Source: Chryseobacterium sp. Bi04 (GTDB taxonomy: Bacteria > Bacteroidota > Bacteroidia > Flavobacteriales > Weeksellaceae). Taken from it: a DNA stretch of 64,000 bases. The notes beneath the pieces are model-generated. The model was not told the DNA's origin. It searched no databases and saw nothing but the letters and a program-made list of their open reading frames with translations. Positions 1 to 64,000 of this stretch are shown one piece after another. The stretch spans positions 62,001 through 126,000 of the forward strand of contig NZ_CAKKLP010000001.1 of the NCBI RefSeq assembly GCF_918698085.1. Direction: 5' to 3'. Position 1 is the stretch's first letter. Each line of letters starts with the position of its first letter. Both the position numbers and the translations under genes were made by a program.

Positions 1-2
1 CG

Positions 3-308
3 GGAATGCTTGCTGCAAAATTAGCGTTTAGACAGCTCAACGGAGAAAAAATTGACTGGCAAACAGAATACACAGATTATATCTTATATGGTGTAGATGT
101 TTTCACCACCTATGTAAAGGAATGGTATACGGGTAATCTTCAGGAATTATTCTTCCACCAACCGGAGAACCCTGATGTCAAGAAAAAGATATGTGCAGTA
201 TTGGCTGGATATGTATGGAATAAAGACAATCCTTTTGTAAAAAAGCATGATACAGTAATTAAGAATCTTGCCAACCTCATCAAACAGGAAAAGCAAAATC
301 AACAATAA
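3..308 (+). CDS. C-terminal part of a flavin-dependent oxidoreductase (tryptophan-halogenase-like family), partial
   Basis: The open frame enters from beyond the left edge (a Gly codon precedes the first Met) and stops at 306-308, leaving about 101 residues. The segment is helical and rich in Trp and Tyr (WQTEYTDYILYGVD, EWYTGNLQELFF, CAVLAGYVW). This resembles the C-terminal helical tail of NAD(P)/FAD-dependent oxidoreductases of the flavin-dependent halogenase type that accompany flexirubin-type pigment genes in Flavobacteriia. The FAD-binding half lies outside the window, so the family call rests on the tail alone. It converges on the minus-strand gene at 341, with a terminator between them. 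A pigment role is inference only. Confidence 0.5.
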   Translation, partial: GMLAAKLAFRQLNGEKIDWQTEYTDYILYGVDVFTTYVKEWYTGNLQELFFHQPENPDVKKKICAVLAGYVWNKDNPFVKKHDTVIKNLANLIKQEKQNQQ

Positions 309-313
309 AAAAT

Positions 314-340
314 CGGTCTGAAATTCAGACTGTTTTTGTT
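314..340 (+). terminator. Rho-independent terminator after the partial oxidoreductase gene
   Basis: CGGTCTG / CAGACTG hairpin with an AAATT loop (one G-T pair), followed by TTTTTG and more T-rich sequence. It starts six bases after the stop codon and separates two convergent genes. Confidence 0.7.
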
Positions 341-943
341 TTATTTTAAAGTTTTTTTAATCTCTTTTGCCAATTCCTTGCCTGTTTTTTCATAAGCTGC
401 TGATATTCTTCCATACTCCATTCCATAATCAACTTTACTTCCCACCCCTTCAATTTTATCAGTTTGGATCTTGGCTATCACTTTAGCTGGATTTTCAGTT
501 TCAACAAAAGTTACCACAGTTGATAATTTAGCTGGCTGCATAATCATTCCACCACTCCATCCCGGATACACCCATTTTGTTTCTACAAGTAGGGTATATT
601 TTGTTTTTAAATCTTTTCCAAACTTAATTTTCTTTGATTTAGCATTTAATCCTTCAATAAATCTTTGTATAAAGACAGATTCTCTATGTTCATTCCAATT
701 TCCACTCCACTCTTTCCAAGCATCCTCACCTTTTTTAGCCAATGTCTCTGTCTTTCTTCTTTCAAGATATTGTGCTTCGGTATAGTTATCTACCTGAAAA
801 GTAACATTTTCAAATTTATACTGAACATTTACATCGCTCTGATCTTTAAGAAAATCAAAATTTCCATTTTCATAAGTTAATTTGCTTTGTGCAAATAAAG
901 GAGTTGTAATTGCCATGAATAGCAACAACAATAGATTTTTCAT
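341..943 (-). CDS. Secreted protein of unknown function, paralogue of the next gene
   Basis: 200 residues with a clear Sec signal peptide (MKNLLLLLFMAITTPLFAQ). I do not recognise the mature domain. It shares a layout with the neighbouring gene at 974-1573: a GNFDFLKDQ-type opening (GDYNFLKGQ in the neighbour), a VTF...EAQYLERR segment (TEEQYVAERMTE in the neighbour), a Trp-rich middle, a TLLVETKW strand (TLIVEPTW in the neighbour), and a VTFVETENP motif (ITFVETNNP in the neighbour). The two are therefore tandem paralogues. The gap to the neighbour is 30 bases, which suggests co-transcription. The most that can be said is that it is periplasmic or surface-exposed. Confidence 0.75.
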   Translation of the reverse strand: MKNLLLLLFMAITTPLFAQSKLTYENGNFDFLKDQSDVNVQYKFENVTFQVDNYTEAQYLERRKTETLAKKGEDAWKEWSGNWNEHRESVFIQRFIEGLNAKSKKIKFGKDLKTKYTLLVETKWVYPGWSGGMIMQPAKLSTVVTFVETENPAKVIAKIQTDKIEGVGSKVDYGMEYGRISAAYEKTGKELAKEIKKTLK

Positions 944-973
944 AGTAAGTTTAATCTTAAGAATTATTAATTT

Positions 974-1573
974 TTATTTTCTGGTATAATAATCAACCTT
1001 TAAAGCGAGCATCTTTGACGTTTTTGCAAAACATTCAGCAATACGGTCATTGTTATTTGGAATTCCAACAACATTATCTCCTGTAGCTTTCATTCCTTCA
1101 ACTACCATTAAAACATTATCGGGATTATTAGTTTCTACAAAAGTAATTTTAGAATTCATTTGTGCTGGAATATTACCTATTCCGACAAAAACGCCCTGAG
1201 AAATCCATGTAGGTTCTACGATTAAGGTATATGCAGTCATTTCGAAATTGGTAGCCGCTTTAATATCTGTATTTTTATTCCAGGAAGCCAGAAATTTATC
1301 CTGAAAGGTTTTGGCTTTTGAAAACTCCCAATCATCCTTCCATTTTTGAGCTTTATCTTTACCACTTCTCTTTTCTATCTCAGTCATTCTTTCAGCAACA
1401 TATTGTTCTTCAGTAACCTTTTTCCTGTTAAAAGTTACCCCTTCAAACTTAAAAACTACTTTAATGAATTTTTGTCCTTTTAAAAAGTTATAATCTCCCG
1501 AAATAACTTTGACCCTCTGCGCCGCCAAGCAAGCAGAAAAGGTGATCAAGATCAGAAATAATATTTTTTTCAT
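974..1573 (-). CDS. Secreted protein of unknown function, paralogue of the 341-943 gene
   Basis: 199 residues. I start at the ATG at 1573; a GTG 18 bases upstream would overlap the preceding gene, and the ATG gives a normal signal peptide (MKKILFLILITFSACLAAQ). A Cys inside the hydrophobic stretch (FSACLAA) is followed by Leu and does not form a convincing lipobox. The body parallels the 341-943 protein: FLKGQ, VTF, EEQYVAERMTE, a TLIVEPTW strand and ITFVETNNP. It begins 14 bases after the stop of the AMP-ligase-like gene, so the three genes may be one transcript. Function unknown. Confidence 0.75.
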   Translation of the reverse strand: MKKILFLILITFSACLAAQRVKVISGDYNFLKGQKFIKVVFKFEGVTFNRKKVTEEQYVAERMTEIEKRSGKDKAQKWKDDWEFSKAKTFQDKFLASWNKNTDIKAATNFEMTAYTLIVEPTWISQGVFVGIGNIPAQMNSKITFVETNNPDNVLMVVEGMKATGDNVVGIPNNNDRIAECFAKTSKMLALKVDYYTRK

Positions 1574-1587
1574 ATTTGTTTTTATTT

Positions 1588-2880
1588 TCACCTTAAATCA
1601 ATAAAAGTGATTGGTTTCCTGCTATTTGGATGGTAAACAGTTTTGGATAATATTTCAAAATCTACCATTTCAATCTTAGGACTTACCCTGAGTTTTGCCC
1701 GGAAGTGATCCCTTACTTCATGTACAAAGTTTTCATTGTTTTCCTCTGTACTTACCCTGATTATAATTTCATCAAGTCCTATTTCATTAGCCTGAATAAC
1801 GATCTGATAACAGAGAATACCATTAAAATCATTCAGGATATCATTCATGGCCGGAGGATATAATGTTGTTCCTTTATATTTAATCATCTGTTGCTTTCTG
1901 CCAACTACAGGACCCAATCTCATGGTATTTCTTCCACACTGACAAGGCTTATAATGAGCTTTTACAATATCTCCTGTTTTAAATCTCAACAAAGGAATTG
2001 CTTCCACTCCCAACGTTGTAATCGTAAGCTCACCACTTTCTCCTTCTTGCACAGGATCTCCGTGATCATCCAGGATTTCTGTAATAATAAGTTCAGGATG
2101 GTGATGTCCGCCCATCTGAAACTCACATTCCGTGAATGCGGTGCTCATCTCGGTAGATGCATAGGTTGAAAAAAGATTGATATTCCATTTTTCTTTGATC
2201 TTCTGCGAAAGAATATTATCTGTAAAATCCTGATTTTTGATGCTTTCTCCAATACAGACGGCACCGTAAACACTGGAGTTTTTATAATCAAGGCCGTGTT
2301 TTTCGGCATAATCAATCATTTTCAGCAAAAAAGAAGGCACAGTAATCAGGTATTTAGGCTGATACCTAAAAATAGAATCCCATTGAAGTTCCGGAATTCC
2401 CGGTCCCATTCTCACAACGCTTGCCCCCATTTTTCTTAAACCCAAAAAGTAGGCAAGACCAGCCATAAAGCGCTTGTCAATGGTTGTGATCATCTGTACC
2501 ACATCTCCTTTCTGAATTCCTGCACAGGCAAAAGAGATGGCTTCATTATAAGCCAGTCTCTCAAGATCACTGTCAGACAATCCAAATGTCACCGGATCTC
2601 CCAGTGTTCCTGAAGTTGTGCTATAATCAACAATTTTATCCGGAGGAATGCAGAAAAAGTCATGATTATGCTGTTGTAAATCATTTTTTGTTGTCGTAGG
2701 GATTTTCTGCAGATCTTCCAGGGTGATGATATTCTTTATATGGATATCATTTTCTGTGAATAGTTTTTTATAAAAAGGTGAATGAGTTTCAAGATAAGCC
2801 AATAGCTCCTGAAGTTTTCTCTCCTGAAACTTTTTAATTTCCTGAATGGATGATCTTTCGATGGATGGATGAAATTCCAA
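1588..2880 (-). CDS. Phenylacetate-CoA ligase-like AMP-binding enzyme
   Basis: 430 residues, the normal size for the PaaK-like branch of the adenylate-forming superfamily. Visible features are an N-terminal helical region ending at SPFYKKLF, the phosphate-binding loop YSTTSGTLGDPVTFG near residue 85, a YASTEMSTAFTECE segment matching the adenine-binding motif near 240, the RFKTGDIV motif near 300, and a CQCGRN pair followed by a hinge (VVGRKQQMIKYKGTTLYP) leading to the small C-terminal domain. Such enzymes activate an aryl or acyl acid with ATP to form an acyl-adenylate and then a CoA thioester. The substrate cannot be read from the sequence. Similar genes occur in flavobacterial pigment clusters, and the oxidoreductase tail at the left edge is compatible with that. 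Confidence 0.8.
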   Translation of the reverse strand: MEFHPSIERSSIQEIKKFQERKLQELLAYLETHSPFYKKLFTENDIHIKNIITLEDLQKIPTTTKNDLQQHNHDFFCIPPDKIVDYSTTSGTLGDPVTFGLSDSDLERLAYNEAISFACAGIQKGDVVQMITTIDKRFMAGLAYFLGLRKMGASVVRMGPGIPELQWDSIFRYQPKYLITVPSFLLKMIDYAEKHGLDYKNSSVYGAVCIGESIKNQDFTDNILSQKIKEKWNINLFSTYASTEMSTAFTECEFQMGGHHHPELIITEILDDHGDPVQEGESGELTITTLGVEAIPLLRFKTGDIVKAHYKPCQCGRNTMRLGPVVGRKQQMIKYKGTTLYPPAMNDILNDFNGILCYQIVIQANEIGLDEIIIRVSTEENNENFVHEVRDHFRAKLRVSPKIEMVDFEILSKTVYHPNSRKPITFIDLR

Positions 2881-2965
2881 TGATTTTAATTTTTAGAAGA
2901 CAAATTTATTTAAAAATAAAAGACTGAAACATGAAAAGGTTAAAAGATTACTACCCTCCATTGAT

Positions 2966-4654
2966 TTATCTCTGAAACGTTAAAGTTTGGGTATTGGCAT
3001 TTCCTGCAGTATTGACTGTCGTTATCTCTAAAGTATGCTTACCGGATCCTTTGGGGCACTTTTCATCAAAAGTATAGATAAAATAATCTTTTACTCTTGC
3101 AAAGCGAAGCCACTTCCCATCCAGTTCTGCCCTAAATGAAACGATGTCACCCACACTTGTATTTCCTTTCAAACGTAAAGTCCCGCTATTTATAAGCGCT
3201 CCATCTTTCCATTCCGTAGTAATAAATGGAGAACTTTTGTCTAAGATCAATTTCACCAAGCCCAATCTGTTGAATTCCCCCTGTACCCAATCTCCGGTCC
3301 AGTTTCCTTTTACAGCATCTTTATCACTTCCATAATCCAGCAATATCACTACTTTATCTTTTTCCTCTTTGGTCAATTTCCGGTTGGGTTTTATTTTTAC
3401 AGTGTATCGATCATGAATGGGAACATATGGATTGTGCAGCACAATGGCATTGGAAATTACATTTTCTTCAGCATCGGGTTTTTCGTACATGCTAAAGTTC
3501 ACAGCATCATACACTGCATTTTTACTCAAAACTATTTCAGCATTTTCTGTGGCAATCGTTTTTCCTTCATCCGGCTTTACCGTTTTATGAGTAGACGGAA
3601 TATTATTTCCGGTAGTATTCAGCTGCACTTTTGTTGCCAACCGGCTTGTATTTCCGTTCACGTCTTTTAAAATAATCTCAATATGATGGACCTCTTTGTC
3701 CTGAAGATTAATAACTCCCGATACATTGGGAAGACTGTAATTCTGTAGTTTCATTCCCGGTAAAACAGATAAATGCTGGATATTCATTTTATCCCTGATG
3801 AATTTGGTGTAATCTATACAGCCATTCTGATAGCGGGTGTCATCATAGCTTACTTTATCAATGGAAAAACTATAGATGAGCTTACCATCCATTAATAATT
3901 CTGCATGGTAAACACCCAGGTTAAATCCCTGATTGGCTTTATCCACCGCTTTAACAGCGAAGCTTATCACCGGCGAATTTACCGTGACAAGATCCGTTGT
4001 ATATATATTTCCTGCTTTTTTTACAGCGACTCCGTTTGCTCCCGGTTCATAGGTACTGAAGCTTCTGTCATACCAGTACAGCCCACTAATAATAGGAGCT
4101 ACAGAGTCCGGAATGGCAAAACCAAACAGCAGAGGGTTAAGACATTCCTCCGTTTTGGTATTCCTTATTTCAAAATGTAAGTGGGGCCCTGCGGAACCTC
4201 CTGTATTTCCACTCAAAGCAATAAGCTGCCCTTTTGTTACAGGAAACTGCCCCGGCTGAAATGTCATATCCTGTTCCCACTTTTCATCTTTATATTGCCT
4301 TTCTTTTACATACTCTTCAAGCCTGTCAAAATATTTATTTAAATGAGCATACACTGTGGTATAGCCATTGGGATGGGTAATATAGACTGCATTCCCAAAA
4401 CCATACCGCTCCACTTTTATCCTGCTTACATACCCGTCTGCTGCTGCCACTACCGGCAGGTTTTCTTTACTGTTCGTCCGTAAATCCAATCCCATATGAA
4501 AATGGTTAGCCCGGACTGCCCCAAAATTGGCAGCCAGCTGCATGGGAATATTTAAGGGATTGCGGAAGTAGTTTTGTGGATAATTATCTTGAGCCTGGGT
4601 AGAGAAGCTGTTGATAAAACAAACAATCAGCATCAGTTTATAAAAGATTTTCAT
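2966..4654 (-). CDS. M23 family zinc metallopeptidase, secreted
   Basis: 562 residues with a signal peptide (ends near SFSTQAQ). The peptidase domain is N-terminal. HFHMGLDLR supplies the HxxxD zinc ligands near residues 52-57, followed by VVAAADGYVSRI, a YITHPNGYTTVYAHL segment, and GGSAGPHLHFEIR, which supplies the catalytic HxH near residue 160. The remaining 380 residues look like beta-sandwich domains and lack a recognised catalytic motif. M23 enzymes of this LytM type cut peptidoglycan cross-links, or act as degenerate activators when zinc ligands are missing. All ligands are present here, so an active periplasmic endopeptidase is likely. Confidence 0.88.
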   Translation of the reverse strand: MKIFYKLMLIVCFINSFSTQAQDNYPQNYFRNPLNIPMQLAANFGAVRANHFHMGLDLRTNSKENLPVVAAADGYVSRIKVERYGFGNAVYITHPNGYTTVYAHLNKYFDRLEEYVKERQYKDEKWEQDMTFQPGQFPVTKGQLIALSGNTGGSAGPHLHFEIRNTKTEECLNPLLFGFAIPDSVAPIISGLYWYDRSFSTYEPGANGVAVKKAGNIYTTDLVTVNSPVISFAVKAVDKANQGFNLGVYHAELLMDGKLIYSFSIDKVSYDDTRYQNGCIDYTKFIRDKMNIQHLSVLPGMKLQNYSLPNVSGVINLQDKEVHHIEIILKDVNGNTSRLATKVQLNTTGNNIPSTHKTVKPDEGKTIATENAEIVLSKNAVYDAVNFSMYEKPDAEENVISNAIVLHNPYVPIHDRYTVKIKPNRKLTKEEKDKVVILLDYGSDKDAVKGNWTGDWVQGEFNRLGLVKLILDKSSPFITTEWKDGALINSGTLRLKGNTSVGDIVSFRAELDGKWLRFARVKDYFIYTFDEKCPKGSGKHTLEITTVNTAGNANTQTLTFQR

Positions 4655-4809
4655 ACAGCATTTGGGTTTAGATTTACTTAAATATACAGAATTTCAAGCA
4701 ATGATTGTGCTATTTTCCTCTTGTAGATTGTATTTTTAACCCCAGATGCACCCGGATTTTCAAAGATGTGAATAAAAATCTGAGCGATCTGCAATAGACC
4801 ATATTTACA

Positions 4810-4880
4810 TTTGGGCTAAATCCGATGGACGAAGTAAATTTACATTTTAGATTGACCAAAGCCCACTTCTATCGAATAAA
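4810..4880 (+). repeat. Dispersed 71-nt element, degenerate copy
   Basis: Begins TTTGGGCTAAATCCGATGGA and ends AAAGCCCACTTCTATCGAAT. These align end to end with the better copies at 10791-10860 and 43490-43560 (TTTCGGCTAAAGCCAATGGA and AAAGCCCACTCCTATTGAAT). Its length is the same. Its internal hairpins are partly broken, so this looks like an old copy. Confidence 0.6.
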
Positions 4881-4907
4881 GGCTGTTAAATTTTATTGTA
4901 AAAACAG

Positions 4908-4943
4908 ACTGAAAACTGACTAATTCACCATTCATCATTCACT
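4908..4943 (+). repeat. Short heptamer tract
   Basis: ACTGAAA and ACTGACT, then ATTCACC, ATTCATC, ATTCACT: imperfect seven-base units in two blocks. It lies 28 bases after a copy of the 71-nt element, the same arrangement as at 10791-10911. Confidence 0.5.
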
Positions 4944-5035
4944 TTTATGCTTGGCCTTCATTTATATTTCTGAAATTGAACTTTTTAATAGATGATATCA
5001 AAATAAAACATATATTATAAACCGACAAAATTTAG

Positions 5036-5043
5036 TAAATTTG
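5036..5043 (+). promoter_or_regulatory. Probable ileS promoter -7 box
   Basis: TAAATTTG matches the Bacteroidota -7 consensus TAnnTTTG and lies 36 bases before the ileS ATG. No good -33 TTG is seen at the usual 17-23 base spacing. Confidence 0.5.
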
Positions 5044-5079
5044 CAGACTTAATTAATCAACGATATTGAGATATTTACA

Positions 5080-8000
5080 ATGAGCCAATTTAAAGAATAC
5101 AAAAACCTCAACCTTATTGACATAGCCGACAATGTAGCGGAATTTTGGAAACAGAATAATACGTTCAGTAAAAGTGTTGAGATTCGTCAGGGCAATCCTG
5201 AGTTTGTTTTTTATGAAGGTCCGCCTTCAGCAAACGGTATGCCTGGAATTCACCACGTAATGGCAAGAGCATTGAAAGATATTTTCTGCCGTTACCAAAC
5301 GCAAAACGGGAAACAGGTTTTCCGTAAAGCGGGTTGGGATACGCATGGTCTTCCTGTGGAACTGGGTGTAGAAAAAGAATTAGGAATTACGAAAGAAGAT
5401 ATTGGCAAAAAAATCTCTATTGAAGACTACAATAAAGCATGTCGTGAAGCGGTAATGCGTTATACTGATGTGTGGAATAACCTTACTGAGAAAATCGGAT
5501 ATTGGGTAGATCTTGAGGATCCGTACATCACGTACAAGTCAAAATATATGGAAACCGTTTGGTGGTTACTGAAACAGTTATATGACAAAAGCTTGTTGTA
5601 TAAAGGGTATACCATCCAGCCTTACTCTCCAAAAGCAGGAACAGGACTTTCTTCACACGAGCTGAACCAGCCGGGAACGTACCGTGATGTTTCAGATACC
5701 ACGATCGTAGCTCAGTTTAAAGTAAAGAAAGATTCGTCTGCTTTATTCAGTGATGTTGACGGAGATGTGCATATCCTGGCATGGACAACTACTCCATGGA
5801 CATTGCCATCCAACACAGCGCTTACAGTAGGCAGAGATATAGAATATGTTGTAGTGAAAACTTTCAATCAGTATACCTTTGAACCTGTAACAGTAGTTTT
5901 ATCAAGAGTTTTATTACCTAAGGTTTTCGGTAAAAAATATACAGAAGGAACGGATGAGGATTTCGCGAACTATACTTCGGAAAACAAAGTCATTCCTTTT
6001 AAAGTTTTAAAAGAATTTACGGGAGAACAGCTTGTTGGGACAAGGTATGAGCAATTAGTTCCTTGGTTTACACCCAATGACAGCCCTGAAAACGCTTTCA
6101 GAGTAATCCTGGGAGATTTTGTAACAACAGAAGATGGTACAGGTATCGTTCACACGGCACCTACTTTTGGTGCTGATGATGCGAGGGTTGCTAAAATGGC
6201 TCAGCCTGAAATTCCGCCAATGTTGGTAAAGGATGAAAATGACAACCTTGTTCCATTGGTAGATTTGCAAGGAAGATTCATCAAAGGAGAAAATGTTCCT
6301 GAAGTCTATGCCGGAAAATATATTAAAAACGAATATTACGATGAAGGGACTGCACCTGAAAAATCCTGGGATGTAGAGCTTGCTATCTTGTTGAAAACAG
6401 AAAACAAAGCCTTCAAAGTAGAGAAATATGTCCACTCGTATCCTCATTGCTGGAGAACAGACAAACCGGTATTATACTATCCGTTAGATTCATGGTTTGT
6501 AAAAATGACCGCTGTAAAAGACAGATTGGTAAACCTGAACAAAGAGATCAACTGGAAGCCCAAAGCTACCGGAGAAGGACGTTTTGCCAACTGGCTTGAA
6601 AATGTAAACGACTGGAACCTTTCCCGTTCACGCTATTGGGGTATTCCATTACCGATCTGGAGAACGGAGGATCTGAAAGAAGAAAAAATCATAGGTTCTG
6701 TAGAAGAGCTTTACAACGAAATCGAAAAATCTGTTGAGGCAGGATTCATGACTGAAAACCCGTTCAAAGGTTTTGTTATTGGAAATATGTCTGAATCAAA
6801 CTATGAACTGGTGGACCTTCATAAAAATGTGGTTGACAAAGTAGTGTTGGTTTCTGATTCGGGAAGAGGAATGAAGCGTGAAAGTGATCTGATCGACGTT
6901 TGGTTTGATTCTGGTTCGATGCCATATGCGCAGCTGCATTATCCTTTTGAAAATAAAGAATTAATAGACAACCATAAAGCTTTCCCTGCAGACTTTATTG
7001 CTGAAGGTGTTGATCAGACCCGTGGATGGTTCTATACCCTTCATGCTATCGGAACAGCTGTTTTTGATTCTGTAGCCTATAAAAACGTGATGAGTAATGG
7101 TCTTGTTCTGGATAAAAACGGGCAGAAGATGTCAAAACGTTTAGGAAATGCAGTGGATCCGTTTGAAACACTTTCTGTATATGGACCTGATGCTACCCGT
7201 TGGTATATGATCTCCAATGCCAATCCCTGGGAAAACCTGAAGTTTGATATTGAAGGAATTGATGAGGTAAGAAGAAAGTTCTTTGGAACCCTGTACAATA
7301 CGTATTCATTCTTTGCACTCTATGCGAATGTTGACGGATTCAACTATTCGGAGAAAGAAGTGGAAAGCCGTCCTGAAATAGACAGATGGATCCTTTCTGA
7401 GCTGAACCTTCTGATCAAAGAAGTGAAAGCATTCTATGAAGATTATGAACCTACCAGAGTAGCAAGAGCGATCAGCACATTTGTGAATGATAATTTAAGC
7501 AACTGGTACGTAAGGTTATGCAGAAGACGTTTCTGGAAGGGGGAATATTCTGATGATAAAATCTCTGCATACCAGACTTTATATACCTGCCTCGAAGTGG
7601 TAACCAAATTATCTGCACCTATTGCTCCATTCTTTATGGATCAGCTGTATCAGGACCTGAATAAAGTAACAGGTAAAGAAAACTGTGAGTCTGTGCATTT
7701 AACGGACTTCCCGGTTGCTGATGAAAGTTTAATAGACCAGGATTTGGTTGAAAAAACCCATTTGGCTCAGAATATTACCAGTATGGTTTTCTCTTTAAGA
7801 AAGAAAGAGAACGTAAAAGTACGCCAGCCATTACAAAAAGTATTAATTCCTGTATTGGACTCTAAAACAGAGGAACAGATTTTGGCTGTTGCCGATCTGA
7901 TTAAGCAGGAAGTAAATGTGAAAGAATTACAGTTAATCAATGCTGAAGAAGCATCTCATTTAATTGTAAAACAGATCAAACCCAACTTCAAAGCATTAGG

Positions 8001-8475
8001 TCCTAAATTAGGAAAAGACATGAAGGTGGTTGGGGCTGAGATCGGTGCTCTTGGTACAGAAAAGATTTCGGATCTGGAGAGAGAAGGAAAACTTGATATT
8101 CAGGGATATGAGATCACTTTAGATGATGTGGAAATCTCAACAAAAGATATCCCGGGATGGACGGTAACTTCTGATGGAAAAACAACTGTGGCATTAGATT
8201 TGACATTAACTGATGAGTTAAAATCTGAAGGGATCGCAAGAGAGTTCATTAATAGAATTCAGAACCTGCGAAAAGATAAGAATTTTGATCTGACAGACAG
8301 AATTAATATCTTCATTGAGGAGAATTCTCTTTTCATTGAAAATGTTAAGAAAAATGAGGAATATATTTCTTCTGAAGTCTTGTCAAATAAAATAGAAATT
8401 GTATCTTCACTTTCAAATTTTAACGAAATCGAAATAGATGAGGTTAGTTTTAAGATAAATATTGAAAAAAATTAA
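5080..8475 (+). CDS. ileS: Isoleucyl-tRNA synthetase (IleRS2-like) with a swapped GIHH signature
   Basis: 1131 residues, a class I synthetase that charges tRNA-Ile in the cytoplasm. The N-terminal signature region reads PPSANGMPGIHHVMAR at residues 48-63: where the usual HIGH stands there is Gly56-Ile57-His58-His59. The KMSKR loop is intact (NGQKMSKRLGNAVDP near residue 680). The CP1 editing domain shows AWTTTPWTLPSNTAL, and the anticodon-binding region follows, ending in a long C-terminal extension without the zinc-binding Cys cluster of the E. coli-type enzyme. This length and end are typical of the eukaryote-like IleRS2 clade. A GxHH signature has been linked to very high mupirocin resistance in IleRS2. 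It heads the run ileS, dksA-like, two small genes, lspA. Confidence 0.97.
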   Translation: MSQFKEYKNLNLIDIADNVAEFWKQNNTFSKSVEIRQGNPEFVFYEGPPSANGMPGIHHVMARALKDIFCRYQTQNGKQVFRKAGWDTHGLPVELGVEKELGITKEDIGKKISIEDYNKACREAVMRYTDVWNNLTEKIGYWVDLEDPYITYKSKYMETVWWLLKQLYDKSLLYKGYTIQPYSPKAGTGLSSHELNQPGTYRDVSDTTIVAQFKVKKDSSALFSDVDGDVHILAWTTTPWTLPSNTALTVGRDIEYVVVKTFNQYTFEPVTVVLSRVLLPKVFGKKYTEGTDEDFANYTSENKVIPFKVLKEFTGEQLVGTRYEQLVPWFTPNDSPENAFRVILGDFVTTEDGTGIVHTAPTFGADDARVAKMAQPEIPPMLVKDENDNLVPLVDLQGRFIKGENVPEVYAGKYIKNEYYDEGTAPEKSWDVELAILLKTENKAFKVEKYVHSYPHCWRTDKPVLYYPLDSWFVKMTAVKDRLVNLNKEINWKPKATGEGRFANWLENVNDWNLSRSRYWGIPLPIWRTEDLKEEKIIGSVEELYNEIEKSVEAGFMTENPFKGFVIGNMSESNYELVDLHKNVVDKVVLVSDSGRGMKRESDLIDVWFDSGSMPYAQLHYPFENKELIDNHKAFPADFIAEGVDQTRGWFYTLHAIGTAVFDSVAYKNVMSNGLVLDKNGQKMSKRLGNAVDPFETLSVYGPDATRWYMISNANPWENLKFDIEGIDEVRRKFFGTLYNTYSFFALYANVDGFNYSEKEVESRPEIDRWILSELNLLIKEVKAFYEDYEPTRVARAISTFVNDNLSNWYVRLCRRRFWKGEYSDDKISAYQTLYTCLEVVTKLSAPIAPFFMDQLYQDLNKVTGKENCESVHLTDFPVADESLIDQDLVEKTHLAQNITSMVFSLRKKENVKVRQPLQKVLIPVLDSKTEEQILAVADLIKQEVNVKELQLINAEEASHLIVKQIKPNFKALGPKLGKDMKVVGAEIGALGTEKISDLEREGKLDIQGYEITLDDVEISTKDIPGWTVTSDGKTTVALDLTLTDELKSEGIAREFINRIQNLRKDKNFDLTDRINIFIEENSLFIENVKKNEEYISSEVLSNKIEIVSSLSNFNEIEIDEVSFKINIEKN

Positions 8476-8533
8476 CATGTAGTTATTGTATTTCAAAATC
8501 CATTTCATAATTTTATTAAAAAAGAGAAAGAAT

Positions 8534-8914
8534 ATGTCAGACGAAAGAGTAAGATACAGCGATGCTGATTTACAGGAATTTAAGGCAATCATAAAAGAAA
8601 AAATAGAAAAAGCAGAAAAAGATCTTCAGCTGATCAGAGAGAGTTTCATCAATGACCAGAATAATGGAACAGATGACACTTCACCTACCTTCAAAGCTTT
8701 TGAAGAAGGCGCTGAAACATTGAGCAAAGAGCAGAACTCTATTTTGGCAGGAAGACAGGAAAAATTCGTGCGTGATCTTAAAAATGCTTTAATCAGAATC
8801 GAAAATAAAACGTATGGTGTTTGTAGAGTAACAGGGAAGCTTATTCCTAAGGAAAGGCTATTGGCCGTTCCCCATGCTACCTTGAGCATCGAAGCGAAAA
8901 ACATGCAAAAATAA
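8534..8914 (+). CDS. DksA/TraR-family protein lacking most zinc cysteines
   Basis: 126 residues from the ATG at 8534, which follows a purine-rich AAAGAGAAAGAAT leader; an upstream in-frame ATG at 8486 would add an unlikely hydrophobic tail. Residues 10-95 form a long charged helical hairpin. The C-terminal finger region reads YGVCRVTGKLIPKERL...PHATLSIEA. At the four zinc positions the residues are Cys97, Thr100, Ser118 and Ala121, so only one Cys remains. This recalls zinc-independent DksA paralogues such as DksA2 of Pseudomonas. The acidic DxxDxA tip motif of E. coli DksA is not evident. Family members bind the RNA polymerase secondary channel and alter promoter output with ppGpp. It starts 58 bases after ileS. 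Confidence 0.85.
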   Translation: MSDERVRYSDADLQEFKAIIKEKIEKAEKDLQLIRESFINDQNNGTDDTSPTFKAFEEGAETLSKEQNSILAGRQEKFVRDLKNALIRIENKTYGVCRVTGKLIPKERLLAVPHATLSIEAKNMQK

Positions 8915-8938
8915 CCGTAAGGTTTGTAAATAATATTG

Positions 8939-8980
8939 GGTTTATATCGTATTCACGGATACTTTATAAACCTAATTTTT
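8939..8980 (+). terminator. Hairpin terminator after the dksA-like gene
   Basis: GGTTTATA-tc-GTAT-tcacgg-ATAC-tt-TATAAACC is a nearly continuous stem with one symmetric internal loop, followed by TAATTTTT. It sits 25 bases after the stop. Readthrough to the following genes remains possible. Confidence 0.65.
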
Positions 8981-8991
8981 AATGTATACCC

Positions 8992-9237
8992 ATGAACGAA
9001 TTATTAATTTTAGTAATTATCGTCGTAGGAGTTTTATTGTTTTTTAATAGAGAATGGATCAAAAAAAGGATCTTTCCCAATAAACATAGAAACTATACGA
9101 TAGATGATCAGTTTAATTCTGATAAGCGTGAAAGGGAAAAAGAAGTCGACAGGCTTTTGAGTAAGATGGGCAAAAACGGAATTAATGATCTTTCTGCAAA
9201 AGAAAGAAAAAGACTTGACGAATTGTCCAAAATGTAA
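8992..9237 (+). CDS. Small single-pass membrane protein of unknown function
   Basis: 81 residues. An N-terminal hydrophobic helix (residues 3-18, LLILVIIVVGVLLFF) is followed by a basic stop-transfer segment (REWIKKR) and a highly charged cytoplasmic tail (DKREREKEVDRLLSKMGKNGI, then LSAKERKRLDELS). The tail pattern, in which a short helix-turn-helix ends in LSxxERxxLDELS, is common in short flavobacterial proteins and at the end of some rhomboid-like proteins. Function unknown. It lies 16 bases before the next small gene. Confidence 0.75.
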   Translation: MNELLILVIIVVGVLLFFNREWIKKRIFPNKHRNYTIDDQFNSDKREREKEVDRLLSKMGKNGINDLSAKERKRLDELSKM

Positions 9238-9253
9238 CATTTAAATATAAGAA

Positions 9254-9448
9254 ATGGAATCTATCATCGTACACCCAAAAAATGCAATGGAGCTTAGTGC
9301 TCTGAAAGGCGTTTTGAAAGAAATGAACATTAAATTTGAAAAGGCTCATGTGAAAAGTTCATTTAATGGACAGAAAGTGATTAAGAAAGCGAGCGATAAT
9401 AAAAATGCAAAAACAGCTTCAAAACCGCCAAAACCTAAAGGACTGTAA
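9254..9448 (+). CDS. Small DUF2683-like protein
   Basis: 64 residues. The first half (MESIIVHPKNAMELSALKGVLKEMNIKFEK) has the beta-alpha pattern of short antitoxin-like proteins annotated DUF2683. The second half is a Lys-rich low-complexity tail (KKASDNKNAKTASKPPKPKG). The stop codon shares its last base with the lspA start (TAATG), so translation of the two is probably coupled. No toxin gene is adjacent, so an antitoxin role is not supported by context. Confidence 0.7.
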   Translation: MESIIVHPKNAMELSALKGVLKEMNIKFEKAHVKSSFNGQKVIKKASDNKNAKTASKPPKPKGL

Positions 9449-10086
9449 TGAAAAAGATAGTAGCTATCACATTTTTGGTATTGTTAATTGACCAGGCTTC
9501 TAAAATTTATATTAAAACCCATTTTAATCTGGACGACAGCGTGACTGTTCTTCCCGGATTTAAACTGACCTTTGTGGAAAATCCCGGGATGGCCTATGGG
9601 TTTCATTTTGGAGGGATCATCGGAAAATACTTTTTGGTTATCCTAAGACTTTTCCTAATTGGAGGAATGGTATATATGTTTAAAAAATGGCTGAAAGAAG
9701 GGGCCTCAAACTATCTTTTGATTCCTATGTCTATTATATTTGCCGGAGCTATCGGAAATATTATTGATGGTATGTTTTACGGAATGATCTTCGACAGCGG
9801 AACGATTTATGATCAAAGCATTGACCGATGGATAGGATATGGCGGCATTTCTAAGTTTGTTCCTTTTGGCCAGGGGTATTCTACCTTTATGAAAGGCTGT
9901 GTGGTTGATATGCTTCACTTCCCGCTGGTAGATTGGTATGTTCCTGAAAATATCCCTTTGATTGGCGGAAAACATATTGAATTCTTCAAGTATATTTTCA
10001 ATGTTGCCGATTCTGCTATTACTGTAGGAGCTGCGTTGCTGTTAATCTTCAGAAAGAAAGCTTTCCCGAATGGACTTGAGTTTTAA
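9448..10086 (+). CDS. lspA: Lipoprotein signal peptidase
   Basis: 212 residues, longer than E. coli LspA (164), as is usual in Bacteroidota. It cleaves prolipoprotein signal peptides at the lipobox in the inner membrane. Family motifs are LIDQASKIYIK near residue 12, VENPGMAYGF near 48, the first catalytic Asp in GNIIDGMFYG near 108, and the second in FNVADSAITVG near 190. Four membrane segments are visible. An insertion of about 40 residues (IFDSGTIYD...STFMKG) lies between the two catalytic motifs. Start is fixed by the overlap with the preceding stop. Several lipoprotein substrates occur in this window. Confidence 0.95.
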   Translation: MKKIVAITFLVLLIDQASKIYIKTHFNLDDSVTVLPGFKLTFVENPGMAYGFHFGGIIGKYFLVILRLFLIGGMVYMFKKWLKEGASNYLLIPMSIIFAGAIGNIIDGMFYGMIFDSGTIYDQSIDRWIGYGGISKFVPFGQGYSTFMKGCVVDMLHFPLVDWYVPENIPLIGGKHIEFFKYIFNVADSAITVGAALLLIFRKKAFPNGLEF

Positions 10087-10101
10087 AAAGATATATTTCG
10101 G

Positions 10102-10746
10102 ATGCAAAAAATAATCAAAAATATTTTTAAAATTTTCCTGCTTCTTTTTGTGGCAGGAATTATTTTTATTGCCTGGGCAAATTATAGTATAAAAAAAGAA
10201 AGTGAAGCATTTCTATTTTATAGCACAAAAGATGTTCCCCAGGCAAAAACAGCTTTGCTTTTGGGAACCGGCAAAACACTAAGCAATGGAATGCCAAACG
10301 CCTATTTCTACAATAGAATCAAAGCAGCCACAGATCTTTATAAAAGCGGAAAAATACAGTACATCATCGTAAGTGGAGACAACAGCACCAAAGATTATAA
10401 TGAACCGGAAGATATGCTGCTTACTTTAATGCAGCAAGGAATTCCACAGGATAAGATCATTATGGATCACGCCGGATTCAGAACTTTAGATTCTGTAGTA
10501 AGGGCAAAAGAGATCTTCGGACAGACAAAGCTGGTTATTATTTCCCAAAAATTTCATAATGAAAGAGCTGTTTTCCTGGCCAGAAAAAATGGAATGGAAG
10601 CATTTGGATACAACGCTGCAGATGTAAACAAATATGCAGGTTTAAAAACCAATATGCGGGAGTATCTTGCTAAAGCTAAAGTATATTGGGATTTGATTTT
10701 CGGAGTAGAACCGAAATTTGGAGGAGAGAAGATTATAATCCCGTAA
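10102..10746 (+). CDS. SanA/YdcF family (DUF218) protein
   Basis: 214 residues with an N-terminal membrane anchor (residues 7-30, IFKIFLLLFVAGIIFIAWANY), then a DUF218 domain: ALLLGTGKTLSNGMPNAYF, IQYIIVSGDNSTKDYNEPEDM, DHAGFRTLDSVVRAKEIF, and LVIISQKFHNERAVFLARKNG. The order and motifs match SanA of enterobacteria, which affects envelope barrier function and vancomycin exclusion at high temperature; the biochemical reaction is not settled. It starts 15 bases after lspA, so it is probably part of the same transcript. Confidence 0.88.
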   Translation: MQKIIKNIFKIFLLLFVAGIIFIAWANYSIKKESEAFLFYSTKDVPQAKTALLLGTGKTLSNGMPNAYFYNRIKAATDLYKSGKIQYIIVSGDNSTKDYNEPEDMLLTLMQQGIPQDKIIMDHAGFRTLDSVVRAKEIFGQTKLVIISQKFHNERAVFLARKNGMEAFGYNAADVNKYAGLKTNMREYLAKAKVYWDLIFGVEPKFGGEKIIIP

Positions 10747-10790
10747 AGGTTTTCAAATTTTTATAGGGCTAGAGATTATAGGCTAGATTT

Positions 10791-10860
10791 AAGTTTCGGC
10801 TAAAGCCAGATTTGGTAGGTTTATTATGAAAGCGGACTAAAGTCCGCTCCTATTGAATTT
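10791..10860 (+). repeat. Dispersed 71-nt element, good copy
   Basis: Opens AAGTTTCGGCTAAAGCCA and ends CTCCTATTGAATT, both identical or nearly so to the copy at 43490-43560. The second hairpin is GCGGACT-AA-AGTCCGC here and GGGCT-AA-AGCCC there, so both arms changed together while the centre and flanks stayed. It lies between the SanA-like gene and trpS. Confidence 0.8.
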
Positions 10861-10869
10861 TAATAATAA

Positions 10870-10911
10870 GTCTTGGTTCTTCGTTCTTGATTCTTGGTTC
10901 TTGATTCTTTT
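10870..10911 (+). repeat. Heptamer tandem tract
   Basis: Six consecutive seven-base units of the form TTCTTGR: GTCTTGG, TTCTTCG, TTCTTGA, TTCTTGG, TTCTTGA, TTCTTTT. It lies nine bases after the 71-nt element and about 35 bases before the trpS -7 box. Confidence 0.75.
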
Positions 10912-10944
10912 AATCTTTTTTACCCATTATCCCACCAAACCTTG

Positions 10945-10952
10945 TAAATTTG
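10945..10952 (+). promoter_or_regulatory. Probable trpS promoter -7 box
   Basis: TAAATTTG, a match to TAnnTTTG, 31 bases before the trpS ATG. No convincing -33 TTG at normal spacing. Confidence 0.5.
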
Positions 10953-10983
10953 CAATTCATTAATTTTAAAATATTGTAAACAA

Positions 10984-11952
10984 ATGTCAAGAATTCTTAC
11001 CGGCATTCAAGCCACCGGAACCCCCCATCTTGGAAACCTGCTTGGGGCAATTATTCCTGCTATTGAACTTTCTAAGCAGGAAGGAAATGAATCATTTTTA
11101 TTTATCGCGAATCTTCATACGCTTACCCAGATTAAAGATGCGCAGACGTTAAGACAAAATACCTACGAGATTGCTGCGGCTTGGCTTGCTTGTGGATTAG
11201 ATACTGAAAAAACATTCTTCTACAGACAAAGTGATATCGCTGAAACCTGTGAATTATCTTGGCATTTATCATGTTTTTTTCCTTATCAAAGATTAACACT
11301 GGCCCATTCATTTAAAGATAAGGCGGACCGCCTCCAGGATGTGAACGCAGGATTATTTACCTATCCTATTCTGATGGCTGCAGATATTTTATTATACGAT
11401 GCAGAGATTGTTCCTGTAGGGAAGGATCAGCTTCAGCATTTGGAGATTACCAGAGATGTAGCTTCAAGATTTAATAGCCAGATGGGTGAAGTTTTTGTTT
11501 TACCTCAATCTGAGCTTCAGGAAGACACAAAATATGTTCCCGGAACTGATGGCCGTAAAATGTCTAAATCTATGGGAAATATTATCAATGTTTTTCTCCC
11601 TGAAAAGGAACTTAAAAAACAGGTGATGAGTATTGAATCGGATTCTAAATCGTTGGAAGAACCTAAGGATCCTGAAACGGATAAAACATTCCAGATCTAT
11701 GAGCTTATTGCTACTCCTGAACAAACTGAGGAATTAAGAGCTAAGTACCTGGCCGGAAATTTCGGATACGGACATGCTAAAAAAGAATTGTTAGATTTAA
11801 TCTTAGTTCGTTTTGCCCAAGAAAGAGAAACATTCACTTATTATATGAATAACCTGGATGAACTGGAAGAAAAATTACAGCAGGGTGCAGAAAAAACAAG
11901 ACCTGTAGCACTGGAAACGATTAAAAGAGTAAGAACAAGCTTAGGATTTTAA
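10984..11952 (+). CDS. trpS: Tryptophanyl-tRNA synthetase
   Basis: 322 residues, the standard size. Class I synthetase that charges tRNA-Trp. The HIGH-equivalent is TGTPHLGNLLGAI at residues 12-24 and the KMSKS loop is GRKMSKSMGN near residue 191. The middle segment MAADILLYDAEIVPVGKDQLQHLE is diagnostic for TrpRS. It is monocistronic: its own -7 box lies upstream and a strong terminator follows. Confidence 0.97.
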   Translation: MSRILTGIQATGTPHLGNLLGAIIPAIELSKQEGNESFLFIANLHTLTQIKDAQTLRQNTYEIAAAWLACGLDTEKTFFYRQSDIAETCELSWHLSCFFPYQRLTLAHSFKDKADRLQDVNAGLFTYPILMAADILLYDAEIVPVGKDQLQHLEITRDVASRFNSQMGEVFVLPQSELQEDTKYVPGTDGRKMSKSMGNIINVFLPEKELKKQVMSIESDSKSLEEPKDPETDKTFQIYELIATPEQTEELRAKYLAGNFGYGHAKKELLDLILVRFAQERETFTYYMNNLDELEEKLQQGAEKTRPVALETIKRVRTSLGF

Positions 11953-11973
11953 TTCTGACTTTCAAACATAGGA

Positions 11974-12006
11974 AAGCCCTTCATTTTCGAAGGGCTTCTT
12001 TCTTTT
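11974..12006 (+). terminator. Terminator after trpS
   Basis: AAGCCCTTC-attttc-GAAGGGCTT, a perfect nine-base stem followed by CTTTCTTTT. It lies between convergent trpS and the histidine kinase gene. Confidence 0.9.
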
Positions 12007-12027
12007 ATCACGGTGAGTATTCTATCC

Positions 12028-13311
12028 TTAGGTACCATTCTTTACAAGTATAAAGTAATGCATTCTATCTTCAAACTTATAGGTAATTTCCCAACCGGGA
12101 TACTGTTTGATGATGGTTTTAATGATAGACAGCCCCAGCCCGGTAGAAGTATGATCGGAACTCTGTTTATAGAAACGGTCAAAAATCCTGGATGGATCTA
12201 ATCCCACGGTTGCTCCACTGTTTTGAAATGTAATCCTGTCATCCTCAATCATAATATTCAGTGTGCCTTCTTCATTATTATATTTAATGGCGTTCTTAAG
12301 AAGATTAGACAGTAGAATATCCGCAAGGTCGCGATTGAAATCAGCTTCAAAACTTCCTTTTTCTATGATATTGACATCTACTTTTTTAAACGCTATAAAA
12401 TCTTCATAATTTTGAACCAACTTACTGATCAAAGCATTAAAATCTACTCCTGATGTTTTGTTAAACTGGCTGTTCTCAATTTTGGAAAGCATCAATAAAG
12501 ATTTATTCAAGCCTACCATTCTTCGCAGGTCATTTTTTACCCCGGTAAGAAAATTCAGATTCTTTTCATCAAGATCATCATTCTGAATCAGAAGATCTAT
12601 CTTATTGATAACAATGGCAAGCGGGGTCTGAAGTTCATGGGAAGCATTTTCAATAAACTGCTTCTGCTGATAGAAAACAAGCTCATTGCGGTCAATCATT
12701 TCATTAATTTCAACATTCAGCTCTTCAAACTCTTTAATTATATATTCCTCATTCTGCGAATCAGCAGGAATCCCAAACTGGTATTTTTTAAGTTTATCTA
12801 AAATTAAATAGAATGGACGCATCGCTTTATTCAGCAGATATCCATTGACAGCCACTATACTTATGACCAAAACAATATAGAGGACAATTAAGGCTGTTGT
12901 GAGGTCATAGATCAACTCATCCTCTTCTACTGTAGAAGTTCTTATAACAAGCCTCTGGTTCATCTTATACTGATCGATAAAATCTGCTTCAAGTACACGA
13001 TAGGGTTGATCTTTATCGTCATACTCCATATAATACATCTTATTATAGAGCCGGCTTTTATTTTTATATTCTCCGGCAGTAATAGGATTAATTTTGAATT
13101 CATTAAATCCAAAATCATTATTCTTCAATAACTGAGGATTCAGGTATACTGCTTTAATAATCTGTATTTTTCTATCCCTAAGCCCATCATCCACATTATC
13201 ATGAACTTCATCCAGGATATAGGCATAAAATAACCCGGCCCAAACTGCAATAATCAGCAGAAGGATCATAATAAGGTATTTTATGGTATAATATTTTAAT
13301 GAAACTTGCAT
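12028..13311 (-). CDS. Two-component sensor histidine kinase
   Basis: 427 residues. Two membrane helices (residues about 12-32 and 135-160) enclose a 100-residue periplasmic sensor region. HAMP-like linker follows, then the phosphoacceptor box IENASHELQTPLAIV (His near residue 218), N box LLSNLLKNAIKYN, and G boxes FDRFYKQ and TGLGLSI. Its ATG overlaps the stop of the response-regulator gene by one base (ATGA), so they are co-translated partners. Signal unknown. PepSY-like secreted proteins lie upstream in the same direction, which suggests envelope sensing, though this is inference. Confidence 0.93.
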   Translation of the reverse strand: MQVSLKYYTIKYLIMILLLIIAVWAGLFYAYILDEVHDNVDDGLRDRKIQIIKAVYLNPQLLKNNDFGFNEFKINPITAGEYKNKSRLYNKMYYMEYDDKDQPYRVLEADFIDQYKMNQRLVIRTSTVEEDELIYDLTTALIVLYIVLVISIVAVNGYLLNKAMRPFYLILDKLKKYQFGIPADSQNEEYIIKEFEELNVEINEMIDRNELVFYQQKQFIENASHELQTPLAIVINKIDLLIQNDDLDEKNLNFLTGVKNDLRRMVGLNKSLLMLSKIENSQFNKTSGVDFNALISKLVQNYEDFIAFKKVDVNIIEKGSFEADFNRDLADILLSNLLKNAIKYNNEEGTLNIMIEDDRITFQNSGATVGLDPSRIFDRFYKQSSDHTSTGLGLSIIKTIIKQYPGWEITYKFEDRMHYFILVKNGT

Positions 13312-13982
13312 CAGATAAATTTATAGCCGATCCCATATACTGCCTGAAAATCAGCTTCAGCATTGACGGTTTTCAGTTTTTTACGAAGGTTTTTAATTTG
13401 CGAATAAATAAAATCAAGACTATCTGCCTGATCTATATAATCTCCCCAGATCGCTTCGGCTAATGTAGTTTTCTGTAAGGTTTTTTCCGGATGAATAACA
13501 AAATAATACAGGAGGTCATATTCTTTACGGTTCAGTACAAGTTCTTCCTTTCCTACCATAACCTTTCTGAGGTCGGGATCAATACTGATGTTCTTATAGG
13601 TAATACTATTTTCGCCATCCTGGTTATTTCTTCTGATCACAGATTTCACCCTCGCCATCAGCTCAGCCAGATGAAAAGGTTTGGCAAGATAATCATCTGC
13701 CCCTATCTCCAGACCTGTTACCTTATCATCTACAGAATCTTTAGCCGAAAGGATAATGACAGGATCTTTTTTATGCATTTTTTTAATTTCTCTCAGCAGA
13801 TCTATCCCACTTCCGTCCGGCAGCATAATATCCAGTAAAATACAGTCATATTCGTAGGAAATAACCTTTTCAAGGCCAGAACTGTAGGTATCTGCGTATT
13901 CTACAATAAAATGCTCTGCTTCCAGAAATTTCTGAACGGTATCTCTTAAAGCCGGTTCATCTTCTACTATTAAAATCTTCAT
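13311..13982 (-). CDS. OmpR-family response regulator
   Basis: 223 residues. The receiver domain has the acidic pair (IVEDE), the phosphoacceptor Asp in CILLDIMLPDGSG (about residue 51), the Thr/Ser position in VIILSAKDS, and the Lys in DDYLAKPF. The C-terminal winged helix (residues 125-223) has LVLNRKEYDLLYYFV and the recognition region SLDFIYSQIKNLRKKL, as in OmpR/PhoB regulators. It is a DNA-binding partner of the kinase encoded directly downstream. Its start lies 83 bases after the small PepSY-like gene. Confidence 0.94.
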   Translation of the reverse strand: MKILIVEDEPALRDTVQKFLEAEHFIVEYADTYSSGLEKVISYEYDCILLDIMLPDGSGIDLLREIKKMHKKDPVIILSAKDSVDDKVTGLEIGADDYLAKPFHLAELMARVKSVIRRNNQDGENSITYKNISIDPDLRKVMVGKEELVLNRKEYDLLYYFVIHPEKTLQKTTLAEAIWGDYIDQADSLDFIYSQIKNLRKKLKTVNAEADFQAVYGIGYKFI

Positions 13983-14065
13983 TCTGCTATGGTTTACGCT
14001 CTGCTGAACAGTTAAAACTTATATCAAATATATGAAATTATAAGGTGGGAAGCCGGAGAGAAACT

Positions 14066-14323
14066 TCATTCGGGGTTCCAAAAACTTTTTCTTCCAGCCT
14101 CCTGAATTCTTACCAACCAGCTCATTTTTATAAAACGCCCGTCTGCATCAAAAAAAAGGCAGATCCCGCTCATCAGGTGAATTTTATAGGCATCATATTT
14201 TTTTTCAATAGAACTCACCACACTGCACGGATGGTGCCTTGTTATAAAAGATACAATACTCTTCCTAATCTTGTTGGAAGAAACCTCTCTTCCGGTATTT
14301 CTTATGATATTCCAATTGATCAT
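14066..14323 (-). CDS. Short PepSY-like protein with a single repeat and no signal peptide
   Basis: 85 residues. The core IRKSIVSFITRHHPCSVV, IEKKYDAYKIHL, GICLFFDADGRFIKM matches the second repeat of the neighbouring PepSY-like protein (IRNYTTRNFPNTSIVKVEKK...YKAELSNGLELEFDKNGNFKRI). Full-length family members have a signal peptide and two such repeats; this one has neither signal nor first repeat. It starts 34 bases after the neighbour's stop. It could be a genuine one-repeat protein or the remnant of a duplicated copy. The conserved hydrophobic and Gly/Asp pattern argues that it was under selection at least until recently. Confidence 0.55.
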   Translation of the reverse strand: MINWNIIRNTGREVSSNKIRKSIVSFITRHHPCSVVSSIEKKYDAYKIHLMSGICLFFDADGRFIKMSWLVRIQEAGRKSFWNPE

Positions 14324-14357
14324 ATTTTTAAATTTTGGTGTTATTTATAATGGCAAA

Positions 14358-14807
14358 TTAGTCATCAATTCTTTTAAAATTCCCGTTTTTATCAAATTCC
14401 AGCTCCAGTCCGTTGGAAAGCTCCGCTTTATAAGACCATCTCTTTTTTTCTACCTTAACGATGGACGTATTCGGGAAATTACGGGTTGTATAGTTCCTGA
14501 TAGATAAAGGAATAAATCCGTAAGGCAGCTTCTGGTGCTTACCATCTACTTCTTTCCAGTTTCCATTACTGTCAAATTCCATTTTCATTCCATTGTTCAG
14601 GTATACCTTGTAATCATCCACTCCGTAGATCTCCCTGTCTTCAATGGCCGAACTTACAGGTATCCCTTTAAAATGGACAGCAAGAAAGGTTTTTGCCGCT
14701 TTAGGTAACTGGTTGGCCTGAATCGCTCTATCCTGTGCAGAAATGAAGCCTCCCGCCAACATGAAGATTAAAATAAATACTCCTGTGATTTTCTTTACAT
14801 TTTTCAT
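14358..14807 (-). CDS. Secreted PepSY-like (DUF2874) protein
   Basis: 149 residues from the ATG at 14807; the longer frame starts 11 codons earlier without a good signal. The signal peptide is MKNVKKITGVFILIFMLAGGFISAQ. Two tandem repeats follow, each with the pattern of a helix (LPKAAKTFLAVHFKGIPV; IRNYTTRNFPNTSIV), a strand, and a terminal Gly-x-x-x-x-FD-x-x-G-x-W/F motif (GMKMEFDSNGNWKEVD; GLELEFDKNGNFKRID). This is the PepSY-like fold related to beta-lactamase inhibitor proteins. Such periplasmic proteins often lie beside two-component genes in Bacteroidota. The ligand is unknown. Confidence 0.85.
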   Translation of the reverse strand: MKNVKKITGVFILIFMLAGGFISAQDRAIQANQLPKAAKTFLAVHFKGIPVSSAIEDREIYGVDDYKVYLNNGMKMEFDSNGNWKEVDGKHQKLPYGFIPLSIRNYTTRNFPNTSIVKVEKKRWSYKAELSNGLELEFDKNGNFKRIDD

Positions 14808-14900
14808 AACATTAAGTTTTTCGTTATTATTATGAAGCAAAGGTCCAAATCAATTTAGGAAAGAATTGGGAAAAATGGAATACAGAAAAAAAATGGAGAT

Positions 14901-14933
14901 AAAAAAACCATTAAGAAATGATTTCTTAATGGT
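14901..14933 (-). terminator. Terminator of the YjjG-like gene
   Basis: ACCATTAAGAAAT-G-ATTTCTTAATGGT, a 13-base perfect inverted repeat. Read on the minus strand it is followed by a run of T. Confidence 0.85.
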
Positions 14934-14972
14934 TTATATATGCTTGTTGTAGACTTTAGAGTCCGGTAATCT

Positions 14973-15662
14973 TTATAAATACTCTTTAATTTGCTGAAGG
15001 TGGGTAATAGCTTTTAATCCGGCTTCTTTCTTATCTTCTTTATAAACATCAAAGAAAATAGAATCCATTCCGAAATTTTTTGCTCCCATGGCATCAGCAA
15101 TCCAGTCATCACCAATCAGGATACTTTCCTCTTTTTTAGCTTCCGAAAGCCCCAGGGAGTATTCAAAAATCTTAGGATCAGGCTTTCTTACCCCTATAGA
15201 ATCTGCACTGGTAATCGTTTCAAAAAAAGGAGCGATCCCCGATAAAGTACATTTCCTCTCTGTTACATCCTGAAAACCATTAGAAATAATATGCAGCTTA
15301 TAATTCTTTGCCTTCAGATAGACGAGGATGTCTTCAGCTCCATCTACCAATTCATTATATCCAACAATATTATCCAGGAAATTTTCTTCAAAATAATTGG
15401 AAAGTTCTTTGTTTTCTACTCCAAAATATTTGAATGTATCATAGAAACGATGTTCTCTTAAATATTCTTTGCCTATAATTCCATCTCTGATTTTTTCCCA
15501 AAGGTCTTCATTAATATCATGGTAAACAGAGTGAAACTCCTCAAAGTCAATATTATACTTCGGGCTAATCTCCTGGTTATCAAAAAGATCTTTAATGGTA
15601 AGGTAGGCATTTCTGCGGTGATCCCAGAGCGTATTGTCCAGATCAAAAAAAACGTGCTGCAT
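14973..15662 (-). CDS. YjjG-family noncanonical pyrimidine nucleotidase (HAD superfamily)
   Basis: 229 residues from the ATG at 15662 (another ATG two codons earlier at 15668 is equally possible). HAD motif I is FDLDNTLWDH at the N-terminus, motif II is IISNGF, motif III the Lys in GVRKPDPKIFEYSL, and motif IV LIGDDWIADAMGAKNFGM. YjjG-type enzymes dephosphorylate nucleoside monophosphates, including mutagenic pyrimidine analogues. A -7 box TAACTTTG lies at 15682-15675, so the transcript would begin within a few bases of the start codon. Confidence 0.87.
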   Translation of the reverse strand: MQHVFFDLDNTLWDHRRNAYLTIKDLFDNQEISPKYNIDFEEFHSVYHDINEDLWEKIRDGIIGKEYLREHRFYDTFKYFGVENKELSNYFEENFLDNIVGYNELVDGAEDILVYLKAKNYKLHIISNGFQDVTERKCTLSGIAPFFETITSADSIGVRKPDPKIFEYSLGLSEAKKEESILIGDDWIADAMGAKNFGMDSIFFDVYKEDKKEAGLKAITHLQQIKEYL

Positions 15663-15674
15663 TCTCATACAGCA

Positions 15675-15682
15675 CAAAGTTA
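15675..15682 (-). promoter_or_regulatory. Probable -7 box of the YjjG-like gene
   Basis: TAACTTTG on the minus strand fits TAnnTTTG. With the usual 4-7 base distance, transcription would begin near 15668-15671, giving a leaderless or nearly leaderless mRNA. Confidence 0.45.
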
Positions 15683-15688
15683 GTGATT

Positions 15689-15823
15689 TTAATTTTTTAA
15701 GATCGTATAATTTTTACTCGTGCTTTTCACCACCTCAAGGCTTTTAGAAAAATTGAGTAAAAGATCAATGGTTTGCTTTTTAGGTTTCAAAGTTTTCACT
15801 TTTAAGGAATCATTTTTTTTCAT
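15689..15823 (-). CDS. 44-residue basic protein, too short for ordinary gene calling
   Basis: On the minus strand an ATG at 15823 opens 44 codons ending in TAA at 15689. The protein begins MKKNDSLKVKTLKPKKQT and continues with LLLNFSKSLEVVKS and a Lys/Thr/Ser-rich end (NYTILKN). It fills the gap between the ECF sigma gene (stop 15871) and the YjjG-like gene in the same direction. It is very basic with one amphipathic helical stretch and no membrane segment. I do not know its function. Its composition is unlike random translation of this AT-rich DNA, but conservation has not been tested here. Confidence 0.5.
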   Translation of the reverse strand: MKKNDSLKVKTLKPKKQTIDLLLNFSKSLEVVKSTSKNYTILKN

Positions 15824-15870
15824 AGGCGAAGTATGTTTTCCTTAAAACGTGAATTTTTACAAAATATTAT

Positions 15871-16461
15871 CTATCTGGTTAAGATTATATTATTTTCGTC
15901 CATGATTTTTCTCAGGTTAATCAATGCATATCTTACCCTTCCTAAGGTCGTATTAATGCTCATATCAGTATGATCTGCAATTTCTTTAAAGCTTAGTCCG
16001 TCAAAAAACCTCAGTTTGATCACTTCCTGTTGGTTGGGAGGAAGGAATTGCAGCATTCTCAACAAATCTTCCTGGATCTGATTGGTTACAAGCTGATCTT
16101 CAATATTTTCCGAGGGTTCACGTATTAAATCAAAAATAGAATATTCATCAGTTTCAAAAGTAGTTTCTGAAACTTTGATATTTTTTGCTTTAGATCTGAA
16201 ATGATCTATGATTAAGTTGTGAGAGATTCTTTTTGCCCAAAGAATAAATTTCCCTTCTTCGTTATAGCGTCCTTCTTTCAGCATGACAATAATTTTCATG
16301 AATGTATCCTGAAAAATATCGTTGGCTAAATCTTCATCATTAATTTTGTAAAAAATGAATGTAAACAGTTCTCTCTGATGGCGATGAATGAGAGCCGATA
16401 ACGCTTCCTCATCTCCTTTTTGGTACAATGAAATTAGTAAACTATCCGAATTTGATTTCAT
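15871..16461 (-). CDS. RNA polymerase sigma factor, ECF type
   Basis: 196 residues from the ATG at 16461; a start four codons upstream is less likely. Region 2 spans residues 20-90 (HRHQRELFTFIFYKI, NDIFQDTFMKIIVML, WAKRISHNLIIDHFR). Region 4 spans 130-190 (LPPNQQEVIKLRFFDGLSFKEIADH, then TLGRVRYALINLRKIM). No anti-sigma gene is adjacent, unlike the FecI/FecR pairs common in this phylum; the neighbours are the 44-codon gene and a secreted protein. The regulon is unknown. Confidence 0.92.
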   Translation of the reverse strand: MKSNSDSLLISLYQKGDEEALSALIHRHQRELFTFIFYKINDEDLANDIFQDTFMKIIVMLKEGRYNEEGKFILWAKRISHNLIIDHFRSKAKNIKVSETTFETDEYSIFDLIREPSENIEDQLVTNQIQEDLLRMLQFLPPNQQEVIKLRFFDGLSFKEIADHTDMSINTTLGRVRYALINLRKIMDENNIILTR

Positions 16462-16657
16462 AACTCTTCTCAATATAAATATTTGTAGACAAGGCTTCCT
16501 CCAGATATTTCATCTGGCTTTTGCTGTATATACAAAACAGTTTTTTAGAGTAGAGTCTCTTCAATAGGCGGTACAATTATATTATGATGTAAATATAATC
16601 ATTTTTTAATAACTGTTAACTTATTATTAATTTTTCACAAGAAAAATTTAAAAAAAG

Positions 16658-17149
16658 TTACTTAAACATGTCATGAATAAATACAGTTGGGATATTTAAT
16701 GTAAAATTAATATTTAGACCTTTCATTTCTTTTCCGTTTAAACGGGTATCTCCGATAGGAAAAGCATACCCTCCGGTAAGGTCCAGCATCCCAAATAAGG
16801 TAACCCCAATTTTCGGAGCAATATATTTATTTGTTCCCTCTGCGCCCATTAAAAAATAATAAGAGTGATAGAAGTCTACATTTTTTTGAAAATTAAGCAG
16901 TACATCAGCCTGCAGTTTTGGCATAATGGCAAACTTGGAGTCTGCAACTCCCATTAAGGCAGAACCCCCCAATCTGTAAATGACATCATCATTTTTAAGA
17001 AAAAGCAATTTCCCCCCTAATTCCCCAAAACTCTGATTCTGGTAGGTATATCCCACACTGATCATTTTATGCATGGTATATTGGGCTTTTACTAATGTGC
17101 TTAGAAAAAACAGGGAGAGTACAGCAACTGCAGTTCGAAAATTCATCAT
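16658..17149 (-). CDS. Small secreted or outer-membrane protein of unknown function
   Basis: 163 residues with a signal peptide (ending STLVKAQ, about residue 22). The mature part alternates polar and hydrophobic residues with Gly turns (ISVGYTYQNQSFGELGGKLLFL, YRLGGSALMGVADSKFAIMPKLQADVLL, APKIGVTLFGMLDLTGGYAFPIG), the pattern of a small beta-barrel. The terminal residue is Lys rather than the aromatic residue usual for BamA substrates. No family recognised. It follows metK with a terminator between. Confidence 0.75.
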   Translation of the reverse strand: MMNFRTAVAVLSLFFLSTLVKAQYTMHKMISVGYTYQNQSFGELGGKLLFLKNDDVIYRLGGSALMGVADSKFAIMPKLQADVLLNFQKNVDFYHSYYFLMGAEGTNKYIAPKIGVTLFGMLDLTGGYAFPIGDTRLNGKEMKGLNINFTLNIPTVFIHDMFK

Positions 17150-17174
17150 CTTTCAATTAATTAAAGTGTAAAAT

Positions 17175-17208
17175 TAAAAAAAACTGCCTTATCAGAAGAT
17201 AAAGCAGT
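17175..17208 (-). terminator. Terminator of metK
   Basis: ACTGCCTTATC-agaa-GATAAAGCAGT with one mismatch. On the minus strand it is followed by TTTTTTTAATTTT. Confidence 0.85.
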
Positions 17209-17231
17209 CATTTATTATGGTAAAGAAAAAA

Positions 17232-18512
17232 TTAAATTCCGAAAGCGGCTTTAATTTCCCCTACTTTGTCTAATTTCTCCCACGTGAAAAACTCAAGATC
17301 TTTCAGCGTAAGTTCATTTTTATGTCCTTTATTGAACGTTTTATCAGCTACATAATGATCTTTACCCATGTGACCATAAGAAGCCGTTTCCAAATAGATA
17401 GGATTTCTTAATTTAAGATTCTGCTCAATAGCATAAGGTCTTAAATCAAAGATCCCTGAAACTTTTTTAGCAATTTCACCGTCATGAAGATCTACTTTTG
17501 CAGTTCCGTAAGTATTAATATATAATCCACAAGGCTCCGCAACACCGATGGCATAAGAAACCTGTACCAAAACTTCGTCAGCAATACCCGCAGCCACTAA
17601 GTTTTTAGCAATATGTCTTGTTGCATAGGCCGCACTTCTGTCTACTTTTGAAGGATCTTTTCCGGAGAAAGCACCACCACCGTGAGCTCCTTTTCCACCG
17701 TAAGTATCTACAATGATTTTTCTACCTGTAAGGCCGGTATCTCCGTGAGGCCCTCCGATTACGAATTTACCTGTCGGGTTGATATGGTATTTGATCTGAT
17801 CATTGAATAAAGCTTTGATCTCTTCAGTCTGCTGTGCCACCACTCTAGGCACTAAGATATTCTTGATATCTTCACGGATCTTATTCAGCATTTCTTCTTC
17901 AGTTCCGAAATCATCATGCTGCGTAGAAACGACAATAGAATCTATTCTGATTGGTTTGTGATCATCAGAATATTCAATAGTTACCTGGCTTTTTGCATCC
18001 GGACGAAGATAAGGGATTTCTTTATTTTCCCTTCTGATATTGGAAAGTTCTTTAAGAATTGTATGGGCTAAATCTAAAGCAAGAGGCATGTAATTAGCCG
18101 TTTCATTAGTGGCATAACCGAACATCATCCCCTGGTCACCTGCTCCCTGTGCGTTGGCTTTGGCTTCAAAAGATTCATCTGTTACCGCTCTGTCCACACC
18201 CTGATTGATATCGGGAGACTGCTCATGGATGGCGGAGATTACCCCACAAGAATCTCCATTGAACATATATTCTCCTTTTGTATATCCAATTCCATTGATT
18301 ACTTCTCTGGCAATTGTTTGAACATCAAGGTAAGCATCAGATTTTACTTCTCCTGCCAATACTACCTGCCCTGTAGTCACAAGAGTCTCACAGGCAACTT
18401 TAGAACTTTTATCGTATGCTAAAAAGTGGTCGATTAATGCGTCGGAGATCTGATCGGCGATTTTATCCGGATGTCCTTCTGAAACAGATTCAGATGTAAA
18501 TAAATAAGACAT
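17232..18512 (-). CDS. metK: S-adenosylmethionine synthetase
   Basis: 426 residues. It makes S-adenosylmethionine from methionine and ATP, releasing phosphate and pyrophosphate. Signature stretches are [19 protein letters not shown] (ATP site, His15-equivalent), [23 protein letters not shown], and the [19 protein letters not shown] loop. It is somewhat longer than the roughly 385-residue E. coli enzyme, as is common in Bacteroidota. The 5' untranslated region carries a SAM-II riboswitch (18581-18631), which would reduce expression when the product is abundant. A terminator follows the gene. Confidence 0.98.
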
Positions 18513-18580
18513 ATTATTCTTTGTTTTTTAGATTAAAAAAATTTGAAGAAAAATAAGAATAAAATTGCCCAAAAAGAATA

Positions 18581-18631
18581 CTGTTTTAGCATTTTTTTAT
18601 AGAGGTTGCAATCAGGTCAAATTTTTCCTCG
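18581..18631 (-). ncRNA. SAM-II (SAM-alpha) riboswitch upstream of metK
   Basis: On the minus strand the leader contains GAGG, AAAAATTTG, ACCTGA, TTGCA, ACCTC, then TATAAAAAAAT, GCTAAAACAG. It has the conserved elements of SAM-II in order and spacing: AUUU, seven bases, UUGCA, sixteen bases, GCUAAA. P1 forms by GAGG with CCTC. The pseudoknot forms by CTG in the loop with CAG after GCTAAA, where other SAM-II members use different complementary bases. P1 is short (4 bp). It begins a few bases after the predicted transcription start and ends 68 bases before the metK ATG. Confidence 0.8.
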
Positions 18632-18644
18632 TCGTAAACGTCAG

Positions 18645-18652
18645 CAAATTTA
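18645..18652 (-). promoter_or_regulatory. Probable metK promoter -7 box
   Basis: TAAATTTG on the minus strand. A start about six bases downstream would place the SAM-II aptamer at the very 5' end of a 125-base leader. Confidence 0.6.
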
Positions 18653-18740
18653 AGTACTATTTTTCTAATACTCAAAAATTTTGTTTACTAATTATAATTT
18701 TGTTTAAATTAATGACTTATATCATTTTAGAGCATCCTGA

Positions 18741-19691
18741 CTATTGTGGCTTTATGCTTACAAATTCTTTAGGACTTTCATGATAGTTCAATTTAAGCTC
18801 TAAAGAAGTTTTGATAGAATGTGATAATTCGTCAATAATTTTCTGTTTAAAGGTCGGCTTATAATATATAATACTGATCTCTCTGTATGGGAATGGCTTC
18901 TTAAATCTGAAGACATTTTTTTTCTGCTCTTCTGAAAGCTGGCTTAAGGCAAGTTCCGGTAAAATACTAATTCCTCCTACTTTATCTACCATATGTACCA
19001 ACGTCTGAATATTGGAAGCTAAGAAATCTAAGTTTTTAGGCTTTAATGTATTTTCTTTCAGATGACAGATATTTTCGAACTGGTTTCTAAGACAGTTTCC
19101 TTCTTCAAGCAACCATACCTTTTCTACATTCAGATCTTCAGGAATAATATAAGAGTTCTTTTTGTTAGCTTCAGTATTGGAACTGTAGATCATCAGCTCT
19201 TCATTGAATAGAAAATCCTGATAAAACTCATCAGCTGTATCATAAGGAGTGGAAATAATGCCCGCATCCAGTTCTCCTGCTTTTAACGCTTTGATAATAT
19301 TATCGGTTGTCATTTCCTTTACATTCATCTGAATCTTAGGATTATCTTCCAGGAATTTAAAAATTTCTGTAGGCAGAATAAAAGAAGAAACAGTTGGAAT
19401 AATACCCAGATTAATAGTTCCTCCTAAAATATTATTCAAAAGATTGGCCTTGTTTTTCAGTTCATTGACAGATTCTATAATAACCTTAGCCTGATCAATG
19501 ATCTGAAGACCTACATCTGTGGTACGGATCGGGTGTGTAGTTCTGTCAAAAACCTTCACATCCAGTTCGTCCTCAAACTTCTGTATCATTGCACTTAAGG
19601 TAGGTTGGGTAATGAAGCATGCCTGGGCTGCTTTTCCAAAATGTTTATACTTATCAACAGCGATAAGATACTCCAGTTGCTGAATGTTCAT
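18741..19691 (-). CDS. oxyR: LysR-family peroxide regulator OxyR
   Basis: 316 residues. The N-terminal helix-turn-helix is typical LysR (MNIQQLEYLIAVDKYKHF, AAQACFITQPTLSAMIQKFE). The effector domain contains GNCLRNQFENIC with Cys200 and Cys209 separated by eight residues, exactly the spacing and context of the redox pair Cys199/Cys208 of E. coli OxyR (HCLRDQAMGFC). Oxidation by hydrogen peroxide would form the disulphide and switch promoter binding. It is divergent from katA, the classical target. The promoters of both genes lie within 19712-19761. Confidence 0.94.
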   Translation of the reverse strand: MNIQQLEYLIAVDKYKHFGKAAQACFITQPTLSAMIQKFEDELDVKVFDRTTHPIRTTDVGLQIIDQAKVIIESVNELKNKANLLNNILGGTINLGIIPTVSSFILPTEIFKFLEDNPKIQMNVKEMTTDNIIKALKAGELDAGIISTPYDTADEFYQDFLFNEELMIYSSNTEANKKNSYIIPEDLNVEKVWLLEEGNCLRNQFENICHLKENTLKPKNLDFLASNIQTLVHMVDKVGGISILPELALSQLSEEQKKNVFRFKKPFPYREISIIYYKPTFKQKIIDELSHSIKTSLELKLNYHESPKEFVSIKPQ

Positions 19692-19711
19692 TTGATTAAT
19701 ATTATCTATTA

Positions 19712-19761
19712 CAAAGATATAATGTTTTTGCTATTAGCAATTAAAAATTCAAGTAAATTTG
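19712..19761. promoter_or_regulatory. Divergent oxyR/katA promoter with shared palindrome
   Basis: The palindrome TTGCTATTAGCAA (19728-19740) sits between a minus-strand -7 box TATCTTTG (19719-19712, towards oxyR) and a plus-strand -7 box TAAATTTG (19754-19761, towards katA). Its TTG ends serve as -33 elements in both directions, with spacers of 18 and 23 bases, within the 17-23 base range known for flavobacterial promoters. The palindrome is therefore also a candidate OxyR operator. Confidence 0.65.
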
Positions 19762-19824
19762 ATATTCACTACCTTTACAGAGGTATTTAGAAATAAAGAA
19801 AACAATTATTCAAATCATCGATAT

Positions 19825-21312
19825 ATGGATTCTAAAAAATTAACGTTAAGTAACGGCACGCCTTATTTTGAGCATCAGGATTCCCAGACGGTAGGACCAA
19901 GAGGCCCGGTATTACTGCAAGACTTTGTTCTTCAGGAGAACCTTGCCCATTTCGTTAGGGAGAGGATTCCTGAAAGAATTGTACATGCTAAGGGGAGTGG
20001 AGCGTACGGAACCTTTACCGTAACCCATGATATCAGTAAATATACAAAAGCAAAGCTATTTTCAAAAGTAGGTAATTCATGCAGAATGTTTGCAAGATTT
20101 TCTACCGTAGGAGGAGAAAAAGGAAGTGCAGATACGGCAAGAGATCCAAGGGGATTTGCTTTAAAATTTTATACAGAAGATGGAAACTGGGATCTTGTAG
20201 GGAATAACACTCCTGTTTTCTTTATTAAAGATGCTAAAAAATTTCCGGATTTTATACATACTCAAAAAAGACTTCCTAAAACCAATCTAAAGAGTGCCAC
20301 TATGATGTGGGATTTCTGGAGTTTCAATCCGGAGTCTCTTCACCAGGTTCTTATTTTAATGTCAGACAGAGGAACACCTTATGGTTTCAGACATATGCAT
20401 GGTTTTGGATCTCACACTTTTTCCATGATCAATGAGCAGAACGAAAGAGTATGGGTAAAGTTTCACTTCAAAACAAAACAGGGGGTAAAAAACTTTACGG
20501 ATGAAGAAGCCGTAAAAATGGCTGGAGAAAATCCTGACTTTGCCCAGGAAGACCTCTGCAATTCTATTGAAAATGGAGATTTCCCGAAATGGACTATGTA
20601 TATCCAGGTGATGACTGAAGACCAGGCAAAAGATTTCAGATGGAATCCTTTTGATGTTACCAAAGTATGGTTCCATGATGACTTCCCTCTTATTGAGGTA
20701 GGTGAAATGGAGCTCAATGAAGTTCCTGTCAATTATTTTGCCCATGTTGAGCAGTCTACGTTTTCTCCCAGCAGCCTGATTAACGGGATCAGCTTTTCAC
20801 CGGACAAAATGCTTCAGGGAAGACTGTTTTCTTATCCTGATGCTCACCGATACAGGGTTGGGGTAAATGCCCATCAGCTGGAGGTGAACAGATGTCCTTT
20901 TGCTGTTAATAATTATCAAAGAGACGGCTATATGGCAGATTCAAGCCAATATCAGGATAAACCCAATTATCACCCCAACAGCTTTGATGATATCACGCCT
21001 GATCCGTCTTATAAAAACTATGAGTATGAACTGGACAGCGCTCATGTCGCCAACTATAACAGAAATGAAAACGACAGTGATCATTATACCCAGCCAGGCC
21101 TTCTTTACTCAAAAGCAATGAATGCTGAAGACAGGGAACACCTGATTAACAACATCGTAGGAAGCATGAAAGGGATCTCTGGGCCCAAGAGAGAAGAGAT
21201 CATCAACAGGCAATTATGTCACTTTTTTAGGGCTAATATCGAACTTGGCATGAGAGTGGCTTCCCAATTAAATGTCAATATCGATGCAAATATGATGAAT
21301 CATTCCAAATAA
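19825..21312 (+). CDS. katA: Catalase (heme, small-subunit type)
   Basis: 495 residues from the ATG at 19825; an upstream TTG frame start lies inside the promoter. It breaks down hydrogen peroxide in the cytoplasm. Catalytic His54 is in RIVHAKGSGAYG and Asn127 in LVGNNTPVFF. The heme Tyr337 lies in RLFSYPDAHRYRVG. RDPRGFALKFYTEDGNWD and VNRCPFAVNNYQRDG are family signatures. The size matches clade 3 catalases. Expression is expected to be controlled by the divergently encoded OxyR. Confidence 0.97.
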   Translation: MDSKKLTLSNGTPYFEHQDSQTVGPRGPVLLQDFVLQENLAHFVRERIPERIVHAKGSGAYGTFTVTHDISKYTKAKLFSKVGNSCRMFARFSTVGGEKGSADTARDPRGFALKFYTEDGNWDLVGNNTPVFFIKDAKKFPDFIHTQKRLPKTNLKSATMMWDFWSFNPESLHQVLILMSDRGTPYGFRHMHGFGSHTFSMINEQNERVWVKFHFKTKQGVKNFTDEEAVKMAGENPDFAQEDLCNSIENGDFPKWTMYIQVMTEDQAKDFRWNPFDVTKVWFHDDFPLIEVGEMELNEVPVNYFAHVEQSTFSPSSLINGISFSPDKMLQGRLFSYPDAHRYRVGVNAHQLEVNRCPFAVNNYQRDGYMADSSQYQDKPNYHPNSFDDITPDPSYKNYEYELDSAHVANYNRNENDSDHYTQPGLLYSKAMNAEDREHLINNIVGSMKGISGPKREEIINRQLCHFFRANIELGMRVASQLNVNIDANMMNHSK

Positions 21313-21331
21313 TCATATTGAACAATAAATT

Positions 21332-21371
21332 AAAAAAAAGGAAAAAAAAATAATATTTTTTCCTTTTTTTT
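21332..21371 (+). terminator. A/T-rich terminator after katA
   Basis: A long inverted repeat of AAAAAAAAGGAAAAAA and TTTTTTCCTTTTTTTT around a short TAAT-containing loop, ending in eight T. It is unusual in relying almost entirely on A-T pairs around a central GG/CC. Confidence 0.7.
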
Positions 21372-21417
21372 GCAAAAAATTCATAATTTGCAGAGGATGA
21401 TATTTCAAAGTGGAAAA

Positions 21418-22185
21418 ATGAGTTACGAAAATATATTATTAAAAAAAGAAGATAAAGTATCTATCATTATCATAAACAGACCTGAGAGTTTAAATGCGTT
21501 AAATGCAAAAACTATTCAGGAGATCAGTACAGCAATGGACGAGCTTAATTCCGACCATTCCTGCAGGGTTATTATCCTTACGGGAAGTGGTGAAAAGTCT
21601 TTTGTAGCTGGTGCCGACATCAAAGAATTCAGCGAGTTTGGGCAAGAAAAAGCTGAAGAGCTTGCCCGAAACGGACAAAATTCACTGTTTAATAAAATTG
21701 AAAATATGTCTAAACCTGTCATTGCAGCCGTAAACGGTTTTGCATTGGGAGGAGGTTTAGAGCTTGCTATGGCATGCCATATCAGATATGCATCGGAAAA
21801 CGCCAGATTGGGTCTTCCTGAAGTAACGCTCGGATTAATCCCGGGATACGGAGGGACTCAAAGGCTTCCTAAGCTTGTGGGAAAAGGTATTGCCAACGAA
21901 ATGATCTTCTCAGCCAAAATGATTCCTGCTCAAAAAGCAAAAGAAATCGGATTGGTAAATGAAGTATACCCTATTGAAGAATTATTAACCAAAACGAAAG
22001 AATTAGCGAACACTATTGCCCACAATTCACCAATGGCAATATCTAAGGCTATCCACGCCGTGAATTTATCTGACACGGAGAAAGGTTTTGAAACTGAAAT
22101 CAAGTATTTCGGGGAACTTTTTGAAATGGACGATAAGAAAGAAGGAGTGACTGCTTTCCTAGAGAAAAGAAAGCCGAACTTCTAA
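21418..22185 (+). CDS. Enoyl-CoA hydratase/isomerase family protein
   Basis: 255 residues from the ATG at 21418 (MSYENILLKKED); the longer frame adds a tail overlapping the katA terminator. Crotonase motifs: GEKSFVAGADIKEF (oxyanion hole Ala-Gly-Ala-Asp), GFALGGGLELAMACHIR with the first catalytic Glu, and LPEVTLGLIPGYGGTQRLP with the second. Both glutamates are present, so it should hydrate 2-enoyl-CoA in beta-oxidation or a related route. It is the first gene of a plus-strand run with comEB-like deaminase, xerD and Nudix, which are not functionally related to it. Confidence 0.9.
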   Translation: MSYENILLKKEDKVSIIIINRPESLNALNAKTIQEISTAMDELNSDHSCRVIILTGSGEKSFVAGADIKEFSEFGQEKAEELARNGQNSLFNKIENMSKPVIAAVNGFALGGGLELAMACHIRYASENARLGLPEVTLGLIPGYGGTQRLPKLVGKGIANEMIFSAKMIPAQKAKEIGLVNEVYPIEELLTKTKELANTIAHNSPMAISKAIHAVNLSDTEKGFETEIKYFGELFEMDDKKEGVTAFLEKRKPNF

Positions 22186-22233
22186 ACTTTCAAGCTTTTA
22201 ATCCAATTATTTCGAAAAAACTAATGCTGCGGT

Positions 22234-22656
22234 ATGAATAAGTTTGACAAGGCTTATCTAAAAATGGCTCAGGAATGGGCAAAACTCTCCTACTGTAAGA
22301 GAAAACAGGTGGGAGCTCTTATCGTAAAAGATAGGATGATTATTTCAGACGGTTATAACGGAACTCCTTCGGGGTTTGAGAACTGCTGTGAAAATGAAGA
22401 GGGAAAAACGCACTGGTATGTACTGCATGCGGAGGCTAATGCTATATTAAAGCTGGCAGCTTCTACTCAGTCTGCAAAAGGGGCAACGCTATATCTAACG
22501 TTGTCGCCTTGTAAAGAATGCAGTAAACTAATCCTGCAGGCAGGAATTACAAGACTGGTGTATATTAATGAATACTCGGATGAAGACGGCATTTCGTTCC
22601 TGAAAAACCATGGTATTGAAATAGAACAAATATCGGACTGTGAACTAAAAAAATAA
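22234..22656 (+). CDS. dCMP/deoxycytidylate deaminase family protein
   Basis: 140 residues. Zinc-dependent deaminase signature HAEANAIL (His ligand and catalytic Glu) and PCKECSKLI (two Cys ligands). GYNGTPSGFENC is typical of the ComEB/dCMP deaminase branch, which makes dUMP from dCMP for thymidylate synthesis. The zinc site is complete. It ends six bases before the xerD start, so the two are likely co-transcribed. Confidence 0.92.
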   Translation: MNKFDKAYLKMAQEWAKLSYCKRKQVGALIVKDRMIISDGYNGTPSGFENCCENEEGKTHWYVLHAEANAILKLAASTQSAKGATLYLTLSPCKECSKLILQAGITRLVYINEYSDEDGISFLKNHGIEIEQISDCELKK

Positions 22657-22662
22657 GCACAA

Positions 22663-23577
22663 ATGACTTGGGATGAAAAGATCAAAGATTTTGAAATATT
22701 TCTTCGCTTCGAAAGAAATTTTTCAGACAACACGCTCGACGCCTATGTTCGGGACATTAAAAAATTAAAAGATTATGCAGAAGAAGATCTGGCAAACGTC
22801 GGTCCAGATTCTATCGGTTACGAAAACCTGCAGGAATACATTTTCAATCTTTCTAAACAGAAATTCAGTGAGAGATCTCAAGCGAGATGGATCTCTTCCA
22901 TTAAAGCTTTCTTTAAATTTCTGCTTGAGGATGAATTCCGGGAAGACAACCCTGCAGCGTTACTCGAAGGTCCTAAATTAGGACTCTATCTACCAGACAC
23001 TTTAAGCCTGCTTGATATCAACAAAATTATTGCTGCTATTGAAATCAATACAGATCTGGGGAAAAGGAACAACTGTATCATTGAGGTACTGTATGGTTGC
23101 GGACTCCGTGTTTCTGAACTTATTGATTTGAAAATATCCAATATCAATTTCAAAGAGCAGTATATTAAAGTCAATGGAAAAGGAAACAAAACGCGTTTCG
23201 TTCCGTTGGCTGACTATACAGCTGAATTACTGGAAAATTATATCAAGGAAGTACGTTCTAAAGGTAAAATCAATAAGAAATATGAAGATACACTGTTCCT
23301 GAACAGCCGTGGCACCTCGATGTCAAGGGTTATCGTATTTCTTATCATAAAAGAACTTACGGATAAAGCAGGGGTTAACAAAAAGATATCTCCACACACC
23401 TTCAGGCATTCTTTTGCAACACATTTGCTTCAGAATGGAGCAGATTTACGTTATATTCAGGAAATGCTGGGACATTCCAGTATTACAACAACAGAAATCT
23501 ACACTCATTTAAAAACTGAAGAATTGCGGGATGTTATTTTGAGTTATCACCCGAGAAATATTAATATTACTCAATGA
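22663..23577 (+). CDS. xerD: Tyrosine recombinase XerD/XerC type
   Basis: 304 residues. N-terminal SAM-like domain (DFEIFLRFERNFSDNTLDAY...) and a C-terminal catalytic domain with the full set of residues: Arg in YGCGLRVSELIDL, Lys in VNGKGNKTRFVPL, HxxR in SPHTFRHSFATHLL, His in LGHSSITTTEIYTH and the nucleophilic Tyr in the same segment. Size and sequence fit the chromosomal dimer-resolution recombinases that act at dif with FtsK. Flavobacteriia often carry more than one Xer protein, so the D/C label is provisional. No dif-like site was identified in the window. Confidence 0.88.
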   Translation: MTWDEKIKDFEIFLRFERNFSDNTLDAYVRDIKKLKDYAEEDLANVGPDSIGYENLQEYIFNLSKQKFSERSQARWISSIKAFFKFLLEDEFREDNPAALLEGPKLGLYLPDTLSLLDINKIIAAIEINTDLGKRNNCIIEVLYGCGLRVSELIDLKISNINFKEQYIKVNGKGNKTRFVPLADYTAELLENYIKEVRSKGKINKKYEDTLFLNSRGTSMSRVIVFLIIKELTDKAGVNKKISPHTFRHSFATHLLQNGADLRYIQEMLGHSSITTTEIYTHLKTEELRDVILSYHPRNINITQ

Positions 23578-23619
23578 AATAAAGTTCCATCTGAACTTTA
23601 AAAAAGTAATTATAAACAG

Positions 23620-24132
23620 ATGAAATTATTGAAATATTGCCCAAGCTGTGGCAAAGAATCTTTACACTGGGATGGTGAAAAGAAATGGAGCTGCCCTGAA
23701 TGTGACTTCAGGCTGTATAATAATGTAGCAGGCGCTGTAGCTGTGGTGATCAGGTGTGGTGATGAAATTTATCTTACCAGGAGAAACAGAGATCCTAAAA
23801 AGGGAAAACTCGATCTTGCGGGAGGATTTGTCGACCCTAAAGAAAGCGCAGAAGAAACCTGCAGAAGAGAGCTTTTTGAAGAGCTTCAGCTTAGTATCAA
23901 TATTTCAAACCTAAGATACCTTACCAGTCTTCCTAACGTCTATCAATATAAAGAAATTGATTATAATACGATTGATCTTTTTTATGAGTATACTGTTTCG
24001 GAAAAATTTGAGGTAAACCTTGAGCTTTCAGAAATATCAGAAGCGGTATGGATTCCTTTAAGGGAACTTAACCTTGATGATATAGCTTTTGATTCTCAGA
24101 AGAGGTTTTTTGAGAATTATGTAAGGAAATAA
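23620..24132 (+). CDS. Nudix hydrolase with N-terminal zinc ribbon
   Basis: 170 residues. The N-terminal ribbon has two Cys pairs (YCPSCGK and SCPECDF), then a Nudix domain with the box GGFVDPKESAEETCRRELFEELQL (G-x5-E-x7-RELxEE). The architecture resembles NudC/ADP-ribose pyrophosphatase relatives. It should hydrolyse a nucleoside diphosphate linked to another moiety; the substrate is not predictable from sequence. A terminator follows immediately. Confidence 0.9.
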   Translation: MKLLKYCPSCGKESLHWDGEKKWSCPECDFRLYNNVAGAVAVVIRCGDEIYLTRRNRDPKKGKLDLAGGFVDPKESAEETCRRELFEELQLSINISNLRYLTSLPNVYQYKEIDYNTIDLFYEYTVSEKFEVNLELSEISEAVWIPLRELNLDDIAFDSQKRFFENYVRK

Positions 24133-24147
24133 TTTTTGTAATATATT

Positions 24148-24182
24148 CTCCTGCAGATTTAAAATCTGTGGGAGTTTTTTTT
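24148..24182 (+). terminator. Terminator after the Nudix gene
   Basis: CTCCTGCAGATT / AATCTGTGGGAG hairpin (two G-T pairs) followed by eight T. Confidence 0.9.
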
Positions 24183-24654
24183 CCCTGCTAATTTTAAGGA
24201 TCAGGCAGATAATTACTTTTTGAAGTCTGCTTCAGCTGTGAAGGCATTCTAATTTATTTTAAACAGAAAAAACAGATAGGCGCTGTGCGCTCTCGGATCA
24301 GGTGCAAAAGTTGGGGGTAATATAAATTTACCTCAATACACCTTTCTTTTACGCAAAGTTCTATTTTTATTACGCTTGATTTTAAGTGAGCCAAGAATAA
24401 ATCGATTAGATCGATTTTGATGAAGCTAACTTTTTTATATCGCTTATTCAGCGACAAAGTCGCCTTTCTTTGCTTTTTTACAATAGGGTATCCTAATTAT
24501 TTTTCCTTTGCGTGAATAAAAGGTTATTTCCATCCTGTTTTCAAGTCAAAATATAAAAATCACATATTTTAATGTCATCCAAACAAGAAGTTTTAGTTTA
24601 ATTCAGTTTGCTTAGTCATGACTTTTGAGACTGATCCGCTCTATCCTATTGAAA
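24183..24654. other. Intergenic region of about 470 bases with no convincing gene
   Basis: No open frame with protein-like composition. The region contains a G-rich stretch at 24295-24319 (GGATCAGGTGCAAAAGTTGG...) of a kind I associate with insertion-sequence ends or remnants in Flavobacteriia, a small hairpin GCGAC-aaa-GTCGC near 24451-24463 followed by T-rich sequence, and a possible decayed copy of the 71-nt element at 24588-24655. Confidence 0.5.
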
Positions 24655-24655
24655 T
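24588..24655 (+). repeat. Possible decayed copy of the 71-nt dispersed element
   Basis: Opens AAGTTTTAGTTTAA and ends GATCCGCTCTATCCTATTGAAAT, similar at both ends to the good copies (AAGTTTCGGCTAAAG and AAGTCCGCTCCTATTGAAT) and of nearly the same length. The hairpin arms are lost, so this is weak. Confidence 0.3.
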
Positions 24656-25113
24656 CAATACGTTTTGGCCTTCAGCATTTCTTCCAAGTACTGGATCAGC
24701 AGTGATCTTTCTGCTTCCGAAAGATTTGCTTCTTTATGGTAAACAATATAACCAGGCATCGGCATTGTTTTATGTTTAAGAGCCTCAATAGACCTGTCAA
24801 GCATATTCTCTTTTAATTCCTTATTATAGGTACCCCAAACAGAAAAATTAAGATGCTGACGACCTTCATTTACATGGCTTTTCACAGACCATGAAACAGG
24901 AGCAATAAAAGCATATTTGGGATAAACCGTTTCATTGGAATGACAATCATAGCAGGCTCCTCTAAGTAATATTCTAATCTTTTCCGGAGCTTTCCTAGAA
25001 TCTACAAAGTTTACTTTTGAATCTACCGGTTTGTTTACTCTGTCAATAGGAATAAACTGAATGAGAGCAAAAGCTACCAAACTCCAAAAGACTATTTTTT
25101 TTGCGATTTTCAT
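24655..25113 (-). CDS. Membrane-anchored heme-binding domain protein (CxxCH)
   Basis: 152 residues. A single N-terminal membrane helix (residues 7-22) is followed by a periplasmic domain with one heme c attachment site, C54YDCH58, in RGACYDCHSNETVYPKYAFIAPVSW. This resembles the Haem_bd family (cytochrome c-like, one heme). MPMPGYIVYH is a candidate for the Met axial ligand. It lies four bases after the lipoprotein gene in the same direction. A role in periplasmic electron transfer is likely but the partner is unknown. Confidence 0.87.
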   Translation of the reverse strand: MKIAKKIVFWSLVAFALIQFIPIDRVNKPVDSKVNFVDSRKAPEKIRILLRGACYDCHSNETVYPKYAFIAPVSWSVKSHVNEGRQHLNFSVWGTYNKELKENMLDRSIEALKHKTMPMPGYIVYHKEANLSEAERSLLIQYLEEMLKAKTY

Positions 25114-25117
25114 ACGT

Positions 25118-26890
25118 TTACTTTACCGGAGTTAGAACGGCATTATCATATTTAATTTCCTTTTTTACGTTCTGATCTACGGCTTCCTTCTTGTCATCAG
25201 CAGGAGCAGGAACCACAGGCTCAGCAGGAGCTACCGCTGCTTTAGGATTATCAAGCGTTCTGGTATCTTTCAGGTCCCATTCTTCTCTTGTTTCCCACAA
25301 TCCTCTTATAACAACTTTTTTATAGAAAATATAGGCATCTTCGGCAAAAGTTTCAGTAGCAAAATCAGCCTCATCCCAATATTTATTTTCATTGTTGTCT
25401 ACTAATATTCTGACAATATACTCTTCAGGTTTCAGTATATCAAATTTCACTTTATCCCCTTTTGTATATCTCTGGTAAATTGCTTTTTCAGAAGAGTCAA
25501 GAAGCTGAATCCAATAGCTTGAAGACGGTGCATTCAGGAGGGTAAATTCAAGGCTGCCAAACTGGTCTACTTTAGCGACGTCAAAATCAAAACGTTTTGA
25601 TTGTGTATTTTTAGCATAGAAAGATGACACTGTTTCTTTTGGAACGGTAAGCTGATATTTCTTCCCGCTGACAAAGTCTGACTGAATCAATATCTGATAC
25701 GGGTTGGTTTCAGAGATTTTGGCTGTAAATTCCTGCGTGGTTAAACTGTCACTTTTCAACACCCATTTTGCAGGGTCGATCTTATCAATGAAATAATTGG
25801 AAGAAATCTTAAAATCAGTTTTCGGAGCTAGTGAACCCCCTCCGTTGTCACTGTTAAGATCCATCACATTTTTCTTATTGTATTTGTAAAATAAGGAAAC
25901 AGTATAGGCGCTGTCTTTTTTCGGACCCTTATCATGCGTGAACACCAGTTTTTCTGTGGTCTCTTGCCCTACATTATTTTTCACGGCATCAAACCAGATT
26001 TTCACAGAATCTGATTTTGGGCTGTGTGTTACCTTTATATCTTTAAGTTTGTCATTCAGTGATTCTACTTTTACATCATCCGGATGGCCTTCAAATGTCA
26101 TAAGAATTCCTCCCGGAACCTCTTTCATTTCAGAATATTTCAAAGGCTTTTTAGAAGGATATACCTTTAAGTTTAATCCTGAAACAGACTTCTCCACCTC
26201 TACCGCTTCTTTTTGAAAACCTATTTTCTCTTTTCCGGGATCATAAACGGAATTTCCATTCTCATCAGCAAATGCTATAATTTTATATTTTCCCGGAGAA
26301 AGGTAATTCATCTCATAATATCCATCATCGTCTACCTTGGTAATATAATAAGGCTTCTGCTTATAATTCATGGTATCTTTAACCTGATAAAGCCCTACCA
26401 CCAATTTATTTTCAGTACTTCCTGTTTTCTTTTTGATGTCTAAAGCGTCTTTTATTTCACCACTTACATACAAGTCATCCAATTTGTCGCCTGTAGAAAA
26501 AGCAAAATTAAAATACCGCAGTGGGTTGGATTCATTATTATCCACAATTGAATTTCCAAAATTGAAATTATAAGTGGTATTGGCCTGTAAAGTATCTGTC
26601 CATTGGATCAGAACATATTTATTGGCAATATTGGAAGGAAGAATTCGCTTTATATTCTTAATTGGCGGCGAAATGATCAGATTCTTATTGATATCTTTCA
26701 ATGTTACGTACTCATCAAAATCCAGGCGGAGTTCGTGAATATCTCTTTTTACATTGATTCTTGTGGTATCAATATTTGAACTTAAAAATCTTGGAGCCAA
26801 AGTATCTTTCGGTCCCCCTACAGGAGAACCTACTCTTGCACATGAATGAACAAGAAAACTGATAACGAATAATAAAAGAAACCTTTTCAT
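25118..26890 (-). CDS. Lipoprotein with Ig-like (Big_5/SbsA-type) N-terminal domain
   Basis: 590 residues from the ATG at 26890, which avoids overlap with the upstream gene's stop region and gives a lipoprotein signal MKRFLLLFVISFLVHSC with Cys17. After GGPKDTLAPR the N-terminal domain (LRLDFDEYVTLKDINKNLIISPP ... ANTTYNFNFG) is the Big_5 fold widespread in Bacteroidota. Beta-rich repeats follow (a carboxypeptidase-regulatory-like segment GYYEMNYLSPGKYKIIAFADENGN). The C-terminal 40 residues are Ala/Pro/Lys rich. Function unknown; probably on the periplasmic face of the outer membrane or surface-exposed. Confidence 0.85.
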   Translation of the reverse strand: MKRFLLLFVISFLVHSCARVGSPVGGPKDTLAPRFLSSNIDTTRINVKRDIHELRLDFDEYVTLKDINKNLIISPPIKNIKRILPSNIANKYVLIQWTDTLQANTTYNFNFGNSIVDNNESNPLRYFNFAFSTGDKLDDLYVSGEIKDALDIKKKTGSTENKLVVGLYQVKDTMNYKQKPYYITKVDDDGYYEMNYLSPGKYKIIAFADENGNSVYDPGKEKIGFQKEAVEVEKSVSGLNLKVYPSKKPLKYSEMKEVPGGILMTFEGHPDDVKVESLNDKLKDIKVTHSPKSDSVKIWFDAVKNNVGQETTEKLVFTHDKGPKKDSAYTVSLFYKYNKKNVMDLNSDNGGGSLAPKTDFKISSNYFIDKIDPAKWVLKSDSLTTQEFTAKISETNPYQILIQSDFVSGKKYQLTVPKETVSSFYAKNTQSKRFDFDVAKVDQFGSLEFTLLNAPSSSYWIQLLDSSEKAIYQRYTKGDKVKFDILKPEEYIVRILVDNNENKYWDEADFATETFAEDAYIFYKKVVIRGLWETREEWDLKDTRTLDNPKAAVAPAEPVVPAPADDKKEAVDQNVKKEIKYDNAVLTPVK

Positions 26891-26915
26891 GAAAATGTTT
26901 AGGCAAAAGTAAACA

Positions 26916-28178
26916 TTATTCTCCAAAAACTTCATGTCCTGAATTCAAAGTATCCTTATTGTCGTTCATTACCGAATGAAGCTTATCTTTCTGTAAAGGG
27001 AAATCTTCAAATAATCCGGACAATGCAAGCGCCGTATATACTTTGCTTGAATATTTATTGCCAATTGCGACAATAGTAACTTTGGACTTCAGAAGATGGG
27101 CAAATACAGAATTACTACCGTGCCACCAACCATTATGATAGGTTAGTTTTTCACCGTTGTCAAAAATTTTCATCCTAAATCCTAATCCATAGTTATTCAT
27201 TCCGGACTTTTCATTGCTGTAAGGCGTAAATACCATCTGCATCAGCTCAGGCTTCAGGAAATCTTTTGAGAACATTGCTTTTGAGAAGTTGTATAAATCT
27301 CTTGGTGTAGTGTATACGTTTTTGTCCCCATAAATAAGATCCAATCTGTCTAAAGGATATAATTTACTTCCTCCATAGTAGAAAGACTGTGCCGCTGTAG
27401 GAATATCTTTTTCCTGAAAAATGTAAGAATTAGTCATTTTTAGTGGTGTAAAAACCATTTCTTTCATGGCCTGAGGAAACGGAGTTTTGGTCACTTTTTC
27501 AATCAATAAAGCCAATAAAGCAAAGTTGGTATTACAGTACATGAATCCTGTATCTGTATCTCTAGCCAGATCCGGCTTGTATTTGATAATCATATTCAGG
27601 ACATCCTGGTTGGTAATAAAAGGTTTGGAAAGTTCTGCTGGCGCAGGCTGTATTTTGGTGATAAAATATTCGTACTTTGGAAGTCCGCTTCTTTGATCCA
27701 ATAAGGTCTGAATAGTAACATTCGGGTATGGAAACCCTGGAAAATATTGGCTAAGATGATCTGAAAGCTTTATTTTCCCTGCTTCCACCAGCTTCATCAT
27801 CGCCATCGCCGTTAATGTTTTTGATACCGATGCAACATGCAAAGGTGTATTTTTATCTATAGGCATCTGGTCTGCCTCTCTTCCGAAACCTCTGTAATTT
27901 TCGTATAAAATCTCATCCCCTTTCGCAACAAGTATTCCGCCACTAAGATCTCCTCCATCCCAGATCTTTTTGTAATACTGATCTATATAATTTACCATTG
28001 TTGGTTTGTCTAAAACCTGGTTATCTGATTGGGTAAAAACCTTTCCAAGATCTACATTTCCGTAGTTAGGGAGATTGGTATCATTTCCCGCTGAAACTTC
28101 TTTGGCCTCAGACTTTTTTTTACAGGAAAATAGGGATAAAAGAACAGTTAAAATAAATACAAAATTACGCGTCTTCAT
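26916..28178 (-). CDS. Serine hydrolase of the beta-lactamase/DD-peptidase fold, lipoprotein
   Basis: 420 residues from the ATG at 28178; the longer frame would begin with TTG. Lipobox Cys19 in LLSLFSC. Catalytic motif SxxK is S117-V-S-K120 in HVASVSKTLTAMAM. The YxN motif is YCNTNF near residue 215, and HNGWWHGS near 355 stands in for KTG. This is the class C / esterase branch (PF00144). Such proteins are usually peptidases or esterases rather than resistance enzymes; there is no direct evidence for a beta-lactam substrate. Confidence 0.88.
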   Translation of the reverse strand: MKTRNFVFILTVLLSLFSCKKKSEAKEVSAGNDTNLPNYGNVDLGKVFTQSDNQVLDKPTMVNYIDQYYKKIWDGGDLSGGILVAKGDEILYENYRGFGREADQMPIDKNTPLHVASVSKTLTAMAMMKLVEAGKIKLSDHLSQYFPGFPYPNVTIQTLLDQRSGLPKYEYFITKIQPAPAELSKPFITNQDVLNMIIKYKPDLARDTDTGFMYCNTNFALLALLIEKVTKTPFPQAMKEMVFTPLKMTNSYIFQEKDIPTAAQSFYYGGSKLYPLDRLDLIYGDKNVYTTPRDLYNFSKAMFSKDFLKPELMQMVFTPYSNEKSGMNNYGLGFRMKIFDNGEKLTYHNGWWHGSNSVFAHLLKSKVTIVAIGNKYSSKVYTALALSGLFEDFPLQKDKLHSVMNDNKDTLNSGHEVFGE

Positions 28179-28305
28179 GAGATTCAAAAATGAGCGGCAA
28201 TTTAATAAAACTCGAAAATAAATAATAAATATAGAGTGATATTATGAATTATTTAACATAAACGAAAGAATCAGCAATAGGAAAATTTACTGATTCTTTA
28301 TTGTG

Positions 28306-29235
28306 TTAGCCAAAAGAGGCTATTATTTTATCTACAATGAATTGTGCCAGTTTTTCTTTACTCTGATGAGTCCAGCCGGCAATATGAGGTGTTACAATAG
28401 CCTTTTCTGATTCTAGAAGAAATTTTAAATCTTCATTTTCCGTTTCTATATTTTCAAAAGAAGATTTTTCATATTCCAGAACATCCAGGCAGGTTCCTTT
28501 TACTTTTCCTGATTTTAAAGCCTCTACTAAACTTTTAGTCTTTACATTCTTTCCTCTTGCTGTATTCACAAAATAAAAGTCATTCTCCATCTCAGCAATA
28601 AAGCTTTCATCAATCAGATAATGAGTTTCTGAAGTAAGAGGAATATGAAGGCTTACAATATCTGCAGACTGCTTCAGTTCTTCTATACTAACCTGTGTGG
28701 CAAATTCATCGGAAAGTCCCGGAAGGATATCATGAAAAATCACTTTACATCCAAAGCCTGAGAATCTTTTGGCGGTAGCTTTTCCCATATTTCCGTATCC
28801 TATAAGGCCTACTGTTTTTCCCAACAGTTCATCACCTCTGTTTTCTTCGCGTTTCCAGATACCGTTTTTTACTTCCTGAGAAGCAATAAACAACCTGTTC
28901 ATTATCACCAACAGCATTCCTACTACATGTTCTGCAACAGAATCTCTGTTGCCTTCAGGAGAGTTGATCAGCTGAATTCCCAATTCTTCAGCAACAGGAA
29001 TATCGATATTCTCCATTCCCGCTCCTACTCTTGCTATAAACTTCAGGTTCCTGCCTTTTTCAAGGAAATTTTTATCCAGTGGAATTCTGCTTCTGATGAT
29101 AATACCATCATAATGTTCGATTTTATGGCAAACCTCATCATAAGAAGAAGTAAAATCTTCTTCCAAAATAAAGCTCCTGGCCAGAAGCTGTTCGGTAATA
29201 AGAGGGTGATTTTTATCTAAAAGAAGTATTTTCAT
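28306..29235 (-). CDS. D-2-hydroxyacid dehydrogenase (phosphoglycerate dehydrogenase-like)
   Basis: 309 residues. NAD-binding motif GLIGYGNMGKATAKRF near residue 146, followed by the usual NTARGKNV (catalytic Arg), DVLEYE region (catalytic Glu) and HIAGWTHQ (catalytic His). The N-terminal part (ARVGAGMENIDI, SPEGNRDSVAEHV) is of SerA type, but the C-terminal ACT regulatory domain is absent. It may act in serine synthesis or on another 2-hydroxyacid; the absence of serC nearby leaves this open. Confidence 0.9.
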   Translation of the reverse strand: MKILLLDKNHPLITEQLLARSFILEEDFTSSYDEVCHKIEHYDGIIIRSRIPLDKNFLEKGRNLKFIARVGAGMENIDIPVAEELGIQLINSPEGNRDSVAEHVVGMLLVIMNRLFIASQEVKNGIWKREENRGDELLGKTVGLIGYGNMGKATAKRFSGFGCKVIFHDILPGLSDEFATQVSIEELKQSADIVSLHIPLTSETHYLIDESFIAEMENDFYFVNTARGKNVKTKSLVEALKSGKVKGTCLDVLEYEKSSFENIETENEDLKFLLESEKAIVTPHIAGWTHQSKEKLAQFIVDKIIASFG

Positions 29236-29240
29236 AGCTT

Positions 29241-29279
29241 AAACACAAATGACACAAATTATTTTCACAACTAACACAG
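29241..29279 (+). repeat. Left flank repeat of the GxxExxY cassette
   Basis: AACACAAATGACACAAATT followed by CACAACTAACACAG, immediately downstream of the GxxExxY stop codon. It is composed of CACAAAT units and is an imperfect inverted counterpart of the repeat at 29700-29742. Confidence 0.55.
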
Positions 29280-29280
29280 A

Positions 29281-29667
29281 TTATAATGTACCATTGATCA
29301 CTCTTTTTACTCCGTTTTTAAATTGAAGAGTATTAAAGTTAATCAACATTCCAAGTTTACAGTTACTCAGCCGAAGATAAGTAAGTATCTGAGCTAAGTG
29401 GACATCGTTTAAAGCTTCTACAGACTTTATTTCTAATACAAATTTTTTCTCAATCAGAAAATCGAGTCTATAGCCTACATCCAGTTTTACCTCATCATAA
29501 ATCAAGGGCATCGGCTTTTGTTTTTCTACAAGAAGATCATGCTTATTCAGTTCATAAAACATACATTCTTCATATGCACTTTCTAAAAGTCCGGGACCTA
29601 AAGATTTATGAACCAGATATCCTGCTTCGTAAACAATTCTTGATATATCATTTTCAGAAATATCCAT
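29281..29667 (-). CDS. GxxExxY family protein (PD-(D/E)XK-like)
   Basis: 128 residues, full length. The family signature is GPGLLESAYEECMFYEL (G-x-x-E-x-x-Y) near residue 23. LDVGYRLDFLIEKKFVLEIKSV holds the Asp and the E-x-K expected of the PD-(D/E)XK fold (PDDEXK_3), followed by HLAQILTYLRLSNCKLGMLINF. These proteins occur in many copies in environmental bacteria; the function is not established, and a nuclease activity is inference from the fold. Here it sits alone between a dehydrogenase and a thioesterase gene, flanked by inverted ATTTGTG-rich repeats. Confidence 0.9.
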   Translation of the reverse strand: MDISENDISRIVYEAGYLVHKSLGPGLLESAYEECMFYELNKHDLLVEKQKPMPLIYDEVKLDVGYRLDFLIEKKFVLEIKSVEALNDVHLAQILTYLRLSNCKLGMLINFNTLQFKNGVKRVINGTL

Positions 29668-29699
29668 TTTTAGTATTTTTCATCTTGACGGGCATCAAT

Positions 29700-29742
29700 C
29701 ATTTGTGAGAATTTGTGCCAGGCATTTGTGATATTTGTGTTT
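29700..29742 (+). repeat. Right flank repeat of the GxxExxY cassette
   Basis: Four ATTTGTG units at irregular spacing (ATTTGTGAGA, ATTTGTGCC, ATTTGTGAT, ATTTGTGTTT), 33 bases upstream of the start codon. The reverse complement resembles the left flank repeat at 29241-29279. Confidence 0.55.
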
Positions 29743-29751
29743 TTATATGTT

Positions 29752-30294
29752 TTATTTTTTATCCTTCTTTGGCTCTTGTGGCTCCTGAAATAATTTTTTA
29801 AGCTCTACAGACTCCAGCGGTTTCATTCTTCCGGAAAGAATTAAAGAAAGTTCTTTTCTACGGAATGCCGCAGCAAATCTTTCTTTTTCCTCTTCTGTTT
29901 CCGGAACCATTTCCGGGATAGGAATAGGACGGTTAAATTCATCTACTGCAACGAAAGTATAAATACCCGCATTGGTGTGAATTTTCTTCTGATTGATCGG
30001 ATCATCCAGCCATACATCCACATACACTTCCATAGAAGTGGAAAATGCTCTGGAAACTTTAGATTCCAGGACTACCACTCCACCTTCCGGAATGGGATGA
30101 TTAAAGGAAACGTGATTTACAGAAGCTGTTACCACTCTTCTTTCACAGTGTCTTGCTGCAGAAATAGACGCGCAACGGTCCATTTTTGCTAAAAGCTCAC
30201 CACCAAAAAGGTTTCTTAAAGAATTTGTTTCGTTCGGAAGAACAATGTTAGTCATAATGGTCAGAGATTCTGACGCTTTTTTTATTTTTGCCAT
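29752..30294 (-). CDS. Acyl-CoA thioesterase, hotdog fold
   Basis: 180 residues. The hotdog core is MTNIVLPNETNSLRNLFGGELLAKMDRCASISAARHC with the catalytic Asp-containing helix (GGELLAKMD), then VVTASVNHVSFNHPIPEGGVVVLESKV. This matches the YciA/BFIT-type acyl-CoA hydrolases, which release fatty acids from CoA in the cytoplasm. The C-terminal 40 residues are charged and lack a domain. Its start overlaps the end of the HU-like gene by 13 bases, so they are co-translated. Confidence 0.9.
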   Translation of the reverse strand: MAKIKKASESLTIMTNIVLPNETNSLRNLFGGELLAKMDRCASISAARHCERRVVTASVNHVSFNHPIPEGGVVVLESKVSRAFSTSMEVYVDVWLDDPINQKKIHTNAGIYTFVAVDEFNRPIPIPEMVPETEEEKERFAAAFRRKELSLILSGRMKPLESVELKKLFQEPQEPKKDKK

Positions 30295-31034
30295 CTAGTC
30301 TTAGTGTTGTTTCGGGCAGCCGGAGCAGGTTTTGTTCCTTTTACGGCAGGTTTTACTAATGAATCTTTTTTCAGGGAATCTGAAACAGCCATTTCCGGGG
30401 TATGGGCTACCACTTTTACTGTATCTTTCACAATTCTATGGGTAGAAGTCTGTACAGAAACATTATTAAAGGATTTCTTTCCAAAAATAAACTCCTGTTT
30501 AGCATAGGCCAGGTAAAGGATTCCCGCCACCGGAATAATCAGCAGAAAAATCCAGAGGATTGTTTTCTTGAATTTATAGTCCTTTTCCCTGTTTTCTGAA
30601 GCTTGTACTTTCTCTCCATTATTGATATCTGAAAACCTGATTTCTTCTAATCCATAAAAATCGGGATGTCCTGATTCTATTCTTTTTCCCTTGAAATGGG
30701 TATGCCCTTCTTCAATGAAAATGTTTCCAAGATTTTGAATTTCAAGAATCTGTTCTGCCTGAAGTTTTTTCTTCCAAAAATCAGTCTGGATCTTAAGATC
30801 GCTTCTGGAAGCCTCCAAAGACATTTGTTTTTGTCCGGCTATAAAAGCAATCAGCTCTTCAGACTGTACTTCATAATCTATGGTAAAATCAATCTGACTG
30901 GCTGGCGGAAGTATACTCCCATTTTCAGAATTAATAATGGCCTTAGAATTTTTCAGGGAAAACACGCCAAAGCCTGGAACTGTAGCAGTTCCAAATTGTT
31001 TCAAGTATTCTAAAATATATGCTGAAATATTCAT
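30282..31034 (-). CDS. Membrane protein with N-terminal HU-like (CCDC81-type) domain
   Basis: 250 residues. The N-terminal 130 residues fit the HU-CCDC81 pattern (YILEYLKQFGTATVPGFGVFSLK, then FTIDYEVQSEELIAFIAGQKQMS and LGNIFIEEGHTHFKG). A single membrane helix follows at about 165-188 (ILWIFLLIIPVAGILYLAYA), then a Lys/Pro/Ala-rich tail. The domain would be cytoplasmic and the tail periplasmic. In Bacteroidota such proteins are suspected to link the envelope to DNA or to bind glycans at septa; this is not established. Confidence 0.7.
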   Translation of the reverse strand: MNISAYILEYLKQFGTATVPGFGVFSLKNSKAIINSENGSILPPASQIDFTIDYEVQSEELIAFIAGQKQMSLEASRSDLKIQTDFWKKKLQAEQILEIQNLGNIFIEEGHTHFKGKRIESGHPDFYGLEEIRFSDINNGEKVQASENREKDYKFKKTILWIFLLIIPVAGILYLAYAKQEFIFGKKSFNNVSVQTSTHRIVKDTVKVVAHTPEMAVSDSLKKDSLVKPAVKGTKPAPAARNNTKTRWQK

Positions 31035-31088
31035 TTGGCAGCAAATTTATAACTTTTTCATGACTTTTTAAGACATTTAATCCTATAT

Positions 31089-31115
31089 AAAAAAAGACCG
31101 CCGGAACAGTCTTTT
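31089..31115 (-). terminator. Terminator of the TonB receptor gene
   Basis: AAAGAC / GTCTTT arms with a ten-base GC-rich loop; on the minus strand it is followed by a run of T. Confidence 0.65.
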
Positions 31116-31259
31116 GTCTATTATCTATTAAAATAGGGATAACGTTACCTATAATACCTTTTAACTACAAAAGCTATTGTATAAAATTCAAAATCAGATT
31201 AGGCTGTAAACATAACTCACTATACAATTCTATAATTCTTTATCACAACTCATTACACA

Positions 31260-33377
31260 TTATTGAATTTTCCAGCTGATTCCAAACATAAAGTTTGTTC
31301 CTGCCTGCGAAAAATAATAAGGCGCTCCCTCATATACGGAACCATTGTTAACATATTTTTTATTGAACAGATTATTGACCAATAACTTCAATGCAATATC
31401 ATTGTTAGCAATTTTAAATTGATACTGTGCATTAAAATCTGTCAGGAAATAATCTTTAAGCTCGAAATTTTTATCTTCTGTATTATCAAGATACTGTTTT
31501 CCAACATACTGATTCATCAGGGCAAACTGGAAATTTTGAGTTGGATTAAATTTTAACCCTAGATTGGCAACTACATCCGGAGAGAATGAAATTTGAGTAT
31601 TTCCCAGGTTTACTGGCACTTCTCCATTCTTGACATTGAAATCCTGATTTCTGTTCTGGCTTAAGCTTACATTTCCTGAAACTTCCCATTGTTTTGATAA
31701 TTTTGCCAATGCTCCGATTTCCATCCCTCTTCTGTAGCTCTTTCCTGAGTTGGTTCTGATAAATGCCCCCACATTACTAAGCTCTCCATTCAACACTAAC
31801 TGATTGACATAGTACATATAATAAATGTTTGCTGTAAAGGATAAAAATCCAAATTGCTTTTCCAGACCGGCTTCAAAGTCATGAAGCTTTTCAGGTTTAA
31901 TATCATGGTTAGACATTATATCTTCCCTGTTTGGCTCACGATGGGCATGGGCATATGATAAAAATACCTTGCCTCCGCTGATTCTGTAATTTACCCCAGC
32001 TTTTGGATTAAAAAACAGCCAGTTTTTATCAAGATCTGCACCTTCTTTGTCTCCAGCCATTAAAATCTTGGTATTGTAACTGATATTTCTAAGCTGTAAA
32101 TCACCGAAAAATTCAAAATCATCCATTGTAAACAAAGCCTTTGCAAATCCTGAGACTTCATTCTTTACAGAACGGTTTCTGTAATATTCGCTTTTATCAA
32201 TCTGCGGATAAAATACGCCGGTAACATTTCCAAAATGTCTTCCGTAATACTGGTTGGCCACTGCTCCAAAATTTAAATCAAGATTTTCAAACTTCCCGTA
32301 AAGCGTTGAAACTACTCCGTAAAAGTCATTATTCAGCCATTTTTTTCTGATAAAATCTGAATATTTAATGGTTTGTCCGTTTTCAATAATATCAGGGAGA
32401 TTATATCTTGAAAAAGTATTTTCCTGTTTATAATTTTCATAGTACCCTTTCCCTTTGGTATAATGAAAAGTTGTTTCCAGATTCCAGCGATCATTTAGCT
32501 TTTGCTCCCAAAGCAACTGATAATGATTCTGTCTGTAATTATCTGTCTCATTATCATAGAATCCTACAACATTCTCCCAGCTGGCATCATAGATAGCCCC
32601 TGAACCATTAAATTTAGGGTTTGTTTCCCACATTTGCCGGCTAATCCCGCCCCAGGCCTGATAGGTTTTTTCTTTTCCACCAAAAGCCATTAAACGTATT
32701 TTTGTTTTCCCTTCTTCAAATAAGGCCGTAAAATTGTAAGAATGTAAGTCTGATGAAGCCCGGTCTATATATCCATCAGAATGAATACGGGTGTATCTTC
32801 CCATCACGGAAAGACGATTCTTCCAGAACTTTCCGGAACCTATTTCAGCTGAATATTTATAGGTATTAAAAGAACCGTAGCTATCATCTGTTTTAAAATA
32901 AAACTTTTCTTCCGGCTCCTTTGAGATCACATTGATACTTGCCCCAAAAGCAGAAACTCCATTATTGGAAGTTCCCACACCTCTTTGAATGACAATCTGT
33001 GAAGCAGAACTTGTAAGATCCGGAACATTTACGAAAAATGTACCCTGGCTTTCAGAATCATTGTAAGGAACCCCGTTCATCATTACATTAATTGCTGATC
33101 CTGATACCCCACGAATTCTAAAACCGGTATACCCCACGCCATTACCAGCATCTGAAGTAGCAATAACCGAGGTTTGATTTTTTAAAAGAATAGGAAGGTC
33201 CTGACCGAGGTTTTTTCCGTCTAAGTCTTTCTGAACATTAATAATCTCCTTCGCAACCGGAAGTCTCTTGGTGAAATTTACCCCTTCAATCTCTCTTATC
33301 TTCAGAGAGTCCTTATGTTGAGCCTGCATAAAGGCTGCTGAGCCTACGGTAAGCCCTAAAAAAAATAATCCTTTCAT
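31260..33377 (-). CDS. TonB-dependent outer-membrane receptor, probable thiamine transporter
   Basis: 705 residues from the ATG at 33377 (a second ATG six codons upstream at 33395 is possible). Signal peptide MKGLFFLGLTVGSAAFMQAQ. The plug domain begins near EGVNFTKRLP and has TGFRIRGVSGSAINVMMNGVPYN and VIQRGVGTSNNGVSAFGASINV. A beta-barrel of about 500 residues ends in a terminal aromatic-rich strand (FMFGISWKIQ). No carboxypeptidase-like extension or SusD partner. The leader carries a TPP riboswitch, which points to uptake of thiamine or a precursor across the outer membrane, as proposed for the OMR1/OMthi receptors of Bacteroidota. Confidence 0.92.
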   Translation of the reverse strand: MKGLFFLGLTVGSAAFMQAQHKDSLKIREIEGVNFTKRLPVAKEIINVQKDLDGKNLGQDLPILLKNQTSVIATSDAGNGVGYTGFRIRGVSGSAINVMMNGVPYNDSESQGTFFVNVPDLTSSASQIVIQRGVGTSNNGVSAFGASINVISKEPEEKFYFKTDDSYGSFNTYKYSAEIGSGKFWKNRLSVMGRYTRIHSDGYIDRASSDLHSYNFTALFEEGKTKIRLMAFGGKEKTYQAWGGISRQMWETNPKFNGSGAIYDASWENVVGFYDNETDNYRQNHYQLLWEQKLNDRWNLETTFHYTKGKGYYENYKQENTFSRYNLPDIIENGQTIKYSDFIRKKWLNNDFYGVVSTLYGKFENLDLNFGAVANQYYGRHFGNVTGVFYPQIDKSEYYRNRSVKNEVSGFAKALFTMDDFEFFGDLQLRNISYNTKILMAGDKEGADLDKNWLFFNPKAGVNYRISGGKVFLSYAHAHREPNREDIMSNHDIKPEKLHDFEAGLEKQFGFLSFTANIYYMYYVNQLVLNGELSNVGAFIRTNSGKSYRRGMEIGALAKLSKQWEVSGNVSLSQNRNQDFNVKNGEVPVNLGNTQISFSPDVVANLGLKFNPTQNFQFALMNQYVGKQYLDNTEDKNFELKDYFLTDFNAQYQFKIANNDIALKLLVNNLFNKKYVNNGSVYEGAPYYFSQAGTNFMFGISWKIQ

Positions 33378-33454
33378 TCTATAAATCTTTAACATTTAAT
33401 GAATAAAAGGGGATCGATAAGATATTATACATTTCGACTTATAACAGTCGGTGT

Positions 33455-33520
33455 GTCCCTAAACAGCATTACCTGTTCCAGGTTCATTGGGTATAATCTC
33501 AGCCTGTTAAAGCACCCCTT
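33455..33520 (-). ncRNA. TPP riboswitch (THI element) of the TonB receptor gene
   Basis: On the minus strand: AAGGGGTGC, a short P3 arm (TTTAACAGG), the invariant CTGAGATTATACCC, then GAACCTGGAACAGGTAATGC and TTTAGGGAC. These are the conserved THI-box blocks in order, including the CUGAGA motif and the P4/P5 side. The P3 stem is short. It begins about six bases after the predicted transcription start and lies about 80 bases before the start codon. Confidence 0.93.
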
Positions 33521-33531
33521 TATTTCAGCTG

Positions 33532-33539
33532 CAAAATTA
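33532..33539 (-). promoter_or_regulatory. Probable -7 box of the TonB receptor gene
   Basis: TAATTTTG on the minus strand, just upstream of the TPP riboswitch. Confidence 0.55.
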
Positions 33540-33656
33540 CAAAAAATATACGAGATGTGAGAATCAGGTACGGGATGTGGGTAGGTGACTTAAGATAGAA
33601 AGTTTTTTGTTTTAGAAAATATGGTAGATTATCAGATTACGACTCATAGCTCATCA

Positions 33657-34427
33657 CTAGTAGGTTTTATTATTTGCGTCAATATAATAATATTCTTTGC
33701 CGTCCTTGGTTACTTCAAACATTTTGCCCAGTTTCCAGCTGAAATTTCTTTTTATATTGGAATATTCGAAAGGAACAATCACTTTATTATTCACATCTAT
33801 TACCCCAAATTTATCATTCTGGGAAGCCACGATCATGGGATCTGCCACATCATCACCTTCCATGATGTACAGGTATTGATATTGAGGGTAAATCTGATAA
33901 TCTCTATAGTCCGCGGCATTGACGAATTTTGATTTTTCAATGATCCCGTAAAATCCATTCAGAACGTAAGCCTGAAATAACTGCTGTTTGTAGTCTCCAA
34001 ACTTACATTTTCCAAGATCTGAGTCTTTGAACTGATATACTTTTTTTCCTTTGGCATCAATTCGGTAAGAAATCATATCTTTCTCTACTGTTGCATAGTT
34101 TTTCGTCCCAAATTTTCTGATTTTTTCATTCGGAGAATTTAAAAGATTACAATCTTCATAAAAAAACACAGCAATATGATATTCCGGCTGGATAATAAAT
34201 TTCCCGTTTTGGTTGACATATCCAAATTTATCTTCTTTCTTTTTAGGAATAAGAAGAGGAAGATCCTTATTAATAACTACCAGATCAGGATTAGGCTTTG
34301 TCACTGTACTTCCTTTCTTCACCGTGGTTTTTGCAACATTTTTAACAGCCAATTTCTTCACAGATTTGGTCTGTGAGAAAATGGAAATCGAAATAAAAAT
34401 GCACAAAACATTCAGGATATTTTTCAT
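33657..34427 (-). CDS. WG-repeat-containing secreted protein
   Basis: 256 residues from the ATG at 34427; a second ATG three codons upstream is possible. Signal peptide MKNILNVLCIFISISIFSQ. A Lys/Val/Thr-rich linker (residues 20-55) is followed by WG-type repeats: KFGYVNQNGKFIIQPEYH, KFGVIDVNNKVIVPFEYS and the degenerate FYGIIEKSKFVNAADYRDY. The repeats usually form small beta modules in bacterial surface proteins; function unknown. A -7 box TAATTTTG (34451-34444) lies 17 bases before the ATG, so the leader is very short. Confidence 0.85.
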   Translation of the reverse strand: MKNILNVLCIFISISIFSQTKSVKKLAVKNVAKTTVKKGSTVTKPNPDLVVINKDLPLLIPKKKEDKFGYVNQNGKFIIQPEYHIAVFFYEDCNLLNSPNEKIRKFGTKNYATVEKDMISYRIDAKGKKVYQFKDSDLGKCKFGDYKQQLFQAYVLNGFYGIIEKSKFVNAADYRDYQIYPQYQYLYIMEGDDVADPMIVASQNDKFGVIDVNNKVIVPFEYSNIKRNFSWKLGKMFEVTKDGKEYYYIDANNKTY

Positions 34428-34443
34428 ACTCGTCATTTGTCTG

Positions 34444-34451
34444 CAAAATTA
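34444..34451 (-). promoter_or_regulatory. Probable -7 box of the WG-repeat gene
   Basis: TAATTTTG on the minus strand, 17 bases upstream of the chosen start. Transcription start would be about 10 bases before the ATG. Confidence 0.5.
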
Positions 34452-34530
34452 CGGCCAAATATAGAATTTATCAAATTCATATTTATAAAGAATCTAAATA
34501 AATTCATTCCCATAAAATAGTAAAAATTCG

Positions 34531-34538
34531 TAATTTTG
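34531..34538 (+). promoter_or_regulatory. Probable acnB promoter -7 box
   Basis: TAATTTTG, giving a leader of about 185 bases before the acnB ATG at 34730. No known riboswitch is recognised in the leader. Confidence 0.45.
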
Positions 34539-34729
34539 GGAACATTTTGAATTGTTTGATAATTTTAAAACTTTAAAAAAACTCGTAGATTATACTTGCT
34601 TTTCTCCGGACTATATCGCATATCCAAAATGCGGAAACTCAAAATGTTATTTATACAGACCGGTCAAAAGGAGTGACAGTATTAACAGCTGTTTCATATA
34701 TCTACCTTTAAAAGAGAAAGACTTCTATT

Positions 34730-37510
34730 ATGAATATTTATAAGGATTACATCAAAGAGATTGAAGAAAGAAAAAACCAGGGGCTTCATCCAAAGCCAAT
34801 TGATGGTGCTGAATTACTAAGCGAAATCATTGCACAAATTAAAGATTCAGGTAATGCAGATCGAACAGATTCTCTTAAATTTTTCATTTACAACACTTTG
34901 CCGGGAACAACAAGTGCAGCGGGTGTTAAAGCTAAATTTTTAAAGGAGATCATTCTGGGTGAATCCGTAGTAGAAGAAATATCACCGGCTTATGCCTTTG
35001 AATTGTTATCTCACATGAAAGGAGGTCCTTCTATTGAAGTACTGTTAGATCTCGCTTTAGGTAATGATGCAGTTATTGCAAAAGAAGCGGCAAAAGTGCT
35101 TAAGACGCAAGTCTACCTTTATGAAGCAGATACTAACCGTCTAAAGGAAGCATTCACTAGTGGTAACGAAATCGCAAAAGAAATCCTGGAAAGCTATGCG
35201 CAGGCTGAATTCTTCACTAAACTTCCAGAGGTAGCTGAAGAAATTAAAGTGGTGACCTTCATCGCTGGTGAAGGAGACATTTCAACGGATTTACTATCTC
35301 CGGGAAATCAGGCTCACTCAAGATCAGACCGTGAACTTCATGGTAAGTGTATGATCACGCCTCAGGCTCAGGAAGAGATCAAGGCTTTACAGGCTAAACA
35401 TCCTGACGCAAGCGTTATGCTTATTGCTGAAAAAGGAACAATGGGTGTAGGCTCATCAAGAATGTCCGGAGTAAACAATGTTGCTCTTTGGACAGGTAAA
35501 CAAGCAAGTCCATATGTGCCATTTGTAAATATTGCTCCTATTGTAGGGGGAACAAACGGTATTTCTCCAATTTTCCTTACCACTGTTGATGTTACAGGTG
35601 GTATTGGTATCGACCTTAAGAACTGGGTGAAAAAGCTGGATGCAGATGGAAATGCGGTTCGTAATGAAAATGGAGAACCTATTCTGGAGCAGGCTTATTC
35701 TGTTGCCACAGGAACAGTTCTTACTATTAATATAAAAGAGAAAAAATTATATAACGGAGACCAGGAGCTTATTGACATTTCTAAGGCATTGACCCCTCAG
35801 AAAATGGAATTCATTAAGGCTGGTGGATCTTACGCTATCGTATTTGGTAAAAAATTACAGACGTTTGCAGCTCTGCTTCTGGGAGTTGAAGCTCCGGTTG
35901 TTTTTGCTCCATCAAAAGAAATTTCTCATGAAGGGCAAGGTCTTACAGCTGTAGAAAAAATCTTCAACAGAAATGCTGTGGGAACAACACCTGGAAAAGT
36001 GTTGCACGCAGGTTCAGACGTTCGTGTAGAAGTTAATATCGTTGGGTCTCAGGACACAACAGGTCTTATGACTTCTCAGGAGCTTGAATCTATGGCGGCT
36101 ACAGTAATTTCTCCAATTGTTGACGGTGCATACCAATCAGGATGTCACACAGCTTCAGTATGGGATAAAAAAGCACAGGCAAATATCCCGAAACTAATGA
36201 AATTCATGAACGAATTCGGATTGATCACAGCTCGTGACCCTAAAGGGGAATATCATGCTATGACTGACGTAATTCACAAAGTTCTTAATGATATTACGGT
36301 AGATGAATGGGCCATCATTATTGGTGGAGACTCCCACACAAGAATGTCTAAAGGGGTGGCTTTTGGAGCTGATTCAGGAACAGTAGCCCTTGCACTGGCT
36401 ACCGGAGAAGCATCTATGCCAATTCCAGAGTCTGTGAAAGTAACTTTCAAAGGAAATATGAAAGAACACATGGATTTCCGTGATGTTGTTCATGCAACAC
36501 AGGCTCAAATGCTAAAACAATTCGGAGGTGAAAATGTATTCCAGGGTAGAATCATTGAGGTTCATATCGGAACACTTCCTGCTGACCAGGCATTTACATT
36601 TACAGACTGGACTGCAGAGATGAAGGCAAAAGCTTCGATCAACATTTCTGAAGACAATACTTTAATTGAATCATTGGAAATTGCAAAAGGCAGAATCCAG
36701 ATCATGATTGATAAAGGTATGGATAATCACAATAAGGTTCTTCAGGGATTAATTAATAAAGCTGATAAAAGAATTGCAGAGATCAGATCTGGCGAAAAAC
36801 CAGCTTTAACCCCTGATGCTAATGCTAAATATTATGCTGAAGTGGTGGTTGATCTTGATATCATCGTTGAACCAATGATAGCTGACCCGGATGTGAACAA
36901 TGATGATGTTTCTAAAAGATATACTCACGATACCATCAGGGACCTTTCTTATTATGGAGGAGAGAAAAAAGTAGATCTTGGTTTCGTAGGATCATGTATG
37001 GTTCACAAGGGAGATTTGAAAATTGTTTCTCAAATGCTTAGAAATATTGAAAAGCAACAAGGTAAAGTAGAATTTAATGCTCCTCTTGTAGTGGCAGCAC
37101 CCACCTATAACATCATTGATGAATTAAAAGCAGAAGGAGACTGGGAACTGTTAGAAAAATATTCAGCCTTTGAATTTGATGATAAGGCTCCTAAAGGCGA
37201 GGCCCGTACAGAATATAAAAATGTAATGTACCTTGAGCGTCCCGGATGTAACCTTTGTATGGGTAACCAGGAAAAGGCGGCTAAAGGAGATACCGTGTTG
37301 GCAACGTCAACCCGTCTTTTCCAGGGAAGAGTGGTTGAAGATTCTGAACGTAAAAAAGGAGAATCTTTATTAGCTTCTACACCGGTAGTTGTTCTTTCAG
37401 CTATTATCGGACGTATTCCTAATATCGATGAATATAAAACTGCAGTTGAAGGTATTGACCTTACTAAGTTTGCTCCACCTATTAAGGAATTGGTTCAGGT
37501 GGGTCATTAA
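34730..37510 (+). CDS. acnB: Aconitate hydratase B (bifunctional aconitase/2-methylisocitrate dehydratase)
   Basis: 926 residues, slightly longer than E. coli AcnB (865). It interconverts citrate and isocitrate in the TCA cycle using a 4Fe-4S cluster. The N-terminal HEAT-like domain (residues 1-160) is characteristic of AcnB. It continues with GTMGVGSSRMSGVNN, IIGGDSHTRMSKGVAFGADSG, GFVGSCMVHKGDL and ERPGCNLCMGNQEKA, which carries the cluster Cys pair. It ends in a terminator 34 bases after the stop and is followed by a second, different aconitase. Confidence 0.96.
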   Translation: MNIYKDYIKEIEERKNQGLHPKPIDGAELLSEIIAQIKDSGNADRTDSLKFFIYNTLPGTTSAAGVKAKFLKEIILGESVVEEISPAYAFELLSHMKGGPSIEVLLDLALGNDAVIAKEAAKVLKTQVYLYEADTNRLKEAFTSGNEIAKEILESYAQAEFFTKLPEVAEEIKVVTFIAGEGDISTDLLSPGNQAHSRSDRELHGKCMITPQAQEEIKALQAKHPDASVMLIAEKGTMGVGSSRMSGVNNVALWTGKQASPYVPFVNIAPIVGGTNGISPIFLTTVDVTGGIGIDLKNWVKKLDADGNAVRNENGEPILEQAYSVATGTVLTINIKEKKLYNGDQELIDISKALTPQKMEFIKAGGSYAIVFGKKLQTFAALLLGVEAPVVFAPSKEISHEGQGLTAVEKIFNRNAVGTTPGKVLHAGSDVRVEVNIVGSQDTTGLMTSQELESMAATVISPIVDGAYQSGCHTASVWDKKAQANIPKLMKFMNEFGLITARDPKGEYHAMTDVIHKVLNDITVDEWAIIIGGDSHTRMSKGVAFGADSGTVALALATGEASMPIPESVKVTFKGNMKEHMDFRDVVHATQAQMLKQFGGENVFQGRIIEVHIGTLPADQAFTFTDWTAEMKAKASINISEDNTLIESLEIAKGRIQIMIDKGMDNHNKVLQGLINKADKRIAEIRSGEKPALTPDANAKYYAEVVVDLDIIVEPMIADPDVNNDDVSKRYTHDTIRDLSYYGGEKKVDLGFVGSCMVHKGDLKIVSQMLRNIEKQQGKVEFNAPLVVAAPTYNIIDELKAEGDWELLEKYSAFEFDDKAPKGEARTEYKNVMYLERPGCNLCMGNQEKAAKGDTVLATSTRLFQGRVVEDSERKKGESLLASTPVVVLSAIIGRIPNIDEYKTAVEGIDLTKFAPPIKELVQVGH

Positions 37511-37543
37511 CAGGCTTGACAACAGTTTTAAAAAGTATAGAAT

Positions 37544-37588
37544 TGAGAGATTTTAGTCCTGCCAGGATTAAAATCTCTCATTTTTTTG
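37544..37588 (+). terminator. Terminator after acnB
   Basis: TGAGAGATTTTAGTCCT-gcc-AGGATTAAAATCTCTCA, a 17-base stem with one mismatch, followed by seven T. Confidence 0.92.
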
Positions 37589-37814
37589 TTTAGAATACTT
37601 CTATTTTAAGAGTAATACAATTTTTTTTCAAGAAAACCGATAAAATAAATTCTATTTTTTCTTAAATTGAAAGTTATAAAATCTCTTGATTTAGCATCAG
37701 AAATGTCCTCATTTATAAATTATAGGAACATTTTTTGATGTATTTGCAAGCAGTTTTCTCTCAAAATCAGAGGAAGAAGCATTAACGGAAAAAGAACAAA
37801 AACTAAATTTAGAT
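37589..37814. other. Leader/promoter region of the second aconitase gene
   Basis: About 226 AT-rich bases. TGTATTTG at 37739-37746 is one base off the TAnnTTTG consensus and would give a leader near 60-70 bases. No ORF or structured RNA recognised. Confidence 0.4.
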
Positions 37815-40082
37815 ATGACTTTTGATATTGATATGATCAAAAAAGTGTACGAGCGTTACCCTGAAAGAATTGCAGCAGCAAGACAGATCGTGGGAAAACC
37901 TCTTACCCTTTCAGAAAAAATCCTTTACACCCACCTTTGGGAAGGAAATGCTACACAGGCACATGAAAGAGGAAACTCTTATGTAGACTTTGCACCAGAT
38001 AGAGTAGCCATGCAGGATGCAACTGCACAGATGGCACTTTTGCAATTCATGCAGGCAGGAAAAGCGAAAGTAGCTGTCCCGTCAACTGCTCATGCAGATC
38101 ACCTGATCCAGGCGAAAGTAGGTGCTGATAAAGATTTGCAGGAAGGTATCAACAAAAACTCCGAGGTATTCAACTTTCTAAGTTCTGTATGTGATAAATA
38201 CGGAATAGGTTTCTGGAAGCCCGGCGCAGGTATTATTCACCAGGTAGTATTAGAAAACTATGCATTCCCTGGAGGGATGATGATCGGTACAGACTCTCAT
38301 ACAGTAAATGCAGGAGGTCTGGGAATGGTTGCTATCGGTGTAGGTGGTGCTGATGCAGTAGATGTAATGGCGGGAATGGCATGGGAACTTAAAATGCCCA
38401 AGCTTATCGGCGTAAAACTGACCGGTAAAATGTCCGGCTGGACTTCTGCAAAAGATGTAATCCTGAAAGTAGCGGGAATCCTTACTGTAAAAGGAGGAAC
38501 AGGATGTATTGTAGAGTACTTCGGTGAAGGTGCAGAATCTCTTTCTGCAACAGGTAAAGGTACTATCTGTAACATGGGTGCTGAAATCGGGGCTACGACT
38601 TCCACTTTCGGGTATGATGATTCCATGAGAAGATATTTAGCTGCAACAGGAAGACAGGATGTTGTAGATGCAGCTGACAAAATTGCTGAACATTTAACAG
38701 GTGATGCTGAAGTATATGCAAACCCGGAACACTATTTTGATCAATTAATCGAAATCAACCTTTCTGAATTAACACCCCATTTAAACGGACCTTTTACTCC
38801 GGATTTGGCAACTCCTGTCGCTGAATTCAGAGCGAAAGCTGAAGCAAACGGATGGCCAATAGAAGTGGAATGGGCTCTTATCGGTTCTTGTACCAACTCT
38901 TCTTACGAAGATTTATCAAGAGCTGCCTCTATTGTTGAAGATGCAGTAGCAAAAGGTGTAAAACCTAAAGCTATTTTAGGGATCAATCCAGGTTCTGAGC
39001 AGGTAAAATTTACCGCTGAAAGAGACGGTTTCTTAGATTCTTTCAGAAAATTTGAAAATGCAAGAATTTTCACGAATGCCTGTGGACCATGTATTGGACA
39101 ATGGGACAGAGAAGGAGCTGATAAAGGTGAGAAAAACTCTATCATCCACTCTTTCAACAGAAACTTTGCAAAGAGAGCTGACGGTAACCCAAATACTCAC
39201 GCTTTTGTAGCTTCTCCGGAAATGGTAGCTGCCGTGGCAATATCCGGTAGATTAGACTTCAACCCAATTTCTGACACACTAACCAATGAAGCTGGTGAGC
39301 AGGTAAAACTTGATGAGCCTAAAGGTTCTGAGCTTCCTGCAAGAGGATTTGCAGTAGATGACAATGGCTATCAGGCTCCATCAGCAGATGGATCTGGTAT
39401 TGTGGTAAATGTAAGCCCTACTTCAGACAGACTTCAGCTATTGGAAGAATTCCCTGCCTGGGACGGTAAAAATATTGAAGGGGCCAAGGTATTGATCAAA
39501 GCTTTCGGAAAATGTACTACCGACCATATTTCTATGGCTGGGCCATGGTTGAAATACAGAGGTCACCTTGACAATATTTCAAATAATATGTTGATTGGAG
39601 CTGTAAATGCTTACAACATGGAAACTAACCACGTGAAAAACGAAATCACCGGTGAATATGGTGAAGTTCCGGCTGTACAAAGAGCTTATAAAGCGGCAGG
39701 TATTCCAACTATTGTTGTAGGGGATCAAAACTATGGTGAAGGTTCTTCAAGAGAACATGCTGCCATGGAGCCCAGACACCTTGGTGTAAAAGCCGTACTG
39801 GTAAAATCATTCGCGAGAATCCACGAGACCAACCTTAAAAAACAAGGTATGCTTGGATTAACTTTTGCTAATGAAGCTGATTATGACAAAATCTTAGAAG
39901 ATGACACGGTTAATTTCTTAGATCTTGATCAGTTTGCTCCAGGAAAACAATTGACATTAGAATTCGTTCATGCTAACGGAACTAAAGACATTATCATGGC
40001 CAACCATACTTATAACGACCAACAAATCGAGTGGTTTAAGGCTGGTTCTGCACTGAACCTGATTAAACAACAGGAAAATTAA
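37815..40082 (+). CDS. Aconitate hydratase, mitochondrial (ACO2) type
   Basis: 755 residues. Catalyses the same citrate to isocitrate step as the preceding gene but is from another aconitase clade: the size and motifs match mitochondrial-type aconitase, without the AcnB N-terminal domain. Seen are [60 protein letters not shown] (cluster cysteines), and the swivelling domain [14 protein letters not shown] with [18 protein letters not shown]. It has its own leader, so it can be regulated separately from acnB. Confidence 0.95.
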
Positions 40083-40103
40083 GATTACTTGTTAGATTAC
40101 TAT

Positions 40104-40134
40104 AAAAGACGGCTTCTGTTGAAGCCGTCTTTTT
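40104..40134 (+). terminator. Terminator after the second aconitase gene
   Basis: AAAAGACGGCTTC-tgtt-GAAGCCGTCTTTTT, a perfect stem usable on both strands. It abuts the end of the decayed response-regulator gene. Confidence 0.93.
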
Positions 40135-40663
40135 ATTTCAGTTTTTCCATAAGGTTTACTCTGTAATTATCTCCTATTGGAATTTCCTGCTTGGAAAGCA
40201 TCACCTTTTTTAATGCTCTCAATATAAAGAATATCATTAAAGAGCAAACGATGCTGCTGTCCGGAAGACTTGACAAAGAAATGGGAATCTTTTTTCTCAT
40301 TAACGGAGAAACGCTCTCTGGCTTTTAGAGCACTTTTTTGAAACCGGTCAAAAGAAACAGTCTTCAGCAGATAATCAATGATGTTATGCTCGTATCCTTC
40401 CAGTGCATATTCCGAATAAGCAGTCGTTAAAATATATTTTTGCCTGACTCCCACAATTTTCATGAATTAATCCCTGTAAGCTCCGGCATCTGAATATCTA
40501 AAAAAATAAGGTCTGAATCATTATCTTTACTATATTCCAAAGCCAGTATAGGATTCTCGGTAGAAAATACCAGTTCAAAAAAAGGGATCTTCCGGATATA
40601 GTTTTCAAGGAGAAATATGGCCAGGGGCTCATCATCTACAACGACGCATTTAATTGTATTCAT
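40133..40663 (-). pseudogene. Decayed LytTR-type response regulator
   Basis: The receiver domain opens normally at 40663 (MNTIKCVVVDDEP, LIFLDIQMPELTGI). It breaks at about 40462: after GI the frame runs into NS-stop, while KIVGVRQKYILTTAYSEYALEG continues one frame over, so one base was lost. The conserved KPV of the receiver is KTV here. The LytTR domain begins (FFVKSSGQQHRLLFNDILYIESI) but then about 50-60 residues are missing and the normal end (LSKQEIPIGDNYRVNLMEKLK) reappears in another frame up to a stop at 40133. It therefore carries a frameshift and an internal deletion. Confidence 0.85.
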
Positions 40664-40865
40664 CTCGTAAGTCAATCTTTAAATCTACTATAAATTCTGT
40701 TTCTGAGTCTTTTATATTCAGTTCATATTTCTGAGGATAAAGAATTTCCAGTCTCTTTTTCACATTCTCAATACCTATTCCGGACGCTGTATCTTTCATC
40801 CTCTGATTTTTAAAATTGTGAAGAGAAAAATGGAGGGTCCGATTTTTATCGGAAACTTTCAGAAC
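40650..40865 (-). pseudogene. 5'-truncated LytS-type sensor histidine kinase
   Basis: Only the C-terminal ATPase part remains: LKVSDKNRTLHFSLHNFKNQRM then SGIGIENVKKRLEILYPQKYELNIKDSETEFIVDLKI, ending at a stop at 40650 that overlaps the regulator start by 14 bases. GIGIENVKKRLE is the hallmark of the LytS/YehU kinases. Everything upstream (sensor, histidine box) is missing. Homology ends near 40865, where the remnant of an outer-membrane protein begins on the other strand. Confidence 0.8.
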
Positions 40866-41032
40866 AATCCGGATATAAAGCAACTATGTATTTCTACGAT
40901 AATACACAGTCTTTCAATAATTATTGGGACGCCAGAAGAATGGTGTTAAGCATCACCTATAATTTTGGAAACCAGAAGCTGAAAAGTGATGAAAGAAAAA
41001 TTAATTTTGATGAAAAAAACCGTGCACAATAA
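40866..41032 (+). pseudogene. Remnant: C-terminal strands of an outer-membrane beta-barrel protein
   Basis: The plus-strand frame ending TAA at 41030-41032 encodes SGYKATMYFYDNTQSFNNY, WDARRMVLSITYNFGNQKLK and SDERKINFDEKNRAQ. The last barrel strand followed by a short polar tail is typical of the TonB-dependent/OMP_b-brl proteins that lie next to LytS/LytTR pairs. The rest of the gene is absent. There is no start codon with a leader, so it is not expected to be expressed. Confidence 0.7.
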
Positions 41033-41163
41033 TGAAATTTGCCTGATATTAGGGCTTTTGGAAGGATATATAAAAAATATTTGATATAAAAAATTAATTT
41101 TCACCATTTTATCGTAACAAATTCTCTTTTTGAGCGTCTAACGGAATAGTAGTAAAAAACATT

Positions 41164-43380
41164 ATGAAAAAAACGGTATTCGCTTTATCACTTGTAAGCT
41201 CAGTTATTATTTTTTCTCAGGAAAAAAATAATAACCAGCCTAAAGAAAAACAAATCGACGGTGTAGTGATCACCAAAACTAAAAAAGCCGTTGAACAAAA
41301 AGCTGACCGTACTGTTTTTGATTTCTCTGAACAGCCTCAGCTCAACAACGGGAATGTTTTGGAAGGGATTAAAAAGCTTCCGGGGCTTGTAGCCACAGAC
41401 ATCGCAGGAATGATGTATCAGGGAAAAATGCTTGATGTTTATCTTAACGGAAGGCCTTTAAATATTACTTCTAATGAATTAAACTCATTTCTTGAGGGCA
41501 TGCCCGCCAATTCTGTAGAGAAAATTGAAGTGATTACCCAACCCGGCGCAGAATTTCCGGCAACCTCCGGAGGAGCCATCATGAATATTGTTACGAATAA
41601 AAATGCCAATAAGTATTTAACGGCTACTTATTCCGGGAATTATACGTTCACAAACTATGATAAGTACAGAAACAGAGTAACCAACTCTCTTAACCTCAAC
41701 GCCAGAAATAAACTCTTCGGATGGCAGCTTAATATTGGGCAAAACTATCGTGAAAGTATGCTCAATACTCAACAAGATAACCTTCTGTCTGGAAATACAG
41801 ACCGATATGCCCGCGGGTATTTCGCAAAATCAGGAGTAACCTTTGAGCTTGGCCAAGACAGATTATTGCTTAACTACGACATTTACCACAATAATAATGA
41901 TAACTATACTCTAAGTAATGGTCTTGCCGATCTCCTTGTCAGTCAGGATCCTGATGTTTATAAAGAAGCCCGGTTCGAGGCTTTTGATGCAGCACGTACC
42001 AACAGCCTGAGGCAGGAAGCTGTAGTAACCTATCAAAAGCGTTTCGCAGATAAGTCTCAAAAACTGGATTTTCAGTTTGGCTATACAAAGTCTGATACCA
42101 GGTTTTCTCAGGATAATTTCTTTCGGGAAGGTTTTTATACAGAAAATGGTACAACTTTTACCCATGCAGGAGGTAATGATATTCTCAATAACAAATCGGA
42201 TATGAGAATAGCCAATTTCAAGGTAGATTATGCACAGCCTATTAAACTTCTTGATGGTGGAAAAATAAGCGCAGGAGGATTGTATGAAAGACAGGATTAT
42301 GATACTAAAAGTTTTGGATTGACCAATTTAGAGTATCAAAGACAAACGGCATCTACCTATTTGGAATTTCAGGCAAAACTTAAGAAGTTTGACTTTACAT
42401 TAGGTGCGCGTGCTGAAAACTATGATATTTCCGGAGTAACAAGGTACATTAACAAAGATAAAAAGCTGGTTCAGGATGATTTAATTCCTTTTAATAAGTT
42501 TAAGCTTTTCCCGAATGCCAGCATTCAGTACAGCATGATGAATCAGGTGTATGTTGCGGCAAATTATAACAGGAAAATCAGTTTACCGAGTATTTCTGCT
42601 CTTAACCCAAACAACACTACGTTTGCAGGTCCCAATACTCAAATAACCGGTAATCCGAATCTTCAGCCTACCATTTTTGATAATTATGAGCTTAAGGTTT
42701 CTGCATTTGATTATGCATTTATCGGATACAGCGTAAGTTCAGCAAGCAACCAGGTAGCACAGATCATCAGAAAAGACGGTAAAAATCTGTACAATGAGCA
42801 GATCAATATTTCTACTATGAAAATCCACAATTTCAACGTGGGTCTCCCTATTCCGTTTATGATATTCAGCAAACCGATGAGTGAAATCATGAAGTTTAAT
42901 TTTAATCCTGATAAAATCAACTTCATGTATCTGTATGCAGGATATCAGAAACATGACATTGATAACCTCAACAATAAAGGGTTCTGGATTTTTAATGTGA
43001 TGACTCAAATTATCCTTCCTAAGGAAATCAATATGAATGTTAATTACAGCTATTTAACACCCAAAGGAGGATATTTCTATTTTACAGCAGATAAGCCGTT
43101 TAATAACTCCCTTAATATCACGCTTACTAAAAAGTTTTTGGACAAGCGCCTTACAGTTTCCATATTTGCTAATGATATTTTCAACAGCCAGGTGATGCAG
43201 GCTTATTCCAGCCCACCTGAAGGAGAAAGGGTTATGATACGGTCTAAATATGATTCAAGAAACTTCGGTTTTTCAATTAATTATAAAATTCCTACCAGAA
43301 ACAAACTGGCAAAAGAAGATCCCAATATCTTAAACCAAACTAAAAAAGAAGATACCGGCGTCATGCAGCAAGGACAATAA
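41164..43380 (+). CDS. Outer-membrane beta-barrel protein (TonB-dependent-receptor-like, OMP_b-brl family)
   Basis: 738 residues with a signal peptide ending near IIFSQ. A plug-like domain follows: IDGVVITKTKKAVEQKADRTVFDF, NGNVLEGIKKLPGLV, LNGRPLNITSNELNSFLEGMPANSVEKIEVITQPGAEFPATSGGAIMNIVTNK. A barrel of about 550 residues follows. There is no N-terminal carboxypeptidase-regulatory domain, which many relatives have. The C-terminal end (MQQGQ) is not aromatic. Ligand unknown. It starts 131 bases after the remnant of a similar barrel gene, so the two may once have been tandem paralogues. Confidence 0.88.
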   Translation: MKKTVFALSLVSSVIIFSQEKNNNQPKEKQIDGVVITKTKKAVEQKADRTVFDFSEQPQLNNGNVLEGIKKLPGLVATDIAGMMYQGKMLDVYLNGRPLNITSNELNSFLEGMPANSVEKIEVITQPGAEFPATSGGAIMNIVTNKNANKYLTATYSGNYTFTNYDKYRNRVTNSLNLNARNKLFGWQLNIGQNYRESMLNTQQDNLLSGNTDRYARGYFAKSGVTFELGQDRLLLNYDIYHNNNDNYTLSNGLADLLVSQDPDVYKEARFEAFDAARTNSLRQEAVVTYQKRFADKSQKLDFQFGYTKSDTRFSQDNFFREGFYTENGTTFTHAGGNDILNNKSDMRIANFKVDYAQPIKLLDGGKISAGGLYERQDYDTKSFGLTNLEYQRQTASTYLEFQAKLKKFDFTLGARAENYDISGVTRYINKDKKLVQDDLIPFNKFKLFPNASIQYSMMNQVYVAANYNRKISLPSISALNPNNTTFAGPNTQITGNPNLQPTIFDNYELKVSAFDYAFIGYSVSSASNQVAQIIRKDGKNLYNEQINISTMKIHNFNVGLPIPFMIFSKPMSEIMKFNFNPDKINFMYLYAGYQKHDIDNLNNKGFWIFNVMTQIILPKEINMNVNYSYLTPKGGYFYFTADKPFNNSLNITLTKKFLDKRLTVSIFANDIFNSQVMQAYSSPPEGERVMIRSKYDSRNFGFSINYKIPTRNKLAKEDPNILNQTKKEDTGVMQQGQ

Positions 43381-43399
43381 ATAAATTTGTTAAAAAATT

Positions 43400-43433
43400 A
43401 AGAGACCGTGAAATAATCACAGTCTCTTTTTTA
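43400..43433 (+). terminator. Terminator after the outer-membrane barrel gene
   Basis: AGAGACCGTG / CACAGTCTCT hairpin with one mismatch, followed by TTTTTT. Confidence 0.88.
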
Positions 43434-43489
43434 TCTCTCGTCCGCTTTTTACCTGATACAACAGATCTCTGCGTGATTGATGGGAACAT

Positions 43490-43560
43490 AAGTTTCGGCT
43501 AAAGCCAATGGAAATGATATGTTATTGATAAATGGGCTAAAGCCCACTCCTATTGAATTA
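43490..43560 (+). repeat. Dispersed 71-nt element, good copy
   Basis: Opens AAGTTTCGGCTAAAGCCA, contains the palindrome GGGCT-AA-AGCCC near 43534, and ends CTCCTATTGAATT. Both ends match the copy at 10791-10860. It lies between convergent genes (outer-membrane barrel and thiF-like). Confidence 0.8.
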
Positions 43561-43575
43561 AAACAATCTGGACAC

Positions 43576-44286
43576 TTAAAAATCCAGTGTTTGAAACCTC
43601 CAATCCAATGTGTCAATGAGTGTTAGCTGGTTCAGATTCACGGGAAGCCCTGTGATAATTTTCAGAACCTGAAGAGCCATCATACTTCCGACTATTCCCG
43701 GTAAAGCGCCTAATACTCCAAGGCTGTCACAATCCGCCATATCTTCATCAAAAGGAGGCTCCGGAAACAGATCGCGCAGGTTTTTGCTTCCTTTATGATT
43801 GAATACAGCCAGCTGTCCTGAGAAGCCAAGAATGCTCCCATAAACCAATGTTTTTCCCAGCTTTGCACAGGTATCATTCACCAGATATCTTGTTGAGAAA
43901 TTATCGGAACCATCTACTACTACATCATATTGGGACAGCACATGTTCTGCATTTGAAGCATTAATTTTCTCGTTGAGCCCCATAAACGCTACCTGATGAT
44001 TGATGTTTTTCACATATATTTCTGCACTTTTTACTTTAGGCATTCCTATATTATTTTCATTATGGATTACCTGCCGGTTTAGGTTGTGAAGCTCCAAATG
44101 ATCAAAATCCATTACCGCTAATGTACCTACTCCAGCGGCAGCCAAATACTGGATAACAGGACTTCCCAAGCCTCCTGCTCCTATAACAAGGACTTTTGAA
44201 GCCATTATTTTCTTTTGTCCTTCCAATCCTATTTCCTCAATAAAGATCTGGCGGCTGTATCTCGCAAATATATCTTCGTTTTTCAT
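43576..44286 (-). CDS. ThiF/MoeB/HesA family adenylyltransferase
   Basis: 236 residues. ATP-binding motif GAGGLGSPVIQYLAAAGVG near residue 33, then DFDHLELHNLNRQVIH with the catalytic Arg and Asn, and DNFSTRYLVND. These E1-like enzymes adenylate the C-terminal Gly-Gly of ThiS so that sulphur can be attached for thiazole synthesis. The zinc CxxC motifs of E. coli ThiF are not obvious (LRDLFPEPP replaces the Cys-bearing segment; ADCDSLGVLG is the remaining Cys). Last gene of the thiamine operon, 26 bases after thiH. ThiF is the best guess from context. Confidence 0.85.
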   Translation of the reverse strand: MKNEDIFARYSRQIFIEEIGLEGQKKIMASKVLVIGAGGLGSPVIQYLAAAGVGTLAVMDFDHLELHNLNRQVIHNENNIGMPKVKSAEIYVKNINHQVAFMGLNEKINASNAEHVLSQYDVVVDGSDNFSTRYLVNDTCAKLGKTLVYGSILGFSGQLAVFNHKGSKNLRDLFPEPPFDEDMADCDSLGVLGALPGIVGSMMALQVLKIITGLPVNLNQLTLIDTLDWRFQTLDF

Positions 44287-44311
44287 CGTTAATCATTAAC
44301 ATATTTACTAT

Positions 44312-45430
44312 TTAAAAACCGCTATATATGGAATCCCAGTCTTTCATAACCGGGTCGTAGCCTGATTTTCTAATCATATTCCTGATCTCCTCCATACTTC
44401 GTTCATCACTGGTTTCAAACTGTTCCAAAGATCCTTTATCTACAGAATATCCTCCGGGATTGGTTTTTGATCCGGCACTCATCGCGGTAGCCCCCAGAGA
44501 TACAATATTATTTCTGAAAACTTCATTTTCCCTGGTTGAGATTGAAATTTCAAGGTCTTCATTCCATATTCTGTAGGCGCAGATCAGTTGAAGCAGATCC
44601 TTATCTTCCATGATAAAATTAGGTTCAATAATTCCCTCTGCGGGTCTCAGTCTTGGAAATGAAACTGAAAATTTACTTTTCCAGTACTGCTTCTGAAGAT
44701 AATCTATGTGCAGTGCATTGAAAAAACTGTCTACCCGCCAATCTTCCAGCCCCAGCAGAACGCCCAGTCCTATTTTATGAATACCGGCCCTTCCTATCCT
44801 ATCCGGGGTATCCAGGCGAAAATCAAAATTGGATTTCTTTCCTTTCGGATGGTATTCTTTATATATTTCCTGATGATAAGTCTCCTGATATACCAATACT
44901 GAATGGACCCCTTCTTCATGCAAGAGTTTATATTCTTCTTCCATTAAAGGCTGTACTTCAATAGAAATATTGGAAAAATGCGGCTTTAATAAGCGGACCG
45001 CATTCTGAAAATAGGGAACTCCCACTATTTTATGAGCTTCCCCGCTTACCAGCAATACATGATTCACTTCCATAGACTTCAGTACCGAAGCTTCTACCAT
45101 GAGTTCTGTATCGGATAATGTTTTCCTCTTTAAGTTATTATCCAGGCTGAAGCCACAATAGGTACAGATATTCTGACATTCATTGCTGAGATACAATGGT
45201 GCATATAACTGAATGGTCTTACCAAACCGTTTCTGGGTTAAGACCTGCGTCATTCTTGCCATCTGTTCCAATTCTGAAGCCGCAGCCGGAGAAAGCAGAT
45301 TCAGAAAGTCTTCAAGGGTTTTATTCTTTTTCTGAAGGCTGGTTTGAACATCAGACAGACTCACTTTTTCAAGCTTATTTTTTACCTCATCCCATTGAAA
45401 TTGCTCAAAAACATCTTTAAAGCTTTTCAT
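44312..45430 (-). CDS. thiH: 2-iminoacetate synthase (tyrosine lyase)
   Basis: 372 residues. Radical SAM enzyme with the cluster motif C-x3-C-x2-C in LSNECQNICTYCGFS near residue 90. It cleaves tyrosine to dehydroglycine for the thiazole moiety, using p-cresol release. The context confirms ThiH rather than HydG or CofG/CofH: it lies between thiG and a thiF-like gene. Oxygen sensitivity of the radical chemistry is expected. It starts nine bases after the thiG stop. Confidence 0.95.
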   Translation of the reverse strand: MKSFKDVFEQFQWDEVKNKLEKVSLSDVQTSLQKKNKTLEDFLNLLSPAAASELEQMARMTQVLTQKRFGKTIQLYAPLYLSNECQNICTYCGFSLDNNLKRKTLSDTELMVEASVLKSMEVNHVLLVSGEAHKIVGVPYFQNAVRLLKPHFSNISIEVQPLMEEEYKLLHEEGVHSVLVYQETYHQEIYKEYHPKGKKSNFDFRLDTPDRIGRAGIHKIGLGVLLGLEDWRVDSFFNALHIDYLQKQYWKSKFSVSFPRLRPAEGIIEPNFIMEDKDLLQLICAYRIWNEDLEISISTRENEVFRNNIVSLGATAMSAGSKTNPGGYSVDKGSLEQFETSDERSMEEIRNMIRKSGYDPVMKDWDSIYSGF

Positions 45431-45439
45431 ATTCTGGTT

Positions 45440-46216
45440 TTATTCAAATAAAAACGAAGTAAGGGGACTTGAAGCTTCTGCATGGTGGGCAATTGCTCCT
45501 AATCCGGATTCAAAGGCTCTTCTTCCGGCAATCACTCCTTCTTTAAATGCAACTGCCATATTAACAGGATTTCTGGCTACAGCAATAGCCGTGTTCACAA
45601 GGACAGCATCTGCCCCCATTTCCATTGCTTTTGCTGCATCAGAAGGTGCTCCAATTCCTGCATCTACAACAACAGGTACATTACTTTGGCTGATGATAAT
45701 TTCTAAAAAATCTAATGTTCTCAGTCCTTTATTGGTTCCGATAGGTGCTCCTAAAGGCATAACCACTGCTGTTCCTACATCTTCAAGACGCTTACATAAA
45801 ACGGGATCTGCATGGATGTAAGGCATCACTATAAATCCCAGTTTTGCAAGCTCTTCCGTAGCATACAATGTTTCAATAGGATCAGGCAGCAAATATTTGG
45901 GGTCTGGATGAATTTCCAGTTTTACCCAATTGGTCTCCAGCGCTTCTCTGGCTAACTGAGCGGCTAATACGGCTTCTTTTGCCGTTCTTGCCCCTGAAGT
46001 ATTAGGAAGAAGATGAACATGGGTTTCTCTTAATGATTCAAGCAAATCGTCTTCTGCCGATTGCGCGTCAATTCTTTTCAATGCCATGGTCACCATATCT
46101 GTTCCTGATGCGACAACAGATGATGTCATATCTCTAAGGCTTCCGAATTTTCCTGTTCCTAAAAACAATCTTGATTCAAAAGTCCTGCCTGCTATTATCA
46201 ATTTTTGATTACTCAT
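45440..46216 (-). CDS. thiG: Thiazole synthase
   Basis: 258 residues. TIM-barrel enzyme that combines 1-deoxyxylulose 5-phosphate, dehydroglycine and ThiS-thiocarboxylate into the thiazole phosphate. Characteristic stretches are [13 protein letters not shown], the Schiff-base Lys in [60 protein letters not shown]. Full length. The gap to the preceding thiE is 34 bases. Confidence 0.97.
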
Positions 46217-46250
46217 ATTTTACTATTTATTTTTCCTAAGACATTCATTC

Positions 46251-46865
46251 TTATACCATTGCTTTTTTTAATGTGTTAATAATGGATGGCTGTTTTGTAA
46301 TTTCTCCTGAAACCGAAATCCCGTATATCCCGATTTGCTGCAATGGTGCAATATCTTCAAGGGCAACACTGCCAATGGCAAATATTTTAGGAATCTCTAA
46401 GGATCTTTCTTTCAGGTGATCAATAATCTTCTGATACCCTTCAAAGCCCAGAACGGGGCTCAGTTTTTCTTTAGTAGCTGTAAATCTCAATGGTCCCAAC
46501 CCAATATAGTTACAAGGCTCATGCATTCTTTGAAGAATATCAGCTATCGTATTGGCCGTCCCTCCGATTATTTTATGCTCTCCTAAAACCAGTCTTGCTT
46601 CTTCAACAGATCCGTCATTCAATCCCAAATGAACACCATCTGCATCAATCTCCTGTGCTAATTGTACATTGTCATTAATAATAGAAACTGCCTGATATTC
46701 CAAACATAGCTGTTTTGAAATTTCACAGAGACTGATCAATTCTCTTTCGGGAGCATTTTTCCATCGGACCTGTACCCATTTTATTCCATGGTCCAGAGCT
46801 TTCCTGATATTAAGCTCCTGCTCTGTTTTTGTATTTCCCTGTGATATATATTGTAATTTTTCCAT
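46251..46865 (-). CDS. thiE: Thiamine-phosphate synthase
   Basis: 204 residues, a TMP-TENI TIM barrel. It couples HMP pyrophosphate with thiazole phosphate to give thiamine phosphate. Seen are KWVQVRWK, INDNVQLAQEIDADGVHLG, KIIGGTANTIADILQ, YIGLGPLRFTATKEKLSP (pyrophosphate region with Thr residues), and FAIGSVALEDIAPLQQIGIYGISVSG. The complete substrate-binding set makes this the likely true ThiE of the operon's two family members. Confidence 0.93.
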   Translation of the reverse strand: MEKLQYISQGNTKTEQELNIRKALDHGIKWVQVRWKNAPERELISLCEISKQLCLEYQAVSIINDNVQLAQEIDADGVHLGLNDGSVEEARLVLGEHKIIGGTANTIADILQRMHEPCNYIGLGPLRFTATKEKLSPVLGFEGYQKIIDHLKERSLEIPKIFAIGSVALEDIAPLQQIGIYGISVSGEITKQPSIINTLKKAMV

Positions 46866-46910
46866 AGGTACTATAAATGTATCCCGGTAAAGAGGGATTT
46901 GTTTTTTTAA

Positions 46911-49330
<2,420 letters not shown>

Positions 49331-49537
49331 TTAACCGCCCTGAGTGGCAGTAATAATTAAAACTGAATCTTTATCCTTAAGAAATGTCTCTGCCCAGGCG
49401 GACAGTGGAATAATACGGTTGTTTACAGCTACAGCAATCCCTTTTTTCTTTCCGGGTAGTTCCATAGCCAGTAATGCTTCCAGATTGTCGGGAAGTATAT
49501 CAAATGTTTTTCGGGTGTGGTTGATTATAAGTTCCAT
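49331..49537 (-). CDS. thiS: Sulphur carrier protein ThiS
   Basis: 68 residues ending in Gly-Gly (ATQGG), the residue pair adenylated by ThiF and converted to thiocarboxylate. The ubiquitin-like fold pattern is visible (MELIINHTRKTFDI, LPDNLEALLAMELPGKKKGIAVAVNNRIIP, TFLKDKDSVLIITATQGG). First gene of the operon, preceded by the TPP riboswitch with 68 bases between aptamer and start. Confidence 0.93.
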   Translation of the reverse strand: MELIINHTRKTFDILPDNLEALLAMELPGKKKGIAVAVNNRIIPLSAWAETFLKDKDSVLIITATQGG

Positions 49538-49604
49538 TCCTAATAATTTTAATATACTTTAGGAATGGCCATTATTGTAAAATAGAATGTACAGCAAAAG
49601 TCAT

Positions 49605-49690
49605 CTGCTTTTCCCTACGCTGGTATAATCCAGATCAGGTTCAAAGGGTAAAGTCTCAGTCTGTTGGTCAACAGACACCCCTAAAGTCTG
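49605..49690 (-). ncRNA. TPP riboswitch (THI element) of the thiamine operon
   Basis: Minus strand: CTTTAGGGGTGTCTG, a P3 arm CTGTTGACCAACAG, CTGAGACTTTACCC, TTTGAACCTGATCTGG, ATTATACCAGCGTAGGGAAAAG. All conserved blocks are present, P1 forms by CTTT/AAAG, and P4/P5 contains the classical CCTGATCTGGATTATACCAGCGTAGGGA. It starts a few bases after the predicted transcription start. Confidence 0.96.
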
Positions 49691-49693
49691 GGA

Positions 49694-49723
49694 CGAAGGT
49701 AGGTATTTTTTCAGAATGGGCAA
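49694..49723 (-). promoter_or_regulatory. Probable promoter of the thiamine operon
   Basis: On the minus strand TTG (49723-49721), 19 bases, TACCTTCG (49701-49694): a -33 TTG and a -7 box one base off TAnnTTTG at normal spacing. The start would be about 49688, matching the 5' end of the riboswitch. Confidence 0.5.
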
Positions 49724-49741
49724 AATTGAATTTTCCTTACA

Positions 49742-49770
49742 CAAAAAACCACCTCAAAATTGAGATGGCC
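49742..49770 (-). terminator. Terminator of the YD-repeat lipoprotein gene
   Basis: CCACCTCAA / TTGAGATGG hairpin (one mismatch); on the minus strand followed by six T. Confidence 0.75.
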
Positions 49771-49793
49771 CTGTTTATCTGTAATTATTATTT

Positions 49794-50630
49794 TTAATAG
49801 TAAAGTTTTACATTTCCATTAGAATCATACTGATTCACCCATTTTGATTCTCCAATTCCACTGTTATATAGTTTTACCTCTTTCTGAAAGTTATTTTTTG
49901 ATAGTGAAAAATAAAAGTAATCTTCAAAAATCTGCAGCTTTTTAAAAGGATTGGGGGCTGTATCAAAATTACTGAACTCTACTGTATTTTCTATGTAAAA
50001 ATCAACGTTATTATGCCTTTCTACTTCAACAGATTTTTTCAGATTTCCTATATTATCATAAGTAAATCTTTTAGCTATCGTCCAAATAAAGTCATCAGGA
50101 TCAGTCGGATCATAAGGCATGTTTGGAAACGTTGTTAAAATTTCAATGAGTTTCCCAGATGAATCATAACTATAATTCAGATGTTTATCAAAATACGGAT
50201 TATCTACTGAAGGAATAATAGATTTCATTATTCTTCCCTGATTGTCAACTTCAAATGTTCTTTTATTGATTGGGACAATATAGTCAGGGCTACTGCTGAA
50301 TGTAGAAATAGAAATTATATTCCCATTATAGGAAACACTGGTATAAATGTCTTTAGAAAAATGTGTAGAGTTATATCCTGTATTAGGATCAATAAATATA
50401 AAACCTCCCACTTTTTTAACAACCCTTCCCTGAGAATCATATTCAAAATAGATATTAGGGTCTGTCATATTTCCTACCCCATTAGGTGATAAAACCGGAA
50501 AGTTCCAGGATATTTTATTTGGCTGATCTACAGTTATTTGTTGGGTATTTTCTGTTAACATTTCGTCATTACTGCTGGAACAGGATGCAAAAGTCATTAG
50601 TATGACCAGGCATAATAATTGAATTTTCAT
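49794..50630 (-). CDS. Lipoprotein with YD/RHS-like repeats, unknown function
   Basis: 278 residues. Lipobox Cys17 in LMTFASCSSS. Four degenerate YD motifs appear: EYDSQGRVVKKV, SYDSSGKLIEIL, TYDNIGNLKKSV, and QYDSNGNVKLYY at the very end. This is the pattern of short RHS-type or DUF4595-like lipoproteins in Bacteroidota. No toxin or core domain. Surface-exposed or periplasmic; the function is unknown. It lies 17 bases after the pseudouridine synthase gene. Confidence 0.8.
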   Translation of the reverse strand: MKIQLLCLVILMTFASCSSSNDEMLTENTQQITVDQPNKISWNFPVLSPNGVGNMTDPNIYFEYDSQGRVVKKVGGFIFIDPNTGYNSTHFSKDIYTSVSYNGNIISISTFSSSPDYIVPINKRTFEVDNQGRIMKSIIPSVDNPYFDKHLNYSYDSSGKLIEILTTFPNMPYDPTDPDDFIWTIAKRFTYDNIGNLKKSVEVERHNNVDFYIENTVEFSNFDTAPNPFKKLQIFEDYFYFSLSKNNFQKEVKLYNSGIGESKWVNQYDSNGNVKLYY

Positions 50631-50647
50631 GTAGTTTTTTAAGTTTT

Positions 50648-51325
50648 TTAATCCTCACAAGCTCTCCAGATTGCATCATTTTGCGGAACGGGTGCTGTAA
50701 TTTCAATCTTTTCTTTGGTTACCGGGTGAATGAACTCCAGTTTCCTTGCATGAAGATTAATTCCTCCGTCAGGATTGGAACGGGGAGCCCCGTATTTAAG
50801 GTCTCCTTTGATGGGAATTCCCGTTTTAGATAATTGGGCACGAATCTGATGATGCCTGCCTGTTTCCAGATCAATTTCAAGAAGTATATAATTATCAAGT
50901 GTTTTAATAACATGATAGGTTAAAATAGCTTCTTTCGCTCCTTCTGTTGCCTTTGGAAAAACAATAGCTTTATTGTTTTTTTCGTTCTTCTTTAGGTAAT
51001 GAACCAACCTCTGACTCTGTGGAATCATTTCTTTTCCTACCACAGCCCAATATGTCTTTTTGACCTCACGGTTTTTCACCATTTGAGTAAGGCGGGAAAG
51101 TGCTTTGGACGTTTTAGCATAGATTACCAATCCTGAAGTAGGACGGTCTATACGATGAACCAAGCCGAGAAAAACATTCCCCGGCTTAGCATCTCTTATT
51201 TTTATAAAATTCTTTATAGATTCTAATAATGATTCATCGCCGGTTTTGTCTCCTTGTACCAGTTGACCGACTTTTTTATTAACCACCAGAAGATGGTTAT
51301 CTTCATATACAATCTGCTCCTTCAT
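50648..51325 (-). CDS. RluA-family pseudouridine synthase
   Basis: 225 residues, catalytic domain only, without an N-terminal S4 domain. LVVNKKVGQLVQGD near residue 15 is the opening motif. The catalytic Asp is in GLVHRIDRPTSGLVIYAKT near residue 58. LEIDLETGRHHQIRAQLSKTGIPIKGDLKYG and INLHARKLEFIHPVTKEKIEITAPVP follow. It isomerises uridine in rRNA or tRNA; the target is not predictable. It lies 11 bases after the small membrane protein gene. Confidence 0.92.
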   Translation of the reverse strand: MKEQIVYEDNHLLVVNKKVGQLVQGDKTGDESLLESIKNFIKIRDAKPGNVFLGLVHRIDRPTSGLVIYAKTSKALSRLTQMVKNREVKKTYWAVVGKEMIPQSQRLVHYLKKNEKNNKAIVFPKATEGAKEAILTYHVIKTLDNYILLEIDLETGRHHQIRAQLSKTGIPIKGDLKYGAPRSNPDGGINLHARKLEFIHPVTKEKIEITAPVPQNDAIWRACED

Positions 51326-51336
51326 AATGCTTCAGT

Positions 51337-51654
51337 CTATCTTCTTCTATTGGACAGTGAAAGAATAATTCCTCCCAAAAGACCAATGGTTTTAAGTACT
51401 GAAAGGGTTGAATCTTCAGGTATAAAAGCTCCGATGACGCAAATCCCTGCAGCAGCATACATAGCATAGACAAAGTTCTTATTCGTAAGCAAGGGTGCCT
51501 GAATAAAGAAACTCGCTCCTATCAGGACATAAAAAACTTTTCGGGACAGCAGATGATTGATTTCCGGGGAGAAAAGATTAAACCAGCCTATAGCGAGGCA
51601 TACCAATGCGGCAATAGATAAAATTCCCTGGATAGATTGTTGTTGATTTTGCAT
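51337..51654 (-). CDS. Small four-helix membrane protein, unknown function
   Basis: 105 residues with four predicted membrane helices (ILSIAALVCLAIGWF, VFYVLIGASFFIQAPLL, FVYAMYAAAGICVIGAF, VLKTIGLLGGIILSL). Ends in a basic NRRR tail. No family recognised. It lies three bases after panB and 11 bases before the pseudouridine synthase gene, so it is part of that operon. Confidence 0.8.
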   Translation of the reverse strand: MQNQQQSIQGILSIAALVCLAIGWFNLFSPEINHLLSRKVFYVLIGASFFIQAPLLTNKNFVYAMYAAAGICVIGAFIPEDSTLSVLKTIGLLGGIILSLSNRRR

Positions 51655-51657
51655 AGA

Positions 51658-52473
51658 TTAATAACTTTCGTTTTCGTTTGGAAATTCTACTGTCTTTACA
51701 TCTTTTACGTATTGAGCAACAGCTCCTGTTATTTCAGTATAAAGATCAAGGTATCTTCTTAGGAATTTGGGGCTAAAGCCTTTATTCATTCCCACCATAT
51801 CATGATATACCAAAACCTGCCCGTCACAGTCAGCTCCGGCGCCAATTCCTATAGTAGGGATAGAAATACTTTCCGTTACTCTTTTAGCCAGATCAGCAGG
51901 AATTTTCTCTAAAACTACAGAAAAACATCCCAGTTCTTCCAAAAGCTGTGCATCAGCAATCAGTTTTTCTGCTTCTGCTTCATCTTTTGCCCTCACTTTA
52001 TAGGTTCCAAACTTATAAATAGATTGTGGAGTTAATCCCAAATGTCCCATTACAGGAATTCCTGCGTTCACGATTTTCTTTATCGATTTAGAAATCTCTT
52101 TTCCTCCTTCAATTTTCACGGCATGAGCACCTCCTTCCTTCATCATTCTTACTGCAGATTCCAATGCTTTTTCAGGGTTACTCTGATAAGTTCCGAAAGG
52201 CAGATCTGCAATGACCAAAGCTCTGTCAGTTCCTCTTACCACACTTTGAGCGTGATAAATCATCTGATCCAGTGTAATGGGTAATGTAGTTTCAAAACCA
52301 GCCATCACATTTGCTGCAGAATCTCCAATCAAAATAGCATCTACACCGCCAGCATCTACCATCTTTGCCGTGGTAAAGTCATAGGCCGTAAGCATTGTTA
52401 TTTTTTCCTTGTCGAATTTCATTTTACGCAAGGTTTCAGTCGTAACTTTTTTAATTTCAGAGTGAACAGACAT
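51658..52473 (-). CDS. panB: 3-methyl-2-oxobutanoate hydroxymethyltransferase
   Basis: 271 residues. First committed step of pantothenate synthesis: methylene-tetrahydrofolate plus ketoisovalerate to ketopantoate. TIM barrel with [34 protein letters not shown] (metal-binding Asp), [45 protein letters not shown] (catalytic Glu) and [22 protein letters not shown]. Complete. It heads the short minus-strand run panB, membrane protein, rluA-like and lipoprotein. Confidence 0.97.
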
Positions 52474-52493
52474 AATTTATCTATTTTTAAAAG

Positions 52494-52519
52494 TTAAAAA
52501 GTCGGCCTTCAGCCGACTT
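52494..52519 (-). terminator. Terminator of the Crp/Fnr gene
   Basis: AAGTCGGC-cttca-GCCGACTT, a perfect eight-base stem; on the minus strand followed by TTTTTAACTTTT. Confidence 0.85.
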
Positions 52520-52535
52520 AAATTTTGTATGATTT

Positions 52536-53249
52536 TTATAAAACTACGTGGCCGAGTTTCATGAGTTTGTCGTGATTTAAAATCTTGATATTTCTTCCGT
52601 CTACTTCAATCAGGCTGTCCTGTTTGAATTCTGAGATCAGACGGATGGCACTTTCTGTGGCAGTACCAATAATATTGGCAATTTCTTCCCTTGTCAGAGA
52701 AATTTTAATAAAGCCTTCCGGATCTACCCCCAGCTTCTGCTCCAGAAGCAGTAATATTTCAGCCAGCCTTTCTCTTACCGTTTTCTGTGCAAGGAATGTA
52801 ATGGTATTGGAAGATTCTCCCAATTCGTATGAAATTTTCTGAAGCATGACAAAAGAAAGCTGTGGATCTACCTCTAAGAGATACATAAAGATATCTGCTG
52901 GTAGAAAAACACACTCAATATCCGTCATAGCTTCGGCTTTGGCTTGGAAGTTTTCTCCACAAAGCAAAGAACGATAGCCGATGATATCCCCTTCTTTGAT
53001 AAATCTTAAAATCTGATCTTTTCCGAACGCTCCTGATTTTGATAATTTGGCAGCACCTTTTTCAAGGACATAAACTCCCTTTGGAGTTTCTCCATCCTCA
53101 AAAATAGTGTCGTGTTTTTGAAAACTTAATTTCTTTTTGCCATTAATATATTTTTCAAAATCTGCGCTAGAAAGTCTTTCCTTAAATGATTTATCATTAA
53201 AAACTTTGGCGAACCTCTCTTCAATTGCTATCTGTTGTTCCTGCGGCAT
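52536..53249 (-). CDS. Crp/Fnr-family transcriptional regulator
   Basis: 237 residues. N-terminal cyclic-nucleotide-binding-like beta barrel (residues 35-140, EDGETPKGVYVLEKGAAKL, FIKEGDIIGYRSLL) and C-terminal winged helix (residues 165-230, SLTREEIANIIGTATESAIRLISEFKQ). No N-terminal Cys cluster is present, so it cannot hold the Fnr-type iron-sulphur cluster. It is divergent from ccoI and the cbb3 cluster, the usual place for the regulator of microaerobic respiration in Flavobacteriia. The palindrome TGATA-TT-TATCA at 53256-53267 just upstream of its start suggests autoregulation. Confidence 0.92.
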   Translation of the reverse strand: MPQEQQIAIEERFAKVFNDKSFKERLSSADFEKYINGKKKLSFQKHDTIFEDGETPKGVYVLEKGAAKLSKSGAFGKDQILRFIKEGDIIGYRSLLCGENFQAKAEAMTDIECVFLPADIFMYLLEVDPQLSFVMLQKISYELGESSNTITFLAQKTVRERLAEILLLLEQKLGVDPEGFIKISLTREEIANIIGTATESAIRLISEFKQDSLIEVDGRNIKILNHDKLMKLGHVVL

Positions 53250-53255
53250 TTTATA

Positions 53256-53275
53256 TGATATTTATCACAAAAATA
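53256..53275 (-). promoter_or_regulatory. Crp/Fnr gene promoter with overlapping palindrome
   Basis: Minus-strand -7 box TATTTTTG (53275-53268), with a TTG 20 bases upstream (53298-53296). Immediately downstream lies TGATAAATATCA (53267-53256), a TGA-N6-TCA palindrome of the type bound by Crp/Fnr proteins. Bound here it would block the start site. Confidence 0.5.
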
Positions 53276-53310
53276 GAACTTTTTAACACGATAAACAAAA
53301 AAAATTGTTA

Positions 53311-53318
53311 TAATTTTG
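53311..53318 (+). promoter_or_regulatory. Probable ccoI -7 box
   Basis: TAATTTTG, 14 bases before the chosen ATG at 53333. It gives a short leader. Confidence 0.45.
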
Positions 53319-53332
53319 TAGTTCAATATTTT

Positions 53333-55717
53333 ATGGTGGTGAGCGAGAACTGTTTTCATTGTGGTCAAGGTATAGAAAAAGAGAGAATTTTGTTTGATGA
53401 AAGGATTTTCTGTTGCAACGGATGTAAATCTGTTTACGAAATTCTGAATTCGAACAATTTAAGTAACTTTTACGAGCTTAATAAGGGTGCTGGAATTCGC
53501 CCGGGTGATGAAAACTCTACTCAGTTCGATTATCTGGACACCCCTGAAATTTTCGATAAGGTCACCGACTTCTCTGAAGGCAATACCAGCCTTGTAACAT
53601 TCAAAATCCCTGTCATCCACTGTTCTTCATGTATCTGGCTATTGGAAAGTCTGCATACCTTAAATAAGTACATTAAATATTCACAGGTTAATTTCACAAG
53701 AAAGACCTTACAAATCTCTTTTAACCATAAAGACTTACCTCTCAGCGAGCTCGCTAATTTTTTAACTAATCTGGGATATAAGCCGGTAATCAGCCTTGAA
53801 ACAGCCGAAAAAAATGTTGACCATCTCGACAAATCTCTTCTTGTAAAATTTGCCATCGCAGGTTTTGCATTTGGGAACGGAATGTTCCTGGCCTTTCCTG
53901 AATACGTAGGAGGGGAAGATTACTGGATGGAGCATTATAAAGGTCTTTTCAGAGTATTAATGTTTCTGCTGGCCTGCCCTGTTGTGTTTTATTCCGCTTC
54001 GGATTATTATAAATCAGCATGGTATGGTTTAAAAAACAAAATCGTCAATATTGATGTTCCTATTGTATTGGGAATATTTGTTCTTTTCGGAAGAAGTATT
54101 TATGAGGTAGCCACCAATTACGGCCCCGGATATTTCGATACCCTCTGTGGCCTTTTATTCTTTATGCTGATGGGAAAGCTTTTCCAAAAAAGGACCTACA
54201 GTGCCCTTTCCTACGACCGAGATTACAAATCTTTCTACCCTATTGCCGTAACCAAAGTTGATTTTGAAGGAAAACAGGAAAACATTCTGCTTTCTGAAGT
54301 AAAAGTAGGTGACAGAATATTGGTTAGAAACCAGGAAATCATTCCGGTAGATGCCATCCTGATCAATGGGGAAGGAAATATTGACAACAGCTTTATTACC
54401 GGAGAAAGTGAAAGCATCAGCAAACAGCCGGGAGATAAGATTTTTGCCGGAGGAAAACAAGTAGGATCATCTTTGGAGCTGGAAGTTATCAAAGATGTAG
54501 ACCAGAGTTACCTTACCCAGCTTTGGAATAAAGAAGCATTTAAAAAGCATGAAACAGGGCTTGACACCCTTACCAATAACATCAGTAAATATTTCACATT
54601 CATTATCTTAGGCATTGCGGTTATTTCCGGAATTTATTGGTCATTTATTGATTTATCGAAGATGTTTCAGGTTATTTCAGCTATTCTGATCATTGCCTGC
54701 CCTTGCGCTCTTGCATTGTCCGCGCCGTTCACTTTCGGTCACATTATGAGGATTTTAGGTAGAAATAAGTTCTATGTAAAAGATACATTAACAATTGAGA
54801 AAATTGCCAAACTGGATACGATTGTCTTTGACAAAACGGGAACCATTACCCATAGAAAAAAGTCAAATATCAAATATGACGGCTCTGAAATTGCTGAATT
54901 TGACTTGCTTAATATTAAAACATTATTAAAGAACTCCAACCACCCTCTCTCAAAATCACTGTATGAATTCATAGAAGTCAATGATGATTATTTCCCTGTA
55001 GAAAACTTCAGGGAGATTTCAGGAAAAGGATATGAAGCAAGCATAAGAGGAAATCTTTACAAAATAGGTTCAGCCCGTTATAACAACCAGGAACCAAAGA
55101 ATCTGGAAACCGCTGTTTTCATTAGTAAAAATGATCAGTTTTTAGGAAAGTTCATCTTCAAAAATGAATACCGTCCTAAGCTTAAAGATTTATTTAATAA
55201 ACTAACCCACTACAAAATATTTATCCTTAGTGGAGATAATTCTTCAGAAGAAACCCAACTGCAGGAACTTATTCCCAATTACAAAGGAATGGCCTTCAAT
55301 CAAAGCCCGGAGGATAAACTGAACTACATTAAGAATCTTCAGGATCAGCATATGAAAGTAGCCATGCTGGGAGACGGACTGAATGACGCGGGAGCCTTAA
55401 AACAAAGCAATGTGGGCATTGCCATTGCTGATGACACCAACAGTTTTACACCATCTTCTGATGTCATTATGAATGGTGAGAAAGTAGTCAGTCTTGACAA
55501 CTACCTGAACGTCTGTAAAGGCTCCATCACCATTGTGAAAATGACATTCATAATCAGTTTTCTATACAATATAGTTGGTTTAAGTTACGCAGTTACAGGA
55601 CATATGCATCCTCTATTTGCTGCAATCATCATGCCGGCGAGCTCCATAACTGTGGTTGCCTTCACTACACTTTCAACCTGGATTTTAAGTCGTAAATATT
55701 TTAAAAAACGTGTTTAA
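53333..55717 (+). CDS. ccoI: Copper-translocating P-type ATPase CcoI (FixI), cbb3 oxidase assembly
   Basis: 794 residues from the ATG at 53333 (MVVSENCFHCGQG); the longer frame overlaps the divergent promoter. An N-terminal Cys-rich metal-binding segment (CFHCGQGI, CCNGCKSVYEIL) is followed by a heavy-metal domain (IPVIHCSSCIWLLESL), eight membrane segments, the phosphorylation motif DKTGTIT, and the metal-path motif CPCALALSAP. TGESESISKQPGDKI and MLGDGLNDAGALKQSNVGIA complete the ATPase. It supplies copper to the CuB site of the cbb3 oxidase encoded next. Confidence 0.95.
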   Translation: MVVSENCFHCGQGIEKERILFDERIFCCNGCKSVYEILNSNNLSNFYELNKGAGIRPGDENSTQFDYLDTPEIFDKVTDFSEGNTSLVTFKIPVIHCSSCIWLLESLHTLNKYIKYSQVNFTRKTLQISFNHKDLPLSELANFLTNLGYKPVISLETAEKNVDHLDKSLLVKFAIAGFAFGNGMFLAFPEYVGGEDYWMEHYKGLFRVLMFLLACPVVFYSASDYYKSAWYGLKNKIVNIDVPIVLGIFVLFGRSIYEVATNYGPGYFDTLCGLLFFMLMGKLFQKRTYSALSYDRDYKSFYPIAVTKVDFEGKQENILLSEVKVGDRILVRNQEIIPVDAILINGEGNIDNSFITGESESISKQPGDKIFAGGKQVGSSLELEVIKDVDQSYLTQLWNKEAFKKHETGLDTLTNNISKYFTFIILGIAVISGIYWSFIDLSKMFQVISAILIIACPCALALSAPFTFGHIMRILGRNKFYVKDTLTIEKIAKLDTIVFDKTGTITHRKKSNIKYDGSEIAEFDLLNIKTLLKNSNHPLSKSLYEFIEVNDDYFPVENFREISGKGYEASIRGNLYKIGSARYNNQEPKNLETAVFISKNDQFLGKFIFKNEYRPKLKDLFNKLTHYKIFILSGDNSSEETQLQELIPNYKGMAFNQSPEDKLNYIKNLQDQHMKVAMLGDGLNDAGALKQSNVGIAIADDTNSFTPSSDVIMNGEKVVSLDNYLNVCKGSITIVKMTFIISFLYNIVGLSYAVTGHMHPLFAAIIMPASSITVVAFTTLSTWILSRKYFKKRV

Positions 55718-55764
55718 AAGCCCTTATTTAGACTGATTTTAAATTAGCTGAAATCGGCATTTCG

Positions 55765-55795
55765 TGATGAATGTCATTATTTTTCACTAAATTTG
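55765..55795 (+). promoter_or_regulatory. Candidate ccoS/ccoNO promoter with Crp/Fnr-like palindrome
   Basis: TGA-tgaatg-TCA (55765-55776) is followed 11 bases later by a -7 box TAAATTTG (55788-55795). There is no -33 TTG, so an activator bound at the palindrome could take its place. A second -7-like box TAATTTTG lies at 55812-55819, right before the ccoS ATG. The palindrome shares the TGA-N6-TCA form with the one upstream of the Crp/Fnr gene. Confidence 0.4.
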
Positions 55796-55826
55796 AACCC
55801 CGAAAATAGGTTAATTTTGTTGTCCA

Positions 55827-56039
55827 ATGGATATTCTATATTTAATGATCGTTTGCAGTGTTTCCTTAGCTGCGATTTTCTTGGTCGTATTTATAGTGTA
55901 TGCCCGAAAAGGACAGTTTGAAGATGATGAATCTCCAGCTGTCAGAATCCTTTTTGATGATGAAAGAATCGAAGAAAAAGATGAAACCGGCGACAAGAAT
56001 AAAGACGAAAAAGAAATAGGAGAAAATAATAAAAATTGA
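55827..56039 (+). CDS. ccoS: cbb3-type oxidase assembly protein CcoS
   Basis: 70 residues. A single membrane helix (residues 4-27) is followed by the CcoS signature ARKGQFEDDESPAVRILFDD, and an acidic, Lys/Asp/Glu-rich tail. CcoS is needed for cofactor insertion into the cbb3 oxidase. It lies between ccoI and ccoNO, as in other Bacteroidota. Confidence 0.93.
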   Translation: MDILYLMIVCSVSLAAIFLVVFIVYARKGQFEDDESPAVRILFDDERIEEKDETGDKNKDEKEIGENNKN

Positions 56040-56060
56040 GAAAAATAGTGAATAGTTGAT

Positions 56061-58322
56061 ATGGAAACACAAAAGTTTAGTTATGACAATAGTATTGTCC
56101 GTGCGTTCCTCTATGCGACCATCATCTTTGGTTTTATAGGGTTTACGTTTGGGCTTACGGCGGCATTAATGCTTTTCTACCCGGAATTACCTGAATTCTT
56201 ATTCGGTACAGATGATACAACCATTAATAGTTTATCATCCGGTAATATCCAAGGGCTAATAAACACTCATGGGGCGTTTGGTTTTGGTAGAATCAGGATG
56301 TTGCACACCAATACCGTAATCTTCGCGTTCGTGTGTAATATTGTTTATGTTGGAGTATATTACTCTACGCAAAGATTATTAAAAACAAGAATGTACAGTG
56401 ATACATTATCATGGTTACATTTCTGGACTTGGCAGTTTATGATCGTTGCTACGTTCATCACCTTCTTTATGGGGATCAATACTTCTAAAGAATATGCTGA
56501 ACATGAGTGGCCGATCGACATATTGATTGCTTTCTCATGGATCATTTTCGGGGTTAATATGATTCTTACTATTTCGAAAAGAAGAGTAAGACACTTGTAT
56601 GTAGCAATTTGGTTCTATTTGGGTACCTGGGTTGCAGTAGCGATGCTTCATATTTTCAACAACCTTGAAGTTCCGTTATCATTCACTGGCTGGAAGTCTT
56701 ATTCTGCTTATGCAGGAGCAAAGGATGCCATCGTACAATGGTGGTATGGTCACAATGCAGTAGCATTCGTATTGACTACTCCAGTATTAGGTTTAATGTA
56801 TTATTTCTTACCAAAAGCAGCAGACAGACCGGTTTTCTCATATAAACTGTCTATTATTCACTTCTGGTCATTAATTTTCGTATATATCTGGGCTGGTCCT
56901 CACCACCTTCAGTATACAGCTCTTCCGGCATGGGCGCAGGCAGTAGGAACAGGTTTCTCTATTATGCTTATTGCACCGTCTTGGGGAGGGATGTTAAATG
57001 GTCTTCTTACCTTAAGGGGAGCCTGGGATAAAGTAAGAGAAAATCCTATCCTTAAGTTCTTCGTAGTAGCTGTTACCTGTTATGGTATGGCCACGTTTGA
57101 AGGACCGCTTTTAGCAACTAAAAATATCAACAAAATTGGTCACTTTACAGACTGGGTTATCGGTCACGTACACTTAGGAGCTCTTGGATGGAATGGTTTC
57201 ATGGCATTCGGGGTTATCTATTACCTGGTCCCTATTATGTGGAGAACAAAAATTTGGTCTGTAAAATTAGCTAACTGGCATTTCTGGTTAGGGACATTAG
57301 GAATCATTTTCTATGCAGTACCAATGTATATTTCTGGTTTCACACAAGGATTAATGTGGAAACAGTTCAACCCGGACGGAACCTTATTATGGAAAAACTG
57401 GTTGGATACTGTAACGGCTATCATTCCTTACTTTAAAATGAGATTCTTAGGAGGTCTATTCTATATTTCAGGAGCTATCCTGATGATCGTAAACGTAATT
57501 GCTACGGTAAGAAAAGGATCATTCCAGAAAGAAGTACCAGCAGAAGCACCAGCTTTAGCAAATATTGGTAACAAACGTAAAGAAGGAGAAGGATTCCACC
57601 TTTGGTTGGAAAGAATGCCATTGTTGTTAACCGTATTATCACTGTGTACCATTTCAATAGGAAGTATGGTGGAGATTATCCCTACCCTATCTCTTAAGAA
57701 AAGTGTTCCTACTATATCAGCAGTAAAACCTTATTCTCCACTTGAATTGGAAGGTAGAGACATTTATATCCGTGAAGGATGTAATGCATGTCACTCTCAG
57801 ATGATCAGACCGTTCAGAGATGAGATTACAAGATTCAACGGTAAAAACGGACAGTACTCTAAAGCAGGGGAATTCATCTATGACAGACCATTCTTATGGG
57901 GGTCTAAGAGAACCGGACCGGATTTACATAGAGAAGGAGGTAAAAACCCAAGTTCTTGGCACTACAAACACATGTATAACCCAAGATCTACATCCGCAGG
58001 TTCTATTATGCCACGTTACCCTTGGTTGATCGCTACTAACCTAGACAGATCTAAAATGGTAGACAAAATGAAGCTGATGAAGAATACATTCGATGTACCT
58101 TATACAAAGGCTCAAATTGATTCTGCAGACCAGTGGGCGAATAACCAATCGGCAAAAATTGTAAAAGATATCTTCTCGGAAGCAAATGACTTGAAGGAGG
58201 CATACGCTAAGAGACCTCAGGGAGAATTAGAGAAAAAAGAAATTGTAGCTCTTATTTCTTACCTACAGAGATTAGGAACTGATATCAAAACAACAGAAAT
58301 CAAAACAGCAAGTAATAACTAA
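56061..58322 (+). CDS. ccoNO: Fused cbb3 oxidase subunits I and II (CcoN-CcoO)
   Basis: 753 residues. The N-terminal 500 are CcoN, the catalytic twelve-helix subunit: RIRMLHTNTVIF (low-spin heme b), WWYGHNAVAF and AGPHHLQYTALPAW (CuB His ligands), HFTDWVIGHVHLGALGWNG (heme b3 ligands). The C-terminal 170 are CcoO, with one membrane helix near residue 517 and a heme c site CNACHSQMIRPF. The two are separate genes in proteobacteria and fused here without a stop. It reduces oxygen with high affinity and pumps protons in the inner membrane. Second gene after ccoS, 21 bases downstream. Confidence 0.97.
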   Translation: METQKFSYDNSIVRAFLYATIIFGFIGFTFGLTAALMLFYPELPEFLFGTDDTTINSLSSGNIQGLINTHGAFGFGRIRMLHTNTVIFAFVCNIVYVGVYYSTQRLLKTRMYSDTLSWLHFWTWQFMIVATFITFFMGINTSKEYAEHEWPIDILIAFSWIIFGVNMILTISKRRVRHLYVAIWFYLGTWVAVAMLHIFNNLEVPLSFTGWKSYSAYAGAKDAIVQWWYGHNAVAFVLTTPVLGLMYYFLPKAADRPVFSYKLSIIHFWSLIFVYIWAGPHHLQYTALPAWAQAVGTGFSIMLIAPSWGGMLNGLLTLRGAWDKVRENPILKFFVVAVTCYGMATFEGPLLATKNINKIGHFTDWVIGHVHLGALGWNGFMAFGVIYYLVPIMWRTKIWSVKLANWHFWLGTLGIIFYAVPMYISGFTQGLMWKQFNPDGTLLWKNWLDTVTAIIPYFKMRFLGGLFYISGAILMIVNVIATVRKGSFQKEVPAEAPALANIGNKRKEGEGFHLWLERMPLLLTVLSLCTISIGSMVEIIPTLSLKKSVPTISAVKPYSPLELEGRDIYIREGCNACHSQMIRPFRDEITRFNGKNGQYSKAGEFIYDRPFLWGSKRTGPDLHREGGKNPSSWHYKHMYNPRSTSAGSIMPRYPWLIATNLDRSKMVDKMKLMKNTFDVPYTKAQIDSADQWANNQSAKIVKDIFSEANDLKEAYAKRPQGELEKKEIVALISYLQRLGTDIKTTEIKTASNN

Positions 58323-58337
58323 CATTAAAATGTTCAT

Positions 58338-58538
58338 ATGATTCCTCAGAACTTTAAAGATATATTATCCAATACAGAAAATGCTGGTTTCTACCAGACC
58401 CTGGCTCTAATTTTCTTTATGCTGTTCTTCGTTGCTTTGATAATCTATGTTTTTAGCAAGCCTAAAAAGTATTACAAAGAAGAAGAAGAGGCACCACTTG
58501 GGGATGATGAAGATGACGATTTTAATTTAAAAAATTAA
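58338..58538 (+). CDS. ccoQ: Small cbb3 oxidase subunit CcoQ-like
   Basis: 66 residues with one membrane helix (residues 19-41, LALIFFMLFFVALIIYVF), then SKPKKYYKEEEEAPLGDDEDDDF, the acidic tail typical of CcoQ/FixQ. Position between ccoNO and ccoP supports the call. It stabilises the oxidase complex. Confidence 0.8.
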   Translation: MIPQNFKDILSNTENAGFYQTLALIFFMLFFVALIIYVFSKPKKYYKEEEEAPLGDDEDDDFNLKN

Positions 58539-58548
58539 ACTATTTTTT

Positions 58549-59430
58549 ATGAAACAAAGAACACCTGTTGTCGTAAACATCTTGATAATAATTGGACTTT
58601 TAATAGTTTTTTATTATTTATTTGTACAGAGCTACGCATTCCTGGCTTCACCTTATTTCTGGGGAACAGTAGTGATCGCTGGTATCTTGGCATACATCCA
58701 TAGTTCGATTGGAGATTTGATTGAGAACAACAAATTCAAAAAACTATCTCCTGAAGAAAAAGCAGCTTATTTAGCTGAAAAGAAAGTTCCTTTCTTAAGA
58801 AGAATGTATGATGCAGCATTCAAAAAGCAATCTGAAACTGAAGAAAAGGATATCCTTATCGACCACGGTTTCGACGGAATTATGGAATTGGATAACCAAT
58901 TACCGAAATGGTGGGTAGGTTTATTCTATTTTGGGACTGCTTTTTGTATTGTATATATTGCCGCTTATTCATTTACAGATTTCGCTCACCCGTTAAGCGA
59001 ATATGAAAAAGAATACAAAGAGCAATTGGCAAGTATTGAAGAATATCAAAAAACTCAGCCTCCTGTAACAATTGAAACAGCTAAATATTCAGCTGATAAT
59101 ATCGCAGAAGGTAAAGAATTATTCAAAACAAACTGTGCATCTTGTCATAAAGAAGACGGTAGTGGAGGTATCGGGCCAAACCTTACTGATAACTATTGGA
59201 TCAACCAACCGGAGAAGACTTTATTCAAGAATGTTTTCCATATGGACTGGAATGGTTCTCCTACTAACCCGGCGATGAGAGCCTTTGGTAAAAACGGAGA
59301 AGTTTCAGGTGCCGAAATTGAGAAGATTGCAGCGTATGTATATCACATCAACCAAGAGCAACCACCGGTGACTCAGGCTCAGGGAGGAGCAGCTCCTCAA
59401 GGAACTGAAGCACATTGGGAAAAAGAATAA
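58549..59430 (+). CDS. ccoP: cbb3 oxidase subunit III (CcoP), single-heme form
   Basis: 293 residues. Two N-terminal membrane helices (residues 8-28 and 35-50), a CcoP N-terminal domain with QLPKWWVGLFYFGTAFCIVYIAAYS (a further helix), then a cytochrome c domain with one CxxCH (NCASCHKEDGSGGIGPNLTD near residue 200) and AMRAFGKNGEVSGAEIEKIAAYVYHI. Proteobacterial CcoP carries two heme c sites; only one is visible here. It passes electrons towards CcoO/CcoN. Confidence 0.93.
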   Translation: MKQRTPVVVNILIIIGLLIVFYYLFVQSYAFLASPYFWGTVVIAGILAYIHSSIGDLIENNKFKKLSPEEKAAYLAEKKVPFLRRMYDAAFKKQSETEEKDILIDHGFDGIMELDNQLPKWWVGLFYFGTAFCIVYIAAYSFTDFAHPLSEYEKEYKEQLASIEEYQKTQPPVTIETAKYSADNIAEGKELFKTNCASCHKEDGSGGIGPNLTDNYWINQPEKTLFKNVFHMDWNGSPTNPAMRAFGKNGEVSGAEIEKIAAYVYHINQEQPPVTQAQGGAAPQGTEAHWEKE

Positions 59431-59452
59431 TTTAAGAAATTAGAAACATATG

Positions 59453-59512
59453 AAAAAAACATAATTTGTTATTAACTAAAAAATAGTAACGAATTATGTT
59501 TTTTCTTTTTTA
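59453..59512 (+). terminator. Attenuating hairpin between ccoP and ccoG
   Basis: GAAAAAACATAATTTGTTA and TAACGAATTATGTTTTTTC form a long stem with one mismatch, then CTTTTTT. It would end most transcripts after ccoP; ccoG follows 18 bases later. Confidence 0.75.
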
Positions 59513-59529
59513 AATAAACCTAGTACAAT

Positions 59530-60984
59530 ATGTCAGACATAGAAGAAATAGAAGCAAGAGGCGGACAGGGGCAAGTTCTGGACCCTGAAACTTACAGAGA
59601 TTCTATTGGGACAATGGAGCAATCCGGAAAAAGAAGATGGGTGTTCCCAAGAAAACCAAAAGGGAAATACACCAACTACAGAAACCTTGTAAGCTACGCT
59701 TTACTCATTATTTATTTTTCACTGCCATTTATCAAGATCAATGGCAACCCATTGTTGTTATTTAATGTTATAGACAGAGAATTTTTCATCTTTGGCCAGC
59801 CCTTCTATCCACAGGACTTTTTTATTCTTACTTTAGGTGCCATCGCATCTTTAATCTTTATTATTGTTTTTACGATTGCATTCGGAAGAATTTTCTGCGG
59901 GTGGATATGCCCTCAGACAATTTTTATGGAATCGATCTTCCGTAAAATAGAATATCTGATTGAAGGTGACCGAAACAGGCAGATGAAGCTGGACAGACAG
60001 GAGTGGAATAGTGAGAAAATCTGGAAAAGAAGCTTAAAATGGTCTGTTTATATTATTATATCACTTATTATCACTCACTTTATGTTTATGTATATTGTGG
60101 GTTATGAGGAAGTATTTAAAATTGTCTCTGAAGGGCCATTTGCCCATCCTACCAATTTTATTGTAATGATTCTCCTTACTGCAGCCTTTTATTTTGTATT
60201 TGCATGGTTCAGAGAACAGGTATGTACGCTGGTTTGTCCTTATGGCAGACTTCAGGGTGTATTGATTGATAAAGACACGATCAACGTTTTCTACGATTTT
60301 AAAAGAGGAGAAAACAGGTCAAAATGGAGAAAAGGGGAAGACAGAAAAGCGGCAGGCAAAGGAGATTGTATAGACTGTCACCAGTGTGTAGTGGTATGTC
60401 CTACCGGAATTGATATCCGGGACGGACAGCAGCTGGAATGTATCAACTGTACAGCATGTATTGATGCCTGTGATGAAGTAATGGAAAAAGTAGGCCTTCC
60501 GAAAGGCCTGATAAGATATGCTTCTGAAAATGAAATTGAGCAGGAAACAAAGTTCAAGTTTACCGGAAGAATGAAAGGGTTTTCCATATTCTTATTCCTT
60601 TTGGTAGGATTCCTGGGCTATCTTCTTTACAGCCGCGGTGAAATGGAAGCAAAATTCATTAAACCTGCAGGCAGTACATTCTTTGTAAGGGATGGAAAAA
60701 TTACCAATACTTATAATTATACTTTCCTTAATAAAACAAACGATAAGAAAATTGTAACCATAAAAGTCATCAATCCTGCCCATGGGGAGATTATTTATAG
60801 TGGATCAAGCAAAATACAGGTAGACCGGGATAAAATTTCTAAGGGAACAGTTAATATCAGCTTCCCTGAAGATGAAATGAAGCTATCTAAGCAGAATATT
60901 ACCATTGGTGTTTATGATATGAAGGGCAAGCTTATTGATTCCTATCAGACCTATTTTGAAGGACCTTTCAAACTACAATTTTAA
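59530..60984 (+). CDS. ccoG: Cytochrome c oxidase accessory protein CcoG (FixG/RdxA)
   Basis: 484 residues, with about five membrane segments. Motifs: CGWICPQTIFMESIFRKIEYL, VCTLVCPYGRLQGVLID, and two 4Fe-4S clusters in CIDCHQCVVVCPTGIDI and CINCTACIDACDEVM. The C-terminal 130 residues form a periplasmic Ig-like domain. It acts in copper reduction or cbb3 assembly in the inner membrane. Confidence 0.95.
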   Translation: MSDIEEIEARGGQGQVLDPETYRDSIGTMEQSGKRRWVFPRKPKGKYTNYRNLVSYALLIIYFSLPFIKINGNPLLLFNVIDREFFIFGQPFYPQDFFILTLGAIASLIFIIVFTIAFGRIFCGWICPQTIFMESIFRKIEYLIEGDRNRQMKLDRQEWNSEKIWKRSLKWSVYIIISLIITHFMFMYIVGYEEVFKIVSEGPFAHPTNFIVMILLTAAFYFVFAWFREQVCTLVCPYGRLQGVLIDKDTINVFYDFKRGENRSKWRKGEDRKAAGKGDCIDCHQCVVVCPTGIDIRDGQQLECINCTACIDACDEVMEKVGLPKGLIRYASENEIEQETKFKFTGRMKGFSIFLFLLVGFLGYLLYSRGEMEAKFIKPAGSTFFVRDGKITNTYNYTFLNKTNDKKIVTIKVINPAHGEIIYSGSSKIQVDRDKISKGTVNISFPEDEMKLSKQNITIGVYDMKGKLIDSYQTYFEGPFKLQF

Positions 60985-61071
60985 TTTTCAGGAAACCTCA
61001 GGGATTCAAAAGAATATTAATCAAGGGGGATTTAAGTATCATAAAAGACAAATAAAAAAAATACGGAAAAA

Positions 61072-61524
61072 ATGAAGAACTTTAGTTGGGGACATGGTGT
61101 TGTAATCGCATTATTTGCATTCATCGTTTTTATATTATCCATGTTGTTTCTTTTCCCGAACGGGCAGAAGAATTCTGAAATGGTTACTGATAATTATTAT
61201 GAAGAGGAGCTACAATACCAGGATGTAATTGATGCTAAGAAAAAGGCTGACAATCTGCAGGAAAAACCTGTATACAGCCAGGATGCCAATGGAATAAAAA
61301 TCACTTTTCCAAAAGATTATAACAATTCTAATACAACGGCAAAATTTGTTTTAAACAGAACCGACGATCAGAATTTAGATATCAAAAAATCTGTGCAGCT
61401 TGATGCTGACCACAGTTTCGTAATACCTGCACAGGTATTGAAAATGGGTAATTATACCTTAAGACTGAGCTGGACAAAAGATAAAACAGACTACAGAATG
61501 GATTATGATGTAATATGGAAATAG
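61072..61524 (+). CDS. ccoH: FixH/CcoH-like cbb3 assembly protein
   Basis: 150 residues with one membrane helix (residues 8-30, GVVIALFAFIVFILSMLFLF). The remaining periplasmic part is beta-rich (ITFPKDYNNSNTTAKFVLN, LRLSWTKDKTDYRMDYDVIWK). Family members help assemble the cbb3 oxidase. Its stop overlaps the next start by 10 bases, so the two genes are coupled. Confidence 0.88.
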   Translation: MKNFSWGHGVVIALFAFIVFILSMLFLFPNGQKNSEMVTDNYYEEELQYQDVIDAKKKADNLQEKPVYSQDANGIKITFPKDYNNSNTTAKFVLNRTDDQNLDIKKSVQLDADHSFVIPAQVLKMGNYTLRLSWTKDKTDYRMDYDVIWK

Positions 61525-62240
61525 GACTTATCATATCAGCTATTGCTTTAGGCTTTGCTTCCGGTTTTCACTGTATCGGAATGTGTGGCCCTATTGCTTT
61601 ATCCATGGGACTCACAAAAAAGCAGGCGGCTAATTTCTATCTTCAAAATCTCACCTACCAATTCGGAAGGATATTTACCTATTCTTTATTAGGAGCTCTT
61701 CTGGGGATTATTGGACAGGGTTTTGAGATGGCAGGATTTCAGAAATACCTGACGATTACCGCAGGGGTTCTGTTGATTATTATGGCTGTATTCTCTTTTG
61801 GGGGAAAAGATTTTGCTTCAAAAATCCCTTTCTTCTCCAGGTTTTTATATTCTGTAAAGTCAAATTTAGGAAGGCTGCTTCAAAAGGCAGATTACCGTTC
61901 CAGATTTACAACAGGTATTCTTAATGGTTTTCTACCATGCGGAATGGTTTATATGGCTTTAACGGCCAGCCTGGCAGGCGGAGGAATATGGCAGGGAGCC
62001 GCGTACATGGCTTTATTTGGTTTAGGAACCCTACCGTTCATGTTTGCTATTGTTTTAGCCGGAAATCTCATGAATCAAGCCTTTAGAATAAAAGTTTTAA
62101 AAGCTGTTCCCGTGATCATGATTATCCTGGGAGGATTATTCATTCTGAGAGGCCTGGAACTGGGAATACCTTACGTTTCCCCTAAAGCAGAAGCCATGAC
62201 CATATCCAAAGATCCCAATGGAGCCGTAAACTGCCATTAA
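61515..62240 (+). CDS. Sulfite exporter TauE/SafE family (DsbD_2-like) membrane protein
   Basis: 241 residues, six membrane segments. It carries FASGFHCIGMCGPIALSMG, with a Cys pair in the first helix, and GFLPCGMVYMALTASLAGGG with a Cys in the fourth. This matches the cbb3-linked SafE/CcoH2-type proteins thought to move copper or reducing equivalents during oxidase assembly. The role here is inferred from position at the end of the cco cluster and overlap with ccoH. Confidence 0.85.
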   Translation: MEIGLIISAIALGFASGFHCIGMCGPIALSMGLTKKQAANFYLQNLTYQFGRIFTYSLLGALLGIIGQGFEMAGFQKYLTITAGVLLIIMAVFSFGGKDFASKIPFFSRFLYSVKSNLGRLLQKADYRSRFTTGILNGFLPCGMVYMALTASLAGGGIWQGAAYMALFGLGTLPFMFAIVLAGNLMNQAFRIKVLKAVPVIMIILGGLFILRGLELGIPYVSPKAEAMTISKDPNGAVNCH

Positions 62241-62355
62241 GAAGAAAAAGAATAAAATAACTCGATGTTAATTCAAGACATTGATAATCCAATAAAGTTT
62301 TCAAAGAACCAAAAATTCAGCATACATAAAAGGTTAATTTTTTTTTTCATGTGCA

Positions 62356-62964
62356 TTAATTAAGAGGTTCAATATAACCATCCCATAGAGAATGATTAAT
62401 ATCAAAGAACATAGTGTTAATTTCTCTGTTAAACCATTTATAGTCCGGATCTTTAGAATAGCCAGGATTATTGACTGCTACAAACCGAATAACTCCTCCT
62501 TTTACAGTTTTGTATAAGTCATAGACCTGAAATTTATCAAAATTGTATCGGGAAAAAAATTGATTTTCATCTTCTTTATGTTTAACCGTAGTATACAATT
62601 TTTTTACGTCTTCAATGTTCATGTCTTTATAAAAAAAACCTAAAATATTTGAAAACGTAGGCTGGTTGTTATACATAAACAGAAATTGTTCACCATTCTT
62701 TTTAGGAACCTTGTAATGCAGTAGTTTGTGCATTTCAGAATTTTTAAAAAAAATATACTGTTTATCTATTTTTTTAAACCGATAATCTCCATAGGTATAG
62801 AATGGTATATTTTGTTTTCCGTTATCAAAGGTTAAAACAAATTTATCATACTTATCCGGGTGGTCGGTTTCTACCTTTTGCTGTCCATTAAAATAATAAT
62901 AATTTTTACAGCTTATAAATGAAAGCAGGACTATTACTGCTATTATTTTAACTAAACCATTCAC
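62356..62964 (-). CDS. Lipoprotein of unknown function
   Basis: 202 residues. Lipobox Cys19 in VLLSFISCKNYYYF. The mature part is Tyr/Phe/Lys rich, with no recognised domain (RFKKIDKQYIFFKNSEMHK, EQFLFMYNNQPTFSNIL). It is oriented against the cco cluster. Function unknown. It is possibly a recent local gene, as base composition looks even more AT-rich than its neighbours, but this was not computed. Confidence 0.75.
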   Translation of the reverse strand: MNGLVKIIAVIVLLSFISCKNYYYFNGQQKVETDHPDKYDKFVLTFDNGKQNIPFYTYGDYRFKKIDKQYIFFKNSEMHKLLHYKVPKKNGEQFLFMYNNQPTFSNILGFFYKDMNIEDVKKLYTTVKHKEDENQFFSRYNFDKFQVYDLYKTVKGGVIRFVAVNNPGYSKDPDYKWFNREINTMFFDINHSLWDGYIEPLN

Positions 62965-63173
62965 TTCTACTTGTTTCTCACGAATATAGAAAAATATAAC
63001 TCCCTATAAAAGGAATAATAATTATTTATTATGTTGATACCCTTTTTTAGAAAACTAATAAAAATTAAAAAAACAGAAAATCCGTAACAAACAAAAGAAG
63101 GTGCATCACAACTAGACGATGGGTAATCGTTTAAACGAAAACCCTTCTCATAAAGGAGTACAGGAAAATTCCA

Positions 63174-63207
63174 TAAAAAAGGCCGTTCTCACGAGTGTGA
63201 GACGGCC
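63174..63207 (-). terminator. Terminator of serS
   Basis: GGCCGTTCTCAC-gagt-GTGAGACGGCC, 11 base pairs with one bulge; on the minus strand followed by six T. The stem is also followed by T-rich sequence on the plus strand. Confidence 0.9.
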
Positions 63208-63232
63208 TCTTCTTTTTATGAATAAAAATATT

Positions 63233-64000
63233 CTAGTTAATAGTATCAAATCTCGCGTATTCAGCGATCTTCTTAGGAAGTTTAATTCCTTCTGCCGTCT
63301 GATTGTTTTCAAGCAATGCAGCCATAATTCTTGGCAACGCCATCGCGGATCCGTTTAAGGTGTGAACCAGCTGAGACTTTCCGCCTGCTTTATAACGGCA
63401 TTTAAGTCTGTTAGCCTGGAACGTTTCAAAATTAGAAACAGAGCTTACCTCCAACCACATTTCCTGAGCAGCACTCCATACTTCAAAATCGTAGGTCATG
63501 GCAGAAGCAAAACCTGTATCACCACCACAAAGTCTTAATACTCTGAAAGGCAGTTCAAGATCGGTAAGAATTTCTTTGATGTGCTCTACCATTTCTTCTA
63601 AAACAGCATAAGAATTTTCAGGCTTCTCAATTCTTACAATTTCCACTTTCTCGAATTGGTGAAGACGGTTCAGTCCTCTTACATGAGCTCCGTAGCTCCC
63701 CGCTTCTCTTCTGTAACATTGAGAGAAAGCCGTATTTTTAATGGGAAGATCTTTTTCTTCAAGCAATACATCACGGTAAAGATTCGTTACAGGAACCTCC
63801 GCCGTTGGAATCAAATATAATTTATCTTCATTGATATAATACATTTGTCCCTCTTTATCAGGCAACTGACCTGTTCCAAATCCTGATGCTTCATTTACAA
63901 CGTGAGGAGGATTTACTTCCGTATATCCCTTATCCACATTTTTATCCAGGAAATACTGCACCAAAGCTCTCTGTAATCTGGCTCCTTTCCCCAGATAGAC
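63233..64000 (-). CDS. serS: Seryl-tRNA synthetase, 3' part
   Basis: 256 residues in the window; the reading frame continues beyond the right edge (YLGKGARLQRALVQYFLDKN just before 64000). Class II synthetase. Motif 2 is in CYRREAGSYGAHVRGLNRLHQFEKVE and motif 3 is LNGSAMALPRIMAALLENNQ. DLPFRVLRLCGGDTGFASAMTYDFEVWSAAQEMWLEVSS is the serine- and ATP-binding segment. The N-terminal tRNA-binding coiled coil lies outside the window. Confidence 0.96.
   Translation of the reverse strand, partial: VYLGKGARLQRALVQYFLDKNVDKGYTEVNPPHVVNEASGFGTGQLPDKEGQMYYINEDKLYLIPTAEVPVTNLYRDVLLEEKDLPIKNTAFSQCYRREAGSYGAHVRGLNRLHQFEKVEIVRIEKPENSYAVLEEMVEHIKEILTDLELPFRVLRLCGGDTGFASAMTYDFEVWSAAQEMWLEVSSVSNFETFQANRLKCRYKAGGKSQLVHTLNGSAMALPRIMAALLENNQTAEGIKLPKKIAEYARFDTIN

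Follow-up and report, generated by a model that had tools for sequence, protein, structure and literature searches.

The locus studied here raises the question of how metK is controlled by the leader that precedes it, in a window (the whole stretch of DNA analysed) of 64,000 nucleotides from Chryseobacterium sp. Bi04. An earlier note had placed a SAM-II riboswitch in this leader, and the position, spacing and pseudoknot of its motif were borne out on the minus strand, where the motif runs from GAGG at 18630 to the end of GCTAAAACAG at 18581. Its P1 consists of only four standard pairs, as had been claimed, and the pseudoknot between the CUG loop and the CAG following GCUAAA can be read in the sequence. 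The region 18636-18576 was confirmed, at the level of sequence and covariance model, as a SAM-II riboswitch aptamer by a full-length cmscan match to RF01726 (SAM-II long loop), whose 67.4 bits (E 7.5e-11 over the whole window) exceed the gathering cut-off of 44 bits, and this match in the metK leader is the single one in the 5.07 Mb genome. The ORF downstream is metK according to TIGR01034 (506 bits, cut-off 309). The covariance-model check proposed earlier was thus answered by a significant score, obtained with RF01726 instead of the RF00521 model that had been named: RF00521 is rejected as the family of this aptamer, having no match in the window at E<=10 and none in the whole genome, with the control genomes of that search likewise without signal. 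The aptamer family is already known, and the aptamer itself is routine.

The distance of 68 bases between the end of the motif (18581) and the metK ATG (18512-18510) is as originally given, and the leader is rich in U. On the other side of the aptamer, where a -7 box immediately upstream had been claimed, TTTG and TAAATTTG were indeed read in the sequence, the TTTG being what we take to be the upstream box of a Bacteroidota-type promoter. From this predicted promoter an RNA start is expected near 18640, and 14 bases separate the end of TAAATTTG from the start of P1. The reported -7 consensus is TAnnTTTG at -12 to -5 (PMC9723704).

Table 1. Positions in the window of the metK gene and of the elements read or predicted in its leader.
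Feature	Position	Strand	Basis
SAM-II (long loop) aptamer, RF01726	18576..18636	-	cmscan score of 67.4 bits against a cut-off of 44 (E 7.5e-11)
P1 5' strand GAGG	18627..18630	-	cmscan alignment; covariation of pair 2
P1 3' strand CCTC	18602..18605	-	cmscan alignment, covariation, folding
Pseudoknot 5' strand CTG	18613..18615	-	sequence reading; genus counts
Pseudoknot 3' strand CAG	18581..18583	-	sequence reading; genus counts
metK, methionine adenosyltransferase	17232..18512	-	ORF; TIGR01034 506 bits
Predicted Bacteroidota-type promoter: TTTG 18676-18673, 20-base spacer, TAAATTTG 18652-18645	18645..18676	-	sequence reading; -7 consensus PMC9723704
Predicted anti-aptamer	18545..18568	-	free fold; window z -4.5 vs shuffles; coevolution over 82 genera
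Predicted anti-start strand TTATTCTT	18555..18562	-	constrained fold; leader-start coevolution
Start-proximal A-rich strand AAGAATAA, predicted partner of the anti-start strand	18514..18521	-	constrained fold

The smaller number of cases reported from Bacteroidota, mentioned in the earlier note, is not borne out by the genomes searched, in which the family is not rare. RF01726 was found above cut-off in all 118 searched genomes of the window's genus, its own genome counted, and in 185 of 197 genomes of the family (29 of 33 genera). At E<=0.001 it was found in 270 of the 395 genomes of the order, belonging to 82 of 108 genera (266 genomes above cut-off), and in 45 of 296 genomes of the phylum (41 above cut-off), the genome draws at these four ranks overlapping one another. 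Part of the matches from these searches make up loci L001-L257, some of them overlapping, and metK lies downstream of RF01726 in 251 of the 257; the remaining six are matches of 30.9-36.2 bits, under the cut-off. Weak second matches in five genomes of the genus were rejected, four lying inside one conserved coding region and the fifth preceding an unrelated 787-aa ORF. The coding region concerned is presumably ffh. RF01726 was absent from all nine genomes of genus g17, of the window's own family, and Rfam searches of three g17 metK leaders (L259, L260, L261) and of one g16 metK leader found nothing. SAM-I is present in both g17 genomes searched for it, though without a detectable metK SAM-II. 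In g34 and some other genera an inserted, apparently hairpin-forming sequence lies between P1 and GCUAAA (L071-L081, L213-L217 and other loci of family f2), the aptamer match being of at least 100 bases in many of these.

For the comparison of leaders, 233 of the 257 loci were parsed, giving 231 distinct leaders, while 24 failed the pattern; five of the latter are weak matches (L082-L086) and the other 19 were reviewed. Four missing genera were added by hand, bringing the sample from 78 to 82 genera, L212 (31.9 bits) was excluded as no metK was seen there, and each genus was represented by the leader with the lowest locus number. The start-region fold, the P1 and pseudoknot counts, the control pairings and the sub-strand tests cover the 78 genera only. 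In the permutation test, leaders were swapped between genera within one family and the pairing energy of own leaders was compared with that of swapped ones. As regards the aptamer itself, the covariation that had been put forward as a check was obtained for P1, whose second pair is A-U in 42 genera, U-A in 35 and U-U in one, the other three pairs being invariant G-C in the 78 genera. For the pseudoknot the covariation is only modest, because the triple is CUG/CAG in 54 of the 78 genera, a different Watson-Crick triple in 4, and in the remaining 20 a fixed register rule yielded no perfect triple.

Folding and permutation tests show that the leader 3' of the aptamer is complementary to the 5' half of the aptamer and, as judged from predicted pairing energies, has coevolved with it. 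In the predicted ligand-free (free) fold of the window RNA, a long hairpin zips the leader onto the aptamer by pairing GAGGAAAAAU with AUUUUUCUUC and GAUUGC with GCAAUU, and this hairpin abolishes P1 and the aptamer core; on the DNA, the strands concerned are GCAATT 18568-18563 with GATTGC 18613-18608 and ATTTTTCTTC 18554-18545 with GAGGAAAAAT 18630-18621. Leader-aptamer pairing in the window reaches z -4.5 against 100 dinucleotide shuffles of the leader, and 67% of the 78 genera lie at or below the 5th percentile of their own shuffles. Own leaders paired at -16.89 and swapped leaders at -15.42 (sd 0.20) over 82 genera, corresponding to z -7.4 and to 0 of 10,000 permutations, the values for the 78 genera being -17.08 and -15.59 (sd 0.19; 0 of 10,000). 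Split by strand, the signal amounts to z -5.4 for GAGGA..UUUG and to a weaker z -2.5 for UUGCAACC. Taken singly, families f1 (z -4.8), f2 (z -3.2) and f55 (z -5.5) show the coevolution, and it is without significance in f59 (z -1.1, 675/5000) and in f56, with four genera (z -1.2, 1222/5000). Control pairings in the 78 genera were null, both for the promoter region with the leader (z 0.0 and -0.6) and for the aptamer with the coding start (z -1.2) or the leader with codons 2-9 (z 0.1).

In 85 leaders of the genus, conservation is seen in the anti-aptamer and again in the start-proximal stretch, with variable bases in between. By way of illustration only, the base before a downstream CAAAT matches the base after AUUUG in 18 of the 78 genera (G with C in 10, A with T in 8) and mismatches it in 5, the other 55 having no CAAAT. 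We also suspected a third helix, in which the GCUAAA strand would pair with UUUUAG or CUUUAG further downstream, but do not claim it, its test being weak (z -1.9, 165/5000) and the motif counts indecisive.

By the same tests, predicted pairing between the leader and its own start region is likewise stronger than expected. In the constrained fold of the window, the anti-start strand (UUAUUCUU) pairs with the A-rich strand before the start (AAGAAUAA) at the positions given in Table 1, and GGGCA 18570-18566 lies on UGUCU (DNA TGTCT, 18511-18507), which takes in two bases of the ATG. Over 82 genera, pairing of the leader upstream of -20 with the region from -20 to the AUG was -5.79 for own and -5.03 for swapped leaders (sd 0.18; z -4.2; 0 of 10,000), a signal that falls to z -2.3 (61/5000) in the 78 genera when the AUG is left out (-20..-1). 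Between the aptamer and -20..AUG no coevolution signal was obtained in these 82 genera (z -0.1). In the window, the mean probability that bases of -15..+3 are unpaired is 0.54 in the free RNA and 0.26 once the aptamer is held folded, a drop equalled by one of 20 shuffled leaders. Across the 78 genera it goes from 0.534 to 0.447, a fall of 0.087, compared with a fall of 0.026 (0.507 to 0.482) for shuffled leader middles (Wilcoxon p 2.5e-4), and no more than 28 of the 78 genera show a fall above 0.1, against 5 of 78 for the shuffled means. The overlap of anti-start and anti-aptamer strands is not enriched over random placement (49 of 78 genera, 52.0 expected), although enclosure in the zipped hairpin would in any case block such a strand. 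The start would not be fully open in the free fold of the window either, where a six-pair hairpin with coding UUAUUU takes up the GAAUAA that precedes the AUG.

The reading preferred here, with a probability of about 0.62, is that a SAM-II long-loop riboswitch exerts negative feedback on metK through an anti-aptamer/anti-start leader that controls translation. Without SAM, the leader segment would zip onto the aptamer (GAGGAAAAAU/AUUUUUCUUC, GAUUGC/GCAAUU), which would leave the metK start region more open and permit translation. With SAM, the aptamer would fold first during transcription and the freed leader segment would pair over the A-rich stretch (UUAUUCUU/AAGAAUAA) and over part of the AUG (GGGCA/UGUCU), whereby initiation would fall. 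Such control would be indirect, exerted on translation and without a Shine-Dalgarno sequence; we infer SAM binding, and likewise in which direction and at which level control acts. In a model without pseudoknot or ligand, the free, zipped fold reaches -21.5 kcal/mol and the constrained fold -9.9 kcal/mol; with a gap of about 11.6 kcal/mol in favour of the zipped form, SAM could prevail only while the RNA is being transcribed. In F. johnsoniae, of the same phylum, Shine-Dalgarno sequences are lacking and initiation is tuned by start-region structure and upstream adenines (PMC6847099). The suspicion voiced in the earlier note that control might be unlike the usual ribosome-site masking is supported by the leader coevolution tests. 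Its reading of the motif as a SAM-II aptamer upstream of metK is supported as well.

An alternative output for the same aptamer and anti-aptamer is a premature stop of transcription, intrinsic or Rho-dependent. Putative terminators have been described behind many SAM-II RNAs (Corbino et al. 2005, PMC1273637), SAM-II was mostly terminator-linked in alpha- and beta-Proteobacteria in the survey of Barrick and Breaker 2007 (PMC2258182), and the U-rich leader would fit. Against this, a simple consensus scan of the coding (minus) strand found no intrinsic terminator or similar site from the aptamer to metK (one terminator-like site lies on the opposite strand, within metK), and a terminator does not need the coevolution of leader and start, which is clearest with the AUG included. 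A premature stop is regarded as unlikely. The SAM-closed pseudoknot could also block ribosome entry by itself, as proposed for metX SAM-II and SAM-V; the aptamer fold is identical, and a 2024 review assigns SAM-II to the direct-occlusion group (PMC10907184). In this lineage, which lacks Shine-Dalgarno sequences (PMC6847099), 68 bases lie between the aptamer end and the AUG, and although this distance alone is no exclusion, the start of the Sinorhizobium metA SAM-II lying 74 nt away (PMC9373788), direct masking leaves the anti-aptamer coevolution unexplained and is held to be quite improbable. About as improbable is that the zipped hairpin serves mRNA stability or processing and that the aptamer match reflects folding rather than switching: Sinorhizobium SAM-II RNAs do also alter mRNA stability (PMC9373788), but a stability hairpin would not explain why leader and start have coevolved. 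A mere chance resemblance to a riboswitch, of the kind seen in the four weak matches (30.9-31.7 bits) within one conserved coding region, is refuted by the score of 67.4 bits, the single genomic match and the presence in 118 of 118 genomes of the genus, and its probability is negligible.

Beside the preferred reading of translation control by the leader stands the question of SAM sensing in the rest of the genome, which carries three SAM-I (RF00162) riboswitches (L262, L263, L264). One precedes a MetX-like ORF (TIGR01392, E 4e-33, under its cut-off) and the other two precede ORFs that look like TonB-dependent receptors. In the 395 genomes of the order, 229 have both classes, 41 RF01726 only, 15 RF00162 only and 110 neither. 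This differs from the 2007 survey, which reported no species with both SAM-I and SAM-II (PMC2258182), and the frequency with which one genome holds both classes points to separate RNA sensors for methionine supply and for SAM synthesis. Among the matches listed, at least 11 genomes of family f59 and at least one of f56 have SAM-I and SAM-II in divergent orientation on one contig, 65-121 bases apart. At one such place (L117; genome G644, contig C105) the SAM-I (10655-10754, minus) and the SAM-II (10821-10879, plus) share one intergenic region, with metK on the SAM-II side and, on the SAM-I side, metH as a 150-aa piece (TIGR02082, 221 bits; whole-protein cut-off 1011).

Two other features were observed in the window. 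A TPP riboswitch (RF00059, 76.4 bits) lies at 49692-49595 on the minus strand and is followed by a short ORF resembling ThiS and then by a long ORF resembling ThiC. In the region 18741-21312, a catalase-like ORF (19759-21312) adjoins, in divergent orientation, a regulator of the LysR type that is close to OxyR, though its 207 bits stay below the 329 of the curated cut-off.

At even odds, the SAM-II riboswitches of Flavobacteriales-like genomes have a conserved platform in two parts, an anti-aptamer and an anti-start, which regulates translation by covering an A-rich, Kozak-like start region rather than a Shine-Dalgarno sequence; they would operate alongside SAM-I within one cell, with metK under SAM-II and with methionine genes and probable receptors for uptake under SAM-I. 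A literature search, covering few subscription papers and text passages of the 2010 article, found no description of this expression platform. The coevolving leader offers a concrete, testable model of riboswitch control of translation in a phylum without Shine-Dalgarno pairing.

Compared with known systems, the aptamer has the same sequence and structure as RF01726, at 67.4 bits and with no difference seen; Rfam types this family as a cis-regulatory riboswitch, and SAM-II long loops were tabulated for Bacteroidetes and marine samples by Weinberg et al. 2010 (PMC2864571), the text passages of which do not deal with an expression platform. The RF00521 SAM-II of Corbino et al. 2005, for which SAM binding was demonstrated in Agrobacterium and which includes a handful of Bacteroides-group members, likewise has one stem and a pseudoknot with methionine or SAM genes downstream (PMC1273637); it differs by its many putative terminators, none of which was found here, and by the lack of a match of that model in the window. 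In metX SAM-II and SAM-V, pseudoknot SAM sensors for which OFF control of translation has also been proposed, the ribosome site is in or beside the pseudoknot (PMC6061858), whereas 68 bases and the putative anti-aptamer intervene between aptamer and AUG here, an arrangement that would fall outside direct occlusion. Sinorhizobium metA SAM-II controls translation too, from 74 nt away, and requires a Shine-Dalgarno sequence inside the riboswitch (PMC9373788), while none is expected for metK of the window. If the proposed mechanism is true, the metK SAM-II group would leave the direct-occlusion class.
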